Shown one piece after another: positions 1-64,000 of a stretch of 64,000 bases of DNA. The notes under the pieces are model-generated. The model ran no database searches, was not told the origin of the DNA, and saw only the letters and a list, made by a program, of their open reading frames with translations. The DNA comes from Calditrichota bacterium (GTDB lineage: Bacteria; Calditrichota; Calditrichia; Calditrichales; Calditrichaceae). Numbering within the stretch: position 1 is the stretch's first letter; every line of letters starts with the position of its first letter. The DNA lies in NCBI GenBank assembly GCA_024278755.1, contig JAJRSO010000046.1:1-64000 (forward strand), given 5' to 3'. The translations under genes and the position numbers were made by a program.

Positions 1-1
1 A

Positions 2-100
2 ATGCGCAGAGTGGATAATTATAAAAAATTGCATGAAATGCGTGCTGTGTTAAAACAAGAAGTGACTAAACAAAAGAAAACTATAAAAAATGTGGCGTGA
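2..100 (+). CDS. Possible C-terminal end of an unrecognised gene running in from the left
   Basis: Frame 2 is open from the window edge to a TGA at 98-100 and reads as a lysine-rich, helix-prone 32-residue tail (MRRVDNYKKLHEMRAV..., ending in VA). It has an ATG at base 2, but no upstream sequence is available to judge a ribosome site. It may be the end of a longer gene or a chance open frame. No family can be named. Confidence 0.25.
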   Translation: MRRVDNYKKLHEMRAVLKQEVTKQKKTIKNVA

Positions 101-114
101 CCTTTTCTTAATAA

Positions 115-438
115 ATTTCAACTAAGATTTGGACATCGCCTAACGATGGAACAGTTTTTTATTTTCTCGCTGGACCAAGTTTAGATATTAAAACAAAAAG
201 TCGTATTCTTTTTGTTGCAAATAGTATAAAAGTCGAGAGAAGCCTTGATGACAATACTAAACTATTTGACTTTGGGATAGTTTTAGGAGCCGGTATTTCA
301 ATAAAAATAGGACAGGGAAATCTTTTATGCGAAGGTCGTTACCAATTGGGGTTATTTGAAATATACGAAGAAGATAATGGTGATACCGTGGATATGAAAA
401 ACGAAGGTTTCTCTATTATGGCAGGATATGAATTTTGA
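115..438 (+). pseudogene. Outer-membrane beta-barrel protein, 3' remnant
   Basis: Frame 1 is open from 115 to the TGA at 436-438 and gives about 107 residues with no usable start codon; two TAA codons lie directly before it (109-114). The peptide has alternating hydrophobic strands and Gly/aromatic patterns (VLGAGISIKIGQGNLLCEGRYQLGL) and ends in IMAGYEF, with the terminal aromatic residue expected of an outer-membrane barrel. It resembles the last strands of PorT/OmpA-like barrel proteins. The lack of a start and of an N-terminal half suggests a decayed gene. It could instead be the tail of a frameshifted gene beginning outside the window. Confidence 0.5.
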
Positions 439-548
439 TATGTTTGATTCCTTTCGAGTTAAACAAAAATATCAGTATTTTTCGAATAATTAACAATAGC
501 GGAATCTCTCAGGCAAAGAAGATGATTTTAAAGGACAACGTTTAACCC

Positions 549-664
549 ATATTTCTAAAATAAAATTTAGGAAACAGCAAATTCCAAAACTTAAACGGGC
601 CTCTGCGAAATGATTTTTATTTGAGATTTATTTGATTTTTGTTATTTGTACTTTGGAATTTAAG
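549..664. repeat. Dispersed AT-rich intergenic repeat, family A, copy 1
   Basis: This stretch shares a consensus with 38895-39026, 39381-39486 and the split copy at 20020-20225. Shared blocks are TTTCTAAARTRAAATTTAG near the left end, CTCTGC.A.R.RATTTTT and TTTGAGATTTA in the middle, and GTTATTTGTACTTTRGAATTTAA at the right end. No reading frame is conserved among the copies. It sits between the barrel remnant and the terminator of the leftward operon. Confidence 0.6.
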
Positions 665-729
665 GGGAAGATACGTATTGTTGTTTAAAAAAAATTCGGA
701 AAAAATTAAACAAAACAATTGAAATAAAA

Positions 730-762
730 TAAGAGGCTGTCCCCTGGGAGGCAGCCTCTCTT
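730..762 (-). terminator. Rho-independent terminator of the envelope operon
   Basis: The inverted repeat AGAGGCTG (732-739) and CAGCCTCT (752-759) is followed on the minus strand by a T-rich run. It lies about 30 bases beyond the stop of the DUF4097 gene. The plus-strand side is also T-rich, so it could work in both directions. Confidence 0.75.
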
Positions 763-791
763 CTTGTTTTCTTTTTGATGTTAATTTGAGA

Positions 792-1598
792 CTAGTATTC
801 CAATATACTGATACTTCCATTGGTGGTTTTAATAAAAATCAGCGGACCGCCGTCGTTAATTTCGGCTTCCAACCGCCTTTTTGATTTTTTATACCCTTCG
901 GTAATAGGCAGTTCACAACGGACGCGGCCATTGGTCGTACGCGCTTCGATATCGGCGTTTATAGTGGATGGCAAATAGAGTTTTACCGACCCGTTTGTTG
1001 TTTTTAAATTCATTTCTTCATTTTTGGCAACTTCTTTCATACTGATATTCAAAGATCCATTGGTGGTTCTGGCCCGGATCGTACCGGAAATATCCTCGGC
1101 CCGGATTTTGCCATTGGTTGTACTTAACACCATCTCACCGGAACTGCCGGTTACCGTAAGAGCGCCATTGGTGGAGTGTAAATCAAGATTCATTTTTTTA
1201 GGGACATTAATTTCGTAACTAACAGAACTGCCGGAACTGCCGCCGCCAAAAAGCCAACTGAAAAACCCGCCGCTGTGCCCCCTTCTGTTTCGCGGCAGAA
1301 TGGTCTCCACAACTAACTCGCCGTCATTTTCGGTTACCTCCACCGTCAGCGCTTCCATCATGCGGCCGGCATGTTCCGTATCGTCTGCACGTACTTTTTT
1401 ATAAGCGATAATTTCGATCGCATCGCCGGTCCGGCTCGATACTTCGATACTTCCGTTCACATTTTGCACACGAACCCGTTCAATATTCTTTGCGTCAATA
1501 CGTTTTTTAAAGGTCTCCTCCAGAGTAGCCGCCTGCAGCAATTGAAAACCGAGAATCATGGTAAGCAGCAACATCCAAATATTTATCTTGTGTCTCAT
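792..1598 (-). CDS. DUF4097-family secreted beta-strand repeat protein
   Basis: The 268-residue product has a signal peptide (MRHKINIWMLLLTMILGFQLLQA) and then a repetitive beta structure with STNGALTV, TTNGKIRA, TTNGSLNI, TTNGSVKL, TTNGRVRC and TTNGSISI about every 20-25 residues. This is the signature of DUF4097/adhesin-like beta-solenoids. The Gly/Ser loop FSWLFGGGSSGSS may be flexible. The ATG at 1596-1598 is chosen over an in-frame upstream start because AAGGAG lies 7 bases before it and the signal peptide begins there. It is the last gene of a three-gene operon, 13 bases after the repeat protein. Its function is unknown; it probably acts in the periplasm or at the surface. Confidence 0.8.
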   Translation of the reverse strand: MRHKINIWMLLLTMILGFQLLQAATLEETFKKRIDAKNIERVRVQNVNGSIEVSSRTGDAIEIIAYKKVRADDTEHAGRMMEALTVEVTENDGELVVETILPRNRRGHSGGFFSWLFGGGSSGSSVSYEINVPKKMNLDLHSTNGALTVTGSSGEMVLSTTNGKIRAEDISGTIRARTTNGSLNISMKEVAKNEEMNLKTTNGSVKLYLPSTINADIEARTTNGRVRCELPITEGYKKSKRRLEAEINDGGPLIFIKTTNGSISILEY

Positions 1599-1611
1599 TA
1601 GCTTCTCCTTT

Positions 1612-3348
1612 TTAGTTTGATACATCGAAAATGGTAATTCCCCAATTGCGTTTATCATAGGGCGCATCATCGTTCCAACCGTAATAGGAATGGCTATCGT
1701 CCGACCGGAAATGAACGGTATAGATACCCGGGTCTAAGGTAATGATCGTATCCACAATGCGGTTCTTTTTTGCGCCGCCGGCATGCTCCGTTTCACGGTA
1801 ACGCATTTTCCAAACCAGGTCATTATCCGCATCGCGAATCCAGCCATAGTCATACATTTCGTCCCAGTCGCCCTCACCGATGCAATAGATACGAATGCGC
1901 GTTTTCTTGTCTAATGTAAACTGCTTACGTACATGTTCATCGTCTCCCACCCGAATCAAACGAGCCAGAATCGTCTCTTTTTTTGTTTTGGAAATATCCA
2001 TTGCCTGAACGGCGTCGCTGCTGCCTACGGCAAAAATGGAAATTCCCCACATTTCCGGTTTGTCGGGGCCTTCCACATTCCAGCCGTCATACGAATGCGA
2101 ATCATCGCTCTGGAAATACAAAATATATTCGCCCGCGTTCAGTTCAATCACCCCGTCAAACAAACGGTTTTTTGATCCTCCCCCGGCATTTTCCGTATCT
2201 TTATAACGCATCTTCCAAACGGTTTCGCCATTCTCTGCATTTGTTATCCAGCCGTAATCAAACATATCGCCATCCCGGCCTTCTCCCAGCGCAAAAATGC
2301 GAATCTTTGTGCGTTTCGTCAGTTTAAACCCGGCTTCTTTATAGGCATAATCACCCACATGGGTAATGCTTACAATGGGTTTTGCTGCTGTTTCGGAATA
2401 TTTTTTAATGATGGACGGATCAAAACCTTTTCCGGCAGCGGTAATTGTAATTCCATAGTGAAACGGATCATACGGAGGATTAGAATTCCATTCCTCCGGC
2501 GAATGCGTTCCGTCTGATTTCGTAAAGACCAGATAATCCCCGGGCTGTAACAAGATGGTATTTTTCGCAACACGATTTTTTGTAGCCCCTCCGGCATATT
2601 CCGTATCGGCTTCGCGCATGGTCCACACGCGCTCCCGGGTTTGCGCATTGATAATCCAGGCATAATCGAACATTTCTCCCTTAAAGCCTTCACCGATAGC
2701 ATACACCGTAACTTTAAGCGGCCGGGTAAGCGTAAAGCCGCGATGACGTCTTTGGCCGTCGTGAGAGGCATAGAGTTGCAAAATAGCCGATTCTTTCTTT
2801 TGATTAATCGATTTTTTTGTCTCTCTCTGATTCAGCACTTCGTCCACACCGCTGATTTTGATCATCCATTTATCGGCATCGTAATCCCAGTCGTTTGAAT
2901 TTGAAAAAATCTTCTTAAAGACCTTTCCCAAAGTTATTAACCCCCCGCTCATACTAAAGAAGGAGGGTTCCACCGCCGAAAAATAGACTTCGTACTCGCC
3001 TTTCGGCAACCGTACCTTTTCATCAAATAAACGGTTCCACTCCGACCACCCCACCCGTTCGGTATTTTCGATGGTCATACGCCATACCATTTTACGGGTT
3101 TGGGCATTGATGATCCAGGCATAGGCAAACATATTATGACGGTCTATATGCGAATTATTAAGACGACGTATCTCTTTTTTACCACCGGCGCCGACTGCTT
3201 TAATAGCTACCTTTTTATCACTGTTCAATACAAAACCGCTATAATAAATTTGTTCGTACCCGATGTTTTTTATTTCGAGTATATTGTTCCCCGCCCATAC
3301 ACTGCTTACGGCGAGTAGGCTGAATATAATTAAACTTTTACGAAACAT
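1612..3348 (-). CDS. Secreted protein with four copies of an unrecognised ~120-residue module
   Basis: The 578-residue product begins with a signal peptide (MFRKSLIIFSLLAVSSVWA). It then contains four related modules at about residues 25-170, 185-305, 325-440 and 455-578. Each has a core such as MFDYAWIINAQTRERVWTM, followed by TE.AGG..KNR, a PG.Y.V.F strand, SDDSHSYYGWN and a closing WGI.I.. strand. The conserved W, G and acidic residues suggest a beta-sandwich, possibly metal- or ligand-binding, but I recognise no family. The first module is the most divergent and has a long insertion. It lies 15 bases after the BamA-like gene and 13 bases before the DUF4097 gene, so it is co-transcribed and probably exported to the periplasm or surface. 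Confidence 0.8.
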   Translation of the reverse strand: MFRKSLIIFSLLAVSSVWAGNNILEIKNIGYEQIYYSGFVLNSDKKVAIKAVGAGGKKEIRRLNNSHIDRHNMFAYAWIINAQTRKMVWRMTIENTERVGWSEWNRLFDEKVRLPKGEYEVYFSAVEPSFFSMSGGLITLGKVFKKIFSNSNDWDYDADKWMIKISGVDEVLNQRETKKSINQKKESAILQLYASHDGQRRHRGFTLTRPLKVTVYAIGEGFKGEMFDYAWIINAQTRERVWTMREADTEYAGGATKNRVAKNTILLQPGDYLVFTKSDGTHSPEEWNSNPPYDPFHYGITITAAGKGFDPSIIKKYSETAAKPIVSITHVGDYAYKEAGFKLTKRTKIRIFALGEGRDGDMFDYGWITNAENGETVWKMRYKDTENAGGGSKNRLFDGVIELNAGEYILYFQSDDSHSYDGWNVEGPDKPEMWGISIFAVGSSDAVQAMDISKTKKETILARLIRVGDDEHVRKQFTLDKKTRIRIYCIGEGDWDEMYDYGWIRDADNDLVWKMRYRETEHAGGAKKNRIVDTIITLDPGIYTVHFRSDDSHSYYGWNDDAPYDKRNWGITIFDVSN

Positions 3349-3363
3349 CAGCTGCCTGCTTTC

Positions 3364-4971
3364 TTAGAAAGGTTTAGTTAATCTAAAAATTAACAAAACC
3401 GAATTTCTGTTGGTATCCGTGCGCTTTGCAATACTCAGGCGGGCATTCCCGTCCAGGGTCGAAAAGGCAATTCCTATGTCGGCTTTCATATCCTTTAATT
3501 TAAGATGTGAAAAGCCGGCATTCCAGTTATCTTTATTCGAATAATCCGCCCGGTTCCACACATTTCCCGCATCTACAAACAGAATATATCGTAAATCGTC
3601 AAAAAATAAAAAACTTCCGCCCCAGGCCCTGGGGTTTAAATTATATTCAAAATTAGCCAGCAGCATCCGGTCACCGCCAAAGGCGTTTTCCCCGCCGCGC
3701 AGAGATTTGTAACTAAACCCGCGCAGACTGCCCACGCCGCCAAGCTGATTCAACTTTTGTAAAGGTACTTCGCCAACCGCCGTGGAGGCTTTGATACGTA
3801 TATCAAAGCGTTCGTAGCGGCCCAATGGCTGATAGCGCCGTAATTCGAACGTGTATTGATTAAATGAAAAATCGCTTTTCAATTTACTATTTGATGTTTC
3901 AATACCCATTTTGGCGTACCAGCCCCGGGTGGGCTCTTCGATATTATCACGATTATCAAAATAGAGCTCGCCATATAAACTGCGCATATTGCCTTCGATA
4001 ATAAACGGGTTTTCGCGGAAATCACGTTTACCAAACAGCGCCCAGTTCGTGTTCCTGACAACCGATTCATAGTCATCGTTACGGTAAGCCAGCGACCCTT
4101 TAAAATAGATGCTTAAATTTTGACTGGCGTGTAATTCATATCCGCTTCTGCGATAATAATCCTGAAAATCTCTATGCAGCAGCACGGCGGACAGACTATT
4201 TTCCCAGGAAGTCAGCAGCCAATCGTCTTTGGTATCGGTTAAATCGTAGGTTTTGACGCCCAGCTCAAATCGGTAATCGGTTTGATCGAATAACCAGCGG
4301 TCGGCCCCTATTTCATAGCGCCACGATTTTTCTTTGAACCCGTATCCGCCGAAGCCGTGAACGGTAAGCAGATCATATTTCCCGCTGATTCTTTTGGGAA
4401 TGGCCCAACCGAGGAAAACACCCTGCACCCGGTTATAACTTAGAATAACCGATTCGTCCACATGGCGTAACGGAAGCGTACTGTATGGTCCGTGATGCCC
4501 GCGCCGGGACGATGAATAGAAATGACGCCCAAGGTCTTCGTCCCATTCGTTCACTGCATAAAGATTTTTAGCCCGGGTCTCCAACTGATTTCCGCGCACC
4601 CGGCTATTATCACTCTGACGGATGGTTCCGTCAATACTGGTTACATTGCCGTCTACCAGAGAACCGTCTTTTAAAGAAACATCGCCATTAATGACCAATA
4701 CATCTCCGCGAACAGCTCCGTGTATTTTCAAATCGCCATCCACAATAACCAAATTTCCGTCTACTACATCTTCTTTATCAATTTTTGTTTTTCCGGTATA
4801 GCGAAACATCGGCTTGTCCGAATCGCCAAGATATTTTTCAATCGCACGTTTTTCGATGGATGTAAGCGGGGTTTCGGAAAGTTCCGATTCTTTTTCCTGT
4901 GCCAAAACAGGCCCCAATGCAAGGGACAGAAAAAACAAGATTGCCAGGAATGTTTTGTAGGTGTTTTGCAT
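3364..4971 (-). CDS. BamA/TamA-like outer-membrane barrel with bactofilin-like N-terminal strand region
   Basis: The 535-residue product has a signal peptide ending near LALGPVLAQ. A short repetitive stretch follows at residues ~65-125 (VVDGNLVIVDGDLKIHGAV, DVLVINGDVSLKDGSLVDG), which resembles the polymer-forming bactofilin fold. From ~residue 180 to the end it is a surface-antigen (D15/BamA) barrel with the motifs GGVGSLRGFSYKSLRGG and FVDAGNVWN and a terminal Phe. No POTRA domains are seen, so it is unlikely to be the essential BamA itself. GGAGG precedes the ATG. It is the first gene of the operon with the repeat protein and the DUF4097 protein, and may anchor or export them; that role is inference. 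Confidence 0.8.
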   Translation of the reverse strand: MQNTYKTFLAILFFLSLALGPVLAQEKESELSETPLTSIEKRAIEKYLGDSDKPMFRYTGKTKIDKEDVVDGNLVIVDGDLKIHGAVRGDVLVINGDVSLKDGSLVDGNVTSIDGTIRQSDNSRVRGNQLETRAKNLYAVNEWDEDLGRHFYSSSRRGHHGPYSTLPLRHVDESVILSYNRVQGVFLGWAIPKRISGKYDLLTVHGFGGYGFKEKSWRYEIGADRWLFDQTDYRFELGVKTYDLTDTKDDWLLTSWENSLSAVLLHRDFQDYYRRSGYELHASQNLSIYFKGSLAYRNDDYESVVRNTNWALFGKRDFRENPFIIEGNMRSLYGELYFDNRDNIEEPTRGWYAKMGIETSNSKLKSDFSFNQYTFELRRYQPLGRYERFDIRIKASTAVGEVPLQKLNQLGGVGSLRGFSYKSLRGGENAFGGDRMLLANFEYNLNPRAWGGSFLFFDDLRYILFVDAGNVWNRADYSNKDNWNAGFSHLKLKDMKADIGIAFSTLDGNARLSIAKRTDTNRNSVLLIFRLTKPF

Positions 4972-5123
4972 TTTGCCTCCAATAAAAGCTAATTTCCCTA
5001 AACATACGCAGTCTTTAAATAAAAAGTTACAAAAGACCGCGCCTTTTTGAAATTTTTAAAAGCTGAAATCTTGTTCAAATTAAAAATAATCGTATATTAG
5101 AAAATTATTTTAAAGGAGTAGAT

Positions 5124-6292
5124 TTGAACCACACACGGCTAAGCCGCAGTCAAAAGGAAAACGCCACCGCCAATCCTATGTACCGGTATCTCACAATTTT
5201 AACCATTGCTTCCATGGCCGGCCTGCAAACCTGGCGCACCCTGTTTAATAATTTTGCCGTGGACGCCGCTTCGCTTACCGGATACCATATCGGTATTATC
5301 CAGGCCGTTCGGGAAATACCCGGATTTCTGGCCCTGCTGGCCATCTTTGTGATTCGCTTTATTCCGGAACACAAGCTGTCGGCCGTTTCTATTTTTACGC
5401 TGGGTACCGGCGTCGCTCTAACCGGTTTTTCCCTTCCTTCAGCGGTTTAATCGCTACAACCCTGGTCATGAGTTTCGGATTTCATTATTATGAAACCACA
5501 AACCAGTCCCTTACCTTGCAGTATTTTGATCAAAAAACATCGCCCTGGGTCTTCGGCAAACTGCGCAGCACCGCGGCGGCGGCGAATATTTTTACCGGCC
5601 TGCTTGTCTTTGGCGCCGCCGCCTTTTTAAACTATCAGCAGATGTTTCTTATTTTTGGAGCGGTCATCATCCTGCTGGGAAGCTGGGGGTTCTTTCAGAA
5701 TCCCGCTCAGAAACATCTGCCGGTACAGCATAAACATATGATTTTACGTAAAAAATACTGGCTTTTTTATTTTTTAACTTTTATGTCCGGCGCCCGACGG
5801 CAGATATTTGTGGCCTTTGCCGTTTTTCTGCTGGTCGAAAAATTTTCCTACAGTGTTCAGGCGGTTACCGCCCTGTTTATTTTAAACAATTTCATCAATT
5901 ATTTTTTGAGCCCGCTCATCGGAAAAGCCATCATTCGCTTTGGCGAACGAAAGGTGCTGTCTATGGAATACGGCAGCCTGATTTTTATTTTTACCGCCTA
6001 TGCCTTTGTTGATTCGGTTTATCTTGTCGGCGTTTTATACGTGCTCGATCATATCTTTTTTAATTTTTCCATCGCCATCCGCACCTATTTTCAGAAAATC
6101 GGAAGGCAAAAAGACATCGCGCCGACTATGGCCGCAAGTTTCACCATCAACCATATTGCCGCCGTGGTCATTCCGGTCCTTGGCGGACTGATGTGGGCGG
6201 CCGACTATCGGATCGTTTTCTTTGCAGGAACCGCCATGAGTTTGGTTTCGTTAGCCGCGGTACAACGAATACGGATACCTAAAACTAAATAA
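5124..6292 (+). pseudogene. MFS transporter interrupted by a single-base frameshift
   Basis: Two abutting frames together make one major-facilitator transporter of about 390 residues. The first part (5124-5450) starts at TTG behind AAGGAG. The second continues in another frame through the remaining membrane segments to 6292. The break is at the T5 run at 5426-5430. With one more T the sequence would read TGFFPSFSGLIATTLVMSFG without interruption and join the conserved FHYYET region. So this is either a real -1 deletion or a homopolymer sequencing error. The second part alone lacks the first membrane helices. The substrate is unknown. The gene stands alone between the leftward envelope operon and prc. 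Confidence 0.8.
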
Positions 6293-6454
6293 ATCTTTTT
6301 TTCAGACGAAATAAGGAAACCAAAATAAAAAATAAAAGTATGAACCGAATTAAATAGTTGTTTTTAGCGTAGAGACGTTGATATAGCGCAAACACGGGGA
6401 ATGGAATTCTTTGTATTCTGTTCGATATTCAGGGAAAAACCAGTCAGGACTATT

Positions 6455-8473
6455 ATGAAACAAACCTTTCTATTACTTAGTATCATTTTAATCTTCAGTT
6501 TGGCAGTGCCAACCTTTGCGGTCGGTTCTTTACAAAATAGCGAGCTCCTCGAACCGGAACCGATGCATCCGCGGGTAGAACGGGTAATTACCTATTTACT
6601 TTCACGTAGCCATTACCAGAAAAAAACCATTGATGACTCGCTTTCATCAAGTTTTTATACCAATTACATCGAATCTTTAGACGGGAACCGGCTCTATTTT
6701 TTACAGCCCGACATCGACTCTTTTGAATCCTTTCGCTATAATCTGGACGACAGTCTGCGTGCTGGTTTGCTGGGGCCGGCATACCGGATTTTCAACCTGT
6801 TTCTTAAACGTTTTCGCCAGAGAATGGATTTTGTATTAAAACGGCTTGATACGGAATTTGATTATAGCAAAGATGAAAACTTTCGTATCGATCGCAGGCA
6901 ATTAAAATGGCCGGCTACCACGGAAGAGATTGATGATATTTGGCGTAAGCGTCTTAAAAACGACGCTCTTAAAATGAAACTGGCCGGAAAAGAATGGGAA
7001 GATATTTCCAAGATACTGAAAAAACGTTATTCCAATATGCTAAAACGACTCAATAAAACAAATGGCGAGGATGTGTTTCAGACCTATATGAGCGCCTTTG
7101 CCGATACCTTTGATCCGCACACCAACTATATGTCGCCCAAACTCAGTCATGACTTTAAGATCCGCATGAGCCATTCGCTAGAAGGCATCGGCGCCACCCT
7201 GCGCACGGAGGATGAATATACGCTGGTGGTTCAGATTGTCCCCGGCGGTCCGGCCGATAAAAGCGGATTGCTGCATCCCAACGATCGCATCAGCGGAGTG
7301 GGTCAGGGCGACGACGGTGAAATTGTGGATGTAATCGGCTGGCGCATTGATGATGTGGTGGAACTCATTCGCGGCCCGAAAACAACCAGAGTCCGGCTGC
7401 AAATATATCCGGCAGACGCTTCCCTCGAGAGCCCGCCCGATACCATAAAAATCACCCGCGATAAAGTGCGCCTGGCCGACCGGGCCGCCCAAAGCGATAC
7501 GCTGGAACTGGAAGAAAACGGACATACGTTTAAAGTAGGCGTCATCGATATTCCGGATTTTTATCTGGATTATGACGGTATGCGCAAAGGCGATCCCAAC
7601 TATTCCAGCACCACAAGGGATGTGAAACGGTTAATTTCGGAATTAAAATCTGCCGGGGTAGAAAGTATTGTAATAGACCTTCGCAATAACGGCGGCGGCT
7701 TCTTAACCGAGGCCGTAAACCTGACCGGATTATTTATCAAAGAAGGACCCGTGGTACAGGTGCGTCAAACCAACGGCCGCCTTGAAATTGATCGCGATAC
7801 CGATGACGCTGTTTACTACGATGGACCTCTCGCCGTTCTGATAAACCGTTTCAGCGCTTCCGCATCCGAAATTTTTGCCGCCGCCATTCAAGATTACGGC
7901 CGCGGAATTATCCTTGGCAATCAATCCTATGGAAAAGGGACCGTACAAAATATCATCCGCCTGAATCGTTTCTTCCCGCGCACTTCCGAGAAACTGGGAC
8001 AGGTTAAAATGACCATCGCCAAGTTCTACCGCGTAAACGGAGGCAGTACGCAAAACATGGGCGTTGTCCCGGATATAGAATTTCCCGCGCAGTATGGCCA
8101 AAATGAAATTGGTGAACGGAATATGAAAAACGCCCTGCTCTGGGATGAAATCGATCCGCTTTCTTACGAATCGGTTCATATGACGCCACAAACCATAATT
8201 AGCCGCCTGCACAGCAGCCATCTTTCCAGAATCAGCCGGAACCTGCGTTTTAAATACCTGATGGAAGATTTTGAACGAATGAAGTTAGAACGGAAGAAAA
8301 AAATTATTTCGCTACAGGAAGAAAAACGGCGGCAGCAGCGTAAAGAGGCGGAAGAACGCAAGGAAGCGCATAAAAAAGAACTGGAAAAACTAAATCTTGC
8401 CGATAATAAAGACGACCTCTATTTACAGGAAAGCGCCTTTATTTTAGACGATTATATTCAATTAATGAAATAG
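6455..8473 (+). CDS. prc: Tail-specific (C-terminal processing) protease Prc, S41 family
   Basis: The ~672-residue periplasmic serine protease degrades or trims proteins from their C-terminus. After a signal peptide (KQTFLLLSIILIFSLAVPTFA) come the N-terminal helical Prc domain, a PDZ domain near residues 240-330 (LEGIGATLR..., PGGPADKSGLL) and the S41 catalytic domain. The catalytic Ser is in NRFSASASEIF (~residue 466) and the Lys is in SYGKGTVQ (~492). The C-terminal DUF3340-like part ends in a charged coiled coil (KEAEERKEAHKKELEKL). The in-frame ATG at 6401 is possible, but the start at 6455 places the signal peptide at the N-terminus. Length and domain order match E. coli Prc. Likely monocistronic, with a strong terminator downstream. 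Confidence 0.93.
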   Translation: MKQTFLLLSIILIFSLAVPTFAVGSLQNSELLEPEPMHPRVERVITYLLSRSHYQKKTIDDSLSSSFYTNYIESLDGNRLYFLQPDIDSFESFRYNLDDSLRAGLLGPAYRIFNLFLKRFRQRMDFVLKRLDTEFDYSKDENFRIDRRQLKWPATTEEIDDIWRKRLKNDALKMKLAGKEWEDISKILKKRYSNMLKRLNKTNGEDVFQTYMSAFADTFDPHTNYMSPKLSHDFKIRMSHSLEGIGATLRTEDEYTLVVQIVPGGPADKSGLLHPNDRISGVGQGDDGEIVDVIGWRIDDVVELIRGPKTTRVRLQIYPADASLESPPDTIKITRDKVRLADRAAQSDTLELEENGHTFKVGVIDIPDFYLDYDGMRKGDPNYSSTTRDVKRLISELKSAGVESIVIDLRNNGGGFLTEAVNLTGLFIKEGPVVQVRQTNGRLEIDRDTDDAVYYDGPLAVLINRFSASASEIFAAAIQDYGRGIILGNQSYGKGTVQNIIRLNRFFPRTSEKLGQVKMTIAKFYRVNGGSTQNMGVVPDIEFPAQYGQNEIGERNMKNALLWDEIDPLSYESVHMTPQTIISRLHSSHLSRISRNLRFKYLMEDFERMKLERKKKIISLQEEKRRQQRKEAEERKEAHKKELEKLNLADNKDDLYLQESAFILDDYIQLMK

Positions 8474-8482
8474 CCCGTATCC

Positions 8483-8519
8483 ATATTTCTTCCGGGTTTT
8501 TTAAACCCGGAAGAAATAT
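8483..8519. terminator. Perfect inverted-repeat terminator between convergent prc and ogt
   Basis: ATATTTCTTCCGGGTTT is followed by a 3-base loop and its exact complement, giving a 17-bp stem. It lies 10 bases after the prc stop and just touches the ogt stop codon, so it can end transcription from both sides. The T run inside the stem and loop supplies the U-tract. Confidence 0.85.
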
Positions 8520-8986
8520 CAAACCAGCGTCACTCCCTCGTGTTGCAACAGCCATTCCTTACGCCATAGGCCACCGGCAAATCCGGTCATCTTTCCATTT
8601 TTCCCAATGACACGGTGACAGGGAATTATTATGGGAATGGGATTTTTACTGTTTGCCAGCCCTACCGCTCTTACCGCTTTAGGGTTGTTAATCGCGCTTG
8701 CAATTTCTCCGTACGACGCGGTTTTTCCAAAAGGGATTTGCCGTAAAGCCTGCCACACTTCTTTCTGAAACGGAGTCCCCTGCGGCAGCAACGGAATGGA
8801 AAACTGTTTTAAACGTCCTGCAAAATAAGCGTCCAGTTGCCGGCGGGTTTCATCCAAAATTGCGTTTGTCTGTTCCGGCCTGTTTCTTTTCTCTGCGCCA
8901 AATTTTATTTCCATGAGAAAAGTCTCCGTGCTTACCAGTTCGAGGGTCTCTACGGGTGATTCGTAAAATATTCTAAATGTTTTCAT
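8519..8986 (-). CDS. ogt: Methylated-DNA--protein-cysteine S-methyltransferase
   Basis: A 155-residue suicide repair enzyme that transfers methyl groups from O6-methylguanine or O4-methylthymine in DNA to its own cysteine. The active-site motif IIIPCHRVIG is intact (Cys acceptor), with the DNA-binding helix-turn-helix GKTASYGEIASAINNPKAVRAVG before it and the closing GFAGGLWRKEWLLQHEG. An 8-residue longer version starting at TTG (9010) is possible. ATG 8986 was chosen because it is the only ATG at the family's usual N-terminus; neither start has a clear ribosome site. It is a single gene. It lacks an Ada regulatory domain, so it should be of the Ogt type. Confidence 0.92.
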   Translation of the reverse strand: MKTFRIFYESPVETLELVSTETFLMEIKFGAEKRNRPEQTNAILDETRRQLDAYFAGRLKQFSIPLLPQGTPFQKEVWQALRQIPFGKTASYGEIASAINNPKAVRAVGLANSKNPIPIIIPCHRVIGKNGKMTGFAGGLWRKEWLLQHEGVTLV

Positions 8987-9099
8987 GGTGTCTAATTTAT
9001 GATTCTGCAAACCAATATCAACCGATTAAAAATTTTACTCCTAAAGGTATCAAACGCACCGTTTTATCATCAAAGGAATTTACATAAAAAGGAAGGCTT

Positions 9100-9561
9100 A
9101 TGAAACGCTCCAAAGAATTGGAAACCCTGTCCTGGGAACATCACGATGGATTGGTAATCGCCGCGCGCATTAAAAACGATTTAAAAAAAGAAGCGGAACC
9201 TGTCCATTTAATTCCTTATATAAGCGATATTTACACCAACTATCTGCGCCACCATTTTAAACAGGAAGAAGATAGTTTTCTAACACCAATCAAACCGTTC
9301 TCCGAAGCAGATGAATTCATTAACCGGATGCTGGACGAACATCAGCAGTTCGCCGAAATATTTGCCCGAATTGATCCGTTAGATTCCGAAGTATTTAAAC
9401 ATGTCGGTCGTTTCGGAGAATTGCTGCACGATCACATCCGCTTTGAAGAACGGCAGCTTTTCCCGGTGATTGAAAAATTACTGAGTTCAGAACAACTGAA
9501 AAAAATCGAACGCTACCTGCGCCGGGAACATAAACCCATCCCCCGGGAATGCAAAATTTAA
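9100..9561 (+). CDS. Hemerythrin HHE cation-binding domain protein
   Basis: The 153-residue cytoplasmic four-helix protein carries the iron-ligand pattern of hemerythrin-like domains: WEHHDGLV near the N-terminus, LRHHFKQEED, DEHQQF and LHDHIRFEERQLFP. Such proteins bind a di-iron centre and take part in O2/NO sensing or iron-centre protection. The AAGGAAG ribosome site lies 5-6 bases before the ATG. The broken YwiC-like gene begins 24 bases later on the same strand, so the two may be co-transcribed. The specific role is not determined by the sequence. Confidence 0.85.
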   Translation: MKRSKELETLSWEHHDGLVIAARIKNDLKKEAEPVHLIPYISDIYTNYLRHHFKQEEDSFLTPIKPFSEADEFINRMLDEHQQFAEIFARIDPLDSEVFKHVGRFGELLHDHIRFEERQLFPVIEKLLSSEQLKKIERYLRREHKPIPRECKI

Positions 9562-9584
9562 CCAGCCAAAAGGATTTGGAACAA

Positions 9585-10358
9585 TTGAAATCAACCCCTT
9601 TTAAATCCATTGCCCTGCCGCGCTAACATGGCGCTTATGGCTTTACTGTCGAACCGCTGCTGCTGGGATTGCTAACCGCTTACACATCCGCCGGATTATT
9701 CCTGGCCCTCGGTACGATGCTGGCTTTTTTCGCGCATCAGCCGGTAAAAATACTTTTCGGTCAAAATAAAACTTTACGTAAAACCGCGTTATTATTTCTT
9801 TTTCTTTATCTGCTAACCGCCGTTTTCTTTTTTGTTCTGTTTATAAGCCGGGTTTCCTTTCACACTGCGGCGCCATTTTACGGCGCCTTATTATTAATGA
9901 CTTTTTATTTAATCCTGGATTTATTACATTTAAGCCGGCAAATTTTTGTGGAAATTATGGCGCCCGCCGCCATCGGCCTGATTGCCATAAGCGTTGTGCT
10001 TGCCGCTGGTTGGCCGGATACAAAAGCGCTGGGTTTGTTTTTTTTACTGGCCGCCCGTTTTGTACCGACTACGTTTTATGTGCGTGCCCGACTGCTGCTG
10101 GAGAAGAGACAAAAATCCGAAAACGCCGCGGCGCTATTTAGCGGCGGCTTTGCTTTTTTGCTTATTTTTCTGTTAACGGTTATGGGTATTACCCCCTGGC
10201 TGGGGCTGTTGGCGACAAGCGTCTTAACCCTGCGCGCTTTTTTAGGTCTCTCAAACTACCGGAAAAAATCGAGCGTAAAGGCGCTGGGGTTGCGCGAGTT
10301 TTTTTACGGCCAGGTTTTAGTTTGGCTAAGTGCCGCCGGTTATTGGTTTGGAATATGA
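9585..10358 (+). pseudogene. YwiC-like membrane protein gene interrupted by an in-frame TAA
   Basis: Starting at TTG 9585 the frame reads KSTPFKSIALPR, stop, HGAYGFTVEPLLLGLLTAY and continues without further stops to 10358 (about 257 residues). The family has a conserved PR-Q-HGAW/Y-x-F motif here, so the TAA at 9624-9626 most simply replaces CAA (Gln). The rest encodes six to eight membrane helices (LFLALGTMLAFFAHQPVKILF and others) typical of YwiC-like/UbiA-superfamily proteins of unknown function. A shortened product could start at TTG 9669, but it would lack the conserved N-terminal motif. One C-to-T change is the likely lesion; a sequencing error cannot be excluded. Confidence 0.75.
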
Positions 10359-10479
10359 TTCTGTTAAACCACTAACCGCCAGGAATCCCTTGCGAAACTT
10401 TGATAGTTTCGTATGGTTACTAAATTTACCTCTACGAATCCTAAAAGGCTTCGCAGAGTAATTATGAAAAGAGGATTTT

Positions 10480-10818
10480 ATGTTTGTTCGTTTACTGCCT
10501 GTTTTGTTCAGCGCCCTTTTATTTTCAGCACATATTTCCCGCGCCGGTTATAATGTTGCGGCCATTATTCTTCTGCTTTTGATTGGGACGTTATTTATCC
10601 GTAAGACATACATTCTGCGCGCCTGGCAGGTTGTTATGGGACTCGCGTCTCTTATCTGGATACAAGCAGCCGTTGGCTATATCCAAAACAGAATGAGTAT
10701 GGGAACGCCCTGGGTGCGCTTGGCATTTATCATGGCCGCCATCGTTTTATTCACCGCTTTTTCTGCCTGGTGGCTGGAAAATAAAAAGATTAAAGAATTT
10801 TACGGGTTCAAAAAATAA
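10480..10818 (+). CDS. Small four-helix integral membrane protein, unknown function
   Basis: The 112-residue protein is almost entirely hydrophobic, with about four membrane helices (LLPVLFSALLFSAH, VAAIILLLLIGTLFI, VVMGLASLIWIQAA, LAFIMAAIVLFTAFSAWWL) and a basic tail KKIKEFYGFKK. AGAGGA lies 5-7 bases before the ATG. Its end is 1 base from the end of the convergent acuC gene. I do not recognise the family; similar small membrane proteins are often annotated only as hypothetical. Confidence 0.7.
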   Translation: MFVRLLPVLFSALLFSAHISRAGYNVAAIILLLLIGTLFIRKTYILRAWQVVMGLASLIWIQAAVGYIQNRMSMGTPWVRLAFIMAAIVLFTAFSAWWLENKKIKEFYGFKK

Positions 10819-10819
10819 T

Positions 10820-11971
10820 CTACAACCAGTCGGCCGCTACGGCATCCATCAAACGCTGAATCAAATCACGATTTGTACGGACAATCTCGGCCTTTCGGGG
10901 AATAGGTTCAAAAGCGGGATTGGGATCATGTAAACGTGAGGGAATTTTTATCTTTAATTTTGATTCCCAGCGGGCGAGCCAGGCATCCGGTAATTCATTA
11001 GGGAATTTCAGTCCAAAAAACATCTGATAAAGTATTGTCCAGATGCGTGCTGTAGCCTGAAACGAATAACCGCCGCCCAATGTTATCAATAGCCGGTTAT
11101 TGCACAGCGCCTCGGACATTTTAAATATTTTCTGAAACAGACGTTCAAAGTCCTGAGTGGTCAGCATCAGATCGGCCAAAGGATCGGAAAAATGCGCATC
11201 CGCTCCGGCCTGCACCACCAGCGCATCCGGCTTAAACCAGCGCAGCGCTTCTTCCGCCACCTTTTCAACCGCCTCCAGATAAGAATCCCCCTCGGTAAAG
11301 GGTTCCAGCGGAAGATTTAGTTTTAACGAACGCCCCATTCCCCGGCCAAGTTCATGCAGCCAGCCGCCGCCGGGAAAAATATACTCCCCCGATTCATGCA
11401 ACGAAATGGTCATCACATTTTCACTATTGTAAAACATTTTCTGAACCCCGTCCCCATGATGCACATCAATATCGAAATAGGCTACGTGCCAGCCCTTTGC
11501 GGTCATTTCACGAATAGCGAGGGCGAGGTCGTTGTACAGACAAAAGCCTGCAGCAAGAGAACGCTGCGCGTGATGGAAACCGCCGCCGAGCTGCAACACT
11601 TTTTGCGCCGACCCGTCCAGTAACATCCGTGCGCCTAAAAGCGTCCCCCCTGCAATTCTGCGGGCGCCGTATGCCATTCCGCTTACAATAGGATTATCCG
11701 CGGTTCCCAGCCCGTATTTCCCGATATCCGCAACCGTCTTCCCGGCGGAAACCGCTTCCAGCGCTTCTATATAATCGGAATCGTGTATGGATTGCAGGTC
11801 TTTCGGCTGTACCTCTTCCGGCAGAGAAAAATCCGCTTCATGACCCAGTTCTTTCAATACGTCCAGAACCATTTCTACCCGCAGCGGACTAAAGGGATGT
11901 TCCGTCCCTAAATTATACTGCTTATATTCGGGATGATAAATTACTCTGCGCATGATCGTTGGGGCGGCCAT
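10820..11971 (-). CDS. acuC: AcuC-type protein deacetylase (histone deacetylase superfamily)
   Basis: The 383-residue cytoplasmic zinc-dependent lysine deacetylase is expected to remove acetyl groups from acetyl-CoA synthetase and so switch it on. The arginase/deacetylase-fold signatures are intact: GGGFHHA, DIDVHHGDGVQ (zinc ligands Asp and His), GADAHFSDPL (Asp ligand) and LGGGYSF with the catalytic Tyr. The C-terminal ~60 residues extend beyond the core as in Bacillus AcuC. The start overlaps the end of acuB by 31 bases, showing translational coupling. The neighbours acuB, a Pat-like acetyltransferase and acs support the assignment. Met7 is an alternative start. Confidence 0.92.
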   Translation of the reverse strand: MAAPTIMRRVIYHPEYKQYNLGTEHPFSPLRVEMVLDVLKELGHEADFSLPEEVQPKDLQSIHDSDYIEALEAVSAGKTVADIGKYGLGTADNPIVSGMAYGARRIAGGTLLGARMLLDGSAQKVLQLGGGFHHAQRSLAAGFCLYNDLALAIREMTAKGWHVAYFDIDVHHGDGVQKMFYNSENVMTISLHESGEYIFPGGGWLHELGRGMGRSLKLNLPLEPFTEGDSYLEAVEKVAEEALRWFKPDALVVQAGADAHFSDPLADLMLTTQDFERLFQKIFKMSEALCNNRLLITLGGGYSFQATARIWTILYQMFFGLKFPNELPDAWLARWESKLKIKIPSRLHDPNPAFEPIPRKAEIVRTNRDLIQRLMDAVAADWL

Positions 11972-12570
11972 AAAATTTCAAATCCCGCGTCACAAAGCAT
12001 CGCGGCAATAGAAACGATTTCCATCGTTCCAATGCGCAGCACAAGACGCGCTTGTTGATTGTTTTCTTCATAGGTTAGGATGGAATGAATATTAATATGA
12101 CGTTCGGAGAGCAGCAGAGCCAAACGAGCCAGTTCGCCGGGTGAATCTTTCATCCGAATATCGAGGCGGCCCGACGGATGGTGCACACCGGTTAAACGCA
12201 GCAGCGCGTCTAACAGATCGGCGCTGGTAACGATGCCGATTAATTGTCCATCTTCCACGACCGGCAAACAGCCGATTTTCAATTCACGCATCAATTGAGT
12301 CGAACGCTCCACCGGGTCCTTTGGATGTGCGGTTCGCACATCCGTAGTCATTACTTCACTCACCGAAGCGCCCGGTTCAAATGGACGATCGGCCAGCCGG
12401 CTGGTGGCCAGACGTAGATCACGATCGGTTATAATTCCGCTCAGTTTTTCACCCTGTAAAACAGGCAGATGCCGGATACCTTCTTTTTGCATCAGGGCGT
12501 AAGCATCGCAAAGCGTGGTTTCCGGGGCAACGCAAATGGGGTTTTTATGTAATATTTCCTGAATCAGCAT
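11941..12570 (-). CDS. acuB: AcuB-like CBS-pair/ACT domain protein
   Basis: The 209-residue protein has two CBS domains (residues ~1-60 with LPVLQGEKLSGIITDRDLR, ~75-130 with LPVVEDGQLIGIVTSADLL) and then an ACT domain (~140-200, DIRMKDSPGELARLALLL). CBS pairs usually bind adenosine nucleotides such as AMP, ATP or AdoMet, so AcuB probably reports energy state to the acetylation switch; its exact role is still unsettled even in Bacillus. GGAGA precedes the ATG. It lies 25 bases after the Pat-like gene and overlaps acuC. Confidence 0.88.
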   Translation of the reverse strand: MLIQEILHKNPICVAPETTLCDAYALMQKEGIRHLPVLQGEKLSGIITDRDLRLATSRLADRPFEPGASVSEVMTTDVRTAHPKDPVERSTQLMRELKIGCLPVVEDGQLIGIVTSADLLDALLRLTGVHHPSGRLDIRMKDSPGELARLALLLSERHINIHSILTYEENNQQARLVLRIGTMEIVSIAAMLCDAGFEILWPPQRSCAE

Positions 12571-12595
12571 TTTATGTCTCCGGTATTAAGAGCAT

Positions 12596-15007
12596 TTAGT
12601 ACAACGGCCGATGACCGACGCCCGGTTTTAAGCGCATACTTACCAACGAAGCTTCGCAGCCATTTTTACCGGGCCGGACGCGCATACGCAATTCCCACAA
12701 CCATGGAATATCTTCAATCATCTGGGAAATGCGTCCCAAAAGGCGGGGTAAATCGGGGTGACCGTCAAAGTCCGCTTCTTCCAACATCTCATCCAAATCA
12801 TTTGCGGTGAGCGGAGTGACCCGTACTACTGAAGATTTATTCGGAATATCCAGCCGTATTAACGGGCCAAAAAGAGAATCGGATTCTACCCGCACTAAGA
12901 CCTGTTGTTCGGGATTCTCCAACGCTTTTCCTTCGCGCAGACCAAAGGCCGCTAATATTTTGGAAATCTGTTCCGCCTTTAATTCGATTTGTTCTGCCGT
13001 ACTCTTTTTTTCTATCTGTTCGCGGGCTATGCGGCGCGCTAATTCTCCCTGTGTATCTGCGAACCAAACCATTTCACTCTGCGGTTTATTTCTGAATTGA
13101 ACATAGCGAACCACTTTTCCGAGAGCACGAGACGCCGATTCGGGAAATAAAAAGGCGGGTAGCGCGCGAATATTGCTCCGGTCATCCTCTCTCTTTGAGG
13201 ACAAACTACCCTGCGCTCCCATTAAACACAGCAGCACCGGTTTTTCCATTCCATTTTCTTCCTGCGCTCTTTCTATTCCTTTACGAATCGCTCGCTCTAC
13301 AGGTCGGGGGCGACAACTGCCCACACAGGCAAAACCAATGAGCAAGGCATCCACTGCTTCATCCTTTAGGGCGGCATATACAGCTTTTTCATAGGTCTGC
13401 GGATCGGTAAAAGCGCCGAGATCCACTAAACCCGGGCCAGCCAATTCTAACCCATGTGCCGCGCTGGAATCGGCAAACAGAGTGGCAACCCCGGTAGAAT
13501 TTGCCACGATACTTACTTTATTGCCGCGCGGTAGCGGCTGGTGCGCCAGAACCATGGCCACATCGAACATATCTTCCAGGGTTTCATTAAAAATAATTCC
13601 GGTCTGATGAAAAAGCGCGTCCACCTGGACCGCACTGCCGCTGCGTATTCCGCTTTTCCCTTCGGTCGCCAGACGGCCGGCATGGCTACGAGCGCTCTTG
13701 ACGCATAAAATGGGTTTTTTATAAGACATCCGTCGGGCAATACGTACAAAACGGCGTGGATTGCGAAATGTTTCGAGATAGAGCAGCGCCATTTCTGTTT
13801 GCGGATCTTCCTCCCAAAACTGCAATAAATCATTCCCCGAAACATCGGCCCGGTTCCCCGCCGAAACAAAGCTGGAAAAGCCAAGGCCCTTGCGAATCGC
13901 ATATTCCAGAATCACCAGCCCCAGCGCGGCCGAATGGGAAAAGAATCCAACGGGACCAAGAGGCGGCAAAGCGGGCGCCAAACTGGCATTCAGTCTTATA
14001 TCCGCAGCGGTATTCATCAGTCCGAGACAACTTGGCCCCAGCAGACGAACGCCGTTTTTTTCGATTAATTCCACTAATTTTTTCTGCCGTTCCGCACCAA
14101 TAGTTCCGGCTTCGGCAAATCCGGCGGTTACCACCACCAGACCTTTGGCGCCTTTGCGAATGGCTTTTTCCGCCACTTCCTGCACTGTTTCGGCGGGAAC
14201 GGCAATCACGGCCAAGTCGATGGGTTCGGGAATTTCTTTAACGGTGGCATAGGCCTTAACGCCGTTCACCGAATCGGCCTGCCTGTTAACCGGGTAAACC
14301 GTTCCGCAAAAATTGGAGGATAAGATATTGCGAAACATCATATTGCCGATGGCGCCCTGTTCCCGCGAGGCGCCCACAACCGCAACCACTTTTGGTTTGA
14401 GTAGCGGCCGCAACGAATTTGCCACGGCAATCCGTTCGCGCAAACCGGCGCGTTCCCACAATGCGGCCGCATTATTTACGGGTAGTTCCAGATGCACCGT
14501 ATCCGAATGCCATACCTGGTGAATATTGAACCCGGAACTTTTAAAAACCCCAAGCATGGCCCGGTTATCCGGCAGCACTTCCGCTTCCAGATCCACATAA
14601 CCCTGCGCCGCGGCCAGTCCGGCGAGACGCTCCAAAATAAGCGTGCTGATACCTTTCCCCTGATACGCTTCTTCGGTCATAAAAGCCACTTCGGCAAGAC
14701 GGTTATTGCCCATTCCGATGAAGTTACCCAGGCCGATTACCCGAGCGTCTTCTTTCTTGGTCGAAATCGCCAGCAGACAACCCGCGTCCACAAAATCACC
14801 GCAACATAAATCCTCGATTACCTTGCGCGGCACTTCATTCATGGAAACCATAAAACGCATGCGCAGGCTCTCTTTGGAAACCCGCTTCATAAAGGATTCC
14901 ACCAGCGGCACGTCCGCAGGCACTGCGGGGCGAAGAAAAATGCCCTGCCCGTCTTTCAGTAAAACATGTTCATGAAAGTTTAGCCCGTCCGGAATAATAC
15001 GAAACAT
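12596..15007 (-). CDS. Pat-like protein lysine acetyltransferase: GNAT fused to an acyl-CoA-synthetase-like region
   Basis: The 803-residue protein has an N-terminal GNAT domain (residues ~15-175, with EVAFMTEEAYQGKGISTLIL as acetyl-CoA loop). A CoA-binding Rossmann domain (VVAVVGASREQGAIGNMMF, ~205), a succinyl-CoA-ligase-like domain and a short degenerate ATP-grasp tail follow. Where active ADP-forming acetyl-CoA synthetases have the phospho-His in ASHTG, this protein has EGKSG, so ligase activity should be lost, as known for Salmonella Pat. It probably acetylates acetyl-CoA synthetase and turns it off. It leads the operon with acuB and acuC. Pat usually has the GNAT at the C-terminus; here it is N-terminal. 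AGAGGA precedes the ATG. Confidence 0.88.
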   Translation of the reverse strand: MFRIIPDGLNFHEHVLLKDGQGIFLRPAVPADVPLVESFMKRVSKESLRMRFMVSMNEVPRKVIEDLCCGDFVDAGCLLAISTKKEDARVIGLGNFIGMGNNRLAEVAFMTEEAYQGKGISTLILERLAGLAAAQGYVDLEAEVLPDNRAMLGVFKSSGFNIHQVWHSDTVHLELPVNNAAALWERAGLRERIAVANSLRPLLKPKVVAVVGASREQGAIGNMMFRNILSSNFCGTVYPVNRQADSVNGVKAYATVKEIPEPIDLAVIAVPAETVQEVAEKAIRKGAKGLVVVTAGFAEAGTIGAERQKKLVELIEKNGVRLLGPSCLGLMNTAADIRLNASLAPALPPLGPVGFFSHSAALGLVILEYAIRKGLGFSSFVSAGNRADVSGNDLLQFWEEDPQTEMALLYLETFRNPRRFVRIARRMSYKKPILCVKSARSHAGRLATEGKSGIRSGSAVQVDALFHQTGIIFNETLEDMFDVAMVLAHQPLPRGNKVSIVANSTGVATLFADSSAAHGLELAGPGLVDLGAFTDPQTYEKAVYAALKDEAVDALLIGFACVGSCRPRPVERAIRKGIERAQEENGMEKPVLLCLMGAQGSLSSKREDDRSNIRALPAFLFPESASRALGKVVRYVQFRNKPQSEMVWFADTQGELARRIAREQIEKKSTAEQIELKAEQISKILAAFGLREGKALENPEQQVLVRVESDSLFGPLIRLDIPNKSSVVRVTPLTANDLDEMLEEADFDGHPDLPRLLGRISQMIEDIPWLWELRMRVRPGKNGCEASLVSMRLKPGVGHRPLY

Positions 15008-15109
15008 TCAATTCCTCTATTTTTAATCTTTGTACGGCTAAAATGACTTTTTATATTTTTTTTGTCGCAGAGGACACGGAGATTTTACTATTGATTATTG
15101 GTTATTGAA

Positions 15110-15324
15110 TAATTAGTGTCTGTCTATAAAGTCAAAAAATGGTCTGTAATGCGCTCATGATTCTAACCCTCCCTATTCCCGGTTCCCGGGAATTTTCCCT
15201 CCCTGAAATCAGGGAGGGTATCCCGAGTTTTGGGACGGGTGGGTTAGGATGACATTGTTTACAAATTTTGCTGTAATTTGATTTTAAAACAATACGGCCC
15301 CACTTTATGGACAGACACTAATTA
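15110..15324. mobile_element. MITE-like inverted-repeat element C, no coding capacity
   Basis: GTGTCTGTCTATAAAGT at 15116-15132 faces its complement ACTTTATGGACAGACAC at 15302-15318 (16 of 17 bases match), and both ends are bordered by TAATTA (15110-15115 and 15319-15324), a possible target duplication. The ~203-bp interior has no gene. It holds a perfect 9-bp hairpin (CCCTCCCTG, AAAT, CAGGGAGGG at 15197-15218). It splits an older repeat with GGACACGGAGATTTT-like arms, seen at 15072-15088 and in inverted form near 15369-15395. It lies between acs and the pat-acuB-acuC unit. Confidence 0.7.
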
Positions 15325-15527
15325 GTATATTTCCTTCTGTAATAACTATGATAAAACAGAACTTTAATAAAAAAATCTCCGTGCTTCTTCGTGTCCCTTC
15401 GTGTATTTTTTTTGCGATAGCCCGAATATCCAACATTCATCAGAGAATTTCCAATTATCAAATTAGCAGCGCAATGCAGATTCTTTACATAACGCAAAAT
15501 ACACAATTGCGCAAACCGGCGCTATAA
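15325..15527. other. Non-coding tail of an older dispersed repeat between acs and pat
   Basis: Apart from the inverted-repeat element, this gap holds the right arm of an older repeat (AAAAATCTCCGTGCTTCTTC, near 15366) and AT-rich sequence. Only short frames occur and none has a ribosome site or a recognisable product. Confidence 0.5.
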
Positions 15528-15551
15528 AAAAAACCCCTGCAATGCAGAGGC
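15528..15551 (-). terminator. Terminator of acs
   Basis: On the minus strand CCTCTGC, a 3-base loop and GCAGGGG form a hairpin with one G-U pair, followed directly by TTTTTTTT (the A run at about 15526-15533). It lies 18 bases past the acs stop. So acs is probably transcribed apart from the pat operon. Confidence 0.75.
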
Positions 15552-15568
15552 CTTTGATTAACAAATGG

Positions 15569-17596
15569 TTACGCCATTCTTTGAATTTCCCCTACAATTT
15601 GCGGATTGGCCAGCGTAGTTACATCGCCCGTGTCCTGCCCGTTGGCAATGGCCGAAAGAACACGACGCATAATTTTACCGGAACGGGTTTTGGGCATATC
15701 GGGCACAATCCATACCCGACCCGGTTTGGCAATGGGACCGATTTCGGTAGCAAGCGTGTCTGTGATTTTCTTTTCCACTTCTTTCGAAGCTTCAATACCC
15801 GGTTTCAGTGAAACAAAGACATGCGGAATTTTACCTTTAATCGGATCGGCAACCGGTACTACCGCAGCTTCGCCCACTTCCGGAGCCATCAGCGCGGCGG
15901 ATTCCAGTTCCTTAGTTCCAAGACGGTGACCGGCAACATTAATAACGTCGTCGATGCGGCCAAGAATTCTAAAATAACCGTCCGGCGCTTCCACGGCGCC
16001 GTCACCGGCAAAGTAGGGCCAATCGCGCCAATCTTTGCTCTTGGGATCTTTGTTGTAGCGTTGATAATACTGATCCACAAAGCGTTGATCGTCGCCCCAG
16101 ATGGTCAGCATGCGTCCCGGCCAGGGATTCCGGATACAAATATTTCCGGCCTTTCCGCTGCCTGCGGGTAACGGTTTCCCTTCATCATCAAAAATAATGG
16201 GATAAATTCCCGGAACACCCGGGCCTGCGCTGCCCGGTTTCATGGGATGCAAAGCAGGAACCGTGGAGCAGAGGAATCCGCCGGTTTCGGTCTGCCAGTA
16301 AGTGTCCACAATAGCCGCTTCTTTTTTACCAACCACATTGTAGTACCAGCGCCAGACTTCCGGTTCAATGGGTTCGCCAACGGTGGTCATATGTTTGAAA
16401 TGATAATTATACTTCGCCGGTTCATCCGGTCCAACGCGACGTAAAGCGCGAATCGCCGTCGGCGACGTATGGAAAATATTAACGTCTAATTCTTCGGCCA
16501 CACGCCAGGGGCGTCCGGCGTCCGGATGAGTCGGTACGCCTTCAAAGATTACCGAAGAAGCGGCGAGAGCCAACGGGCCGTACACAATATAGGAATGCCC
16601 GGTAATCCAACCGATATCCGCCATACACCAGTAGACATCTTCGGGATGAATATCCTGAATGTACTTTGACGTACCGGTCACATAGGCCAAGTAGCCGCCG
16701 ATGGAATGTTGGGCGCCCTTTGGTTTTCCGGTGGTTCCCGACGTATACATCAAAAACAGGGTGTCTTCGGCATTTAAAGAAACCGGGTCCACTTTTACGC
16801 CCCGGTATTTGGGAAGCTCATCGTTTACGATTACATCGCGGCCCTCAACAAGTGGCGTTTCTGCCGAATATTTTCCGGGATAGCGTTGGAAAATTAAAAC
16901 TTTTTCCACATGCATGCCTTCTTTTTCCGCTTCGGTGCAGGCGATATCGGCCTTTACTTTATGATCCAATAATTTACCGCCGCGATAGTAGGAATCCGCC
17001 GTAATCAGGAAACGGCTTTTGGCATCTACGATGCGATCCGCCGCCGCTTTTCCGGAAAAGCCGGAAAAAACCTGGGAGTGAATAACCCCGAGACGGGCGC
17101 AGGCTAACATTACAATGGGTAATTCAACAATCATCGGCATGTGCAGGGTAACGGTATCGCCTGCTTTTAAGCCGAGGTCGCGCAGATATGCGGCAAATTC
17201 ATTTACCCGAACATACAATTCCTGAAACGTGATGTGCTGAATCGCTTCATGTTCCGGTTCCGGCACAAAATGCAGCGCGGTTTTATTTTTATATTTAGCG
17301 AGATGCCGGTCTACACAATTATAACTGGCATTCAGCTTCCCGCCCACAAACCATTTAAAAAACGGTGGGTTTTCGGAATCCAACGTGGTATGCCAGTACT
17401 TATCCCAATCCAACAGGTCGGCATACTCTTTATAACATTCCGGAAAATTGTCCATTTTAAAACGATCCATAATATCCATAGTCGTTACATTGGCCTGGCC
17501 AATAAAATCGGTTGGAGCCGGATATAATTTCTCTTCTTTCCAATGGACGGCAATCTGCATCTCGGAAACCGCGTTATTTTTATTCTTATCAGCCAT
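15569..17596 (-). CDS. acs: Acetyl-CoA synthetase (AMP-forming)
   Basis: The 675-residue enzyme makes acetyl-CoA from acetate, ATP and CoA via acetyl-AMP. The adenylation motif TSGTTGKPKGAQ, the DTYWQTETGG core and the hinge region GRIDDVINVAGHRLGT are present. The C-terminal PKTRSGKIMRRVL carries the catalytic Lys that is acetylated by Pat/AcuA enzymes and deacetylated by AcuC or sirtuins. AGAGGAGG stands before the ATG. The nearby pat-like, acuB and acuC genes on the same strand imply post-translational control. Length is usual for the family. Confidence 0.96.
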   Translation of the reverse strand: MADKNKNNAVSEMQIAVHWKEEKLYPAPTDFIGQANVTTMDIMDRFKMDNFPECYKEYADLLDWDKYWHTTLDSENPPFFKWFVGGKLNASYNCVDRHLAKYKNKTALHFVPEPEHEAIQHITFQELYVRVNEFAAYLRDLGLKAGDTVTLHMPMIVELPIVMLACARLGVIHSQVFSGFSGKAAADRIVDAKSRFLITADSYYRGGKLLDHKVKADIACTEAEKEGMHVEKVLIFQRYPGKYSAETPLVEGRDVIVNDELPKYRGVKVDPVSLNAEDTLFLMYTSGTTGKPKGAQHSIGGYLAYVTGTSKYIQDIHPEDVYWCMADIGWITGHSYIVYGPLALAASSVIFEGVPTHPDAGRPWRVAEELDVNIFHTSPTAIRALRRVGPDEPAKYNYHFKHMTTVGEPIEPEVWRWYYNVVGKKEAAIVDTYWQTETGGFLCSTVPALHPMKPGSAGPGVPGIYPIIFDDEGKPLPAGSGKAGNICIRNPWPGRMLTIWGDDQRFVDQYYQRYNKDPKSKDWRDWPYFAGDGAVEAPDGYFRILGRIDDVINVAGHRLGTKELESAALMAPEVGEAAVVPVADPIKGKIPHVFVSLKPGIEASKEVEKKITDTLATEIGPIAKPGRVWIVPDMPKTRSGKIMRRVLSAIANGQDTGDVTTLANPQIVGEIQRMA

Positions 17597-18164
17597 AAAA
17601 AACCTCCTCTATCGTTCAGAATGTTAGTTTATATACTCTGTTTTTTCGTCAATCGGCGCCTGTGAATGTTAGAACTTATGAAGCAAGTAAACAATATTAA
17701 TTAAATTGCAAAGAAACTTCAAAAAATTCCATCCTTCTTTTGCAAAAGATTTTGGGCGGTCATTCGGACTTTCCGTTTTACTTTTTGCCTTATTGTTTTT
17801 TTCTTACCCACATGGATTGATTGAAACATTTTACAATCAATATTTTAGGATTGCGTTATTTTTAGAGTATTTTAAAAACGTTTAACATGTTATAGCCTTG
17901 AAGTTTTATTATCATGCTTTTATCTACAGGGAAACGGCAAATATTAAAAAAATCCTTACAGAACGATAAAACAGTTTCCCCTATCGACAGACTGTTGCAA
18001 TTTCTAATTAAACCGTAAAACGCACAACGGTTCGCCAGGAAAAACTAAAATCGGGGCTCCTATTTTGCTCGTTTTCTTTTCGTATTTTTTCTTTGCATGC
18101 TTTTGCGTCTAAAATTTTATTTCACAACTGCCTGATTTAAGGGAGAATAAAGTCCCTCGACTTT
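17597..18164. other. 568-base gap upstream of acs without a recognised gene
   Basis: The stretch is AT-rich and carries only the acs leader with its strong ribosome site near 17601. A 45-base part around 17820-17860 contains GATTGATTGAAACATTTTAC and ACAATCAATATTTTAGG, a weak inverted repeat. I see no tRNA, no conserved riboswitch core and no coding frame. The acs promoter should lie here but cannot be placed securely. Confidence 0.4.
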
Positions 18165-19229
18165 TTAAGGCAATTTATTTATTTCGGAAAAATCTATAGA
18201 TAAAATAGTAACTATTACAATCTCGATAAAACGGGACAGCCGGCGGATTTTACGATGGGAAGACGAATCGATCCAGCTTTGGCGGACAACCGCTTTTAGC
18301 AAAGGAAACACATACAGAATATTCTGAATTTCGAGGGAATAGGTATTTTGTTTTTTCTTTAAATAGCGGTGCAGCAGACGCATAGCCAGCGGTGAAACTA
18401 AAAAATACCAGACCAGCATAATAATGACGGAACGTATAAGCATAATTAAGGCGGCGGCGCCCTGGCTTTTTTCAAAAAAGGTAAAAAAATAAGACCCGAC
18501 AAAGATGGTGCCGGATGCGGCAAACAGTAAAAAGAGCGTTATTTTTTTCTGCCAGCGTTTTCCCTTTTTCCTTGGACTCCCCTGTAGAAAATGTTTGGTC
18601 TGAAGGGTTGGCCGATCGTTCGCGCTCCGTACCGTCCGCAACAGATGCCCGGCCAAACGTGGAATTCTTAAACCTGTGTAAATACCGGCCGCGGCGTGTA
18701 TGCCCGTGTAAATTAAAATTAAAAGCAGACTCAAATTCAGCGATTCGACCGTACTCCCGGGCAAAAGAAACTGGCGCAGTACAAAATGGGCAAACAGGTT
18801 AATGGATTCCCACAGGGTTTGTCCGAATACGAGGGTTAGAATCAGTAATTTTTGCAGGGCCGCTTCGAGCATGGCCAGCAGGGCCAGCAGAAACACAGCA
18901 AGCGCCGTATTTTTAATAACACGAAATAAAAAGACGGCGGTCAGAGTCTGGAAGGCAACGGCAAAATAGGCGTTAACCGGCGTATGCGGACTGACCACCG
19001 CTTTTACAACCATCACCACCAGCGCTGCTTTTATAACGGCGCCTTTTTGGGGATCGAACAGATGAATCAACGAAATGAATAAAACGGCGGCGCTGCCGAT
19101 GACCATACCGGTAAACGGCACGCGAAAAGCATGTAAAACGCCGGCCAGTCCGGCCTCGCTTAACGCCCACAGGGCCGTTAGACGCAGCGTAATATCAAAT
19201 TGAAAAGAGGGCTGGTTTGAAGTTTTCAC
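18165..19229 (-). CDS. Polytopic membrane protein paired with a DtxR-type regulator, unknown substrate
   Basis: The 354-residue protein has an N-terminal half of about six membrane helices (LAGVLHAFRVPFTGMVIGSA, LLALLAMLEAALQKLLIL and others). A basic loop (SPRKKGKRWQKK, ~residue 215) follows, then two or three more helices and a soluble, basic C-terminus. The N-terminal half recalls ECF-transporter substrate-binding or thiamine-type membrane proteins, but no diagnostic motif is clear. It starts 18 bases after the DtxR-family regulator on the same strand, so the two form an operon that is probably metal-responsive. A role in metal or metal-ligand transport is inference. Confidence 0.7.
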   Translation of the reverse strand: MKTSNQPSFQFDITLRLTALWALSEAGLAGVLHAFRVPFTGMVIGSAAVLFISLIHLFDPQKGAVIKAALVVMVVKAVVSPHTPVNAYFAVAFQTLTAVFLFRVIKNTALAVFLLALLAMLEAALQKLLILTLVFGQTLWESINLFAHFVLRQFLLPGSTVESLNLSLLLILIYTGIHAAAGIYTGLRIPRLAGHLLRTVRSANDRPTLQTKHFLQGSPRKKGKRWQKKITLFLLFAASGTIFVGSYFFTFFEKSQGAAALIMLIRSVIIMLVWYFLVSPLAMRLLHRYLKKKQNTYSLEIQNILYVFPLLKAVVRQSWIDSSSHRKIRRLSRFIEIVIVTILSIDFSEINKLP

Positions 19230-19247
19230 TAAAACAGTTCCGGATAG

Positions 19248-19784
19248 CTAACGGGATTCTTGCGCAGAAACGGAGGAACGAAAATAACAGTTTGCCTCAC
19301 AAATATCACAATTTTGTGTATCTTGGCATTCAAAGCGAAAGGTTTCATATTCTTGTTGAAACGCTTTTACCAGTGTACGATCCGACAGGTAAAAGCCCAT
19401 AAAGCTCATTAACTTCTGCCCGGTAATTTCCCCCAGTAAATGTTCTATTTTGCAGGCCTCGGCTTCCGCGGTTTCGGCGTCGAGACGCAGCGCTTTTTCA
19501 AAAAAGATACGAATGATGTTGCGTTTGGAAAGCACGCCGTTAATTATTTCTTCGCCATGTTCGGTAAACAGATAAAACTTATTTTCATCTTCCACAACAT
19601 ACCCGCGGGCAATGAGTTTTCGCAATGTGATGGAAACGCTGGAACGGCTGATTTTTAAATACTTGGCAATATCCACGCCGCGTACATAGCCGTTTTTCTT
19701 CAGCAGCTCATGCATGGCCATTAAATGATGCACGCTGCTATGGGTCAACTCTACTTCGTCAAACTTTTTCCACATCTCTTTCAT
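19248..19784 (-). CDS. DtxR/MntR-family transcriptional regulator with a C-terminal Cys cluster
   Basis: The ~178-residue protein has an N-terminal winged helix (VRGVDIAKYLKISRSSVSIT, RGYVVEDENKFYLFTEHG). The helical dimerisation domain (FFEKALRLDAETAEAEACKIEHLLG) is typical of DtxR/MntR metal-dependent repressors and contains the C, E and H positions that bind the metal. The last 30 residues are unusual: CQDTQNCDICEANCYF, four Cys that could bind iron, zinc or an Fe-S cluster. ATG 19784 is used; an upstream TTG would add four residues. A palindromic operator lies just upstream, consistent with autoregulation. Confidence 0.82.
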   Translation of the reverse strand: MKEMWKKFDEVELTHSSVHHLMAMHELLKKNGYVRGVDIAKYLKISRSSVSITLRKLIARGYVVEDENKFYLFTEHGEEIINGVLSKRNIIRIFFEKALRLDAETAEAEACKIEHLLGEITGQKLMSFMGFYLSDRTLVKAFQQEYETFRFECQDTQNCDICEANCYFRSSVSAQESR

Positions 19785-19813
19785 CGCTTTAACCAACTAA
19801 ACAGTTGTTATAC

Positions 19814-19835
19814 TATATTAACATCGGTTAATATA
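19814..19835. promoter_or_regulatory. Palindromic operator of the DtxR-type regulator
   Basis: TATATTAAC-ATCG-GTTAATATA is an exact 9-bp inverted repeat with a 4-base centre, 30 bases before the regulator's start codon. Size and position fit a dimeric winged-helix repressor of this family controlling its own operon. The binding protein is inferred from position only. Confidence 0.7.
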
Positions 19836-19908
19836 ACGGCGAAGTTTGCGATTGTCAAGAAAAGGAATATTTCGAAAACAATACCGTTAGCGCCAGTCAT
19901 TCTTGAGC

Positions 19909-19975
19909 TGTCATCGCGAGTGGCGAAGCGAACGTGGCAATCTACGGTACCCGATGCTTCGGGATCGCAATGACA
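19909..19975. repeat. REP-like palindromic intergenic element
   Basis: TGTCATCGCGA at the left and TCGCAATGACA at the right form an imperfect inverted repeat, with GTGGCGAAGCGAACGTGGCA and CGATGCTTCGGGATC between. Similar GTCATTGCGAGC...GCAATGACA elements occur in many bacterial genomes. It can fold on either strand and has no coding potential. Confidence 0.65.
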
Positions 19976-20019
19976 GGTTTACTAATGAGCTAAAGGAATT
20001 ATGGCTCAATTCAGGTACA

Positions 20020-20225
20020 AGGTGATTTTTATTTGAGATTTAATTTATGAGTTCACTATAAAAACCACGAATTCCACGAATTTAACGAATCTATTCAATG
20101 TAATTTCAATAAAAACAATCCTTGTCTTTCTGTGGAAATCAGTGGCTATGCCTTTTTAGACTGGACTCATTTATTGTTTTCTTTAATAGTTATTTGATTT
20201 TTGTTGTTTGTATTTTAGAACTTAA
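20020..20225. repeat. Dispersed repeat family A, copy 2, split by element B
   Basis: The flanks AAGGTGATTTTTATTTGAG (left) and AGTTATTTGATTTTTGTTG plus TATTTTAGAACTTAA (right) match the uninterrupted copy at 38895-39026. Element B (20048-20169) sits inside, bordered by TTTA on both sides. This shows that A was there before B inserted. Confidence 0.65.
20048..20169. mobile_element. MITE-like element B, copy 1
   Basis: The 122-bp element starts TGAGTTCACTATAAAAA and ends TTTTTAGACTGGACTCA, whose complement matches the start at 14 of 17 positions. The second copy at 46500-46613 is about 95% identical except for an 8-base indel. TTTA flanks both ends here. There is no coding frame; mobilisation would need a transposase from elsewhere. 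Confidence 0.75.
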
Positions 20226-20251
20226 GGCGGAAAGTTATAATTGTTATTAAC

Positions 20252-20977
20252 TCAGATAAACTCCTTGAATTCCGCCGCCGCCTGAAGCAAATGTTCTTTG
20301 CGGCCGGCGTCGATCCATTTAAACGCATCGGCAGGGAAACCGTAAATGCGCTGTCCTTTGGCGGATAAATCGAGATAGGCCGGCACGATGGAAAAAGCAT
20401 TCTCTTCGGGCAGGTGATTAAATATTTCGGGGGAAATGATATGAATGCCCATAAAGGAAAACCGCTGTAGCTCCTGGGTAGGAATAACGATTTTTTTCTG
20501 TTCGTCATTTACCGACTCCCAGCCGCAGAGACGCTTTTTTTGATCAAGCAAAAAATAGCGGGAGGTTTTTCGTTTGCGTACGGCAAGCGTAACCAGAGCG
20601 GAGCTTTGCCGGTGCGCTGCCAGCATGGCCGCGTAGTCCAGATTTGTAAGCACATCGGCGTTGTGCAGTAAAAAGGGCTGACCATCGTCAAAAAACCAGG
20701 CGGCCTTTTTAAGTCCGCCGCCGGTGTCGAGCAGCTCTTTCTCTTCCGAAATTTCGATGCGCATATCAAACTGCTTTTTTCGTTCGATAAACGCCGTTAT
20801 CTGGTTGGCAAAATGATGTACGTTTATAATAATTTCACCAATACCGTTTCGCTTTAGCCTGCGGATCAAAATTTCCAACAACGGCATCCCGTTAACTTTT
20901 ACAAGCGCTTTTGGTTTTGTATCGGTGAGCGGCCGGAGACGGGTACCGAGGCCGGCGGCGAGAATCATCGCTTTCAT
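20252..20977 (-). CDS. MurU-like sugar-1-phosphate nucleotidyltransferase
   Basis: The 241-residue NTP-transferase starts with MILAAGLGTRLRPLTDTKPKAL, the nucleotide-binding signature with G-x-G-T-R-x-x-P-L-T and the PK-x-L lysine. LLDTGGGLKKA and HNADVLTNLD follow, the latter giving the metal-binding Asp. Size and sequence resemble MurU (MurNAc-1-phosphate uridylyltransferase) of the AmgK-MurU peptidoglycan recycling route. Other sugar-1-phosphate substrates remain possible. It starts 2 bases after the AmgK-RapZ fusion gene and is probably translated with it. The order kinase then uridylyltransferase supports the recycling role. Confidence 0.85.
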   Translation of the reverse strand: MKAMILAAGLGTRLRPLTDTKPKALVKVNGMPLLEILIRRLKRNGIGEIIINVHHFANQITAFIERKKQFDMRIEISEEKELLDTGGGLKKAAWFFDDGQPFLLHNADVLTNLDYAAMLAAHRQSSALVTLAVRKRKTSRYFLLDQKKRLCGWESVNDEQKKIVIPTQELQRFSFMGIHIISPEIFNHLPEENAFSIVPAYLDLSAKGQRIYGFPADAFKWIDAGRKEHLLQAAAEFKEFI

Positions 20978-20979
20978 GG

Positions 20980-22425
20980 TTATCGGGCCTGCATGTTTTT
21001 CAGCTCCTGCTCGCGGTGACGCAGTTCCACATTCACATCAAAATTTTCTTTTAACCAGGCCGCCAGTTGATTGGCACAGTACACCGAGCGGTGCTGTCCG
21101 CCGGTGCAGCCGAAAGCCGCCATCACATCGGTAAAGTTTCGTTTTTGATAGTTGCGCACCATCTGGGCGATGATGCTTTTAATGTGCCCCAGAAAATCGC
21201 TTACTTCCTGTTCTTTCTCTAAAAAGGCAATGACTTCTTTATCATTTCCGGTCAGCTGTTTGTACTGCTCGTAGCGGCCCGGGTTGGGCAAAAGACGGCA
21301 GTCGAACACAAAACCGCCGCCGTGGCCTTTTTCATCCACGGGAATGCCGCGCCGGTAGGAAAAACTTTGGATGCGCACCGTGGTTCTTAGCTGTGCGTCG
21401 CCAAACTGGCGTAAAAAAGTGGAGCGCACCAGCCCGTTCCACACTTTCGTCAAAGCCGGCAGTTCCAGGGGGAGTTGCGCGTGATTCAGCAGCCATTCCA
21501 GGTTCTGGATGGCATAGGGCACACTCTTTAAAAAATGCTCTTTGCGCTCGTAAAATCCCCGGAAGCCATACGCGCCCAGCGCCTGCATAATACGAATAAA
21601 CACATAGCCGTGGTAAAACTGTAAAAAGGTTTCCCGGTTCACCGATTGTAATTCCGAAAGTTTATCGAGGTAGCGATCGCGCAGACGGATGCGGATTTCC
21701 TGCGGAATATCGGCCTTGGCATCGTACAAAAGCGAAGCCAAATCGTATTGCAGGGCCCCTTTACGGCCGCCCTGGTAATCGATAAAATAGGGTTCGTCGT
21801 TTACGATCATCACATTGCGGGACTGGAAATCGCGGTATAAAAAATAATCGCGTTCGGCGGAGAGCAGGAAATCGCAGAACTTTCGAAAATCATCTTCCAG
21901 TTCCTGTTCGCTAAATGGAATCTTGGCCAGCTTTAAAAAATAGTACTTAAAATAGTTTAAATCCCACATCATCGACTGGCGGTCAAAACTGGAGCGCGGA
22001 TAGCAGACGGAATAATCCAGTCCCTCGTGTGCGGTTACCTGAAAACGTACCAGTTGATCGATCACCTTTTCATAGAGGAGAATGATTTTATCGGAAAAGC
22101 CGTTTTGTTCACGCTCTTCGCTTAAAAAAGAATAGAGAGTCGTATCGCCTAAATCTTCTTCGAGATAAATATCCTTGTCCAATTCCTGGGTATATATTTC
22201 GGGAACCGGAAGTTTCACGCCATTAAAATGTTTCGAAAAACTCAGAAAAGCGATGTTTTCTTTTATATCCTGATTAAAAACGCCAATGGCGGTTTTTGTT
22301 TTTCCGAACAGCCGGAAATAACGGCGGTCGGAACCGTGAGCGGCCATTTTTTCGATGCGTTTCACCGGCTCTTCGGCCCAGCGTTCAAAAAGAAGGCTTA
22401 AATTATCCTGAAGGGTTTTATCCAT
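20980..22425 (-). CDS. AmgK-like sugar kinase fused to a RapZ C-terminal domain
   Basis: The 481-residue protein has two parts. Residues ~1-330 form an aminoglycoside-phosphotransferase-fold kinase (HGSDRRYFRLF nucleotide loop, FLYRDFQSRNVMIV catalytic loop with Asp, FIDYQGGRKGALQYDLASLL metal Asp), like AmgK, the anomeric MurNAc/GlcNAc kinase. Residues ~345-480 match the C-terminal domain of RapZ/YvcJ (SFSYRRGIPVDEKGHGGGFVFDCR and FGCTGGQHRSVYCA), which binds glucosamine-6-phosphate in E. coli RapZ. The RapZ ATPase half is absent. The fusion could couple cell-wall sugar recycling to sensing of amino-sugar phosphate; that link is inference. Co-transcribed with the MurU-like gene. Confidence 0.88.
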   Translation of the reverse strand: MDKTLQDNLSLLFERWAEEPVKRIEKMAAHGSDRRYFRLFGKTKTAIGVFNQDIKENIAFLSFSKHFNGVKLPVPEIYTQELDKDIYLEEDLGDTTLYSFLSEEREQNGFSDKIILLYEKVIDQLVRFQVTAHEGLDYSVCYPRSSFDRQSMMWDLNYFKYYFLKLAKIPFSEQELEDDFRKFCDFLLSAERDYFLYRDFQSRNVMIVNDEPYFIDYQGGRKGALQYDLASLLYDAKADIPQEIRIRLRDRYLDKLSELQSVNRETFLQFYHGYVFIRIMQALGAYGFRGFYERKEHFLKSVPYAIQNLEWLLNHAQLPLELPALTKVWNGLVRSTFLRQFGDAQLRTTVRIQSFSYRRGIPVDEKGHGGGFVFDCRLLPNPGRYEQYKQLTGNDKEVIAFLEKEQEVSDFLGHIKSIIAQMVRNYQKRNFTDVMAAFGCTGGQHRSVYCANQLAAWLKENFDVNVELRHREQELKNMQAR

Positions 22426-22537
22426 TTTTGATCTTTTCTGTTAGGTCGCGGATTTCCAAAAATAACACCTTGCCGCATAAAACGGCAGAATGTGTAAAAT
22501 TAGAGGCGCCGGCAGAAAAAATCAACTATTTGAATGA

Positions 22538-22768
22538 TTACCACTTTTTACCATGACACTCGTAACAGGACACACCGGTTTCCCCGCCGCGCAAATCGGC
22601 GCCGTGACAGCTAATACAGTTGTCGAGCGGGTTTTTTAAACCCGGTTTGTGTTTTGCACCTTCTTTACTCAGCGTATGGTCGGAAGGCGGATCGTATTTT
22701 GATTTGCTTCCTGTTGGCGTGCTGCACGATGTAAACAATAAAAACAGAATTACCAGTAAACGTTTCAT
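22538..22768 (-). CDS. Small lipoprotein with two heme-binding CxxCH motifs
   Basis: The 76-residue product has a lipoprotein signal peptide (KRLLVILFLLFTSC, acylated Cys15) and a short linker, then CISCHGADLRGG and CYECHGKKW, two c-type heme motifs. It is too small for a full cytochrome c fold but typical of di-heme tethered proteins. The start is 10 bases after the heme-motif, type IX-sorted protein, so both belong to one transcript. It may pass electrons at the cell surface or in the periplasm; this is inference. Confidence 0.75.
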   Translation of the reverse strand: MKRLLVILFLLFTSCSTPTGSKSKYDPPSDHTLSKEGAKHKPGLKNPLDNCISCHGADLRGGETGVSCYECHGKKW

Positions 22769-22778
22769 GTTTGTTTTC

Positions 22779-23576
22779 TTATTTTTTTAACATCATTCGA
22801 CGCATTACGATTTCGGCGCCAACGCGCAGGGTGTAAAAATAGGTACCGCTGGGAAGAGTACCGGCCTTAAAGGCAACCTGATAATTTCCGGCAGTTTGTT
22901 CCGCATCCACCAGTGTTTGCACCCTTTGTCCCAACACGTTATAAACCGTTAGATTTACCGCACTGACCGTTGACAGCCGATACCGGATGACTGTGGCCGG
23001 ATTAAACGGATTCGGATAATTTTGATTAAGCGTAAATGCAGATGGCTGTATGTTTATACGGTCCGTAATCGCATTAGGCGACTCCACCTGAATCACTTTA
23101 TTCGCTGCAAAATTCCATTCATCACCGGAAGTGCCGCCATTTAAATTAACGCTATTCCCGTTAGCCGCCAATGTTATCTGACCGGTCGAAGCCGTAGCCG
23201 TGTATTCAAATTCAAAGATCACCTCGGTATTGCCGCCAAAAGAAAGCGGAGCGGTATGGGTTAATTCCCCGGAGAGCGACTGTAATGTTCCGGAAACGGG
23301 CGCCAGACTGCCCTGGGAAACGGCAATATTGGTTCCGGCGGCCGAAGCGGGTCCGCCGCTTATTCTAACTTTGTATGCAGTAGTACTGTTAATTTTTACC
23401 GTATCCGGCCCTTCAATAAGAACCTGCACATTCGCAGAAGGACTCGAACCGTGACAGGTACAGCCCGGTGTGTCGCTTAACTTGGTTCGGCCGGTTTTGC
23501 CGCCGGAACTGGCAACTACAAAAACGGAAGCCAAAATAATAAAAAGAAAAAGAAACGCGGTCATTTTGCGTTGCAT
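22779..23576 (-). CDS. Secreted heme-motif protein with choice-of-anchor V and type IX sorting domains
   Basis: The 265-residue product has a signal peptide (MTAFLFLFIILASVFVVASS), then GCTCHGSSPSA with one heme-type CxxCH. A beta-sandwich follows (residues ~45-165, choice-of-anchor V/Reelin-like, VQVLIEGPDTVKINSTTAYKV). The C-terminal sorting domain starts near residue 175 (FTLNQNYPNPFNPATVIRY) and ends in GTYFYTLRVG...MMLKK. These features suggest export across the outer membrane by the type IX system. CGGGGAGA precedes the ATG. It leads the small operon with the two-heme lipoprotein. Confidence 0.85.
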   Translation of the reverse strand: MQRKMTAFLFLFIILASVFVVASSGGKTGRTKLSDTPGCTCHGSSPSANVQVLIEGPDTVKINSTTAYKVRISGGPASAAGTNIAVSQGSLAPVSGTLQSLSGELTHTAPLSFGGNTEVIFEFEYTATASTGQITLAANGNSVNLNGGTSGDEWNFAANKVIQVESPNAITDRINIQPSAFTLNQNYPNPFNPATVIRYRLSTVSAVNLTVYNVLGQRVQTLVDAEQTAGNYQVAFKAGTLPSGTYFYTLRVGAEIVMRRMMLKK

Positions 23577-24073
23577 TTTGTATCTCCCCGAGGTTATGCG
23601 GTAAGCTAATGATAATAACTGTATTTAAATTGCATCTATTCCAATAGCATAGTTTTTCTTAAAATCGTCTGGAGCGAATCGGCACTGTCTATTCGCTCCA
23701 ACAAAAAAAGGGACGCATAAAGCGCCCCTTTTTTTATGTTTTAAAGCTGAGTCTCAAATTTCTATTTTCATGCTGTTACGGTTTCTTCTTTGTCCAGGAA
23801 ACCCGAATGCGAGTGAACTGCATACACGGAGAAGCGATGTTTTATTACATTTTCTCCGGCACGCTCCGTAGTTCCAGCGGTTAATAATCGTCCCGCACAG
23901 GCTGTTCATTAGGCGATGAATCAATCCCTTCACGCACTCCCAACCAACTGTCCCTTTCCGGCGGAACCGGTCGGTTGAGCGAAGCGAAATCCCGATTATC
24001 GGGAGATGAAATAATCCTGTTATCCCGAAAAAAACGTCCCCATCCCTGGGGACAAATCGGGATGAAATAATCC
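23577..24073. other. 497-base gap with terminator and degraded repeats
   Basis: The gap holds the hairpin terminator at 23703-23735 and, from about 23830 to 24062, repeat-like fragments such as GGTTGAGCGAAGCGAAATC and CCCGATTATCGGGAGATG. A second copy of the motif, CGGGATGAAATAATCC, runs into the next gene's end. No open frame of convincing length or ribosome site was found. Confidence 0.5.
23703..23735. terminator. Bidirectional hairpin terminator
   Basis: A7, GGGACGC, ATAAA, GCGCCCC, T7 reads as a hairpin with T runs on both strands. It is about 340 bases beyond the end of the large cadherin-like gene, which reads leftward, so it may end that transcript. Confidence 0.65.
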
Positions 24074-27000
24074 TTATTTCATCAAAATCATTTTGCGTAC
24101 CTGAATAAATTTTCCGGCCCGAATCTGGTAGAAATACACACCGTTAGCAAAGGCCGAGGCGTTCCAGCGTACGTTGTAAAAACCAGCCTGTTGTTTCTCA
24201 TTAACCAAAGTGGCAATCTTTTGCCCCAGAATATTAAAAATTTCCAGGTTAACTTCACTGGCAGCCTTTAACTGATAGCTGATTGTGGTACTCGGGTTAA
24301 AAGGGTTCGGATAATTCTGATTCAGTTTATACTCCTGCGGAAGCTGATCCGCCAGATAATCTTCGATACCGGTAGGATCGATTACTACGACGGTGACGGT
24401 ATCGCTGACCGCCGCCGCGCTGTCGTCCGTTACGGTACAAATGAGCTGCACCGTTCCCGAATATGCGGGAGCCGTCAAACTCAGTGTCCCGCTGTTCTGC
24501 TCATAGGCCAGATGTAAGGAGTCTTCGTCCGCAGTAAAGGTCCAGCTCAGCAGCGAATCAGGCGTATCCACATCCTGCACATAATCGAACATATGCAGCG
24601 TAATGGTCGTATCGTTGTGCATCGAAATTTCTCCCGGCAAATTCGTAATCACCGGCACGTCATTGATGGGATTTACGACAATATGAAACCAGGCGCTGTC
24701 CGAAAACTCGCCGTCGCTGACGGTCAACAGAAGCGTATCGTTTCCAAACCAGTCTGGCTGCGCTTTAAAGAGATACATTTCGGTTTTCAACGCCGCCGTT
24801 ACCTGCTTCCCGGAAAAAGCCGTGAAGAGTAAGGTTGAATCCGGGTTATCTTTGTCATCCGCATAGGGATACCAGCCGCTGACGGCATATAGCAGCGAAT
24901 CATCTTCATTGAAAGATAATTCCGGCAAAGTCGCGATAAATACCACCGAATCGTTTACGGCGCTAATCGTAAAAGCTACCGTTGTGCTGTCCGTTAATCC
25001 CGTTGTATCCGCAACGAAAAGATGTAGCGTTTCGCTTCCGTTCCAGTCTTCCGATGGCGCCGTGACGGTTAAAATGCGATCTTCGATCACCGCCATCAAT
25101 TCGCTATTTCCGGAAACCGACCATTGCAAAAGGCTGTCCGGATCGTCCACGTCATTTACAAAATCATCCAGACTAACCGGCCGAAAAGCGCTGCCTTCGG
25201 GAACCGTTTGACCGGCAATCACATCCAGCACCGGCGCGTCGTTTACGGGATTCACGGTAAATTCCGTTTCTGTACTGTCGTTTAAACCGCCCGGATCGGA
25301 TGCGGTAAAGGTGAGCGTTTCACTGCCGTTCCAGTCCGTATCGGGCGTGCTTACCGTGGCCTGATTGTTTTCATTGATGGAAACGACAAGTTCCGTATTG
25401 CCGGTTACCGTCCACGAAATTTCCGCGTCGCTGTTATCCACATCTTCCACGGACGCATTCAGATCTATCACCGTAAAACTACCCCCTTCGTCGATGGTCT
25501 GACCGGCAATTGCGCTAACAACCGGCGCGTCATTAATGGCGTTTACGGTAAATACGGCCGCATCACTGTCAAAACTGCCGGAGGTATCCGTCGCCGTAAA
25601 GATAATTTCTTCGCTGCCGTTCCAGTTGGCGTCAGGTGCGGTGACCGTTACCAGATGCTGCGCGCTAATTTCAACGGAAAGGCTGGTGGTACCCGTGTAA
25701 GCCCAGGTTAAAGTGCTGTCGGCGTCGTCCACATCGGCAACCAGCGTATCGAGATCAAATACGGCAAAACTCTGCCCCTCTGAAATACTTTGATCCGCAA
25801 TATCGGAAACAACCGGCGCGTCGTTTACCGCATTCACCGTAAAAACAGCCGATGTGTTATCGGATAGGCTGCCCGGATCCGTAGCGGTAAAGGTGAGCGT
25901 TTCACTGCCATTCCAGTCCGTATCGGGTGTGCTTACCGTGGCCTGATTGTTTTCATCGATGGAAACGACAAGTTCCGTATTCCCGGTTACCGTCCAGGTG
26001 ATTTCCGCGTCACTGTTATCCACATCTTCCACGGACGCATTCAGGTCAATCACCGTAAAACTGCCCCCTTCGTCGATGGTTTGTCCTGCAATAGCGCTAA
26101 CCACCGGCGCATCGTTGACATTGGTTACGGTAAATACCGCCGCGTCGCCGTCACTTAATCCACCGGGGTCGGTGGCCGTAAAGGTAATTTCTTCGCTTCC
26201 AAACCAATCTACATCGGGGGTGGTAATGGTCGCAACCCGGTTTTCATCAATGGAAACCGCAAGTTCCGAATTGCCGCTAAAGGTCCAGCTCATTTCCGCA
26301 GCGCTGTTATCCACGTCCGTTACATAATCATCCAGAGTGATAGTGACAAAGGTCTGTCCTTCGTCAATCGTTTGGTCGGCAATCCCGGCTACAGCCGGCG
26401 CGTCATTGACGGCGTTCACTGTTACTGTAACCGTTGCCGAAGCCGTTCCGCCGTTTCCGTCGCTGATATTATATGTAAAGCTGTCCTCTCCGCTCCAGTT
26501 TTCGTCCGGCGTATAAACCACCAGCGTATCGTTGCCGATGTTTGCCGTTCCGTGCGCAGCCGTTGAAACACTGGTAACGGTCAATGCGTCGTTCTCAATA
26601 TCAGAGTCATTATTCAGTACATAAATGGTGGCCGCCGTATCCTCGTTTGTGGAAGCGGAATCATCTGCCGCCACCGGAGCGTCATTGATATTGTTAACCG
26701 TAAATACCGCCGCGTCGCCGTCACTTAATCCGTCGGGGTCGGTGGCCGTAAAGGTAATTTCTTCGCTGCCAAACCAATCCGCGTCGGGTACAACGACCGA
26801 AGCCGTATGGTTGGGATCGATGCTAACAATTAAGTCGCTGTTCCCGCTGTAAGTCCAGGTCATTTCCGCCGCGCTATTGTCCACATCCGTTACATAGTCA
26901 TCCAGATCAATGGTAACAAAGGTCTGGCCTTCGTCGATGGTTTGATCGGCAATGTCCGAAACCACAGGCGCGTCGTTTACCGACGTTACGGTAAATTTAG

Positions 27001-28966
27001 CGGGGTCGCTGTCTTCCAGTCCGCCGGGATCTTTTACAGTGAACGTAATGGTTTCGGAGCCATACCAGTTTGTATCCGGGATAGATACGGTGGCTACGCG
27101 GTTTTCATCAATGGTTACCGTCAGCGCGCTGCTGCCGCTTGATGTCCAGTTCAGATCCGATTCCACATTGTCGATATCATTCACATAATCATCCAGATTG
27201 ATTTGGACAAAGCTCCCGCCCTCATCCACCGTTTGATCCGGAATATCCGAAATCACCGGCGCATCGTTGATATTGTTAACCGTAAATACCGCCGCATCGC
27301 TGCCGGAGAGTCCGCCGGGATCGCTGCCGATGAAAGTAATCGTTTCCGAACCGTACCAGTTAGTATCGGGGATGGAAATAGTTGCCACACGGTTTTCGAT
27401 GGAAACGCTCAGCTGCGTGTTCCCGCTGTACTGCCACGTTATATCCGCATCCGGGCTTTCTTCATCAGTTACATAGTTATCTAAGTTGACGGTCGCAAAG
27501 GTTTCTCCTTCGTTGATTGTCTGATCGGGAATACCGCTAACCACCGGCGCATCGTTTACCGCCGTAACGGTTAACGTGTAGGTTTGAGTGTCCGTCGCAT
27601 TGTTTAAATCCGCAACCTGTACGGTAACCGTATGCGGACCGGCTTCCGCATCGGTGGTGGCTCTGCCGGTGATTTCACCAGTGGAAGTATTTATCGATAA
27701 AAAAGCAGGCGCTTCCATGAGTGACCAGGTCAGCACTTCGGCCGAATCGGTGTCCACCGCTTCAGCCTGATAGGAATAATCCTGATCTTCGGTTGTTCCC
27801 GTAACCGGTACGGAAGTAATTTCCGGCGCCGTGTTGATATATTCGTACGGGCCTATATCGGCATCATCCGTACCATCCCTGTCCCCGTCAAAAGGCCGGG
27901 CGTTTCCGTCAAAGTCATCCACCGGCGCATCGCCTGTGCTTCCGGCATCTACCAGCGGCGACGTGGCGCCAAAATGGAAATTATTATTATCGATATCAAA
28001 AAACTGCGGGTCTTCATCAATATTGCCTGTTCCGGAATATCCGCCGTAGATGTCGGAATAAGTAATATTGGCTACGCCAGATATTTCGTTATCGATATTT
28101 GCGGTATTATATCCAATTATCGAATTTATAATATTGGCAATGGTTAGCGCACTATACAGATAAACGCCGCCGCCGTTTCCGTTAGGCGCCTCATTGTTTG
28201 CAATAAGACAGTTATTCATATTTAATACGGCGCCGGAAAAAAGGGCCACACCGCCGCCGCCTTGTCCGATCGTCGTATTGTTCCGGATAATGGAATTACC
28301 GATTCCGGGGTTAGCAAAAACCGATGGCGAAGGGCCGTTTAAACTAAGGCCGCCGCCGTATTGATCGGCAGAGTTGGAATAGATCTGACAAGCATTGACC
28401 AGTGGGCTGCCGGCAAAGGCCATACCGCCGCCGCCTTCTATAGCATGGTTATTCCGAATAGTACAATGGCTTACCATTGTCGTATTGCGAATATTCGCTC
28501 CGAAAAAGATACCGCCGCCATTTTTTAATTCTGTCGGTATGCTTAAACCGGTGCCGTCCGCATCGGCGCCTTCTACCAGGCAATAGGATAATTGATTCGC
28601 ATACGTAGAATCCTCCGAAAGCAGTTTAATACCACCCCACTCCGAAGCGCTTCCGGCGGCGTCATCGATAATAAATTTTATCGAATCTATGTCCGTTCCC
28701 GCCGCTATCAACGTTCCTCGCACAACCATTCGGATATCATCGTGAAATTTTACAATCACACCCGGTTCAATGGTCAATACGGCGCCGTCCGCCACTACCA
28801 GTGAATCCGTGTTCAGATCAATGATATAAACGCCGTCGCCCGAACTGTTATTTTTTTGCCAGGTGGTATTGCCGGTAATCAGCGAATCTGTCCAAACATC
28901 CGCCGAAACGGATACCGCAAAAACAAATAGCAGCATGCTCAGTATGGTAATATTTTTGATTTTCAT
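24074..28966 (-). CDS. Giant secreted protein: beta-helix, eleven cadherin-like modules, type IX sorting domain
   Basis: The 1630-residue protein has a signal peptide (ITILSMLLFVFAVSVSA) and a right-handed beta-helix (~residues 30-330) closed by a choice-of-anchor Q segment (SPLVDAGSTG, DIGPYEY). An Ig/cadherin-type domain (~380-470) comes next, then eleven tandem ~96-residue modules, most starting NDAPVVS.I.DQTI.EG with D-x-N/D calcium-type motifs. The C-terminus (YKLNQNYPNPFNPSTTISY to MILMK) is a type IX sorting domain. It is probably a calcium-stiffened surface fibre or adhesin. GGGAG precedes the ATG. Modules 6 and 8 are almost identical in DNA, a sign of recent duplication. Confidence 0.88.
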   Translation of the reverse strand: MKIKNITILSMLLFVFAVSVSADVWTDSLITGNTTWQKNNSSGDGVYIIDLNTDSLVVADGAVLTIEPGVIVKFHDDIRMVVRGTLIAAGTDIDSIKFIIDDAAGSASEWGGIKLLSEDSTYANQLSYCLVEGADADGTGLSIPTELKNGGGIFFGANIRNTTMVSHCTIRNNHAIEGGGGMAFAGSPLVNACQIYSNSADQYGGGLSLNGPSPSVFANPGIGNSIIRNNTTIGQGGGGVALFSGAVLNMNNCLIANNEAPNGNGGGVYLYSALTIANIINSIIGYNTANIDNEISGVANITYSDIYGGYSGTGNIDEDPQFFDIDNNNFHFGATSPLVDAGSTGDAPVDDFDGNARPFDGDRDGTDDADIGPYEYINTAPEITSVPVTGTTEDQDYSYQAEAVDTDSAEVLTWSLMEAPAFLSINTSTGEITGRATTDAEAGPHTVTVQVADLNNATDTQTYTLTVTAVNDAPVVSGIPDQTINEGETFATVNLDNYVTDEESPDADITWQYSGNTQLSVSIENRVATISIPDTNWYGSETITFIGSDPGGLSGSDAAVFTVNNINDAPVISDIPDQTVDEGGSFVQINLDDYVNDIDNVESDLNWTSSGSSALTVTIDENRVATVSIPDTNWYGSETITFTVKDPGGLEDSDPAKFTVTSVNDAPVVSDIADQTIDEGQTFVTIDLDDYVTDVDNSAAEMTWTYSGNSDLIVSIDPNHTASVVVPDADWFGSEEITFTATDPDGLSDGDAAVFTVNNINDAPVAADDSASTNEDTAATIYVLNNDSDIENDALTVTSVSTAAHGTANIGNDTLVVYTPDENWSGEDSFTYNISDGNGGTASATVTVTVNAVNDAPAVAGIADQTIDEGQTFVTITLDDYVTDVDNSAAEMSWTFSGNSELAVSIDENRVATITTPDVDWFGSEEITFTATDPGGLSDGDAAVFTVTNVNDAPVVSAIAGQTIDEGGSFTVIDLNASVEDVDNSDAEITWTVTGNTELVVSIDENNQATVSTPDTDWNGSETLTFTATDPGSLSDNTSAVFTVNAVNDAPVVSDIADQSISEGQSFAVFDLDTLVADVDDADSTLTWAYTGTTSLSVEISAQHLVTVTAPDANWNGSEEIIFTATDTSGSFDSDAAVFTVNAINDAPVVSAIAGQTIDEGGSFTVIDLNASVEDVDNSDAEISWTVTGNTELVVSINENNQATVSTPDTDWNGSETLTFTASDPGGLNDSTETEFTVNPVNDAPVLDVIAGQTVPEGSAFRPVSLDDFVNDVDDPDSLLQWSVSGNSELMAVIEDRILTVTAPSEDWNGSETLHLFVADTTGLTDSTTVAFTISAVNDSVVFIATLPELSFNEDDSLLYAVSGWYPYADDKDNPDSTLLFTAFSGKQVTAALKTEMYLFKAQPDWFGNDTLLLTVSDGEFSDSAWFHIVVNPINDVPVITNLPGEISMHNDTTITLHMFDYVQDVDTPDSLLSWTFTADEDSLHLAYEQNSGTLSLTAPAYSGTVQLICTVTDDSAAAVSDTVTVVVIDPTGIEDYLADQLPQEYKLNQNYPNPFNPSTTISYQLKAASEVNLEIFNILGQKIATLVNEKQQAGFYNVRWNASAFANGVYFYQIRAGKFIQVRKMILMK

Positions 28967-29083
28967 TTCATACTCCCTGTTTTATAAATAGTCCTGTTTG
29001 CTAATTGTTCTTTTTATCGGCAAAGGAGCAGAGAATATGAATTTTTTAAAAGGAAAAGTTCGAAAATAAATCAGCTTGTTATG

Positions 29084-29116
29084 ATAAAAAAAAGACCTGC
29101 ACAAGTGGCAGGCCTT
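29084..29116 (-). terminator. Terminator after the OB-fold-like type IX protein gene
   Basis: On the minus strand CCTGC, a 7-base loop and GCAGG form the core of a hairpin with GC-rich arms, followed by T8. It lies about 30 bases after the stop codon at 29146. Confidence 0.75.
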
Positions 29117-29145
29117 AAATAAGTTATGGTCATAAAAAATTACGC

Positions 29146-30939
29146 TTAACGCATCAATACCATTTTACGAACCTGTACCGAAGAACCGTTTATAAGCTTA
29201 TAGTAATAAATGCCGCTGGCCAGGCCGGAAGCGTCAAATGAAACCGCGTGTTTTCCCGCCGCCTGCATTCCATTTACAAGGATCTGCACTTTCTGCCCCA
29301 GCGCATTATAAACGGTAAGTTTTACATAATCTGTACTTGGTATTTCGTAATTAATATTTGTTGTCGGATTAAAGGGATTCGGATAGTTTTGATTTAATAA
29401 AAACGCTTCGGGCGTTGCATCCGGCCGATCGTCGATACCGGTTAACCCACCGAGATCCTTCATAAAGCGGGGACGAATATAATAGCCCCAATCGGCAGGA
29501 GCGCCGTACGCAATTTGATCCACAATACCCACGAGACGAAAACTGTTTGCCGGCGGTGTGATACCGTCCAAATCCGTATCCTGATCCAGAATCAGGTTCA
29601 ATGTGTCCGAAACATCGCTTACCTGCACCTGAGCGCTGTATACGCCTTCTACCGGCCAGAGCTCCGGATTTAAGATCGATACGTCCTCAATGGAAACCAG
29701 CATACCTTCGTATTCTTCCGCAATATCGTTTATGGTCAGAGCCAGCGTATCCACAGAGTTGCCTTCACTAAAAACCAGAACAGCATCGGCCGATTCCGGC
29801 AAAAGCCGGGTCATACCATTCGCCTGCTGTACAATCCCCTGCACAAACACACTGTCGCCGATATTTAAATCGATTGTAAAATTTTGATTTGTCAGACGCA
29901 TTCCGCCCATCCCGCTCTGAATAAAATAATCGGTACGGGAATCGAAATTAGGCGAATTTATAACGCCTTTCACATAAATCTTTTCGTTAAGCAGGTCGGG
30001 AATATAATTATGGTCGGCATCCACCCGGGCGCCTTCGACCGAGTAAATCATCGGATGCGTATAGGCAACCGATATCCGACCGGACGTTCCCGCATCGCAG
30101 GAAGCCGAAACCGCGTATAGATAACTACTGTCGCCGGGCGCCTGTGTATCGGTAAACGAATGCGCGCCGTCCACTACCTCGCCAATCTGTTCCATATCTA
30201 CTTCTGACACACCGCGAAAAACACGAAAGGTGTCCGGCTGAGCCGAGGCATTTACCAGTTGTTTTCCGTTACCGAGATTAATCCATAAATCCAGTATATA
30301 ATTAGTGGTATTATTCCCGCCAATGGCATTCGACTGCGAGTAATGTTCATCTTCCACCAAAGCGGTTGTATTGAAATCATATAAGTAGTAATTGATATTA
30401 TAAACGTAATCCGAATTATCACTCATTAATGCCGGGAAACTATAATTTTTATCAACGACGGGGACGATGGTTAAACCTTCGATAAAAACACCCACGCGGG
30501 CCGGAGCAGGAACGGAACCAAGGGCAACGCCCACTTCGAAGCGGGGTGTTTCATTTGCATCTCCGGCAACGAGGCTGTCGATTTCGGTAATTTTTACGCC
30601 GGTTGTCATATCATAAATATGAATATTGTAAAGAGATGGGCCGGCTACCAGACCCCGGCTGAAATGGGCAAAATCAATTTCTTCCAACGTTGCGCCCGAA
30701 AACGCGCTAAGATCAAAAGCAACTCCCAAAGCCTGCTTTTCGATAGGCGACCAGATGCCGGAAGGATAGCTGTTGTTATAAGAAATTACCGAATCGGGAA
30801 GAGAATACTCCCAGGATATTTGTGCGCCGTTATACACCGTTTGTGCCTGAACATTTTGCGGCGGATGGCATACGGTTTCGGTTTTAGCAAAAAGAAAACT
30901 CACCAAACCCAATGCTATAATCAATCCTGTTATTTTCAT
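29146..30939 (-). CDS. Secreted protein with OB-fold-like region and type IX sorting domain
   Basis: The 597-residue product starts with a signal peptide (KITGLIIALGLVSFLFA). Residues ~25-290 form fibronectin/jelly-roll-like beta domains (QNVQAQTVYNGAQISWEY, DTFRVFRGVSEVDMEQIGEV). Residues ~320-480 resemble the DUF5689/OB-fold regions of secreted nucleases (VYVKGVI-type strand IYVKGVINSPNF, SVFVQGIVQQANGMTRLLP, YEGMLVSIEDVSI). The end (FLLNQNYPNPFNPTTNINY to MVLMR) is a type IX sorting domain. No nuclease catalytic motif is visible, so binding rather than catalysis is likely. AGGAG precedes the ATG. It is a separate unit upstream of the giant protein gene. Confidence 0.8.
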   Translation of the reverse strand: MKITGLIIALGLVSFLFAKTETVCHPPQNVQAQTVYNGAQISWEYSLPDSVISYNNSYPSGIWSPIEKQALGVAFDLSAFSGATLEEIDFAHFSRGLVAGPSLYNIHIYDMTTGVKITEIDSLVAGDANETPRFEVGVALGSVPAPARVGVFIEGLTIVPVVDKNYSFPALMSDNSDYVYNINYYLYDFNTTALVEDEHYSQSNAIGGNNTTNYILDLWINLGNGKQLVNASAQPDTFRVFRGVSEVDMEQIGEVVDGAHSFTDTQAPGDSSYLYAVSASCDAGTSGRISVAYTHPMIYSVEGARVDADHNYIPDLLNEKIYVKGVINSPNFDSRTDYFIQSGMGGMRLTNQNFTIDLNIGDSVFVQGIVQQANGMTRLLPESADAVLVFSEGNSVDTLALTINDIAEEYEGMLVSIEDVSILNPELWPVEGVYSAQVQVSDVSDTLNLILDQDTDLDGITPPANSFRLVGIVDQIAYGAPADWGYYIRPRFMKDLGGLTGIDDRPDATPEAFLLNQNYPNPFNPTTNINYEIPSTDYVKLTVYNALGQKVQILVNGMQAAGKHAVSFDASGLASGIYYYKLINGSSVQVRKMVLMR

Positions 30940-31149
30940 TCTACTGCTCCTGTTTGTTAAAAGTGTGTAATATATTTTACCATGTGTATCCCGATTGTGA
31001 TCTATAACAGATATATTTTCTATATATCGGCGTTTTATGGTCTTTGTTTAGTATTAGAATTTTTAATAAAAAGCTAACATCTTTTCACAAACTGCCGATA
31101 CTTTTGTACGCTTAAAAATTAAAAAAATATTTATTAAGTAAAAAAAATA

Positions 31150-32493
31150 ATGTTAAAAAAAATAGTTTTTATTTCAGATAGACTGCACGAATTTCAGGCT
31201 TTCTTTAAAACCCGGAATTCATTTGAACTGGGAATTGATCTGTTAAATCATTCCGAAGCAAATCAGCGTAGCATTTTTCGGAATTATTACGAACTGTTTA
31301 TTGTAGATATACAGGAGCAATGGCTGGCGATTCCCCAATGGATTCGGGAACAGGCACAGCAACTGTATTTTCATCAGTTTATATTTATTTCCAACAAAAC
31401 GGTAAATCCCATTTTGCCGGACCTGCTGGGCCGGCGTTTCTTTAAGGTCGTTGATTTTAAAACGGCTTCCGAAGATTTAAAATCTGTAGTTGACGAAGCG
31501 AAACAGTTTTTCGAAGAGCACCAGTACAGCTTTGACCAAACACAATTTCTCACCGAAGCGCCCTTCGAAGGATTACTGGGAAGCCAGCCTTCCATTAAAC
31601 GCATCAATGATTTTATTAAACTGGTAAGCCGGGCGCGCTATGCGCCATGCCTGATTAGCGGTGAAGAGGGCAGCGGCAAAGAGCTTTGTGCAGGACTAAT
31701 CCACCGGGCTAACGATTTACACGACGATTTATTGTTTGTAAAGAAATGTGAAAAAGCTACAACAAATGATTTGCTGGCCGATCTGTTTGGCGTGGACGAC
31801 GAAAGCGGTATTTACGGTCCCGTGCGCAAAGGCCTGCTCGAAATATACTCCGGGGGAACAATCATTCTTAAAAATATCGAAAAAATTCCGCCCGAGGTTC
31901 AGGAGAAACTACTGCTTTACTTAGAAGAAAAAGCTTTTCGGCCGTTGGGAGCAAACCGTATCATTGAGGCCAATACGCGGATTATCGCGCTTTGTGAGCA
32001 TAACCTGGAGTGGTTTGTGAAATATCAGAATTTCAATTCCGATTTATACTTCCATTTAAATGCCTTCGAAATTTCTTTACCGCCCCTGCGCGAACGCGGT
32101 GACGATGTGCTCTTGCTCTCTTCGTATTATCTGCAATCGGCCTGCCAGCTGACCGGTAAAACCATACACGGAATTTCACTGCCTGCTCAGCGCCTGCTAA
32201 AAAAATACTTTTGGCCGGGCAATATTAAAGAGCTGAAAAACCTGATTGAAGAAACTGTGATAAAGTGCAAGTCCGGTGAAATCGGCATTCAAGACCTGCC
32301 ACAGTATCTAAACAACGGCAAAGCGTCAGCGCCCGGGAGCACCCATCTTGGAAACTGCTCCCTAAAAGAGATGGAACGGATCCATATCGAACAGGTTTTA
32401 GTAAATACCGAAGGTAATAAATCCAAAGCCGCCGCACTGCTGGAAATATCCCGAACGACCCTGCGTGAAAAAATCAAACAATACGAACTATAA
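31150..32493 (+). CDS. Sigma-54-activator-like AAA+ protein lacking GAFTGA and Walker B acidic residues
   Basis: The 447-residue protein has an N-terminal receiver-like region (~1-125, without the usual phospho-Asp context) and an AAA+ core with Walker A GEEGSGKE (~175). A C-terminal Fis-type helix-turn-helix follows (NKSKAAALLEISRTTLREKI). In canonical activators the sigma-54 contact loop is GAFTGA and Walker B is GGTLFLDE; here these read SGIYGP and GGTIILKN. So it is unlikely to hydrolyse ATP for sigma-54 activation and may act as a DNA-binding scaffold or a conventional repressor. No clear ribosome site; the start is in an A-rich stretch. It converges with the NikR operon's last gene. Confidence 0.82.
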   Translation: MLKKIVFISDRLHEFQAFFKTRNSFELGIDLLNHSEANQRSIFRNYYELFIVDIQEQWLAIPQWIREQAQQLYFHQFIFISNKTVNPILPDLLGRRFFKVVDFKTASEDLKSVVDEAKQFFEEHQYSFDQTQFLTEAPFEGLLGSQPSIKRINDFIKLVSRARYAPCLISGEEGSGKELCAGLIHRANDLHDDLLFVKKCEKATTNDLLADLFGVDDESGIYGPVRKGLLEIYSGGTIILKNIEKIPPEVQEKLLLYLEEKAFRPLGANRIIEANTRIIALCEHNLEWFVKYQNFNSDLYFHLNAFEISLPPLRERGDDVLLLSSYYLQSACQLTGKTIHGISLPAQRLLKKYFWPGNIKELKNLIEETVIKCKSGEIGIQDLPQYLNNGKASAPGSTHLGNCSLKEMERIHIEQVLVNTEGNKSKAAALLEISRTTLREKIKQYEL

Positions 32494-32507
32494 CTTATCT
32501 ACTCCGT

Positions 32508-33101
32508 TTATTCTTTCCGGGCAACTATCAGATATAACTCTTTTTCTTCACGGCACGTTAATACGGAAAACCGTCGGCTTTGCAGCATCTCCGCTAAAGC
32601 GGATACTTCCGGTAGGCGATCGCCGGCCACGGCCTGTCCGGCCTCGCGATGCAACGCATTAAGCTGTACATGATCCATCAGATGCATAATAATCCAGAGA
32701 CCATTTAAAACCAAAACACGATGAACTTCCGTAATCACCCGGAACGGCTGACTGAAATGCGGAAACGACTGAAAACAGACAACCGTTTTGTACTGTGCAG
32801 GGCGAAGAGGCAATGCGTGTGCATCGGCCTGTAACAGATTCGGTTTGCGCTGTGCATATTTTTCTTTTACCCGGTGTACCATCCCAAAAGAAACATCCAG
32901 TTCCGTCATGTGTATATTCCCGGGAAGAACACTATGCAGGATACCGCTTCCACACCCTAAATCTAACAACGGATTTAATCTTTCGGAAGAATACTCTCTA
33001 AAAACGGCACGCATTTGCTCCTGTTTTTCCGGACAGGCATGATAATCCCAATCAGGCGCCTTATCATCAAAAAAATTCCGCGTAATTCGTAAATCACTCA
33101 T
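32508..33101 (-). CDS. Class I SAM-dependent methyltransferase, last gene of the NikR operon
   Basis: The 197-residue enzyme has the Rossmann SAM-binding signature LLDLGCGSGILHSVL (motif I), the acidic motif II in HMTELDVSFGMV, and PLRPAQYKTVVCFQSF as motif IV. The N-terminal DDKAPDWD resembles UbiE/methyltransferase-11 proteins. The substrate is unknown. The start overlaps the ECF S-component gene by 8 bases, so it belongs to the transport operon. It may modify an imported metal ligand or a corrinoid/porphinoid; that is inference. Confidence 0.85.
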   Translation of the reverse strand: MSDLRITRNFFDDKAPDWDYHACPEKQEQMRAVFREYSSERLNPLLDLGCGSGILHSVLPGNIHMTELDVSFGMVHRVKEKYAQRKPNLLQADAHALPLRPAQYKTVVCFQSFPHFSQPFRVITEVHRVLVLNGLWIIMHLMDHVQLNALHREAGQAVAGDRLPEVSALAEMLQSRRFSVLTCREEKELYLIVARKE

Positions 33102-33615
33102 CTGTATGTTCCGGAAATCGTTTTAAAATATGCGAAATGAATTGAGGAATTACTACCATTTGCAGGGCGATTCCCGGTAAACCGCTTAAAACAAGAGCGA
33201 TAGAAAACATCGGATGGGTTAACCCAAAAAGCGGAGCTATCACCATAACCAGAACAAACAAGAGCAGCCGGTCCCATAAAATGCCAAGTATAAGCGCCAA
33301 CCAAAGCGCTTTTTTGCGATGAAAATGCAGAAAAGAAATGAGTAACGCCGTGCTGCCCAGTTCGGCCAACATAATGGGGAGTACCGGCGGAACCATTGGC
33401 GGCATGCCGGTAAAAAGCCAGGAGATAAGCGGGCTGCTAAAACCCAGCACTAAGGCAAATTTCCAGCTTAACACCATGGCTCCGGCAAACACGGGTAAAA
33501 ACATGGGCAAAAAAGCAGCGCCAAGACCAAACAAATGAAAAAACTGTGGAAACAACACAGCCGTCGTTATAAAAAAAGCCGTTATTGGAATCTGTCTTAA
33601 TTCCTTTTCAGACAT
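33094..33615 (-). CDS. ECF transporter S component (substrate-binding membrane subunit)
   Basis: The 173-residue membrane protein has six predicted helices. The pattern ITTAVLFPQFFHLFGLGAAF-LPMFLPVFAGAM and FTGMPPMVPPVLPIMLAELG is typical of generic ECF S components. It is not a CbiM/NikM protein: it lacks the N-terminal Met-His metal loop of those metal-binding subunits. With the T and A subunits in the same operon it should complete an energy-coupling-factor importer whose ligand is probably a small organic or chelated metal compound. GGGAG precedes the ATG. It overlaps the methyltransferase gene. Confidence 0.78.
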   Translation of the reverse strand: MSEKELRQIPITAFFITTAVLFPQFFHLFGLGAAFLPMFLPVFAGAMVLSWKFALVLGFSSPLISWLFTGMPPMVPPVLPIMLAELGSTALLISFLHFHRKKALWLALILGILWDRLLLFVLVMVIAPLFGLTHPMFSIALVLSGLPGIALQMVVIPQFISHILKRFPEHTDE

Positions 33616-33729
33616 TTAACACTCCCGTATGCATACAAAATCTTCTGTTGATAGCGCTTCCGGAGTTTCCCGTTTTATAGCAGTAAACCTGCCCATATTA
33701 TTGTAAACTTAACCGGATATCATTATTTA

Positions 33730-35580
33730 TTAATAGTTAAAACGCAATCCAAACCGCATCTGACGGCCCGGCGCCGGATATCCCGGCAACACTTCGTACC
33801 TGCGATCTAAAATATTCAGCACTTTAAGATAGAGGTTCAGATTATTGCTTCCCAGACGAACCGTTCCGCTTACCACATTGTAATCCGACAGCGGCTGCTG
33901 ATTGTTATTTGCTGCGTACAACTCGTGAATGAACTTTCCATACAAAAAAACACCAACCATCGATTTGGTGTAGGCAAACATATATTTAACCTGCTGTCGC
34001 GGATTAAAAGCCGTCAGTTGATCTGCTTCTAAAAAAGCATAGCTCAACTGAATATAAGCCGGATTTATAAAACGATAACGAATTTGCGTTTCCCAGCCCC
34101 ACTGATTGGCGTTACCGCTGTTTAAAAATTTCATTACAGGTGTAGGCGGATTAATTTGTACTGCCTGGATAATGTTTTCAATTTGATTGTAAAAAGCCGC
34201 TACACGCCAGGAAAGACGACCAAACCAGGTATATTCCATCCCGCTTTCGTAGTTATTTACATTTTCATTTTTCAAATCGGAGTTCGCCGACGGAAACAGA
34301 TAGAGTTCCATCAGGGTAGGCGTACGAAAACCGTTGCCGTAGGAAGCATACAGTTTAAACTGCGGATAAGGCCTTAGTGCTATACCAAACATTGGTGAAA
34401 TTGTGGAAAGAGCCAGCGTATTATACTGGTAACGTATTCCTCCTTTCAGGTGCAGCATTCGAAATGGAGTATAAAATCCAACGACATAACCTCCGAAAGA
34501 ATCCATTTGATGTAAATCGGTATTTACAACAGGCTTGCCATTGGGTAAAAAAGCAAATCTGTTTTTAGCCTTTCCCCCGAATCGCATTACATCAATTCCG
34601 CCGGCAAACTGCATTTTTTCGTTAAAAATAAAATGCTGATAGCTCGATAAACCATACGTAAAATCATTGGCCTGAAAACCGTCGTAAAATTCATGCCTTC
34701 CGAAATTTGTATAAAACTGAGTAGAGCCGGTTAACCGGGAGTCTTTGTTGGCTAAAATAAGTTCGCCGGTACCACGGCGGATTTTACCGAAACGGTGGAT
34801 ACCAAGTTTATCGGTTTCACCACGACTGGGATCATCAAACGAATAGGGTACATAGCGACCTTGCAATGAAAGATTCCAGTTTGCATTTATCTGATACTGC
34901 CATCCCGCCTGATAATGCCGTGATTTAAAATCCGTCTGTTTTATATGCCCGTCGGACTGTTTTAAACTGTATGTGGCAAAAAAACCGCTTTTATTCCATT
35001 GCCGGGCCACACTCATATCCAGACGTTGTGTATTAAAACTGCCGATTTCTATATTTGTTTTAAATGTTTGCCGATAAAGTGGCAGGGTCGTCAGATTAAC
35101 CACTCCGCCCATCGCATGGCTGCCGAAGATGGTGGATGAAGCGCCCGTCAGCACTTCGGCCTGGTAAATATCACTGTTGCCGTACACATCCGGCAGCGGA
35201 TGCCCGAAAATACCCATCACATCGGGATGCCCGTTTAGCAGAACCAGAACACCGGTATTGGGCTGTCCGCCCAAACCACGCAGATTTAACGCGCCGGCGC
35301 CCGCCGTACCCACACCGTAACCCATCACCTTTTTATCCAGTACATAGGCAGAAGGGCTCATTAAATCAACCGCTTCCAAAACGGAGTGACTGCTCATGAC
35401 TTCCAAAATTTTTCCTGGAATAATTTGATAACTATCAGCTGAATTTTTTAAAGACGCACTATAACGGTTGGCTATAATTACAATTGAATCTTGTGAATTA
35501 TAGACCTTTAGCGAATCCATCGCATGATTGGACGCAAAGGTAAACGAAAACATCATAAGTAAAATAAAAAAGCTGCGCAT
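33730..35580 (-). CDS. TonB-dependent outer-membrane receptor of the NikR operon
   Basis: The 616-residue protein has a signal peptide (SFFILLMMFSFTFA), a plug domain (residues ~35-150, GALNLRGLGGQPNTGVLVLL-NGHP and AEVLTGASSTIFGSHAMGGVVNL) and a 22-strand-type barrel ending in RFGLRFNY. It resembles vitamin B12/siderophore receptors (BtuB/CirA-like). The operon contains NikR, ECF T and A subunits and an S subunit, so its cargo may be nickel- or cobalt-chelate or a corrinoid. It starts 125 bases after the ATPase gene, with a hairpin between them that may tune expression. Confidence 0.88.
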   Translation of the reverse strand: MRSFFILLMMFSFTFASNHAMDSLKVYNSQDSIVIIANRYSASLKNSADSYQIIPGKILEVMSSHSVLEAVDLMSPSAYVLDKKVMGYGVGTAGAGALNLRGLGGQPNTGVLVLLNGHPDVMGIFGHPLPDVYGNSDIYQAEVLTGASSTIFGSHAMGGVVNLTTLPLYRQTFKTNIEIGSFNTQRLDMSVARQWNKSGFFATYSLKQSDGHIKQTDFKSRHYQAGWQYQINANWNLSLQGRYVPYSFDDPSRGETDKLGIHRFGKIRRGTGELILANKDSRLTGSTQFYTNFGRHEFYDGFQANDFTYGLSSYQHFIFNEKMQFAGGIDVMRFGGKAKNRFAFLPNGKPVVNTDLHQMDSFGGYVVGFYTPFRMLHLKGGIRYQYNTLALSTISPMFGIALRPYPQFKLYASYGNGFRTPTLMELYLFPSANSDLKNENVNNYESGMEYTWFGRLSWRVAAFYNQIENIIQAVQINPPTPVMKFLNSGNANQWGWETQIRYRFINPAYIQLSYAFLEADQLTAFNPRQQVKYMFAYTKSMVGVFLYGKFIHELYAANNNQQPLSDYNVVSGTVRLGSNNLNLYLKVLNILDRRYEVLPGYPAPGRQMRFGLRFNY

Positions 35581-35665
35581 ATAAACCTCTCTTTGTTAAT
35601 GAATGAACGTTCCCGCCGCAAACAGCAGGCATCCAAATAAACTTGAATCGGATTTTTAGTCCAAA

Positions 35666-35691
35666 ACCCGGAGAATAGACTACATCCGGGT
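35666..35691 (-). terminator. Hairpin between ATPase and TonB-receptor genes (attenuator or weak terminator)
   Basis: ACCCGGA, a 12-base loop and TCCGGGT form a 7-bp stem on the minus strand, followed by TTTTGG. It lies about 14 bases after the ATPase stop. The T-run is short, so partial termination is more likely than a full stop. Confidence 0.4.
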
Positions 35692-35704
35692 AGAATTAAA
35701 TTAT

Positions 35705-36439
35705 TTAAACCTGGAACCTTAAAGGCAATTCCAGCTGGTTCTGCAAAAGCAGGGTTTTATTCTTTAAAATGGTATCTGGTTGTCCGTCCGCCACCACCAT
35801 CCCCTTATTTAACAGTATTATTCGGGTACAGGTATCCCATAAAAAATCCAAATCATGAGAAGTTACAACAATGGTCTGACGGCTGATATTCATCCAGTCG
35901 ATTAATTTTCGACGATGAAAGGCATCGAGATTGCCGGAAGGTTCGTCCAGGGCAATGAGTTCCGGTTTCATGGCCAAAACCCCGGCAATGGCGATGAGTT
36001 TCTTTTGGCCGAAACTTATATGGATCGTAGAACTATTGTATAGTTCACGACTGTTTAATATTTGCAACGCTTCATTCACGCGCTGTTCCACTTCACTCTC
36101 TTCCAACCCCTGATTTCGGGGTCCAAAAGCCACATCGTCAAACACTTCCGTCATAAAAAGCTGATCATCGGGATTCTGAAAAACCAGCCCCGCCAAACGG
36201 CGAATTTCTTTAATATTCTTTTTATCCGAAACCGCTTTCCCAAATATTTCCAGATGCCCTTCGGGAAGCCGCAGCCCGTTAAGCAAGGTTAATAAAGTGG
36301 ATTTCCCCGCACCGTTAGGGCCGATAATCCCCACCTTTTCTCCCTCCATTATTCTTAAATCCAGCCGTTCCAAAGCAAGCGTTCCCGCAGGATAACGAAA
36401 CGATACGGCCTCCGCCTCAATTGCTACATTATACGCCAT
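35705..36439 (-). CDS. ECF transporter ATPase (CbiO/NikO type)
   Basis: The ~244-residue ATPase has Walker A GPNGAGKST, Q-loop VFQNPDDQLFM, a variant signature ISFGQKK (usual LSGGQ), Walker B ELIALDEPSGNLD and the switch His in VVTSHDLDFL. It drives import together with the T subunit. ATG 36439 overlaps the T-subunit end by 16 bases; a longer version starting at 36499 would only add hydrophobic residues read in the other gene's region. The FGQKK variant occurs in CbiO-like proteins, so activity is likely retained. Confidence 0.9.
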   Translation of the reverse strand: MAYNVAIEAEAVSFRYPAGTLALERLDLRIMEGEKVGIIGPNGAGKSTLLTLLNGLRLPEGHLEIFGKAVSDKKNIKEIRRLAGLVFQNPDDQLFMTEVFDDVAFGPRNQGLEESEVEQRVNEALQILNSRELYNSSTIHISFGQKKLIAIAGVLAMKPELIALDEPSGNLDAFHRRKLIDWMNISRQTIVVTSHDLDFLWDTCTRIILLNKGMVVADGQPDTILKNKTLLLQNQLELPLRFQV

Positions 36440-37176
36440 AACCAGAAACCCGCCGTTAATAAAACCGTACACAAAAAAAATATCGTATCTGCAAAACACC
36501 AGTTCAGTTTATACACAATCGGAAAACGGCCTGTAAATCCCCGGCTGACCATTGCTTCGCTACTACGTCCGGAGCGTTCCCATACGCGAAGAAGATACAT
36601 CAGTAAAAAATTGCCCGCCGCATGCCGCGAAGCGGCTCTTCTCAAACGCAGATTCCGGGCCCGCAAGGCAAGCTTTACCCGTATGGCTTCCAGATTAAAA
36701 ACCTGTAACATACGTTGCAGATAAAAATATATTGCGATAGCCCAGTGCGGCGTTCGCCAGTTATTCAGGAGGGCGATAATTTGTTTATATGACAATGAAC
36801 GGCTAAGTGCAAAAGAGATGTTTAGTAAAAAGAACGCTTTAAAATGTACCGCTAAAAACTGCCAGAGCCCCTCGCGGTAGAGTGTAAACGGCCCCACCTG
36901 ACCAAAAATTTCAAAACCGCCTAATTTTTGGAAAGGCAAATGAAACGTAATGAATAAAAGCATAGGATAAACACGTAAAATATCTTTAAATATAAAAATT
37001 AACTGCGCCCTCGCTAAACTCCATAAAACGATCAGTAAAAGCAGATAGTAAAGTCGATCCGCTTTTTCCAGCGGCTGTAAATACAAAACCGAAACGGCCG
37101 TTAGCACCCCTGCAAAAAACTGTGCCCGCGGGTCAAACTTATTTAATCGAAATATTGTTTCTCTATTCAAATTCAT
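36424..37176 (-). CDS. ECF transporter T component (CbiQ/NikQ type)
   Basis: The 250-residue transmembrane coupling protein has five to six membrane helices and the two short Arg motifs that contact the ATPases (ALRAR near residue 168 and MVSRGF near 208). These motifs are the hallmark of CbiQ/EcfT proteins. It lies 16 bases after nikR and overlaps the ATPase gene. The T subunit normally works with one or two ATPases; only one is encoded here. Confidence 0.88.
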   Translation of the reverse strand: MNLNRETIFRLNKFDPRAQFFAGVLTAVSVLYLQPLEKADRLYYLLLLIVLWSLARAQLIFIFKDILRVYPMLLFITFHLPFQKLGGFEIFGQVGPFTLYREGLWQFLAVHFKAFFLLNISFALSRSLSYKQIIALLNNWRTPHWAIAIYFYLQRMLQVFNLEAIRVKLALRARNLRLRRAASRHAAGNFLLMYLLRVWERSGRSSEAMVSRGFTGRFPIVYKLNWCFADTIFFLCTVLLTAGFWLWRIM

Positions 37177-37192
37177 CCCGGAATTCCAATCG

Positions 37193-37612
37193 TCAGTCCA
37201 AACCTTTTCCGTCCGAAGTAAGATAGAGTTTTCCGTGCTTAACTCCCTTTTCTGCCAGCATACGGTCGGCCGTTTTCCGTATCAGTGCGGGCGTTCCTTT
37301 TATAACTATCACTTCCAAACAGTTAACATGATCCAAATGGACATGCATGGACGAAATAATGTGCTCGTGATGGGCATGCTGTATTTCCGTCAGTTTCTCC
37401 GTTAATTCACGTTTAGAATGATCGTATAAAATATGTAAAACACCCAGAACCACTTCATTTACCTCAATCTCCTCTTCTACCAGCGCACGTCGAATTAAAT
37501 CCCGGATGGCTTCGGAGCGGTTGCCGTAGCCCCTTGCTTCGATATGAGCATCAAAACGTTCCATCAGTTTACCCGGTAAAGACATTCCGAAACGAACCAT
37601 AGATTCAGACAT
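37193..37612 (-). CDS. nikR: Nickel-responsive transcriptional regulator NikR
   Basis: The 139-residue repressor has an N-terminal ribbon-helix-helix DNA-binding domain (MVRFGMSLPGKLMERFD, YGNRSEAIRDLIRRAL). The C-terminal ACT-like nickel domain holds the ligands in HHEHIISSMHVHLDHVNCLEV, giving the classical His, His, His and Cys square-planar site. It should bind nickel and repress the following uptake genes. A palindrome fitting a NikR operator lies 14 bases before the ATG. First gene of the nikR-T-A-TonB-S-methyltransferase operon. Confidence 0.93.
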   Translation of the reverse strand: MSESMVRFGMSLPGKLMERFDAHIEARGYGNRSEAIRDLIRRALVEEEIEVNEVVLGVLHILYDHSKRELTEKLTEIQHAHHEHIISSMHVHLDHVNCLEVIVIKGTPALIRKTADRMLAEKGVKHGKLYLTSDGKGLD

Positions 37613-37625
37613 ATTTCAAGTCTCC

Positions 37626-37652
37626 GTGTTACTTTTCTAACAATAGTAACAC
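37626..37652. promoter_or_regulatory. NikR operator palindrome
   Basis: GTGTTAC-N13-GTAACAC is an exact 7-bp inverted repeat, 14 bases upstream of nikR. I recall that candidate NikR sites in some deltaproteobacteria have this same half-site and spacing; E. coli uses a different GTATGA/TCATAC pair with 16-base spacing. The position just upstream of nikR makes autoregulation and nickel control of the operon likely. Confidence 0.8.
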
Positions 37653-37722
37653 CCGCGATCGAATCGATCAAGCATAAAAAAAAATTCTTTTTCAAATAAA
37701 TGGTTTATTTTTGTACACCCTA

Positions 37723-37768
37723 TTGACTTTATTTTTTACATTTCCTATTTTTGGTGTACTCTGGTACA
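37723..37768 (+). promoter_or_regulatory. lexA promoter with candidate LexA box
   Basis: TTGACT (37723-37728) and TATTTT (37746-37751) are spaced by 17 bases, a good sigma-70-type promoter. TGTAC-TCTG-GTACA (37755-37768) sits directly downstream at the start-site region, where a bound repressor would block transcription. A half-site TGTACA occurs upstream at 37712-37717. The same box type precedes the DUF6504 gene. Cyanobacterial LexA boxes (RGTAC-N4-GTWC) are similar in layout. Confidence 0.7.
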
Positions 37769-37783
37769 TTTAAAGGAATAAAA

Positions 37784-38398
37784 ATGAAAACCCTTACCGA
37801 CCGTCAAAAAGAGTTATTGCAGTTAATAGCCCGCAATATCGAAGAAAAAGGCTATCCGCCATCTTACCAGGAATTGGCAAATTCCATGAATATTAAATCC
37901 AAATTTGCTATTCTAAAACATATCGACGCCTTGGTGAGCAAAGGATATCTGGAAAAGGATTCTTCTGCCCGCGGCCTGCGTATCATTGCCTCCGATTATG
38001 CGCCGGGCAATAAAAATGAAATCAACGTTCCGCTCATCGGCCGGGTCGCCGCCGGATTTCCCATTTTGGCTCAGGAAAATGTAGAACGCTACATTCCCAT
38101 CCCCCGGGCCATGATAAAAGCCGAGGGCCGTTATTTTGCCTTAAAAGTTCGTGGCGACAGTATGATCAATGCCGGTATTTTTGAAGAAGACCTCGTCGTT
38201 GTCAATTCTACCAATGCCGCCCATAACAAAGAGATTGTTGTTGCCCTGATTGGGGATGAAGTAACCGTTAAACGTTTAATCCGCTCTAACGGCAAGATTT
38301 ACTTAAAAGCAGAAAATCCCGCCTACGATGATATTTATCCGGAGAGTGAATGGTCTATTCAGGGTAAAGTCGTGGGGCTGATTCGTGAGATTAATTAA
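37784..38398 (+). CDS. lexA: LexA repressor (SOS regulator)
   Basis: The 204-residue protein has an N-terminal winged helix (TDRQKELLQLIARNIEEKGYPPSYQELANSM region, residues ~1-65) and the S24 peptidase domain. The self-cleavage site is AAGF (VAAGFP, ~residue 90), the catalytic Ser is in RGDSMIN and the Lys in VTVKRLI. It represses SOS genes and is cleaved on contact with RecA filaments. ATG 37784 behind AAAGGAAT is chosen; an upstream GTG would add residues that overlap the operator. The candidate operator directly before it suggests autoregulation. Confidence 0.95.
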   Translation: MKTLTDRQKELLQLIARNIEEKGYPPSYQELANSMNIKSKFAILKHIDALVSKGYLEKDSSARGLRIIASDYAPGNKNEINVPLIGRVAAGFPILAQENVERYIPIPRAMIKAEGRYFALKVRGDSMINAGIFEEDLVVVNSTNAAHNKEIVVALIGDEVTVKRLIRSNGKIYLKAENPAYDDIYPESEWSIQGKVVGLIREIN

Positions 38399-38410
38399 CA
38401 CCTGGCTGAT

Positions 38411-38857
38411 ATGAAAAACAAACCATCCAACCCTATTTTTTATAATGAAAAAACGACGGTAGGAACCAGTGAGTTTTATAGTATCCCGTTGATGGGAGAA
38501 GTTCATATAGAAAATGAATTTGGCTCAGGAGGAAATTATTCCTTAGGAGAATTGATTAAAAACGTTCGCCAAAAGGATTTACGCTCCATTACCCTGCGCA
38601 CCATGGACAACGGCCTGGCCGGAGACGGTATTTATTTCGGGGATTTCCTGACGGTCGATTTAACATCAAAACCCGTTAATGGCGGTATTGCCGCTATAAA
38701 ATTAGGTAGTAAAATTTATATCCGTAAAATATTTTTCGAACACAATTTTATCCGGTTGGAAACAACCGATCCCACCAATTCTCCATTAATTGTCGATCCT
38801 CAAACACCCGGTTTTGAGATTATCGGCCGGGTACATACGGTTATTCGGGAATTATAA
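38411..38857 (+). CDS. LexA C-terminal-like protein without cleavage site and catalytic dyad
   Basis: The 148-residue protein resembles the LexA/UmuD S24 domain (YSIPLMGEV, ITLRTMDNGLAGDGI, GFEIIGRVHTVIREL). The key residues are changed: the Ala-Gly cleavage pair is absent (GEVHIENEF), the GDSM region reads MDNGL (no Ser), and VKRL is IRKI in the Lys strand. It lacks a DNA-binding domain. It begins 12 bases after lexA, so it is co-expressed with it. It may form non-cleavable heterodimers with LexA or act as an adaptor; this is inference. Confidence 0.8.
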   Translation: MKNKPSNPIFYNEKTTVGTSEFYSIPLMGEVHIENEFGSGGNYSLGELIKNVRQKDLRSITLRTMDNGLAGDGIYFGDFLTVDLTSKPVNGGIAAIKLGSKIYIRKIFFEHNFIRLETTDPTNSPLIVDPQTPGFEIIGRVHTVIREL

Positions 38858-38894
38858 AACCAGGTTATATCCCGACTCCCTTTATTATTCATAC

Positions 38895-39026
38895 CCAAAT
38901 TTCTAAAGTAAAATTTAGGAAATACCAAACTCTAAAATGCCTCTGCAAGGTAATTTTTGTTTGAGATTTAATTTACTGTTTTTTTAATATTTATTTAATT
39001 TTTGCTATTTGTACTTTAGAATTTAA
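38895..39026. repeat. Dispersed repeat family A, copy 3 (uninterrupted)
   Basis: This is the clearest uninterrupted copy. It runs from TTTCTAAAGTAAAATTTAGG through CCTCTGCAAGG and TTTGAGATTTAATTTACTG to TTGTACTTTAGAATTTAA. It lies between the LexA-like gene and the DUF6504 gene and serves as the reference for copy 2, which is split by element B. Confidence 0.65.
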
Positions 39027-39068
39027 AATTTAATCTTGCCTTTTTCCCCATTTTTTTATACTTTTAGG

Positions 39069-39082
39069 TGTACGTTTGTATA
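39069..39082 (+). promoter_or_regulatory. Second candidate LexA box
   Basis: TGTAC-GTTT-GTATA matches the box before lexA (TGTAC-N4-GTACA) at nine of ten half-site positions. Both boxes are preceded by GG (GGTGTAC). It lies 21 bases before the GTG start of the DUF6504 gene. Confidence 0.6.
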
Positions 39083-39103
39083 TTTATTAAAAACAGGAAA
39101 ACC

Positions 39104-39358
39104 GTGACCTTCGAAGATATTTTTGAACCCATTGAGGTAATCTCCTATTTCCGGGAGGGCAAACTTCGCCCGCTGCGTTTTCGATGGAACGGACGGGTAT
39201 ACAAAATAAAACAACTGAACGGGCACTGGATCAGTCATCAGGGGTACAGTAAAGAACATCACTACTCCGTCATTTCCGACAGTTCCGATTATTTTGAGCT
39301 GCTGTTTAACAGCGCCGATTTTGACTGGCAGGTGGCGCGGGTATGCCTGGGTGGATAA
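39104..39358 (+). CDS. DUF6504-family protein (SOS-associated)
   Basis: The 84-residue protein has the pattern of DUF6504 domains: LRPLRFRWNGRVYKIKQL-NGHW and YFELLFNSADFDWQVARVCLG. These proteins are commonly encoded with imuB/dnaE2 mutagenesis cassettes, although their function is unknown. GTG 39104 is chosen because AGGAAA lies 6 bases before it; an earlier GTG (39068) would fall inside the candidate LexA box. No polymerase gene is nearby. It is flanked by two copies of repeat A. Confidence 0.72.
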   Translation: MTFEDIFEPIEVISYFREGKLRPLRFRWNGRVYKIKQLNGHWISHQGYSKEHHYSVISDSSDYFELLFNSADFDWQVARVCLGG

Positions 39359-39380
39359 AACCACTTAATAAGTATCAGCC

Positions 39381-39486
39381 GAATTTCTAAAGTGAAATTT
39401 TAGAAGCGCCAAATAATACCAAATTTTAAAATTTAAACATGCATCCGCAAGGCGATTCTTGTTTGAGATTTATTTGTTTTTTGTAG
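39381..39486. repeat. Dispersed repeat family A, copy 4
   Basis: It begins GAATTTCTAAAGTGAAATTTTAG and continues with CATCCGCAAGGCGATTCTTG and TTTGAGATTTATTTG. The right end is truncated compared with copy 3. With copy 3 it brackets the DUF6504 gene in direct orientation. Confidence 0.6.
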
Positions 39487-40028
39487 CGCTATGTCGATCC
39501 GGGCGGGTAAGCACAAATACAAAAAGGAAAAGCCACAGATTACCATCACGCCAGAGGCGGACAGACCAAGAAAACAGGAGAACAACCGAGCAATTCTATT
39601 TGTTCTGTTATAGTTTTACCTGGCAAAACGTTGCGCCCTTCGCACTTAAAAAATAAAAAAAATCTTAGCCGAGAATGGTCAATGAACGCGAATAAACTAA
39701 AACAAACGAAACAATGATTAAATCAGTGAATATCCGTGTTCATCCGCGGCTAAAAAAACGGCAACACCCTGCTTTAGTCAGGGATGAAACGACTTATCCG
39801 TTTAACCGAAAACGAATAGCCGGTTTTATCAATTTAAGCTTTTTCCATAAATCCTGCTACTTTCTTCCAATAGGCGCCCGGCACAAATCATTTTAGTGAA
39901 TCCTTCAATATTTTATTAAATTAATTGCGGCTACGGAAAACGAAGGTTCGTTTTACCGGTTTCCGCCGCTTAAAACAAGACACCGTATCAAAAATGAAAG
40001 CGGGGCTGTTCTGCCGCATCCCATAGAA
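39487..40028. other. Non-coding, repeat-rich gap before the histidine kinase
   Basis: The gap includes fragments of general intergenic repeats (CAGTGAATATCCGTGTTCATC near 39723 and AGCGCTATGTCGATCCGGGC near 39485). The latter resembles a stretch at 58735-58760. Only short frames without ribosome sites occur. The kinase frame is open back to 39900, without a standard start before TTG 40029. Confidence 0.5.
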
Positions 40029-41435
40029 TTGTTCGAACAAACACTGCAGCATTCGCGTGCCGCCATGCGTCTTGTGGATATGCAGGGACGCATCGTTGCC
40101 TGCAGTGACGCCTATTGTACGCTCACCGGACTTCCCCGGGAAGAACTGGTGGGACAAACTCTCACCGTTGTTTATCATCCCAACGCGCGCGAACAAATGC
40201 TGCACATCTTTAAAAAAGGGCTGCAAAGCGGTTCCCTACCCGAAGCGGAACAACTCAAACTGCGTTTATGGGATGGACGGAAGATTTGGCTGGATATCCG
40301 GCACACGCATTTTGCCCGCAAAGATTCCGAAGCGTATCTGTGGAGTTCTTTCCGGGATATTTCCAAAATAAAACGGACACAAAAAATTCGTCGGGATAAT
40401 GAAAAACGATTACGCCTGCTTTTTGACCGGGCTGCCGACGCTATTTTTTTAACACCGTTTAGCGAGGATTTCAGACCGGGCGCTTTTATCGAAGTGAATG
40501 ACACCGCCAGTAAACGTCTGTTATACTCAAAAGAAGAATTATCGCGTTTAACGCCCTATTCTGTTATTCCGGCAAAATTATACGAAAAACTCAACCAAGC
40601 TTTAAAAAAGTTGCACACCGAAGCTACTGCCGTTTTTCAGCTTCAGTTGCTGCGCAAAGACAAACGCCGGATTCCGGTGGAAATCAGTCTGCGCCGTTTT
40701 AAACTGGATCACCAGGAAACCATCGTCTGGGTCGTCCGCGATATCACCCAGAGGAAACAGGTGGAAAAGCGACTGAAAGAGACTTCCAGCCAATTGCGGG
40801 ATTTAGCCAGCCGCATTCAAACCGTACGCGAAGAAGAACGCACCATGATTGCCCGGGAAATCCACGATGAACTGGGGCAGGTCTTAACCGTACTTAAAAT
40901 TCAGCTTTCCCTCACCGCCAACAAGCTGCTTCCGGAACAGCAGGAAATAAAGACACGGATAAAATCGACTTACGGGCTGCTGGATAATGCGGTTGAAGCG
41001 GTACAACGTATTTCCGCCAAGCTGCGCCCCGGCATTTTGGACGAACTGGGACTGGCGGCCGCGGTGGAATGGCAGGCGCAGGATTTTGAAAAACATACCG
41101 GCATTCATTGTAAATGTTCGCTGCTGTCCGAGCCTGTATCTCTTTCCGCCGAAAAGAGCACGGCCGTCTTCCGTATTTTTCAGGAGGCGCTCACCAATGC
41201 GGCGCGTCATGCCGACGCCGACCGCGTTTCCATCTTTTTAAAAAACAGAAACGACAAAATGATTTTGGAAATCATCGACAATGGTTGCGGTATTAACAAA
41301 ACACAAATTAACAGCCCGAAATCACTGGGGATATTAGGGATGCGCGAACGGGTTGTCGTATTGGGCGGCAGCATGGAAATAAACGGGGTTCCCGGAAAAG
41401 GTACCCATATAAAAGTAACCATGCCGCGTAAATAA
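40029..41435 (+). CDS. PAS-PAS histidine kinase, NarL-type (HisKA_3)
   Basis: The 468-residue cytoplasmic kinase has two PAS domains (residues ~1-120, AAMRLVDMQGRIVACSDAYC; ~130-245, FDRAADAIFLTPF). The dimerisation/His region is EEERTMIAREIHDELGQVLT with the phospho-His, and the HATPase_c domain has NAARHADAD, IDNGCGI and LGILGMRERV. This kinase type pairs with NarL-family response regulators; none is adjacent. The start is uncertain: TTG 40029 is the first standard codon in a frame that is open back to 39900, and no good ribosome site is seen. No membrane segment, so it senses an internal signal. Confidence 0.85.
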   Translation: MFEQTLQHSRAAMRLVDMQGRIVACSDAYCTLTGLPREELVGQTLTVVYHPNAREQMLHIFKKGLQSGSLPEAEQLKLRLWDGRKIWLDIRHTHFARKDSEAYLWSSFRDISKIKRTQKIRRDNEKRLRLLFDRAADAIFLTPFSEDFRPGAFIEVNDTASKRLLYSKEELSRLTPYSVIPAKLYEKLNQALKKLHTEATAVFQLQLLRKDKRRIPVEISLRRFKLDHQETIVWVVRDITQRKQVEKRLKETSSQLRDLASRIQTVREEERTMIAREIHDELGQVLTVLKIQLSLTANKLLPEQQEIKTRIKSTYGLLDNAVEAVQRISAKLRPGILDELGLAAAVEWQAQDFEKHTGIHCKCSLLSEPVSLSAEKSTAVFRIFQEALTNAARHADADRVSIFLKNRNDKMILEIIDNGCGINKTQINSPKSLGILGMRERVVVLGGSMEINGVPGKGTHIKVTMPRK

Positions 41436-41575
41436 TAAAGACCTTTACAAAAGCATTAATTTAAAACATACGGCAATACAATCCGCCGGATTGCAGCCTT
41501 TTTGATTTTTAAGAAGGAAACCAGAGACCATAATTTTAGATTAACAAACTTTGCTTTTTATTACAAAGGAAACAA

Positions 41576-42859
41576 ATGAAGATTCCAGAACTGCTCGCTC
41601 CCGCGGGCTCTTTCGAAAAAATGCAGTATGCTTTTGCTTACGGAGCCGACGCGGTTTACGCCGGCATTCCCCGCTTTTCGCTGCGGGCCAGGGAAAATGA
41701 TTTTACCGAAGAAAAGTATCTGGAAGCGCTTCGGTATGCGCGTCAAAATAATAAAAAATTATATCTGACCATGAACATCTTTCCGCATAACCGTAAAGTG
41801 GAATCCTTCACAAATATGCTGGCCAGAGTGGCGCAGGCCAAACCGGACGGATTGATTATGGCCGACCCGGGGATGATAATGGTGGCCCGCGAAAAGCATC
41901 CCGAATTGCCCGTGCACCTCTCCACCCAGTCCAACACCATCAACTGGCAAACGGTACGATTCTGGCAGAAAATCGGCGTAAAACGCATTATTCTAAGCCG
42001 GGAACTGAGCATCGACGAAATTAAAGAAATCCGCCAGCATGTGCCGGAAATGGAACTGGAAACATTTATTCACGGCGCCATCTGTATCGCCTATTCGGGG
42101 CGCTGCCTGCTGTCCAATTATTTTACACACCGCGACGCTAACCAGGGCACCTGCACCAACGCCTGCCGCTGGGAATACAACGTACACGGCGAGCCGGCGC
42201 AGTTGCAGAAAGAGCTGGACAGCTATCAGCCCGAAAAAATTAATTACTATCTCGAAGAAACGACGCGCCCCGGGGAACTGATGGCGGTTGACGAAGACGA
42301 ACACGGTACGTACATCATGAATGCGAAAGATTTAAGCACCATTCATATTTTAAAAGAACTCATCGACAGCGGTGTGGATAGTATTAAGATTGAAGGCCGC
42401 ACAAAATCCCAGTACTATCTGAGTTCGATTACACGGGCGTACCGCTGGGCTTTAGATTGTTATAAAGAAGGTCGCCAAGTGCCCGAAGATGTATTGCAGG
42501 AAGTATATGCGGTGGCCAACCGCGGCTATGTGACGGGATTTCTGGAGCGCAACCCCGGAGAGAACGGACAAAATTACGAAGAAAGCCATTCTTCCGTTCA
42601 GAGCCGGATATTTGCCGGATTGGTTAACGAATGGGATGCAGAAAAAGGGCTGGCCCGCATCAACGTGCGCAACCGTTTTGAAATCGGCGATACACTGGAA
42701 CTAATCACCCCGGCAGAGACGATTCCCTTCCGTCTGGAACGCATGACCGATGAATCGGGTGAACTGTTAGACGCCGCGCATGGCGGCGGAAAAGATGTTT
42801 TTATGCCGCTACCCAAAGAGCCGGAACCTTACGCCATCCTGCGCAAAGTCGTTTTGTAA
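41576..42859 (+). CDS. U32-family peptidase-like tRNA hydroxylation protein (TrhP/YegQ type)
   Basis: The 427-residue protein has the U32 signature HGAICIAYSGRCLLSNY and Cys-rich elements (GTCTNACRW) thought to bind an Fe-S cluster. The N-terminal ELLAPAGSFEKMQYAFAYGA region and the C-terminal FRLERM barrel-like domain fit YegQ/TrhP. That protein is needed for 5-hydroxyuridine formation at tRNA position 34. Older annotations call it a collagenase-like protease. AAAGGAAAC lies before the ATG. A single gene, convergent with trxB. Confidence 0.88.
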   Translation: MKIPELLAPAGSFEKMQYAFAYGADAVYAGIPRFSLRARENDFTEEKYLEALRYARQNNKKLYLTMNIFPHNRKVESFTNMLARVAQAKPDGLIMADPGMIMVAREKHPELPVHLSTQSNTINWQTVRFWQKIGVKRIILSRELSIDEIKEIRQHVPEMELETFIHGAICIAYSGRCLLSNYFTHRDANQGTCTNACRWEYNVHGEPAQLQKELDSYQPEKINYYLEETTRPGELMAVDEDEHGTYIMNAKDLSTIHILKELIDSGVDSIKIEGRTKSQYYLSSITRAYRWALDCYKEGRQVPEDVLQEVYAVANRGYVTGFLERNPGENGQNYEESHSSVQSRIFAGLVNEWDAEKGLARINVRNRFEIGDTLELITPAETIPFRLERMTDESGELLDAAHGGGKDVFMPLPKEPEPYAILRKVVL

Positions 42860-42880
42860 GGGCAGCCTGACAGGCCGCCC
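42860..42880. terminator. Imperfect hairpin between convergent U32 and trxB genes
   Basis: GGGC-A-GCCTG-A-CAGGC-C-GCCC forms a stem with a mismatch and starts at the stop codon of the U32 gene. Neither strand shows a long T run, so termination is likely only partial. Confidence 0.45.
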
Positions 42881-42893
42881 AAAATAAGAGGTA

Positions 42894-43820
42894 CTAACCT
42901 TCCAGAAAATGCTCGGCGTCCAACGCGGCCATACAGCCCGAACCGGCCGCCGTAATCGCCTGTTTATAGGTGGTGTCCTGCACATCGCCGCAGGCAAACA
43001 CACCTTCCACATTCGTTTTAGTAGTTCCGGGAACGGTATTGATATACCCGTTCTGATCCAGATCTAACTGTCCCTTAAAAATTTCCGTATTGGGATTGTG
43101 ACCGATGGCCATAAAAATACCGTCCACAGTCACTTCGCTTAATTCACCGGTTTTCGTATCCTTTAGACGGGCGCCGGTTACAAATTCATCTCCAAGCACT
43201 TCATCAATTACCTTATTGTAGGCAAATTCCACTTTGGGATTGGCCTTAGCCTTTTCAATCATAATCTTGGATGCGCGAAATTCATCCCGGCGATGGACAA
43301 CGGTAACTTTGCTGGCAAACTTGGTTAAAAACGTTGCTTCTTCCAACGCGGAATCGCCGCCGCCCACCACTAACACTTCTTTATCTTTGTAAAAGAAACC
43401 GTCGCAGGTGGCGCAGGCCGAAACACCCTTACCCATCAAGCGGGTTTCGGATTCGATGCCCAGCAGACGGGCCGAAGCGCCGGTAGCGATGATTATAGAA
43501 TCGGCCGTGTACGTGCCGCCGTCGCTTTCCACGGTAAACGGGCGTTTGGAAAAATCGACTTTGTTCACCGCTTCAAAACGGGTTTCGGCATCAAATTTAT
43601 TTACCTGGGTACGCATATCTTCCATCAGTTGCGGTCCCATAATGCCTTCGGGAAAACCGGGAAAGTTTTCAACTTCCGTGGTAATGGTCAACTGGCCGCC
43701 CGGCTGATTACCCTCCAGCACAAGCGGGTTCAGTTCTGCGCGGGCCGCATAAATGCCCGCGGTAAGCCCGGCAGGCCCGGAACCGATAATAATCACTTTA
43801 TAATGTTTTGTCTCCGACAT
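42894..43820 (-). CDS. trxB: Thioredoxin-disulfide reductase
   Basis: The 308-residue flavoprotein reduces thioredoxin with NADPH. It shows the FAD motif GSGPAGLTAGIYAARA, the redox-active CATC in SACATCDGFFY, the NADPH-binding GGGDSALEEATFL and the closing GVFACGDVQDTTYKQAITAAGSG. Length and motif order are those of low-molecular-weight TrxB. AGGAGAAC precedes the ATG. It stands alone, while thioredoxin-fold partners lie at 53420-55019. Confidence 0.96.
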   Translation of the reverse strand: MSETKHYKVIIIGSGPAGLTAGIYAARAELNPLVLEGNQPGGQLTITTEVENFPGFPEGIMGPQLMEDMRTQVNKFDAETRFEAVNKVDFSKRPFTVESDGGTYTADSIIIATGASARLLGIESETRLMGKGVSACATCDGFFYKDKEVLVVGGGDSALEEATFLTKFASKVTVVHRRDEFRASKIMIEKAKANPKVEFAYNKVIDEVLGDEFVTGARLKDTKTGELSEVTVDGIFMAIGHNPNTEIFKGQLDLDQNGYINTVPGTTKTNVEGVFACGDVQDTTYKQAITAAGSGCMAALDAEHFLEG

Positions 43821-44191
43821 TTTGTTCTCCTGTTTCTTTTAATATCAATTTCTTCGTTTTTAAATTTTAAAACCAAACCGTAATTCTCTAACCTGCAATG
43901 TCGTCCATTAACGATTGAAGATTAATGAGCGCCGATTGCAGATATCCTGAGTTTAGTACTAACTTGAATTTTTGATGCAATATTTCGCCGGAAGGTACAG
44001 AACACGATTTATTTAAATTTAAGCGTTGCGCCGCACTCCGATGACTGTTAGATTCCCCTCGGCAATTTTACCCGGCAGACTTATCTTTATGCATTGTCGG
44101 CGTGGAAATTAAATGTTAAAATACAGCAAATTCACTATAAAATAAATGGTTTATATTATTACTCCTTGTTAATAAAGGTGGAGATTTATAA
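43821..44191. other. 371-base divergent gap between trxB and the GH13-like gene
   Basis: The gap is AT-rich, with leader regions of both divergent genes. I see no repeat, RNA gene or riboswitch core. Promoters for both sides should lie here, but no strong boxes stand out. Confidence 0.35.
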
Positions 44192-45538
44192 GTGAAAACC
44201 CGTTCACTGTTCTTACTGGTTATCTTTTTATTACTTCTCTTTTCCTGTGGAGAAAAAGATAAAAAACCCGCCGGCGTTACCCACCCGCAGTGGAGCGCGG
44301 GGAACACCATTTACGAACTTAATATCCGGCAGTTCAGCGCCGGCGGCACATTTAAGGCCATCGAACTGCGCACAATTGCTTTAAAAGATGTGGGCGCCGG
44401 AATCATTTCGCTGATGCCCGTCTTTCCCATCGGCGAAAAAGATCGCAGGGGCGCGCGCGGCAGCGTTTATTCGGTAAAAGATTTCCGCGCCGTAAATCCC
44501 GAATTCGGCACGATGGAAGAATTTAAATCCCTGGTAAATAAAATTCATCAGATGGGTATGCATGTGATTTTGCAATGGGTGGCCAATCAAACCTCTCGGG
44601 ATAATATACTGATCACCGAACATCCGGACTGGTTTACCCGGGATAGTTTGGGAAATATTTTGGCGCCGGACTCGGAACAGTCCGACTCGGCCGAATTAAA
44701 TTACAAAAATTCCGCTTTGCAGGACTATATGATTGCGGCCATGAAATTTTGGCTTCGTGAAACGGACATCGACGGGTTTCATTGCACGGCAACCCGGACA
44801 GCGCCGATTGAATTCTGGAACCGGGTACGCAAGGAACTGCATACGATAAAACCCGTTTTTATGTTGACAGAAGAAGAGAACCCCCTTCTGCATCGCGCTG
44901 CATTTGACGCTTCTTTTGCTGATAATTTTTACATCCTTCTAAACCAGATTGCACGAGGCAAGCGTCCGGCCGCCGCTATCGATTCTCTACTGCAAGCGGA
45001 AGCAACCGCCTATCCACAAGGCGCTTTACGCATTCGTTTCACATCAAATTCTGAAATGAATGCCTGGCAGGGCTCTGCCGTCGAACGGTTTGGAGACGGT
45101 ATAAAAACCTTTGCTGTCCTCAGCGCAGTCGTTCCCGGCGTGCCGATGCTGTACAGCGGACAGGAAGCCGGGCAAAATGAACGGCTTAACCCATTTGACA
45201 AACAACCTATAAAATGGAGGGCTAACTACTTTCGCCGTTTCTATTCCCTTCTGTTTAATTTATATCGACGGAACAAGGCCTTAAACTACGGGACATTCAA
45301 AAAAATCGAGACCGATCGGGATAACGCCGTATATGCCTGTATCCGGGAATATGGCGATGAGAAAATTTTGGCCGTTTTGAATCTCAGCGCGGCCCGACAA
45401 CAAGTGCATTTTTCTTCTCTTGCAATGGCGGGCAAATACCGGAGCTTGTTTACCGGACGGAAAAAAAGTCTTGGATTTAGTGAATCCTTTACTTTAAAAC
45501 CTTGGGAATATATGATTTTTGTACGTACTAATAAATAA
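44192..45538 (+). CDS. GH13 alpha-amylase-fold lipoprotein with lost catalytic residues
   Basis: The 448-residue lipoprotein (LLLLFSCGEKD, acylated Cys19) follows the GH13 fold from IYELNIRQFS to the C-terminal beta domain. The catalytic motifs are altered. Region I/II D-x-x-x-N-H is WVANQTS. The nucleophile region usually GFRxDA is GFHCTAT (Thr199 in place of Asp and His197 for Arg). The transition-state His-Asp pair in SNHDE is SNSEM. A Glu remains in TEEENP. It is unlikely to cleave starch and may bind glycans or act structurally at the outer membrane. A BtuF-like lipoprotein follows about 70 bases later. Start: GTG at 44192. Confidence 0.82.
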   Translation: MKTRSLFLLVIFLLLLFSCGEKDKKPAGVTHPQWSAGNTIYELNIRQFSAGGTFKAIELRTIALKDVGAGIISLMPVFPIGEKDRRGARGSVYSVKDFRAVNPEFGTMEEFKSLVNKIHQMGMHVILQWVANQTSRDNILITEHPDWFTRDSLGNILAPDSEQSDSAELNYKNSALQDYMIAAMKFWLRETDIDGFHCTATRTAPIEFWNRVRKELHTIKPVFMLTEEENPLLHRAAFDASFADNFYILLNQIARGKRPAAAIDSLLQAEATAYPQGALRIRFTSNSEMNAWQGSAVERFGDGIKTFAVLSAVVPGVPMLYSGQEAGQNERLNPFDKQPIKWRANYFRRFYSLLFNLYRRNKALNYGTFKKIETDRDNAVYACIREYGDEKILAVLNLSAARQQVHFSSLAMAGKYRSLFTGRKKSLGFSESFTLKPWEYMIFVRTNK

Positions 45539-45606
45539 CAGATGGGGCATTCAGACTTTCTACTGCCTACTTTTAAAATCCCGGTTTATCCGGAACGGGA
45601 GTTTTG

Positions 45607-46476
45607 TTGAAACACTTTTTGCCAGTTACTTTTTTTTTCCTAATCACGGTTTTATCCTGCAACACCGCTCAAAAAGCGGAAAACCAAACGACTGTTCGAA
45701 TCGTTTCGCTCTCCCCGAACATTACTGAAATTATTTATGCGCTGGGGCAAGAAGATAAACTAATCGCCGTTTCCGATTTTTGTAATTACCCACCGCAAGC
45801 CCGTAAAAAGGAACGAATCGGCGGCTTGCTAAACCCCAATCTCGAAAAGATGGCGGCTTTAAACGCCGACCTGTTTATCGGTACTCCCGCCCATCTGGAA
45901 ATTTCCAAAAAGCTCGAGCACCTCCATCTTCGTTCTGTTATTCTCCCCAACGACCGGTTGCAGGATATTTTTACGGCCATCGATTCCATCGGTATTTTGC
46001 TTAATTGCCGGCAGGCAGCCGACAGCCTGGTGCATTCCATAAAAGATTCGCTCTCGTTTTACAAAAAAAAATCAGTACGCACGGCCAGGCGGCGCTCTGC
46101 TCTTTTAGTTATCGGACGGGAGCCGGGAACCACCCGAAAAATAATGGTAGCCGGACCCAATACTTTTTTGAACGAAATATGGAAATTAAACGGCGGCAGA
46201 AATGCCTTTCCCGCACTCTCTGCCAAATATACCCAAATTAGTCTCGAGGCGCTTCTAAAAAACAACCCTGATTTAATAATTGAATTCAAGTTTAAAGAAA
46301 AATGGGACGATAAAAAGAACCGCATAAATCAATTGGAATGGAACACCCTGCGACAACTGACGGCCGTTCGCAACAGACAGATTTATGTACTAAACGGCGA
46401 TTATACGCTCATCCCCGGTCCGAGAATTTATCTCCTGGCCCGGGATTATTACAAAATTTTCCGCCAGATTAAGTAG
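45607..46476 (+). CDS. BtuF-like periplasmic corrinoid/metal-chelate binding lipoprotein
   Basis: The ~290-residue lipoprotein (KHFLPVTFFFLITVLSC) has the two-lobe helical-backbone fold of BtuF/FhuD proteins: IVSLSPNITEIIYALG, VSDFCNYPPQARK and RIGGLLNPNLEKMAAL are typical for corrinoid binders. TTG 45607 is chosen because GGGAG lies 5 bases before it; a second TTG lies three bases upstream. A BtuD/FecE-type ATPase occurs at 51390, but no BtuC-type permease is seen in the window. The ligand is likely cobalamin or a related corrinoid, by family and by neighbours. Confidence 0.82.
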   Translation: MKHFLPVTFFFLITVLSCNTAQKAENQTTVRIVSLSPNITEIIYALGQEDKLIAVSDFCNYPPQARKKERIGGLLNPNLEKMAALNADLFIGTPAHLEISKKLEHLHLRSVILPNDRLQDIFTAIDSIGILLNCRQAADSLVHSIKDSLSFYKKKSVRTARRRSALLVIGREPGTTRKIMVAGPNTFLNEIWKLNGGRNAFPALSAKYTQISLEALLKNNPDLIIEFKFKEKWDDKKNRINQLEWNTLRQLTAVRNRQIYVLNGDYTLIPGPRIYLLARDYYKIFRQIK

Positions 46477-46499
46477 TGTTTCATTTTCTTAATATAAAA

Positions 46500-46613
46500 T
46501 GAGTTCGCTATAAAAACCACGAATTTACACGAATCTATTCAATGTAATTTCAATAAAAACAATCCGTGTCTTTCTGTGGAAATCAATGGCTATGCCTTTT
46601 TAGACTGGACTCA
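46500..46613. mobile_element. MITE-like element B, copy 2
   Basis: It starts TGAGTTCGCTATAAAAACC and ends TTTTTAGACTGGACTCA, with the same inner sequence as copy 1 (20048-20169) except for an 8-base deletion in the CACGAATT repeats. TAAAA flanks both ends. No coding capacity. Confidence 0.75.
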
Positions 46614-46828
46614 TAAAATTAAACGAGAAATATACAGAAAATGGGATGCGCTCACCGCGTATAATTCGTAGATTCTCATCGTTTGAAAGAAATTCCTGAT
46701 GAACGAAATGCCGGTTATCCGGTGATATTAAATATCCCTTTCCAAAGGAAAATTTAGAAGGTTTCTCTTTAGAAATTTATTTTTATTGAATAAAATTCCG
46801 GATAAATTCAGACAAAAAAGGAGTCCAT
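46614..46828. other. Leader region of rubrerythrin
   Basis: A 215-base stretch between element B and rubrerythrin. It carries the GGAG ribosome site near 46818 but no recognised operator or RNA gene. Confidence 0.35.
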
Positions 46829-47407
46829 ATGTCAAAACCGCTAAAAGGCACACAGACGGAACAAAATTTATTAAAAGCATTTGCAGGCGAATCCCAAGCC
46901 CGTAACCGATACGAATTTTTTGCCAAAGCGGCAAAAAAAGAAGGGTATGTTCAAATTTCAAATATTTTTCAGGAAACGGCCAATCAGGAAAAAGAACACG
47001 CAAAACGTTTTTTCAAATTTCTGGAAGGCGGAGCTGTTGAAATTACCGCCCGCTTTCCGGCGGGAATTATCGGCACAACAAAAGAGAATCTGAAAGCCGC
47101 GGCAGAAGGCGAAAACGAAGAGTGGACAGAGCTATATCCTCAATTTTCCGAAACTGCCGAAAAAGAAGGGTTTGCCGAAATAGCGCTGGCTTTTAGAATG
47201 ATTGCAACCGTAGAAGCCGAGCACGAACGCCGCTATTTAAAATTACTTCAAAATATTTCGGAAGATACCGTTTTTATAAAAAACTGCAAAGTATGGTGGA
47301 AATGTCTGAACTGCGGATATGTATATGAATCGGTTGAAGCGCTTGAGGAATGTCCGGCATGCCTGCATCCCAAAGCATATATGCAACTTAAAGAAGAAAA
47401 TTATTAA
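46829..47407 (+). CDS. Rubrerythrin
   Basis: The 192-residue protein is a peroxide reductase of oxidative-stress defence in anaerobes. The N-terminal ferritin-like four-helix domain holds the di-iron site (AGESQARNRYEFF, ETANQEKEHAKRFF, ATVEAEHERRY). The C-terminal rubredoxin domain holds two CxxC pairs (KCLNCGYV, ECPACLHPKA). Electrons flow from the rubredoxin iron to the di-iron centre. AAAGGAG precedes the ATG. A single gene after element B, followed by the corrinoid adenosyltransferase gene. Confidence 0.95.
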   Translation: MSKPLKGTQTEQNLLKAFAGESQARNRYEFFAKAAKKEGYVQISNIFQETANQEKEHAKRFFKFLEGGAVEITARFPAGIIGTTKENLKAAAEGENEEWTELYPQFSETAEKEGFAEIALAFRMIATVEAEHERRYLKLLQNISEDTVFIKNCKVWWKCLNCGYVYESVEALEECPACLHPKAYMQLKEENY

Positions 47408-47454
47408 TTCTTTTTATTAGGAATATCTTTTAAAAGTATTGGATACTTTACGAT

Positions 47455-47985
47455 ATGAAACTGGAACAAGGCTATATCCAGATTTATACCGGTAACGGAA
47501 AAGGGAAAACCACGGCCGCCATCGGTCAGGCGGTGCGGGCAGCCGGTAGCGGTTTAAACGTCTATTTCGTTCAGTTTATGAAAAACTATCCGTATGGAGA
47601 AGTAGAACTCCTGCCAAACCTCTCTGCCCAAATTACATTAAAACGGTACGGAACCGATGATTTTGTGTTTAAAAAAGAAGCGCCATCGGAAGATTTATGC
47701 AGCCAAATGGAAATCGGTCTGAAAGAAGCCGAAAAAGCCATGCTCAGTTCTGTTTACGATCTTATTATACTGGATGAGGTTTTGGTTTCCATTTATTTTA
47801 AGCTTTTTTCCATCAAAAGAGTGCTTCAGTTTTTAAAAAAGAAGCCGAAAAATGTGGAGATAATTCTTACCGGACGCTATTGCCCGAAAGCGATTCTTGA
47901 CCAGGCAGATTTAGTAACAAAAATGGATGAGGTTAAACATTATTATCAAAAAGGAGTTAGGGCAAGAAGGGGGATTGAATCCTGA
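47455..47985 (+). CDS. Corrinoid adenosyltransferase (CobA/CobO type)
   Basis: The 176-residue P-loop enzyme attaches the adenosyl group to reduced cobalamin or cobinamide, making the AdoCbl cofactor used by the NrdJ reductase next door. The P-loop is YTGNGKGKTTAAIG, and NVYFVQFMKNYPYGE and DLIILDEV are typical of CobA/BtuR proteins. Length fits the family. The start is close to the ATG 47455, without a strong Shine-Dalgarno. The NrdJ gene lies 205 bases downstream. Confidence 0.92.
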   Translation: MKLEQGYIQIYTGNGKGKTTAAIGQAVRAAGSGLNVYFVQFMKNYPYGEVELLPNLSAQITLKRYGTDDFVFKKEAPSEDLCSQMEIGLKEAEKAMLSSVYDLIILDEVLVSIYFKLFSIKRVLQFLKKKPKNVEIILTGRYCPKAILDQADLVTKMDEVKHYYQKGVRARRGIES

Positions 47986-48190
47986 AAATTATACTTGAAT
48001 TCAGTAAAATTTTTCTTAAATTGGATTTCAATCACTACCGTTCATATACAACAAACAAATGCCTAACCTATTGATATTAATGATATTAGTCCTGCATATA
48101 TAATATGTTTCAGTTCTGAATATCCATAATAGTAGGCTATTTCATCCTAAGCAACTGAAGCGCGTTCATTTCTGTAAAGGGAAGTCGTAA

Positions 48191-50671
48191 ATGTTTTTAG
48201 ACATGTTTAAATACGAAGGTAAATTTACCAAACATACCGGCAAAAAGAATCTGAAAACCTATCAGAATCTTTATTTAATGCTGCGTAAAAAACAAAACAA
48301 CCACGAGCTTCCCGTACATCCCGAGAATAACTATCTCGGCGGAAATGATCTTGCAAAAAATATTTACGAAAAAAAATATTATATTAAAGACCTGGATAAT
48401 AAGCTGCTGGAAAAAACACCGGAAGATTTATTTACCCGTGTAGCCGCCTTTATTGGCGCCATCGAAACCGACCCCAAAAAGGGTGAAGAATGGGCAACCA
48501 AGTTTTACGATTATTTATACCAGGGCTATTTTGTACCGGGCGGCCGTGTGCTGGCCGGCGCTGGCGACCTGTTCCGCTTAAAGACGCTTTCCAATTGTTT
48601 TGTTACCCAAATTGAAAAAGACAATATCGAGTCCATTTACAATTCCGCATACGAATGCGCCCGTACCTATTCGTACGGTGGCGGTATCGGCGTTGATGTT
48701 TCCCCGCTGCGCCCAAAGGATTCTATTGTGCATAACGCCGCCGACAGCTCCACCGGCGCCGTTTCTTTTATGGATCTGTTTTCTCTGACCACCGGCTTAA
48801 TCGGCCAAAGCGGCCGGCGCGGCGCCCTAATGCTGACCATCGATGTAAAACATCCCGATATTCTCGAATTTATTCGCGTTAAAAAAATCCCCAACTGGGT
48901 AACCAAGCAAATTATCGAACAGCTCAAATGGTCGGATAAATTTAGCGCCGATGAATTGAAAGAGATTGAAAAGCAGGTAATGGAAAATACCCAAATTCGA
49001 TTTGCCAATATCAGCATAAAAGTTTCAGACGAATTTATGCAAGCCGTGGACGAACAGAATCGCCACGGGAAAAACAAAATACTGGTCTATAAAAAATTTA
49101 ATAAAACCATACTGGACGAAGCAAAGCAGGATCAGGGATACCACTATTCTTACGCCATTCCGGCAAAAGATCTCGACGAATATGAAAACTGGCAGGCATT
49201 TGAAAACATCAGTGTTTTAAATGATTTTTTATATAAAAATTTTGAACTGATTTTGACGGAAAATGACCTGCGCGACCCGGCACGGCGCGATGTTTACGGA
49301 GATGTTGTGCTACCGTTAGAATCGGAGCCCTATGATTTAGCCGTTCGTTTCAGCGGTGATTTTATGCTCTATTTTGGCTCCGAACCTACCGGAGAAATAC
49401 GCCGCTTAATTAAAGCGCGTGAGATTTGGGATGCTTTTATCGAAGGCAATTATAAAACGGCGGAGCCCGGCATTATTTTCTGGAGCCGGATGAGTAAATA
49501 CTCGCCATCCAATTATGTGGATCGACCCATCTCCTGCACAAACCCCTGTGCCGAAGTCCCACTGGAAAAAGGAGGCGCCTGCAATCTGGCATCTATCAAC
49601 CTGTCCCGCCTGGTACGAAACGGTTTTACCAAACGAGCTGAAATTGACTGGGAAACCATGAAATCCGTGACCAAAGCGGCCATTCGCTTTCTGGATAATG
49701 TGGTCAGTTGGAATGAACTTTTAAATCCTCTTGAAAAACAAAAAGAGGCTGCCAAAGAAACCCGACGCCTGGGGTTAGGCACCATGGGCGCCGCCGATAT
49801 GTTAAACCAATTGGGAATCGGCTACGATTCGCCGGAAGGCATTGAGCTGGTAGAAAAAGCCATGCGTATTATCGCCGATACCGCCTACCAGGCCTCGGCC
49901 GAGCTGGCCGAAGAAAAAGGCGCTTCTCCCATTTTTGACTATGAAAAATACGCACAGGGCCCGTTTTTTAAAGAATCGTTAAGTACGGAAACACAGGCCA
50001 TGATTAAAGAAAAAGGGTTGCGCAATATCGCCCTTCTGGCCATTGCTCCCACAGGTTCCATCAGCAATATTGTACTCAGTTTTATAAACGCCAATAAAAA
50101 CTATGTGGGCGTCTCTTCCGGTGTGGAACCCATCTTCGCTCTGTTTTATACGCGTCGCACCGAATCGCTGGGCAATAAATTTTACAAGGTTTTCCACTCT
50201 ACCGTGCAAGCGTATGTAGACCTACACGAACTGAATGAGCAGGTTGAAAATGCCCAAACCGAAGCCGAACTCACCGACTATCTGCCGCCGCATTTTTTCC
50301 GTTCCGCACACCACATCGATGCGGACAAACGCATTGAAATTCAGGGACGTTGTCAAAAATACGTCGATCACAGCATTTCCTCTACAGTCAACCTTCCGGA
50401 AACTATCGAGCCCGAAGTTATTTCCGGTATCTATTTAAATGCCTGGAAACGCGGCTTAAAAGGAATTACCGTCTATCGTGATGGCAGCCGCTACCCGATT
50501 CTTTCGGTAGAAGGTGAAGAAACCGAATTTCAGAAAATGAAGAATAAATTGTATAAAATTCTTTTGGAAAATGAAGCGGAAGAAGTTACATTGAAAGGCG
50601 ATGACATTATTGTAACGCCGGATGAAAAGCTAACCACCGTCTATCATTATTTAAAATCAAAAAATAATTAA
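48191..50671 (+). CDS. nrdJ: Adenosylcobalamin-dependent ribonucleotide reductase, large (catalytic) part
   Basis: The 826-residue class II reductase makes deoxynucleotides from ribonucleotides using AdoCbl. The active site is seen in NCFVTQIEKDNIESIY, SYGGGIGVDVSPLRP and NPCAEVPLEKGGACNL (thiyl Cys and neighbouring Glu/Asn), with the typical APTGSISNI loop. The C-terminus lacks the TSCPD/zinc-ribbon part of one-chain enzymes; this part is the next gene. AAGGGAAG lies before the ATG. Only 32 bases separate the two halves. The enzyme does not need oxygen, which fits an anaerobe. Confidence 0.95.
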   Translation: MFLDMFKYEGKFTKHTGKKNLKTYQNLYLMLRKKQNNHELPVHPENNYLGGNDLAKNIYEKKYYIKDLDNKLLEKTPEDLFTRVAAFIGAIETDPKKGEEWATKFYDYLYQGYFVPGGRVLAGAGDLFRLKTLSNCFVTQIEKDNIESIYNSAYECARTYSYGGGIGVDVSPLRPKDSIVHNAADSSTGAVSFMDLFSLTTGLIGQSGRRGALMLTIDVKHPDILEFIRVKKIPNWVTKQIIEQLKWSDKFSADELKEIEKQVMENTQIRFANISIKVSDEFMQAVDEQNRHGKNKILVYKKFNKTILDEAKQDQGYHYSYAIPAKDLDEYENWQAFENISVLNDFLYKNFELILTENDLRDPARRDVYGDVVLPLESEPYDLAVRFSGDFMLYFGSEPTGEIRRLIKAREIWDAFIEGNYKTAEPGIIFWSRMSKYSPSNYVDRPISCTNPCAEVPLEKGGACNLASINLSRLVRNGFTKRAEIDWETMKSVTKAAIRFLDNVVSWNELLNPLEKQKEAAKETRRLGLGTMGAADMLNQLGIGYDSPEGIELVEKAMRIIADTAYQASAELAEEKGASPIFDYEKYAQGPFFKESLSTETQAMIKEKGLRNIALLAIAPTGSISNIVLSFINANKNYVGVSSGVEPIFALFYTRRTESLGNKFYKVFHSTVQAYVDLHELNEQVENAQTEAELTDYLPPHFFRSAHHIDADKRIEIQGRCQKYVDHSISSTVNLPETIEPEVISGIYLNAWKRGLKGITVYRDGSRYPILSVEGEETEFQKMKNKLYKILLENEAEEVTLKGDDIIVTPDEKLTTVYHYLKSKNN

Positions 50672-50703
50672 GTATTCAAAGCCTTACAGGGAGTAAGCAG
50701 AGC

Positions 50704-51315
50704 ATGTTCAGAATTAAAAATGCTGATTTTGAGATCGAGGAAGTAAAAGTTGAAGAACCATTGGATCATATTACCGATCACATCGCTGTCCGTCCGGAAA
50801 CCGTAAGCGCCAAAGTGTATAAATTACGCTCTGGTTTTGTTAAACAGGGTGTTTATGTCACACTTGGTTACATTCAGCAGAATGGTCGAAATCGTCCGAT
50901 TGAAATTTTTATCAACAGTAAAGATTTAACTAAAAATGCAGAATACGCGGTGCTTACCCGATTGATTTCCGCTATTTTTCGCAAGTCGGCCAATCCTACT
51001 TTTATACTCGAAGAGTTGAGTAGCATTCACGATCCTAACGGCGGATATCACAAGAATGGAAAATATATTCATTCCTTTTATTCTGAAATTGCCGATGTGA
51101 TGGAACGCTTCTTTAAGGAAATCGGTGTTTTTGGAGATGAAGAAACAGCGGTTGAACTGGCCCCGCAAGTGACAGAAGCCCTGGCCGCCGCCAAGCCTCA
51201 GCTTAACACCCAGTTTAAAATTTGTCCCGATTGCAACGAGCGCACCCTAAAGAGTGAAAACGGCTGCGACACCTGCATCAATCCCAGTTGCGGATACAGT
51301 AAATGCGATAAATAA
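50704..51315 (+). CDS. NrdJ C-terminal subunit (TSCPD-type, zinc ribbon)
   Basis: The 203-residue protein matches the C-terminal part of class II reductases: VYKLRSGFVKQGVYVTLGYI and IEIFINSKDLTKNAEYAVLTRLISAIFRK (TSCPD domain). The end is a zinc ribbon with CPDCNERTLKSENGCDTC and NPSCGYSKC. The C-terminal cysteines normally reload the active-site disulfide. Together with the preceding gene it forms a split NrdJ like NrdJa/NrdJb in pseudomonads. A strong terminator follows. Confidence 0.88.
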   Translation: MFRIKNADFEIEEVKVEEPLDHITDHIAVRPETVSAKVYKLRSGFVKQGVYVTLGYIQQNGRNRPIEIFINSKDLTKNAEYAVLTRLISAIFRKSANPTFILEELSSIHDPNGGYHKNGKYIHSFYSEIADVMERFFKEIGVFGDEETAVELAPQVTEALAAAKPQLNTQFKICPDCNERTLKSENGCDTCINPSCGYSKCDK

Positions 51316-51330
51316 TCCCGTTTTATAAAA

Positions 51331-51364
51331 AAACACCCTGTCCGGATTTCGGGCGGGGTGTTTT
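51331..51364 (+). terminator. Terminator after the two-gene NrdJ operon
   Basis: AAACACCC, CTGTCCG-type arm, GATTT loop, CGGGCGG and GGGTGTTT form a strong hairpin followed by TTTTCG. It sits 16 bases after the stop of the C-terminal subunit gene. Confidence 0.8.
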
Positions 51365-51389
51365 CGTTTAAGCCCGGCGCTCAAAAAAC

Positions 51390-52187
51390 ATGCAAAAACC
51401 AGCCCCTCTTTCCGTTTCAGACGTCTCTTTCGCTTATTTCGATGTTCCCGTTCTGAACAATATTAATTTTGAAATACAACACGGTGAATTTACCGGCATT
51501 ATCGGGCCCAACGGCGCAGGTAAAAGCACACTCATTCGTATTGCCGCCGCACTACTCGAAAACTATCGGGGTAATATTCTAATTTCCGGCCAAGACATTA
51601 CAACCCTAAGCCGCCGGGAGATGGCCATAAAAACTGCATATGTACCGCAAAATATCGAACCGCATTTTCCTTTCACCGTCAAAGAAATTATTCGTATGGG
51701 ACGCTATCCGTATCAAAACGGACTATTTGCGGAAGACTCCAATGCCCGGACCGCCGTCCAAACAGCCATTGAAAACATGGATTTAACCGCTCTGCAGCAC
51801 CGATCGTTTAGTACGCTGAGTGGCGGCGAAAAACAACGCGCCGTTATTGCTTCTGCTTTGGCCCAGGGATCCGACTTACTCCTTCTCGATGAACCAACCA
51901 CGGCGCTGGATTTGCGTCACCAGCAACTTATTTTATCAAAATTAAAACAATTAACTACCGCCGGCGCAAAAACGGTTCTGCTGGTAACCCATGATATAAA
52001 CCTTGCCGCCCAGTTCTGCGACCGGCTAATCTTAATGAATCATGGGAAAATCCTGGCCGACGGCACACCAAAAGAAGTGCTTAGCTTCAAATTAATTCAG
52101 CAGGTTTACGGCGTAAAAGTTTATATAGATGTCAATCCCTTTACCGATTCCATCTATATTCTGCCTTACAAACATGAATCATTTTAG
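51390..52187 (+). CDS. BtuD/FecE-type ABC transporter ATPase
   Basis: The 265-residue ATPase shows Walker A GPNGAGKST, Q-loop YVPQNIEPHFPF, signature LSGGEKQRAVIASALAQ, Walker B LLLLDEPTTALD and the switch region VTHDINLAAQF. Sequence type matches ATPases of iron-siderophore and cobalamin importers (FecCD family partners). The BtuF-like protein at 45607 is a plausible partner, although the permease gene is missing in the window. It starts just after the NrdJ terminator. Confidence 0.88.
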   Translation: MQKPAPLSVSDVSFAYFDVPVLNNINFEIQHGEFTGIIGPNGAGKSTLIRIAAALLENYRGNILISGQDITTLSRREMAIKTAYVPQNIEPHFPFTVKEIIRMGRYPYQNGLFAEDSNARTAVQTAIENMDLTALQHRSFSTLSGGEKQRAVIASALAQGSDLLLLDEPTTALDLRHQQLILSKLKQLTTAGAKTVLLVTHDINLAAQFCDRLILMNHGKILADGTPKEVLSFKLIQQVYGVKVYIDVNPFTDSIYILPYKHESF

Positions 52188-52313
52188 CGCCTTGCCCGGT
52201 TTTTTTAAATTACTTATATTCTGCAAATGTACACGGAAAAGAAAGCAGCCGATTCTGCAAACAGCGTATCTTTTTAATCAACTTTTCATCTTATAGAAAC
52301 AGAGACCTATTTA

Positions 52314-52904
52314 GTGAACGAAAAAGAAATAATTACACTGGCAAAACAAGGAGATAAAGAAGCGCTCTCCAAACTGGTTAATAAATACAGCGAACGTATT
52401 TATAACTTGGCGCTTCGGATATTGCGCAACCGGGAAGAAGCAGAAGATGTTTTACAGGAGACATTTATTACGGTTCTGGAAAAATTGCATAGTTTTGACG
52501 GCCGTTCCAGTTTTTTTACCTGGCTTTACCGTATCGCCACCAATGCCAGCCTGATGCGCCTGCGAAAAAAAAAGCTGGTGTATCAACAAATATCGGATGA
52601 CCCCGATTTTCAGGAAAGCGTGGAAAGCCGGGTTTTTGTGGACTGGTCGCAGGATCCCTCCGTAAGTCTTTTTGATAAGGAAATGAAATTAAAATTAGAT
52701 GCGGCCATAAATAAATTATCCGATATTTACCGTAGCGTCTTCATTCTGCGCGATATCGAAGGTCTGTCCATAAAAGAGACCAGCGCTATTCTAAATATCA
52801 CTGAGGAAAATGTAAAAATTCGATTACGACGGGCACGCCAGTATTTAAGGGATATTCTTTCCGACTATTTTGAGGAAAGGGTGGTTTCGAAATATGTTAA
52901 ATGA
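52314..52904 (+). CDS. ECF-type RNA polymerase sigma factor
   Basis: The 196-residue sigma factor has region 2 (LSKLVNKYSERIYNLALRIL, EEAEDVLQETFITVLEKL, TWLYRIATNASLMRLRKKK) and region 4 (LPDIYRS-type KLSDIYRSVFILRDIEGLS, VKIRLRRARQYLRD). It should direct transcription of an envelope or redox stress regulon. GTG 52314 is used. The zf-HC2 anti-sigma-like gene overlaps its end by 11 bases, the usual arrangement for ECF operons. Confidence 0.9.
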   Translation: MNEKEIITLAKQGDKEALSKLVNKYSERIYNLALRILRNREEAEDVLQETFITVLEKLHSFDGRSSFFTWLYRIATNASLMRLRKKKLVYQQISDDPDFQESVESRVFVDWSQDPSVSLFDKEMKLKLDAAINKLSDIYRSVFILRDIEGLSIKETSAILNITEENVKIRLRRARQYLRDILSDYFEERVVSKYVK

Positions 52905-53148
52905 TCATAAAAAACGTATCAAAGAAATTTGCGATTTGATGGGCGAAGATTTTAATGCCCCATCCTGCCGGGAGGTGCTGGAACATATCAATCAATGCCC
53001 CACCTGCAAAGTTTATTACGACACATTGAAAAAAACCGTCCTTCTCTGCCAGGAAAACGATTGCCCCGAAGAGCTCCCGGACGAAGTAAACCGGCGTTTA
53101 ATGAACTTACTGAACTTACGCGATTTTTTAAACGCTCCCGAAAAATAG
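52894..53148 (+). CDS. Anti-sigma factor-like zinc-finger protein
   Basis: The 84-residue protein has the ZAS zinc motif SCREVLEHINQCPTC (His-x3-Cys-x2-Cys). There is no membrane segment, so it would be a cytosolic, possibly redox-sensing, anti-sigma factor. ATG 52894 overlaps the sigma gene by 11 bases. A second, coding-like frame follows and overlaps (see rejected items). Pairing with the sigma factor is by position and motif. Confidence 0.72.
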   Translation: MLNDHKKRIKEICDLMGEDFNAPSCREVLEHINQCPTCKVYYDTLKKTVLLCQENDCPEELPDEVNRRLMNLLNLRDFLNAPEK

Positions 53149-53419
53149 ACGGCGCCCTCTTTTGGCGGCCCGACAAAGCAGAGTCTTCCATTTCTGTGCA
53201 AGCGGCCCGAATCCGTGACCGCCTTAAAGCCGAACTTAATTTATCGGTTTCACAAAAAAACAAATATCAATAATTCACTCTCATTCTCCCTGTCATAAGT
53301 TTCACAGTAACATTCCCTTCCTTTTATGTATCATTTTTACCCTCGCCGCATCAAACTTTAAACCTGAATGTAAAATGTATTTGATAAAAATAAAAAACCG
53401 TTTTATTAAAGGAATACGT

Positions 53420-53761
53420 ATGAATCCTATACAAATAAATGAAACACTGTTCGATAAAGAAGTCCTGCAGGCCAACACTCTGGTACTTGCGGATTTTTGG
53501 GCGCCCTGGTGCGCACCCTGCCGGCTCATTGCCCCTATTTTGGAAGAAATTGCCCAGGAATACCACGGTCGGGTTAAAATAGTAAAAATAAACACGGACG
53601 AAAACCAGGCTCTGGCCATGAAGTATAATATTCGCAGCATTCCCACCGTGATGATTTTTAGAGACGGTGAATCAGTGGATGAGATCATCGGGGCAGTGCC
53701 AAAACATCTGATTAAAAATAAAATTGATTATTATGCGCAGGGCGCTACTGTTTTGAATTAA
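53420..53761 (+). CDS. trxA: Thioredoxin
   Basis: The 113-residue protein is a classical thioredoxin fold: ADFWAPWCAPCRLIAPILEE with the redox motif WCAPC (usual WCGPC), NIRSIPTVMIF with cis-Pro, and the closing DEIIGAVPK helix. AAAGGAATAC lies before ATG 53420; the longer frame starting at 53375 lacks a site. It is the first of three thioredoxin-fold genes at 53420-55019, presumably reduced by TrxB (42894). Confidence 0.92.
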   Translation: MNPIQINETLFDKEVLQANTLVLADFWAPWCAPCRLIAPILEEIAQEYHGRVKIVKINTDENQALAMKYNIRSIPTVMIFRDGESVDEIIGAVPKHLIKNKIDYYAQGATVLN

Positions 53762-53771
53762 GGGGACAAAG

Positions 53772-54425
53772 ATGGCCTTATTGCAGGAAAAAGAGATAGA
53801 ACAGATCAAAAAAATGTTTGAGGAAATCAAAGACAATGTTACCCTGAGTTGTTTTATTAAGGATATTGAATGTCAGTACTGCGGGGACACCCGTCAGATT
53901 TTGGAAGAAGTAAGCCAAATCAGCGATAAAATAACTCTGAACATATATAATTTTGAAACTGACAAAGATGCCGTTAAGAAATATGGAATCGATAAGGTGC
54001 CTGCAACCGTTGTTGAAGGCCGCCGTGATTTCGGCATCCGTTTTTACGGGATTCCTTCCGGTTACGAATTTTCATCGCTCTTAGAAGATATTGTGGATGT
54101 TTCTAAAGGACAATCGGGATTATTGGAAGAGTCAAAAGCGTTACTTAAAGAAATTGACGCGCCGCTGCATCTTCAGGTTTTTATTACTCCGACCTGTCCG
54201 CACTGCCCAAAAGCCGTTCGTCTGGCCCATAAAATGGCTATCGAGAATGAACTTATCTCGGCTGAAATGGTAGAAGCAACCGAGTTTCCGCAGCTTTCGA
54301 TGAAATACAATGTCCGCGGTGTTCCGCGCACGATGCTCAGCGGTGATTTTCCCATTGAGGGCGCCCTTCCGGAGAGTGCTTTTGTCGAAAGGGTGGTTGG
54401 CTCGTTTAAACAAATGCATAAATAG
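53772..54425 (+). CDS. Protein disulfide oxidoreductase with two thioredoxin folds (PDO/glutaredoxin-like)
   Basis: The 217-residue protein has two tandem thioredoxin folds with the redox pairs IECQYCGDT (~residue 34, CxxC) and TPTCPHCPKA (~residue 136, CxxC). The cis-Pro motifs KVPATVV and GVPRTML are both present. Such PDO proteins are common in thermophiles, where they help form or isomerise intracellular disulfides. AAGGGGACAAAG precedes the ATG; spacing to trxA is 10 bases. The second CxxC (CPHC) resembles DsbA-type pairs. Confidence 0.88.
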   Translation: MALLQEKEIEQIKKMFEEIKDNVTLSCFIKDIECQYCGDTRQILEEVSQISDKITLNIYNFETDKDAVKKYGIDKVPATVVEGRRDFGIRFYGIPSGYEFSSLLEDIVDVSKGQSGLLEESKALLKEIDAPLHLQVFITPTCPHCPKAVRLAHKMAIENELISAEMVEATEFPQLSMKYNVRGVPRTMLSGDFPIEGALPESAFVERVVGSFKQMHK

Positions 54426-54437
54426 AAAGGAAACACA

Positions 54438-55019
54438 ATGTCTCAAAGTTCAAACAAAAATATGTACGCGATCCTTGCCGTTGCCGCTTTACTGGTAATT
54501 GCACTGGGTTATTTTTTTATGAATAACGCCACACCAGCCGGCGTATCTCAGGCACAGGCAGCCACACAGCCCCAGGCCTCCCCATCGCAGGCGGCTCCTG
54601 CTACAGAAAACCCTACCGCTCCCGATTTTACCTTAAAGGATCTCAATGGCAAAGACGTTACCCTGAGTAGCCTTAAAGGGAAACTGGTTTTCGTAAACTT
54701 CTGGGCTACCTGGTGCGGCCCCTGCCGACAGGAAATTCCTTCATTTATCGACCTGGTAGATAAATATGGAAAAGATGGTTTTACTGTTTTGGGAATTGCC
54801 CTCGACCCGCGTGAATTTGAAAAGGTTCCCGGTTTTGCCAGCGATATGGGTATCAACTACCCTATCCTGTATGATAAAATTGGTGTTTCGGAACTTTACG
54901 GCGGCATACGCAGCATCCCCACCACTTTTGTAATCGACCGTGAAGGTAAAGTTCTGGGGCAGATTGTGGGCTCACGCCCTCACGATGTATTTGAGGAAAT
55001 TATTACCAGCAATTTATAA
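54438..55019 (+). CDS. Membrane-anchored TlpA/ResA-type thioredoxin
   Basis: The 193-residue protein has an N-terminal membrane anchor (MYAILAVAALLVIALGYFF) and an Ala/Pro/Gln linker, then a periplasmic TlpA-type thioredoxin domain with VNFWATWCGPCRQEIPSF and IRSIPTTFVIDREG. It should reduce periplasmic cysteines, for example heme-binding sites for c-type cytochromes; the heme-motif proteins at 22538-23576 could be such targets. AAAGGAAACAC lies before the ATG, 12 bases after the PDO gene. A good terminator ends the operon. Confidence 0.9.
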   Translation: MSQSSNKNMYAILAVAALLVIALGYFFMNNATPAGVSQAQAATQPQASPSQAAPATENPTAPDFTLKDLNGKDVTLSSLKGKLVFVNFWATWCGPCRQEIPSFIDLVDKYGKDGFTVLGIALDPREFEKVPGFASDMGINYPILYDKIGVSELYGGIRSIPTTFVIDREGKVLGQIVGSRPHDVFEEIITSNL

Positions 55020-55041
55020 ATTTTTCTACGCTCTTTTTTAT

Positions 55042-55080
55042 AAGCAGGTATTTCCCAAAACCGGGATACCTGCTTTTTTA
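55042..55080 (+). terminator. Terminator of the thioredoxin-fold operon
   Basis: AAGCAGGTATTTCCC, loop, GGGATACCTGCTT form a long hairpin with a short internal mismatch, followed by T6. It lies about 22 bases after the TlpA-type gene. Confidence 0.85.
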
Positions 55081-55105
55081 TTATTCTTATTTTGGAAAAC
55101 AGCAC

Positions 55106-56383
55106 ATGCCTCTGCATATTGAGTTCGAATCCTATCAACTGAAAAACGGTTTAAACGTTATTCTGCACCAAGATACACGGACACCCATCGTTTCCGTGAA
55201 TATCTGGTACCATACCGGTTCTAAAAATGAAAAACCCGGCAAAACCGGTTACGCCCACCTGTTTGAACATATGATGTTCCAAGGTAGCGGACATGTACCG
55301 GCCGACATGCATTTTCAATATATTCAAAGCGTGGGCGGCACTTTAAACGGCTCCACTTTTTTTGACCGCACCAATTATTTTGAAACCCTTCCTTCCCATT
55401 ATTTGGAAACAGCCCTCTGGCTGGAATCGGACCGCATGGGATTTTTTCTGCCAGCCCTGACCCAGGAAAAGCTGGATACCCAACTGGATGTGGTTAAGAA
55501 CGAACGGCGTCAGCGGTACGAAAATCAACCCTACGGCTTATGGCTCGAAAAGATATTGGAGATGAGTTTCGAAAAAGAGTTTCCCTACCATTGGCCGGTT
55601 ATCGGTTATATGGAAGATTTAAACACGGCAACACTAAACGATGTTAAAGAGTTTTTTGAAACCTGGTACGCCCCTTCCAACGCCTCGCTGGTTATTGCAG
55701 GAGATTTTGATAAAAAACAAACTCATAAGCTGGTAGAAAAATATTTTGGCGATCTGCCATACGGTCCAGCACCGGAAATTCCCGGGACTATTTTTTCGGA
55801 TTACGGCCGTGGAGAAAAACGCGCCACAGAAGTGGATTCGGTTCAATTGCCGCGAATTTATATGGCCTATCATATCCCGCCTTTTGGCAAAACCGATACA
55901 TACACCGCTGATATAATAACCGATATTTTATCCCTTGGGAAACGGGGACGCTTATACAAATCGCTGGTGTATGAACAGCAGATTGCCCAGGAGGCCTATG
56001 CCTTGATATTACCTATGCAAAACGCCTCGCTGCTAATCTTTATGGCCACTCCCAAACCCGGCGTAAAAATAGAAGCCCTGGAAAACGCGCTTCAGGAGCA
56101 AATTGATAGCTTAAGGACAGAAGAAATACAAGCCCGGGATTTGCAGCGAATACAAAACCAACTGGAAGCGCGAAAACTACGAGAGCTACAAACGGTGAGC
56201 GCACGCGCCGACTACCTGAATATGTTTTCCGTATATTTTAACGACCCCGATTTAATCAATACCGAGATTGAAAAATACAAAGCCATCAATACCACAGATA
56301 TTAAACGAACCGCCGCCACCTATTTACAAAATAATAACCGTACGGTGCTTACTTACCTGCCGGACGATAAGGAAAAGAAATAA
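55106..56383 (+). CDS. M16-family zinc peptidase, catalytic member
   Basis: The 425-residue processing-protease-like protein has the inverted zinc motif HLFEH in GYAHLFEHMMFQGS, followed by the downstream Glu region (QLDVVKNERRQRYEN). It has the first two M16 subdomains. There is no signal peptide, so it may act in the cytoplasm or after another route. The next gene overlaps its stop by one base (TAATGG), and encodes the inactive partner. Confidence 0.92.
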   Translation: MPLHIEFESYQLKNGLNVILHQDTRTPIVSVNIWYHTGSKNEKPGKTGYAHLFEHMMFQGSGHVPADMHFQYIQSVGGTLNGSTFFDRTNYFETLPSHYLETALWLESDRMGFFLPALTQEKLDTQLDVVKNERRQRYENQPYGLWLEKILEMSFEKEFPYHWPVIGYMEDLNTATLNDVKEFFETWYAPSNASLVIAGDFDKKQTHKLVEKYFGDLPYGPAPEIPGTIFSDYGRGEKRATEVDSVQLPRIYMAYHIPPFGKTDTYTADIITDILSLGKRGRLYKSLVYEQQIAQEAYALILPMQNASLLIFMATPKPGVKIEALENALQEQIDSLRTEEIQARDLQRIQNQLEARKLRELQTVSARADYLNMFSVYFNDPDLINTEIEKYKAINTTDIKRTAATYLQNNNRTVLTYLPDDKEKK

Positions 56384-57744
56384 TGGAATTCAACCGCTTT
56401 CAAACACCGCAACCGGGTATCCCTCGTCCTTTTCATTTTCCGGATTTTGATCGTTTCTATCTCAGGAACGGTTTAGAAGTACTGCTTGCGGAACGGCCGG
56501 ATTTTCCATTGGTAAGTGTCAATTTATGTATAAAATCCTATCCCCTGGCCGATACGGAACATAAAGAAGGTACCGCTAATTTATTATGTGAACTTTTTTC
56601 GGAAGGAACTAAAAAGCGGAACAGCGAGCAGATTGCAGAAGAACTGGAATTTACCGCTTCCCAGTTTTCGGCGCATACCGACTGGAATGCCATTCATCTG
56701 GATATGAATACACTCAGCCGGAATCTTGATACAGCCATGGATGTGTTCTCGGATATGCTGCAAAATCCGATTTTCCCAGAGGCCGAACTCGAACGAATCC
56801 GACAGGAAATTTTAACCGACCGTTTGCGCATTGTAGATAATCCGGCCAAATTAAATTCCGAACAGTTTATTCGTTTTCTGTACCACGGTATGCGCTATGC
56901 GCTGCCTATCGAAGGATCCAATACATCCATTCAGAATATCAGTCGGGCAGACATTCAAACTTTTTATAACCGGCATCTTGTTCCCGGAAATGCTGTTCTC
57001 ATATTTGCCGGAAAAATAAACCGGGAAACCGCTGAAACAGTTAGTGAAAAATATTTCGCTTCATGGGAAGAAGGTCCGGTTCCTTCCCTTCCGGATTTAG
57101 ATTTTCAGCAACCGCAAAAAACAAGAGTTCATCTTATTCATAAACCCGGTTCGTCTCAAACCGAATTGCGTATGGGACATCTTGGTATCGAACGCAAAAA
57201 TCCCGATTATTATGCCGTAACCCTGCTTAATGAGATTTTAGGCGGTTATTTTCTTTCGCGCATTAACATGAACCTGCGTGAAGAGCATGGTTATACCTAT
57301 GGTTCCGGTTCTGCTTTTAGTTACCGTCCGGGCATGGGACCGCTTCATATTTCCGCTGCCGTTCAGAGTGAACACACGGCACAGGCAGCGCTGGAAGTAT
57401 TAAAAGAAATTTCTAAAATTCGTTCGGAGGAAATCAGTGAGAAAGAATTGCAGAATGCCCGTGGCCAGATAACGGGACTTTTCCCCATCGCCTTTGAAAC
57501 AGCCGACCAGGTTGCTCTTGGTCTCTCGAACATTGTTTTATCTCAATTACCCGATGACTACTACAATACATATCGTAATAAGATTTCGGCCGTAACCCGC
57601 GAAGACATTTTAGAAAGCGCTCAAAAATACCTTCATCCGGATAAGATGTTAATTGTCGTTACGGGAGATCGAGCTATTATTGAAAAGGATTTAAAAGATA
57701 CCTTTGATGTAACCGTTTATGATGTACAGGGCAACGAAATATAG
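56383..57744 (+). CDS. M16-family peptidase, non-catalytic partner
   Basis: The 453-residue protein has the M16 fold but the zinc motif is lost: where HxxEH stands in the active member, it reads NLLCELFSEG. It keeps the substrate-binding Arg/Tyr region (NMNLREEHGYTYGSGSAFSY), which is missing in the catalytic protein. The two together thus resemble the alpha/beta split of mitochondrial processing peptidase and many bacterial M16 pairs. Stop-start overlap with the upstream gene suggests equal expression. Confidence 0.92.
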   Translation: MEFNRFQTPQPGIPRPFHFPDFDRFYLRNGLEVLLAERPDFPLVSVNLCIKSYPLADTEHKEGTANLLCELFSEGTKKRNSEQIAEELEFTASQFSAHTDWNAIHLDMNTLSRNLDTAMDVFSDMLQNPIFPEAELERIRQEILTDRLRIVDNPAKLNSEQFIRFLYHGMRYALPIEGSNTSIQNISRADIQTFYNRHLVPGNAVLIFAGKINRETAETVSEKYFASWEEGPVPSLPDLDFQQPQKTRVHLIHKPGSSQTELRMGHLGIERKNPDYYAVTLLNEILGGYFLSRINMNLREEHGYTYGSGSAFSYRPGMGPLHISAAVQSEHTAQAALEVLKEISKIRSEEISEKELQNARGQITGLFPIAFETADQVALGLSNIVLSQLPDDYYNTYRNKISAVTREDILESAQKYLHPDKMLIVVTGDRAIIEKDLKDTFDVTVYDVQGNEI

Positions 57745-57957
57745 AGAGTTAATCCTGATTTACAGAATTCGGATAGAGCTATAAAAAACAATTCTATGCA
57801 TATAAGAATTTTCTAAGATATTTTTAAATCAGTGGTTTCTCGTTTATTGGCTTTGTTCTTACCTGCACAATTTATTAACCACTAAAACTACAAATGCTAT
57901 TTCTGTAAATCCTATAAATATAATCGGAGAATTCGCGTTTAAGGGTATGACTTATAT

Positions 57958-57993
57958 AAAAAACAGACCGGATAAATACCCATCCGGTCTGTT
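57958..57993 (-). terminator. Terminator of the TSP3-repeat gene
   Basis: AACAGACCGGAT, an 8-base loop and ATCCGGTCTGTT form a perfect 12-bp stem. On the minus strand it is followed by T5ATATAAG. It lies 23 bases after the stop of the TSP3 gene. Confidence 0.85.
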
Positions 57994-58015
57994 AGATTTA
58001 AAACGATCTGCACTG

Positions 58016-58489
58016 CTATTTTTGGCCGTTGCGTTTGCCGTTTCCTTTTGGGCCGTTTCCGTCGCAATCGCCGGTACCAAGTCCGGAACCGCTTCCGGCG
58101 CCTTTCATACCGTTACCCTGACCAAATTTATTCTGACGTCCGCTTCCATCCTGAGGACGCACATAATCCGGATCCTGTCCATTGGGGATGCCGTCGCCGT
58201 CCGCATCCAAAGCATTATCATTAATACCGTCACCATCGGCATCTACAAAACCTTTGGCGCCATTGCCATTGTGCATTTTCGCACCAACATAATCCGGATC
58301 CTGTCCATTGGGGATACCGTCGCCGTCCGCATCTGGGGCGTTATCATTGTATCCGTCACCATTGGCGTCTACAAAGCCGATTCCGTTTCCGGCGCCGCCG
58401 GTTGTCTGCGCGAAAGAACTGGTGGAGAAAAATGCGACCAGAGCAAAGGCCATGGTCAGGGTCAGAGTGAGTTGAGTTAAACGCTTCAT
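58016..58489 (-). CDS. Secreted thrombospondin type-3-repeat calcium-binding protein
   Basis: The 157-residue protein has a signal peptide (LTLTLTMAFALVAFFSTSSFA) and two ~45-residue units rich in D-x-D/N-x-D-G-x-x-D (FVDANGDGYNDNAPDADGDG, GIPNGQDPDYV; FVDADGDGINDNALDADGDG, GIPNGQDPDYV). A Gly/Asn-rich tail follows. The Asp ladders are typical of type-3 repeats that bind calcium. The two units are nearly identical in DNA. AAGGAGAC precedes the ATG. It is probably a small periplasmic or surface protein; no sorting domain is seen. Confidence 0.85.
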   Translation of the reverse strand: MKRLTQLTLTLTMAFALVAFFSTSSFAQTTGGAGNGIGFVDANGDGYNDNAPDADGDGIPNGQDPDYVGAKMHNGNGAKGFVDADGDGINDNALDADGDGIPNGQDPDYVRPQDGSGRQNKFGQGNGMKGAGSGSGLGTGDCDGNGPKGNGKRNGQK

Positions 58490-58920
58490 TTTGCGTCTCC
58501 TTTTTGTTTGGTTAGTGGTTTAGTTGTTTTAACTTCACTTCGTACTATGTCAAAGGCTGTGCCAAACTTTATATACAACGTCTATCTAATTGTAAATAAA
58601 GGAGTAATAAAATATTCTTTAACCCTGAATTTTTAAGAATAAACGACGGGGCGGTCGTTAGTGAAAACCGGACGGGCGAAAAGTAGTAGTATATAATAAT
58701 TTTTATGGAAGGGTCTACTTGGAGATTTTTTGCTCCATGTCGGATCGGGCGGGCCCGGTTTTTTACAACTTCATCCCCGATAACCGGTGTAAATTTCCGG
58801 CAATTTTTGATAAAAAATTACTCGCATAAAACGATATTGTACTAAATTTTTGCTTGCCAATAATTTTTAGGATTTGTAAACTGAAAAAAACCGTACAATA
58901 AAAAAACTTACAGGTGTAAA
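58490..58920. other. 431-base gap upstream of the TSP3 gene and of the DprA-like gene
   Basis: The gap holds the TSP3 leader and AT-rich sequence. A fragment near 58735-58765 (ATGTCGGATCGGGCGGGCCC) resembles the stretch at 39490-39510. A small inverted repeat TGGAG/CTCCA occurs at 58719-58736. No RNA gene or coding frame could be supported. Confidence 0.4.
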
Positions 58921-59484
58921 ATGCCTCAGCCGTTAATTTTTGAAACTGTGGGCAATGTGGAATTACTCAGTCAGAAGAAACTTGCCGTTTTTTGTTCCCG
59001 CACAGTTCCGGAAACCATTAAGCCGGCTGCGGAAAGGCTGTTTAAAGCGTTGGTCCAAATACCGCTCTCTCTGGCCGGAGGCTGGCAGGCGCCGCTGGAA
59101 AAACAACTATTCAATACATTCGCATTAAATCCGCCAACGGGGCATTTTATCTATTATCTGGCTAAAGATATTAGTACATTCAGGGCAAATTTTCTTCAGG
59201 AATCGTTGCTAAAAGAAAAACGACTCTTGGTTATTGCGCCGCAACTTAAACAAAAACGGCCAACACAAAAGTTGGTGACAGCCAGAGATAGCCTTTTGTT
59301 TGAGCAGGTCTCACGGATTTTGTTTCTGTTTATCGAAGAAGCCGGGAGATTGGAGCAGTACTTAGCGGAGCTTAGTGTCCGCAAATATCAGTTGTATATT
59401 CTGGATCATCCGTTAAATAAAAAATTTATTGGCGACGATATTGTTCCTCTGAATCATGAGAACGCCATTACTCTGCTTTCTTAA
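58921..59484 (+). CDS. DprA/Smf-like Rossmann-fold protein, function unknown
   Basis: The 187-residue protein starts with KLAVFCSRTVPETIKPAAERLFK and LSLAGGWQAPLEKQLF, which fits the first strand, loop and helix of DprA/LOG-type Rossmann folds (GSR and G-G-W around the nucleotide or DNA site). It is only about half of a DprA protein and lacks other parts of that family's signature. CAGGTG lies before the ATG. Its end overlaps the convergent glycosyltransferase gene by 17 bases. The assignment is a weak fold-level resemblance. Confidence 0.6.
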   Translation: MPQPLIFETVGNVELLSQKKLAVFCSRTVPETIKPAAERLFKALVQIPLSLAGGWQAPLEKQLFNTFALNPPTGHFIYYLAKDISTFRANFLQESLLKEKRLLVIAPQLKQKRPTQKLVTARDSLLFEQVSRILFLFIEEAGRLEQYLAELSVRKYQLYILDHPLNKKFIGDDIVPLNHENAITLLS

Positions 59485-60751
59485 AATCCTCAATCGCCTG
59501 TTCAAACACTTCCATAAATTGCTGTGCCTGAGATTCCCTGCTAAAGCGATCAATCTTTATAAACCCAAAATCCGGTATTTTCTCTACCCATCTCCGCAGG
59601 AGAGCATAAATATGTTCGGTATTCGACGAATTAATTACAATGCCGGAATCGGTCTCGCGAATTAATTCTGCCGCTTCCCCCTGTTCCGGAACGAGCGCCA
59701 AAATCGGTTTTTGCAAACGCAGATATTCATACACCTTACCGGCAACAATATATTTACTGTCTTTAAATTGATCGTCGTGAAGCAATAAAAATACATCCAT
59801 TGCTTTTAAAATACGCAATGCTTCCTTATGGGGCTGGTAACCCCACAATTTAATACTATTTTGTATCCCGTATTTTTTTGCCGCTTTTTCCAGGTTGATT
59901 AGCGATTTTCCCACATGATGAAAAACTATTTTTTTTGTAACATTCTCGGGATGCCTGTTTATTCTTGCGATAATTTTAAAGAGAAGCTCCGGATTATTCA
60001 CAGCAGAATGAATGGTACCCGAATATCCGATGTGCAGACAGTTTTTTTCCAGTGGCGGCGGATCGGATGGTACAAAATCTTCCTCGTCAAATCCATTGGG
60101 AATAAAACGCCAGTTTTCCATCTTAAAATCCGGAACGTTTTGCCGGTAGAAATTTAACAGAAGCGCATAAGCACTAACGCCATAGCGTACGGTTCCAATT
60201 GATTTTAGCTCTATCTCCCTGTTCTTTTGTTTATGCCAGCGGGTCGGGTGTATTTTATAGGGATGAAGCGACCAGGGATCGCGTAAATCAAGAATCAACG
60301 GACAATTAAGCTGCGGCTGTAATTGCGCTGCCAACAGGGCCAGAGAATAGGGCGGTGCAGAAACAAGCACACAATCGTAACGCTTTTGTTTCAGTTCTTT
60401 TAAGATGGTTTCTTTTGCAGGGGCAATCCAGCTTCTCCGTACATCAGGAATTGCAAACAAGGCGCCAAACCAGCGTTTTATATAGGAAGCATCCTTAAAA
60501 AAAGGTAATTTAAATAACCCGCTTTTCCCGCCCGGTAGCTGTGCCGGCAGGCGCATTATTTTTACTGTGTTGGGAAGTTCTTCTAGAAGGGAAGGATCAC
60601 GCGGCTGGAAACGGCTGTTTTCATCGGCGGTCACAACGGTAAAGCGCCAGTTTTTTCGTCCCAGGTATTTTATCAGTTTCACAATACGTTGAACGCCTGC
60701 GCCGCCGGTGGGTGGAAAATAGTAGGCGGTTATCAAACACCTTTTATCCAC
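59468..60751 (-). CDS. Glycosyltransferase family 4 protein
   Basis: The 427-residue GT-B glycosyltransferase has the N-terminal acceptor domain with YYFPPTGGAGVQRIVKLIKY. The C-terminal domain has HIGYSGTIHSAVNNPELLF, a KLWGYQPHKEALRILK loop and the E-x7-E-like region KYIVAGKVYEYLRLQKPILAL. It should transfer a sugar from a nucleotide donor to a cell-surface glycan; the acceptor is unknown. It overlaps the deoxynucleoside kinase gene by 19 bases, an operon-like coupling with no obvious functional link. Confidence 0.88.
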   Translation of the reverse strand: MDKRCLITAYYFPPTGGAGVQRIVKLIKYLGRKNWRFTVVTADENSRFQPRDPSLLEELPNTVKIMRLPAQLPGGKSGLFKLPFFKDASYIKRWFGALFAIPDVRRSWIAPAKETILKELKQKRYDCVLVSAPPYSLALLAAQLQPQLNCPLILDLRDPWSLHPYKIHPTRWHKQKNREIELKSIGTVRYGVSAYALLLNFYRQNVPDFKMENWRFIPNGFDEEDFVPSDPPPLEKNCLHIGYSGTIHSAVNNPELLFKIIARINRHPENVTKKIVFHHVGKSLINLEKAAKKYGIQNSIKLWGYQPHKEALRILKAMDVFLLLHDDQFKDSKYIVAGKVYEYLRLQKPILALVPEQGEAAELIRETDSGIVINSSNTEHIYALLRRWVEKIPDFGFIKIDRFSRESQAQQFMEVFEQAIEDFKKAE

Positions 60752-61380
60752 GTCTGGCTTTCTAATTCTTTAATGGAATGGTATAAAATGTTAAAATCTT
60801 CTTCGTTGTGTTCAAAATCGCGTTGATTCATGTCAAAAACAATAACCTTAAAATTATCTTTTTTAGCCCGTTCTATCCAGGCCTCATAGGCCTCATTTAA
60901 TTCGGCCAGATAATCGGGATCGATTGTTTTTTCGTATTCTCGTCCCCGTTTTTGAATATGCTTCAGTAAATTATCAACGGTGGAACGCAAATAAATTATC
61001 AAATCCGGTTTACGCAGATAGCTCACCATAACTGCAAACAAATCCTGATAATTCTGATAATCCACGTCCGTCATATTACCATTTTTATGCAGGGTATAGG
61101 CAAATATTTCCACATCTTCATAAATACTACGATCCTGTATACAGGAGTCGGGCCAGTCTGTAATTTGTTTTTGATCAATAAAACGGTTAGAAAGGAAAAA
61201 GACCTGAAGATGAAAACTCCAGCGTTTCATATCTCCGTAAAAATCAGACAAATATGGATTATCCAACACACGTTCATAAAAGGTTTTCCATCCCAGACGT
61301 TCTCCGAGCATACGGGTTAGCGTTGTTTTGCCAACGCCAATATTGCCTGCAACTGCGATATATAGTTTATTTTTTTTCAT
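60733..61380 (-). CDS. Deoxynucleoside kinase (dAdo/dGuo type)
   Basis: The 215-residue P-loop kinase salvages deoxynucleosides. It has VAGNIGVGKTTLTRML, the ERS-like DRSIYEDVEIFA motif, the RKPDLIIYLRSTVDNLLKHI segment with the LID Arg cluster (IQKRGREYE), and the usual length of deoxyadenosine/deoxyguanosine kinases. Phosphorylation makes dNMPs for DNA synthesis, next to the dNTP supply from NrdJ elsewhere in the window. The start codon follows AAAACGGAAAATGC. It overlaps the glycosyltransferase gene. Confidence 0.92.
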   Translation of the reverse strand: MKKNKLYIAVAGNIGVGKTTLTRMLGERLGWKTFYERVLDNPYLSDFYGDMKRWSFHLQVFFLSNRFIDQKQITDWPDSCIQDRSIYEDVEIFAYTLHKNGNMTDVDYQNYQDLFAVMVSYLRKPDLIIYLRSTVDNLLKHIQKRGREYEKTIDPDYLAELNEAYEAWIERAKKDNFKVIVFDMNQRDFEHNEEDFNILYHSIKELESQTWIKGV

Positions 61381-61412
61381 GCATTTTCCGTTTTAGTATA
61401 AAATAGCGGCGG

Positions 61413-62828
61413 TTAAAACTCAAAGAACAGGCTCGTTTCAAAGCGTACGGGATTTCCTTTTATGGTTCCCGGTTTAAACGTAAATTTTAGGGCGGCCTGC
61501 CGTGCCAGATCATCATAATACGCATTCAGACCACGTAACACATTGGCGCTTTCGATACGTCCCATTCGGTCCACCACCACACGTATGATAATTTTTCCGC
61601 GCATCTTCAGTCCTCTCTGACGATCGCCGATTATCGGACGTACTTTTTTAAGAACCATCGGGCGCTCATCTAAAAAGGCATCGAGAAAGACCTGTTTGTA
61701 ATTAACAGACACTTCTTTCTTTTTTTCTTCCGCCGCTTTAACAGCGGGATCGTTTATTACAATTTTACTGGCGACAATCGGTTTCGCATCGGGTATAACC
61801 GGTTTTAATGTTACTTCACTATTGGCCGTAGCCTGCAAAGAATCCTGCCGACTTGCCTCGGAGCCGGCTCCCTGATCGGTTCCGGATGTATTATTTTGCG
61901 CCGGTGACAGTTGATCTTTTGTCGCCTGACTTAAAATAATTTTTTTCTCCAGATCGATCCCGCCGCCTAAAACAGGAAGGATGTCCACTCGTTTGTATTT
62001 ATTATCATCTTCAAAATCGGAAATATTTTTTTTTATCTCGGCAATGTTTTTTGTACCCCACGAAGCATTTTCGGCAATTATATCCTGAGAAGAGTGGTTT
62101 TGAACATCGAACGTATAATTATCAAAAAAACCGTTGCGGCCGATATTGTAATCCGGACCACGCTGTAGATTACCTAAATTCGGCTTGGCGGTTCCAAAAC
62201 TAATTAGGCCGATATTATTTTTTGTTGTCATGTTATCGGTTAAAACAGGCCGCGCTCCGGTATTGCAAACAATGCCGGCATACCCGTTTTCTGAAATAAT
62301 ATTCCCAATTAATTTTGGCTTTGCGCCCAATTCAATTTGCAACCCGCTGTGGTAGTTAAACTGTATTTGTGAATTATTGATTTGCGGATTACACCTTTTA
62401 ATCGTAATTCCGTTATAAGCATATTCCACAACGGCATATTCGATAATTGATGTTCGTTTGGGATTACCGATTAAAATACCATACCAATCCTGCATCCGCG
62501 GTTCTTTTTCATAAGATGAAAACCATATTTTATTATTAATTGTGCCTTTTGCGGAAAGCATTCCTTTAATGATAAGTTCCGAACGGGTTTTATCACGGCC
62601 CGAGCGCATTTTATCTGTTTTTGCCTTAAACAGTATCCGCGTTCCCGGTAAAATTACCAAACGGCCGGACGGGGCTACAGTGATATCCCCTTCCACCACA
62701 ATCGTTCCGTGCCAGGTTTCATTCTCGGTAATTATTTTACCCGGAATAACCGCGGTTTGTGCAAATAGCGGCGATAAATGCAGCAATAGCGCAATCATAA
62801 GTATTGGTATGAAGCATGTTCTCATCAT
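61413..62828 (-). CDS. Secreted beta-helix protein fused to a TonB C-terminal domain
   Basis: The ~471-residue protein has a signal peptide (CFIPILMIALLLHLSPLFA). A right-handed beta-helix follows (residues ~25-255, IIVEGDITVAPSGRL-type turns, GYAGIVCNTGARPVLTDN). A Ser/Thr/Gln-rich linker and the TonB C-terminal domain come last (RGKIIIRVVVDRMGRIESANVLRG, DDLARQAALKFTFKPGTIKG). TonB normally has an N-terminal cytoplasmic membrane anchor; here the signal peptide and beta-helix replace it. It may be a periplasmic or surface protein that uses the TonB domain for binding. ATG 62828 is preferred over the TTG at 62837. Downstream of the CheA gene by about 32 bases. Confidence 0.82.
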   Translation of the reverse strand: MMRTCFIPILMIALLLHLSPLFAQTAVIPGKIITENETWHGTIVVEGDITVAPSGRLVILPGTRILFKAKTDKMRSGRDKTRSELIIKGMLSAKGTINNKIWFSSYEKEPRMQDWYGILIGNPKRTSIIEYAVVEYAYNGITIKRCNPQINNSQIQFNYHSGLQIELGAKPKLIGNIISENGYAGIVCNTGARPVLTDNMTTKNNIGLISFGTAKPNLGNLQRGPDYNIGRNGFFDNYTFDVQNHSSQDIIAENASWGTKNIAEIKKNISDFEDDNKYKRVDILPVLGGGIDLEKKIILSQATKDQLSPAQNNTSGTDQGAGSEASRQDSLQATANSEVTLKPVIPDAKPIVASKIVINDPAVKAAEEKKKEVSVNYKQVFLDAFLDERPMVLKKVRPIIGDRQRGLKMRGKIIIRVVVDRMGRIESANVLRGLNAYYDDLARQAALKFTFKPGTIKGNPVRFETSLFFEF

Positions 62829-62860
62829 CGATACCAAAATAAATGTAAAGGAGTAAAAGG

Positions 62861-64000
62861 TTAAACTTCAATAAAGTCGCTGATCACTTTAATTAAATCG
62901 CCTTCTTTAAAAGGCTTACCGATAAACGAATTGGCGCCCAGCTTTGTTCCCTTTTCGCGCTGCGCTTTTCCGGTTCTTCCTGTTAAAATAACAATGGGAA
63001 GCCCGGCCATTTCCGGACGTTTTCGTGTTTGTTCTATCAATTTAAAACCGTCCATCACCGGCATTTCCAAATCGGTAATCATTAAATCCGGCAACTCTTT
63101 TTCAAGTAATTCCAGGGCTTCTTTTCCGTCTTTGGCTTTAATTGTAATAAAACCCTGTTTTTCCAGCACCGAACTTACAAAACTGCGCACACTGTTGGAA
63201 TCATCAACTATTAAAATACGGGGTTTCCTGTCCGTAATATTTTTTTTGGATAACGGATTATCCATTTTCGCCGCTTCATTTTTTGTTTGCAATTCCATTT
63301 TATCAGCGGCCGGTTTAGTTTTAACTCTGGAAATCCATGAACGGGATTCCCGTATACTACCAAAGAACTGATGTTCAACCATGCGAATCACAGCGGCATA
63401 ATCCAAAATCAGAGCAACCTCGCCATCGCCAAGAATAGTGCCTCCGGCAATAAACTCTACGTTTTGCAACGAACTGCCGAGTGATTTGATTACAATCTCC
63501 TGACGACCGGTAATTTTGCCGATTCCCAACGCTACGCTGATACCGGCGTCATGCAAAATGAGCATCTGAATCTTTTCTTTTTTTTCCGTTTCCTTTTCCG
63601 GAAAATTCAAAATTTCGTCTACGGTTATAAAAGGCAAAAGCTTTCCATGGGCCTGAATGTAGCGTCGCGTATCATCCACTAAAATTTCTTTTGAATCCAG
63701 TTCCATTGATTCCTGAACGGCGACCATCGGAATGGCAATACTGTGCCCGTGCATCCGGGTCATCAGCGCCTGTGAAATAATGAGCGTCAGCGGAACACGA
63801 ATACTAAAGGTTGTGCCTACATTCTTCTCTGTCCATATCCGGATTACGCCTTTTAATTTTTGAATATGATTGGCGACGACATCCAGTCCAACGCCGCGTC
63901 CGGAAGTTTCGGTTGTTTTTTCACGCGTCGAAAACTCGGAATAAAAAATAAAATCCAGTATTTCCGTTTCGCTTAATTTTTTAACTTTTTCTTTGGAAAT
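62861..64000 (-). CDS. CheA-type hybrid histidine kinase, C-terminal part (truncated by window edge)
   Basis: The frame is open to the right edge, so the N-terminus lies outside. Visible in order: end of the HATPase domain (FYSEFSTREKTTETSGRGVG-LDVV, GTTFSIRVPLTL), a CheW-like domain (~residues 80-220 of the visible part) and a linker. A receiver domain (PRILIVDDSNSVRSFVSSVL, phospho-Asp in DLMITDLEMPVMDG, Lys in FIGKPFKEGDL) closes it. This is a CheA with a C-terminal receiver, as used for pili-type or alternative chemosensory pathways. It ends 33 bases before the beta-helix/TonB gene. Confidence 0.9.
   Translation of the reverse strand: MSKEKVKKLSETEILDFIFYSEFSTREKTTETSGRGVGLDVVANHIQKLKGVIRIWTEKNVGTTFSIRVPLTLIISQALMTRMHGHSIAIPMVAVQESMELDSKEILVDDTRRYIQAHGKLLPFITVDEILNFPEKETEKKEKIQMLILHDAGISVALGIGKITGRQEIVIKSLGSSLQNVEFIAGGTILGDGEVALILDYAAVIRMVEHQFFGSIRESRSWISRVKTKPAADKMELQTKNEAAKMDNPLSKKNITDRKPRILIVDDSNSVRSFVSSVLEKQGFITIKAKDGKEALELLEKELPDLMITDLEMPVMDGFKLIEQTRKRPEMAGLPIVILTGRTGKAQREKGTKLGANSFIGKPFKEGDLIKVISDFIEV

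Follow-up and report, generated by a model that had tools for sequence, protein, structure and literature searches.

The window analyzed here, a stretch of Calditrichota DNA of 64,000 nucleotides, carries an operon that on balance probably encodes a NikR-repressed importer of chelated nickel, together with a methyltransferase (MT) that would act on the imported ligand. The six genes named in the preliminary description of this DNA were all recovered by family matches and lie on the minus strand (37612–32508) in the following order: nikR (37193–37612; NikR_C and RHH_1), the gene of an ECF T component of the CbiQ family (36424–37176; PF02361, E-value = 4.6e-13), that of the ECF ATPase, or A component (35705–36439; PF00005, 5.4e-26), that of a TonB-dependent outer-membrane receptor (33730–35580; PF00593, 1e-29, and PF07715, 1.5e-9), that of a vitamin-type ECF S component (33094–33615; PF12822, 2.3e-9), and that of a class I SAM methyltransferase (32508–33101; Methyltransf_11, PF08241, 2.7e-17). 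The A gene starts with ATG and overlaps the T gene by 16 bp, and the MT and S genes overlap by 8 bp; the gaps between the genes of the A component and the TonB receptor (124 bp) and between those of the TonB receptor and S (114 bp) contain no second exact NikR box. The operon is bordered by a divergent lexA gene (37751 on) and a convergent gene of a sigma-54 activator (31150–32493). Sigma-70 promoter matches around the operon were no better than chance, terminator-like matches were located mostly within genes, and Rfam searches of the window and of 11 S loci (described below) returned no RNA element. The S, T, and ATPase components are encoded together, which identifies an ECF transporter; its T component belongs to the CbiQ family, yet falls short of the CbiQ equivalog cut-off, and the top NCBIfam models for its A component were ECF_ATPase_2 and ECF_ATPase_1. 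Both the plug and the TonB-dependent beta-barrel domains of the receptor scored above cut-off, while its scores against BtuB models (93.6 and 86 bits versus equivalog cut-offs of 836 or 599.7) did not qualify it as BtuB.

The palindrome GTGTTAC-N13-GTAACAC ahead of nikR (37626–37652, minus strand) is exact, as had been described, although it is separated from the nikR ATG by 13 bases and not by the 14 given earlier. It is the sole copy within the window, and none of 100 shuffles contained one. Its sequence agrees fully with the consensus reported for NikR sites in deltaproteobacteria, GTGTTAC-[N13/14]-GTAACAC (PMC545781), and the palindrome is accordingly predicted to be a NikR operator. The product of nikR matched PF08753 (1.2e-30) and PF01402, both above cut-off, as well as NCBIfam NF003381 (178.8 bits, cut-off 105), and the closest PDB entry was 2bj1 (8e-40). 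It combines the RHH and NikR_C domains with the His/His/His/Cys nickel ligands, as judged by conservation and by alignment to 2bj1 and to E. coli 1q5v. Nickel-responsive repression of the operon would follow from the membership of this protein in the NikR family.

By sequence and predicted fold, the S protein is a vitamin-type ECF component and not NikM, in agreement with the preliminary description. It exceeded the cut-off of PF12822 (37.9 versus 30.7 bits), and it gave no match to NikM/CbiM (PF01891), so that the CbiM/NikM subunit, with its N-terminal metal-binding loop, that defines NikMNQO and CbiMNQO systems is not represented by this protein. None of the NCBIfam S families was reached, and neither the single sequence nor a profile query retrieved a relative from the PDB. 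The AlphaFold model, built from an input of 39 sequences, had a mean pLDDT of 93, and a Foldseek search against the PDB returned RibU, BioY, ThiT, and FolT (TM 0.58–0.73), with TmRibU at 0.73 and BioY at 0.70–0.71; neither NikM nor CbiM was among the matches listed. The vitamin-type fold would fit an organic or metal-organic ligand. The family is characterized by the motifs FH-x2-GLG-x2-FLPMF-x-P and TGMPP, and the residues invariant in the 39 sequences include F25, H26, G29, L30, G31, F34, L35, P36, M37, F38, and P40, as well as G69, M70, and P71. The invariant residues that could serve as metal ligands comprise a single His, besides Met and one Glu.

The MT has the Rossmann-type SAM fold and the DxGxGxG motif of class I SAM methyltransferases. 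Family models assigned it to the generic Methyltransf_11 only, and its score against the DVU_1556 family methyltransferase model (54.4 bits, equivalog cut-off 155) placed it outside that family. In an alignment of 42 sequences, F11, W18, D47, G49, G51, G53, M74, H115, H140, and H151 were invariant. The secondary structure of the AlphaFold model (pLDDT 95) has H115 after beta-4, H140 at the end of beta-5, and H151 in the following helix, and the model would place these three histidines on the usual substrate side of the fold. The top-scoring PDB relatives were phosphoethanolamine methyltransferases, in whose second domain a His aligns with H115, whereas H140 and H151 have no His counterpart. 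In ordinary family members, a His is aligned with H115.

Within the phylum, 40 genomes were sampled, including that of the window (G000). The S gene was found in 15 of them and NikR in 14; both were present in 12 genomes, S only in three, NikR only in two, and neither in 23 (Fisher p = 6e-6, uncorrected for phylogeny), i.e., NikR accompanied S in 12 of the 15 S-positive genomes versus two of the 25 S-negative ones. A genome search for the same gene order, which had been proposed as a check, returned the complete nikR–T–A–TonB–S–MT arrangement in nine Calditrichota genomes, that of the window included, and linked sets in further phyla. Reduced forms were also observed: in G022, T–A–S–MT lies downstream of a box with one mismatch, and in G039, TonB–S–MT stands alone behind its own one-mismatch box, with nikR located elsewhere together with NikM, T, and A. 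Matches to the large subunit of [NiFe] hydrogenase were found in 37 of the 40 genomes, G000 having a full-length one. NikM was detected in five of the 40 and was absent from G000, as was NiCoT (PF03824); no dedicated nickel importer other than that of the operon was detected in G000 among the families searched.

While the single S sequence of the window matched nothing as a query against genome contigs, an alignment query revealed 75 S loci, most of them from metagenome assemblies, in Calditrichota, KSB1, Ignavibacteria, Bacteroidota, Aminicenantes, Acidobacteriota, Spirochaetota, Bacillota, and others. An MT gene was present in 58 of these loci, nearly always adjoining S; in 51 of the 58, including a locus (L076) with MT just ahead of S, no more than 50 bp separate the two genes. 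A candidate S–MT fusion in L027, one of the nine genomes with the complete gene order, was rejected, since it arose from an ORF in the wrong frame that overlapped and masked the S and MT frames. The S–MT pairing was seen in Calditrichota, KSB1, Ignavibacteria/Bacteroidota, Aminicenantes, Acidobacteriota, and Spirochaetota, and sets of NikR, TonB, S, and MT occurred in loci of KSB1, Ignavibacteria/Bacteroidota, Aminicenantes, and Acidobacteriota. Such joint occurrence of the same genes across phyla points to one functional unit. On the tree of S sequences, the MT label was strongly clustered, with five changes required; one of the rows scored as lacking MT (L084) ends at a contig edge. Predicted NikR boxes (at most two mismatches) were located at gene starts in 31 of the 75 loci, compared with 0 to 3 for 30 scrambled palindromes. 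Of 49 further genomes, taken from those with these loci, NikR was found in 38, namely, in all 36 with MT adjoining S and in two of the 13 without a visible MT (uncorrected for phylogeny). The latter two were L109, where no MT was seen, and L126, where the locus is cut. The 11 genomes without NikR belonged to ten Bacillota, with an LPMH-type S, and one Bacteroidota (L064). NikM gave two strong matches in the 49 genomes and a third that was weak and partial. The operator, the gene linkage, and the co-occurrence of S with NikR thus agree with the NikR control proposed earlier, and as predictions from sequence they support the nickel role of the module well.

The module is not uniform. Many S loci of KSB1 are without adjoining T and A. 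A Bacteroidota locus contains T–A–TonB–S without MT or nikR, which indicates that the transporter can exist without either. In Spirochaetota, S–MT–A is kept, MT and A being separated by a gene for a predicted membrane protein, and neither TonB nor nikR is nearby; nikR is present in the genomes with S–MT, but away from the S locus, and no recognizable NikR box was found ahead of S in the four loci. Because MT stays with S where TonB and nikR do not adjoin, the simplest substrate for MT would be the imported ligand.

According to the mechanism that we favor, Ni-NikR would bind the palindrome ahead of nikR when nickel is ample and repress the operon, nikR included. When nickel is scarce, the TonB receptor would bring a nickel–chelator complex through the outer membrane, and S, energized by T and A, would move this complex (or the ligand together with the bound metal) through the inner membrane. 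Once in the cytoplasm, the imported ligand would be the target of MT, whose gene is presumably co-transcribed; most likely, MT would methylate the chelator, which would weaken its grip on nickel and free the metal for [NiFe] hydrogenase. The TonB receptor and the modeled vitamin-type fold of S make a chelate, and not the free ion, a plausible substrate, and ECF S components for heme and cobalamin provide precedents for the carriage of metal complexes. No gene for chelator biosynthesis was linked to the module. The substrate of MT and its part in nickel uptake can only be inferred; release of nickel is favored, with moderate confidence, over recycling or building of the ligand. A more specific version, which is put forward only tentatively, is an ECF importer of nickel chelate whose MT would take the nickel at its invariant three-His site while methylating, and in this way disarming, the chelator. 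If it is true, nickel would be freed by methylation and not by reduction or hydrolysis, and the module would represent a new class of metal importer.

Other readings of the same genes assign a different role to MT or a different cargo to S. The MT might make or finish a secreted nickelophore, or modify a common chelator, with the transporter recovering the loaded form, so that MT would serve biosynthesis and not release. Tailoring methyltransferases occur in some metallophore pathways, the shared operon and regulation suit such a role, and the adjacency of MT and S fits it equally well; however, no further biosynthesis or export gene recurred in the loci read, and the Spirochaetota retain S–MT–A without an adjoining TonB receptor, which leaves this a rather doubtful explanation. 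That the operon encodes a plain importer of Ni2+, in which the unusual S binds the ion directly in place of NikM and MT has an unrelated nickel-responsive job, appears unlikely as well. Only one His is invariant in S, the other invariant candidates being Met and one Glu, the fold resembles that of vitamin S components and not of NikM/CbiM, and MT is too closely bound to S (58 loci) for an unrelated function, even though NikR control, the lack of NikM in most genomes with an S of the window type, and the example of Helicobacter, where TonB receptors can be nickel-regulated, would all accord with free-ion uptake.

The preliminary description had suggested chelated nickel or a corrinoid as the substrate; the former is plausible, whereas a corrinoid or another cobalt compound is very improbable. 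Although the TonB receptor is remotely BtuB-like and the fold of S is of the vitamin type, the receptor scores far under the BtuB cut-off, a cobalamin riboswitch is absent from the window and from the 11 S loci tested with Rfam, the module is marked by NikR boxes, and the relative Caldithrix abyssi possesses a cobalamin system of its own, which is under riboswitch control.

Comparison with known systems places the chelated-nickel importer between several of them. The window operon shares with NikMNQO/CbiMNQO a CbiQ-type T, a CbiO-type A, and a deltaproteobacterial-type NikR operator in front, but it has a PF12822 S in place of CbiM/NikM (PF01891), lacks NikN, and includes a TonB receptor and MT. 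In the NikR regulon of Helicobacter (FecA3, FrpB proteins, ExbBD-TonB), TonB-dependent receptors are NikR-repressed, as proposed for the window operon, whereas the inner-membrane step is performed by NixA or an ABC system and not by an ECF transporter; we know of no methyltransferase linked to that regulon. The heme ECF transporter LhaSTA and the cobalamin S components CbrT and BtuM carry a metal-organic complex, as the window S may do, but their cargo is heme (iron) and cobalamin (cobalt), respectively, and these S families share little sequence among themselves; to our knowledge, none is linked to NikR or to a methyltransferase. The S components of Bacillota are homologous to the window S (GLG-like/LPM and TGMPP motifs) and adjoin DUF1893 in L105 and L120; they differ in having LPMH instead of LPMF, no adjoining MT, and no nikR in the genome.

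The preliminary description listed only NikMNQO and NikABCDE systems as known targets of NikR and was incomplete in this respect, since NikR represses TonB-dependent receptors in H. pylori, a hydrogenase target is predicted for delta-proteobacterial NikR (PMC545781), and a NikR-box locus with a TonB receptor is on record for C. abyssi. The available sections of the C. abyssi genome paper describe two NikR-box loci with TonB receptors, both assigned as nikMNQO, and propose NikR control and a link to nickel; for the corresponding locus, they name nikR, two transporter genes, and the receptor, and neither S nor MT (PMC5317091). The gene order of the first locus appears to correspond to the nikR–T–A–TonB order seen here in G001, and the two-locus arrangement matches (PMC5317091). 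Thus, NikR-regulated TonB receptors (Helicobacter) and the nikR–T–A–TonB part of the C. abyssi locus, annotated as NikMNQO, were already known (PMC5317091), while the non-NikM S, its partnership with MT, and the breadth of phyla that contain the module were not found described in these sources. Likewise, the accessible parts of the literature searched yielded no description of a module that brings together an ECF transporter, nickel, a methyltransferase, and a TonB receptor.

The module offers a lead to the function of an unnamed family of ECF S components and of a methyltransferase that databases treat as generic, and in C. abyssi, which is cultivated, it could be examined directly by genetics and biochemistry. 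NikM, the usual ECF nickel subunit, is missing from most of the genomes of Calditrichota, KSB1, and Aminicenantes that were searched, a gap that the NikR-marked, MT-tied module would fill, and the mostly uncultured bacteria that have it are predicted to scavenge a nickel chelate.

On visual inspection of the window, lexA (37751–38857 region) was divergent from nikR and was followed by a second, shorter ORF resembling a LexA/UmuD peptidase. Judged likewise by eye, two long secreted proteins encoded on the minus strand at 24074–30939, the larger of which had many cadherin-like repeats, carried YPNPFNP-type C-terminal sorting motifs that resemble those of type IX secretion cargo.

The window-type order of the T component, ATPase, TonB receptor and S component genes was found in a Bacteroidota genome (L064:3603–7531), which is a natural case of the joint absence of the methyltransferase and NikR. 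In the S relatives from Bacillota (L105:7001–7940, L120:6950–7907, L082 and L113), the LPMF part of the motif was replaced by LPMH, and in the loci read, the LPMH-type S gene was followed by a gene encoding a small protein, which in L105 and L120 was identified as DUF1893/TM1506 using Pfam.

In G001, another genome of the phylum, a second exact NikR palindrome (L127:3586–3613) was located ahead of another TonB receptor gene, followed by the NikM, T and ATPase genes (L127:3469–9186); the N-domain of this receptor was carboxypeptidase-regulatory-like. Thus, a single genome contained two NikR-marked receptor–importer sets. In a further genome, G039, neither T nor ATPase genes adjoined the S gene (L131, G039:C1:1010000–1021000; with L030), and both were located with nikR and NikM. 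This arrangement hints that two S components may share a single energising module.
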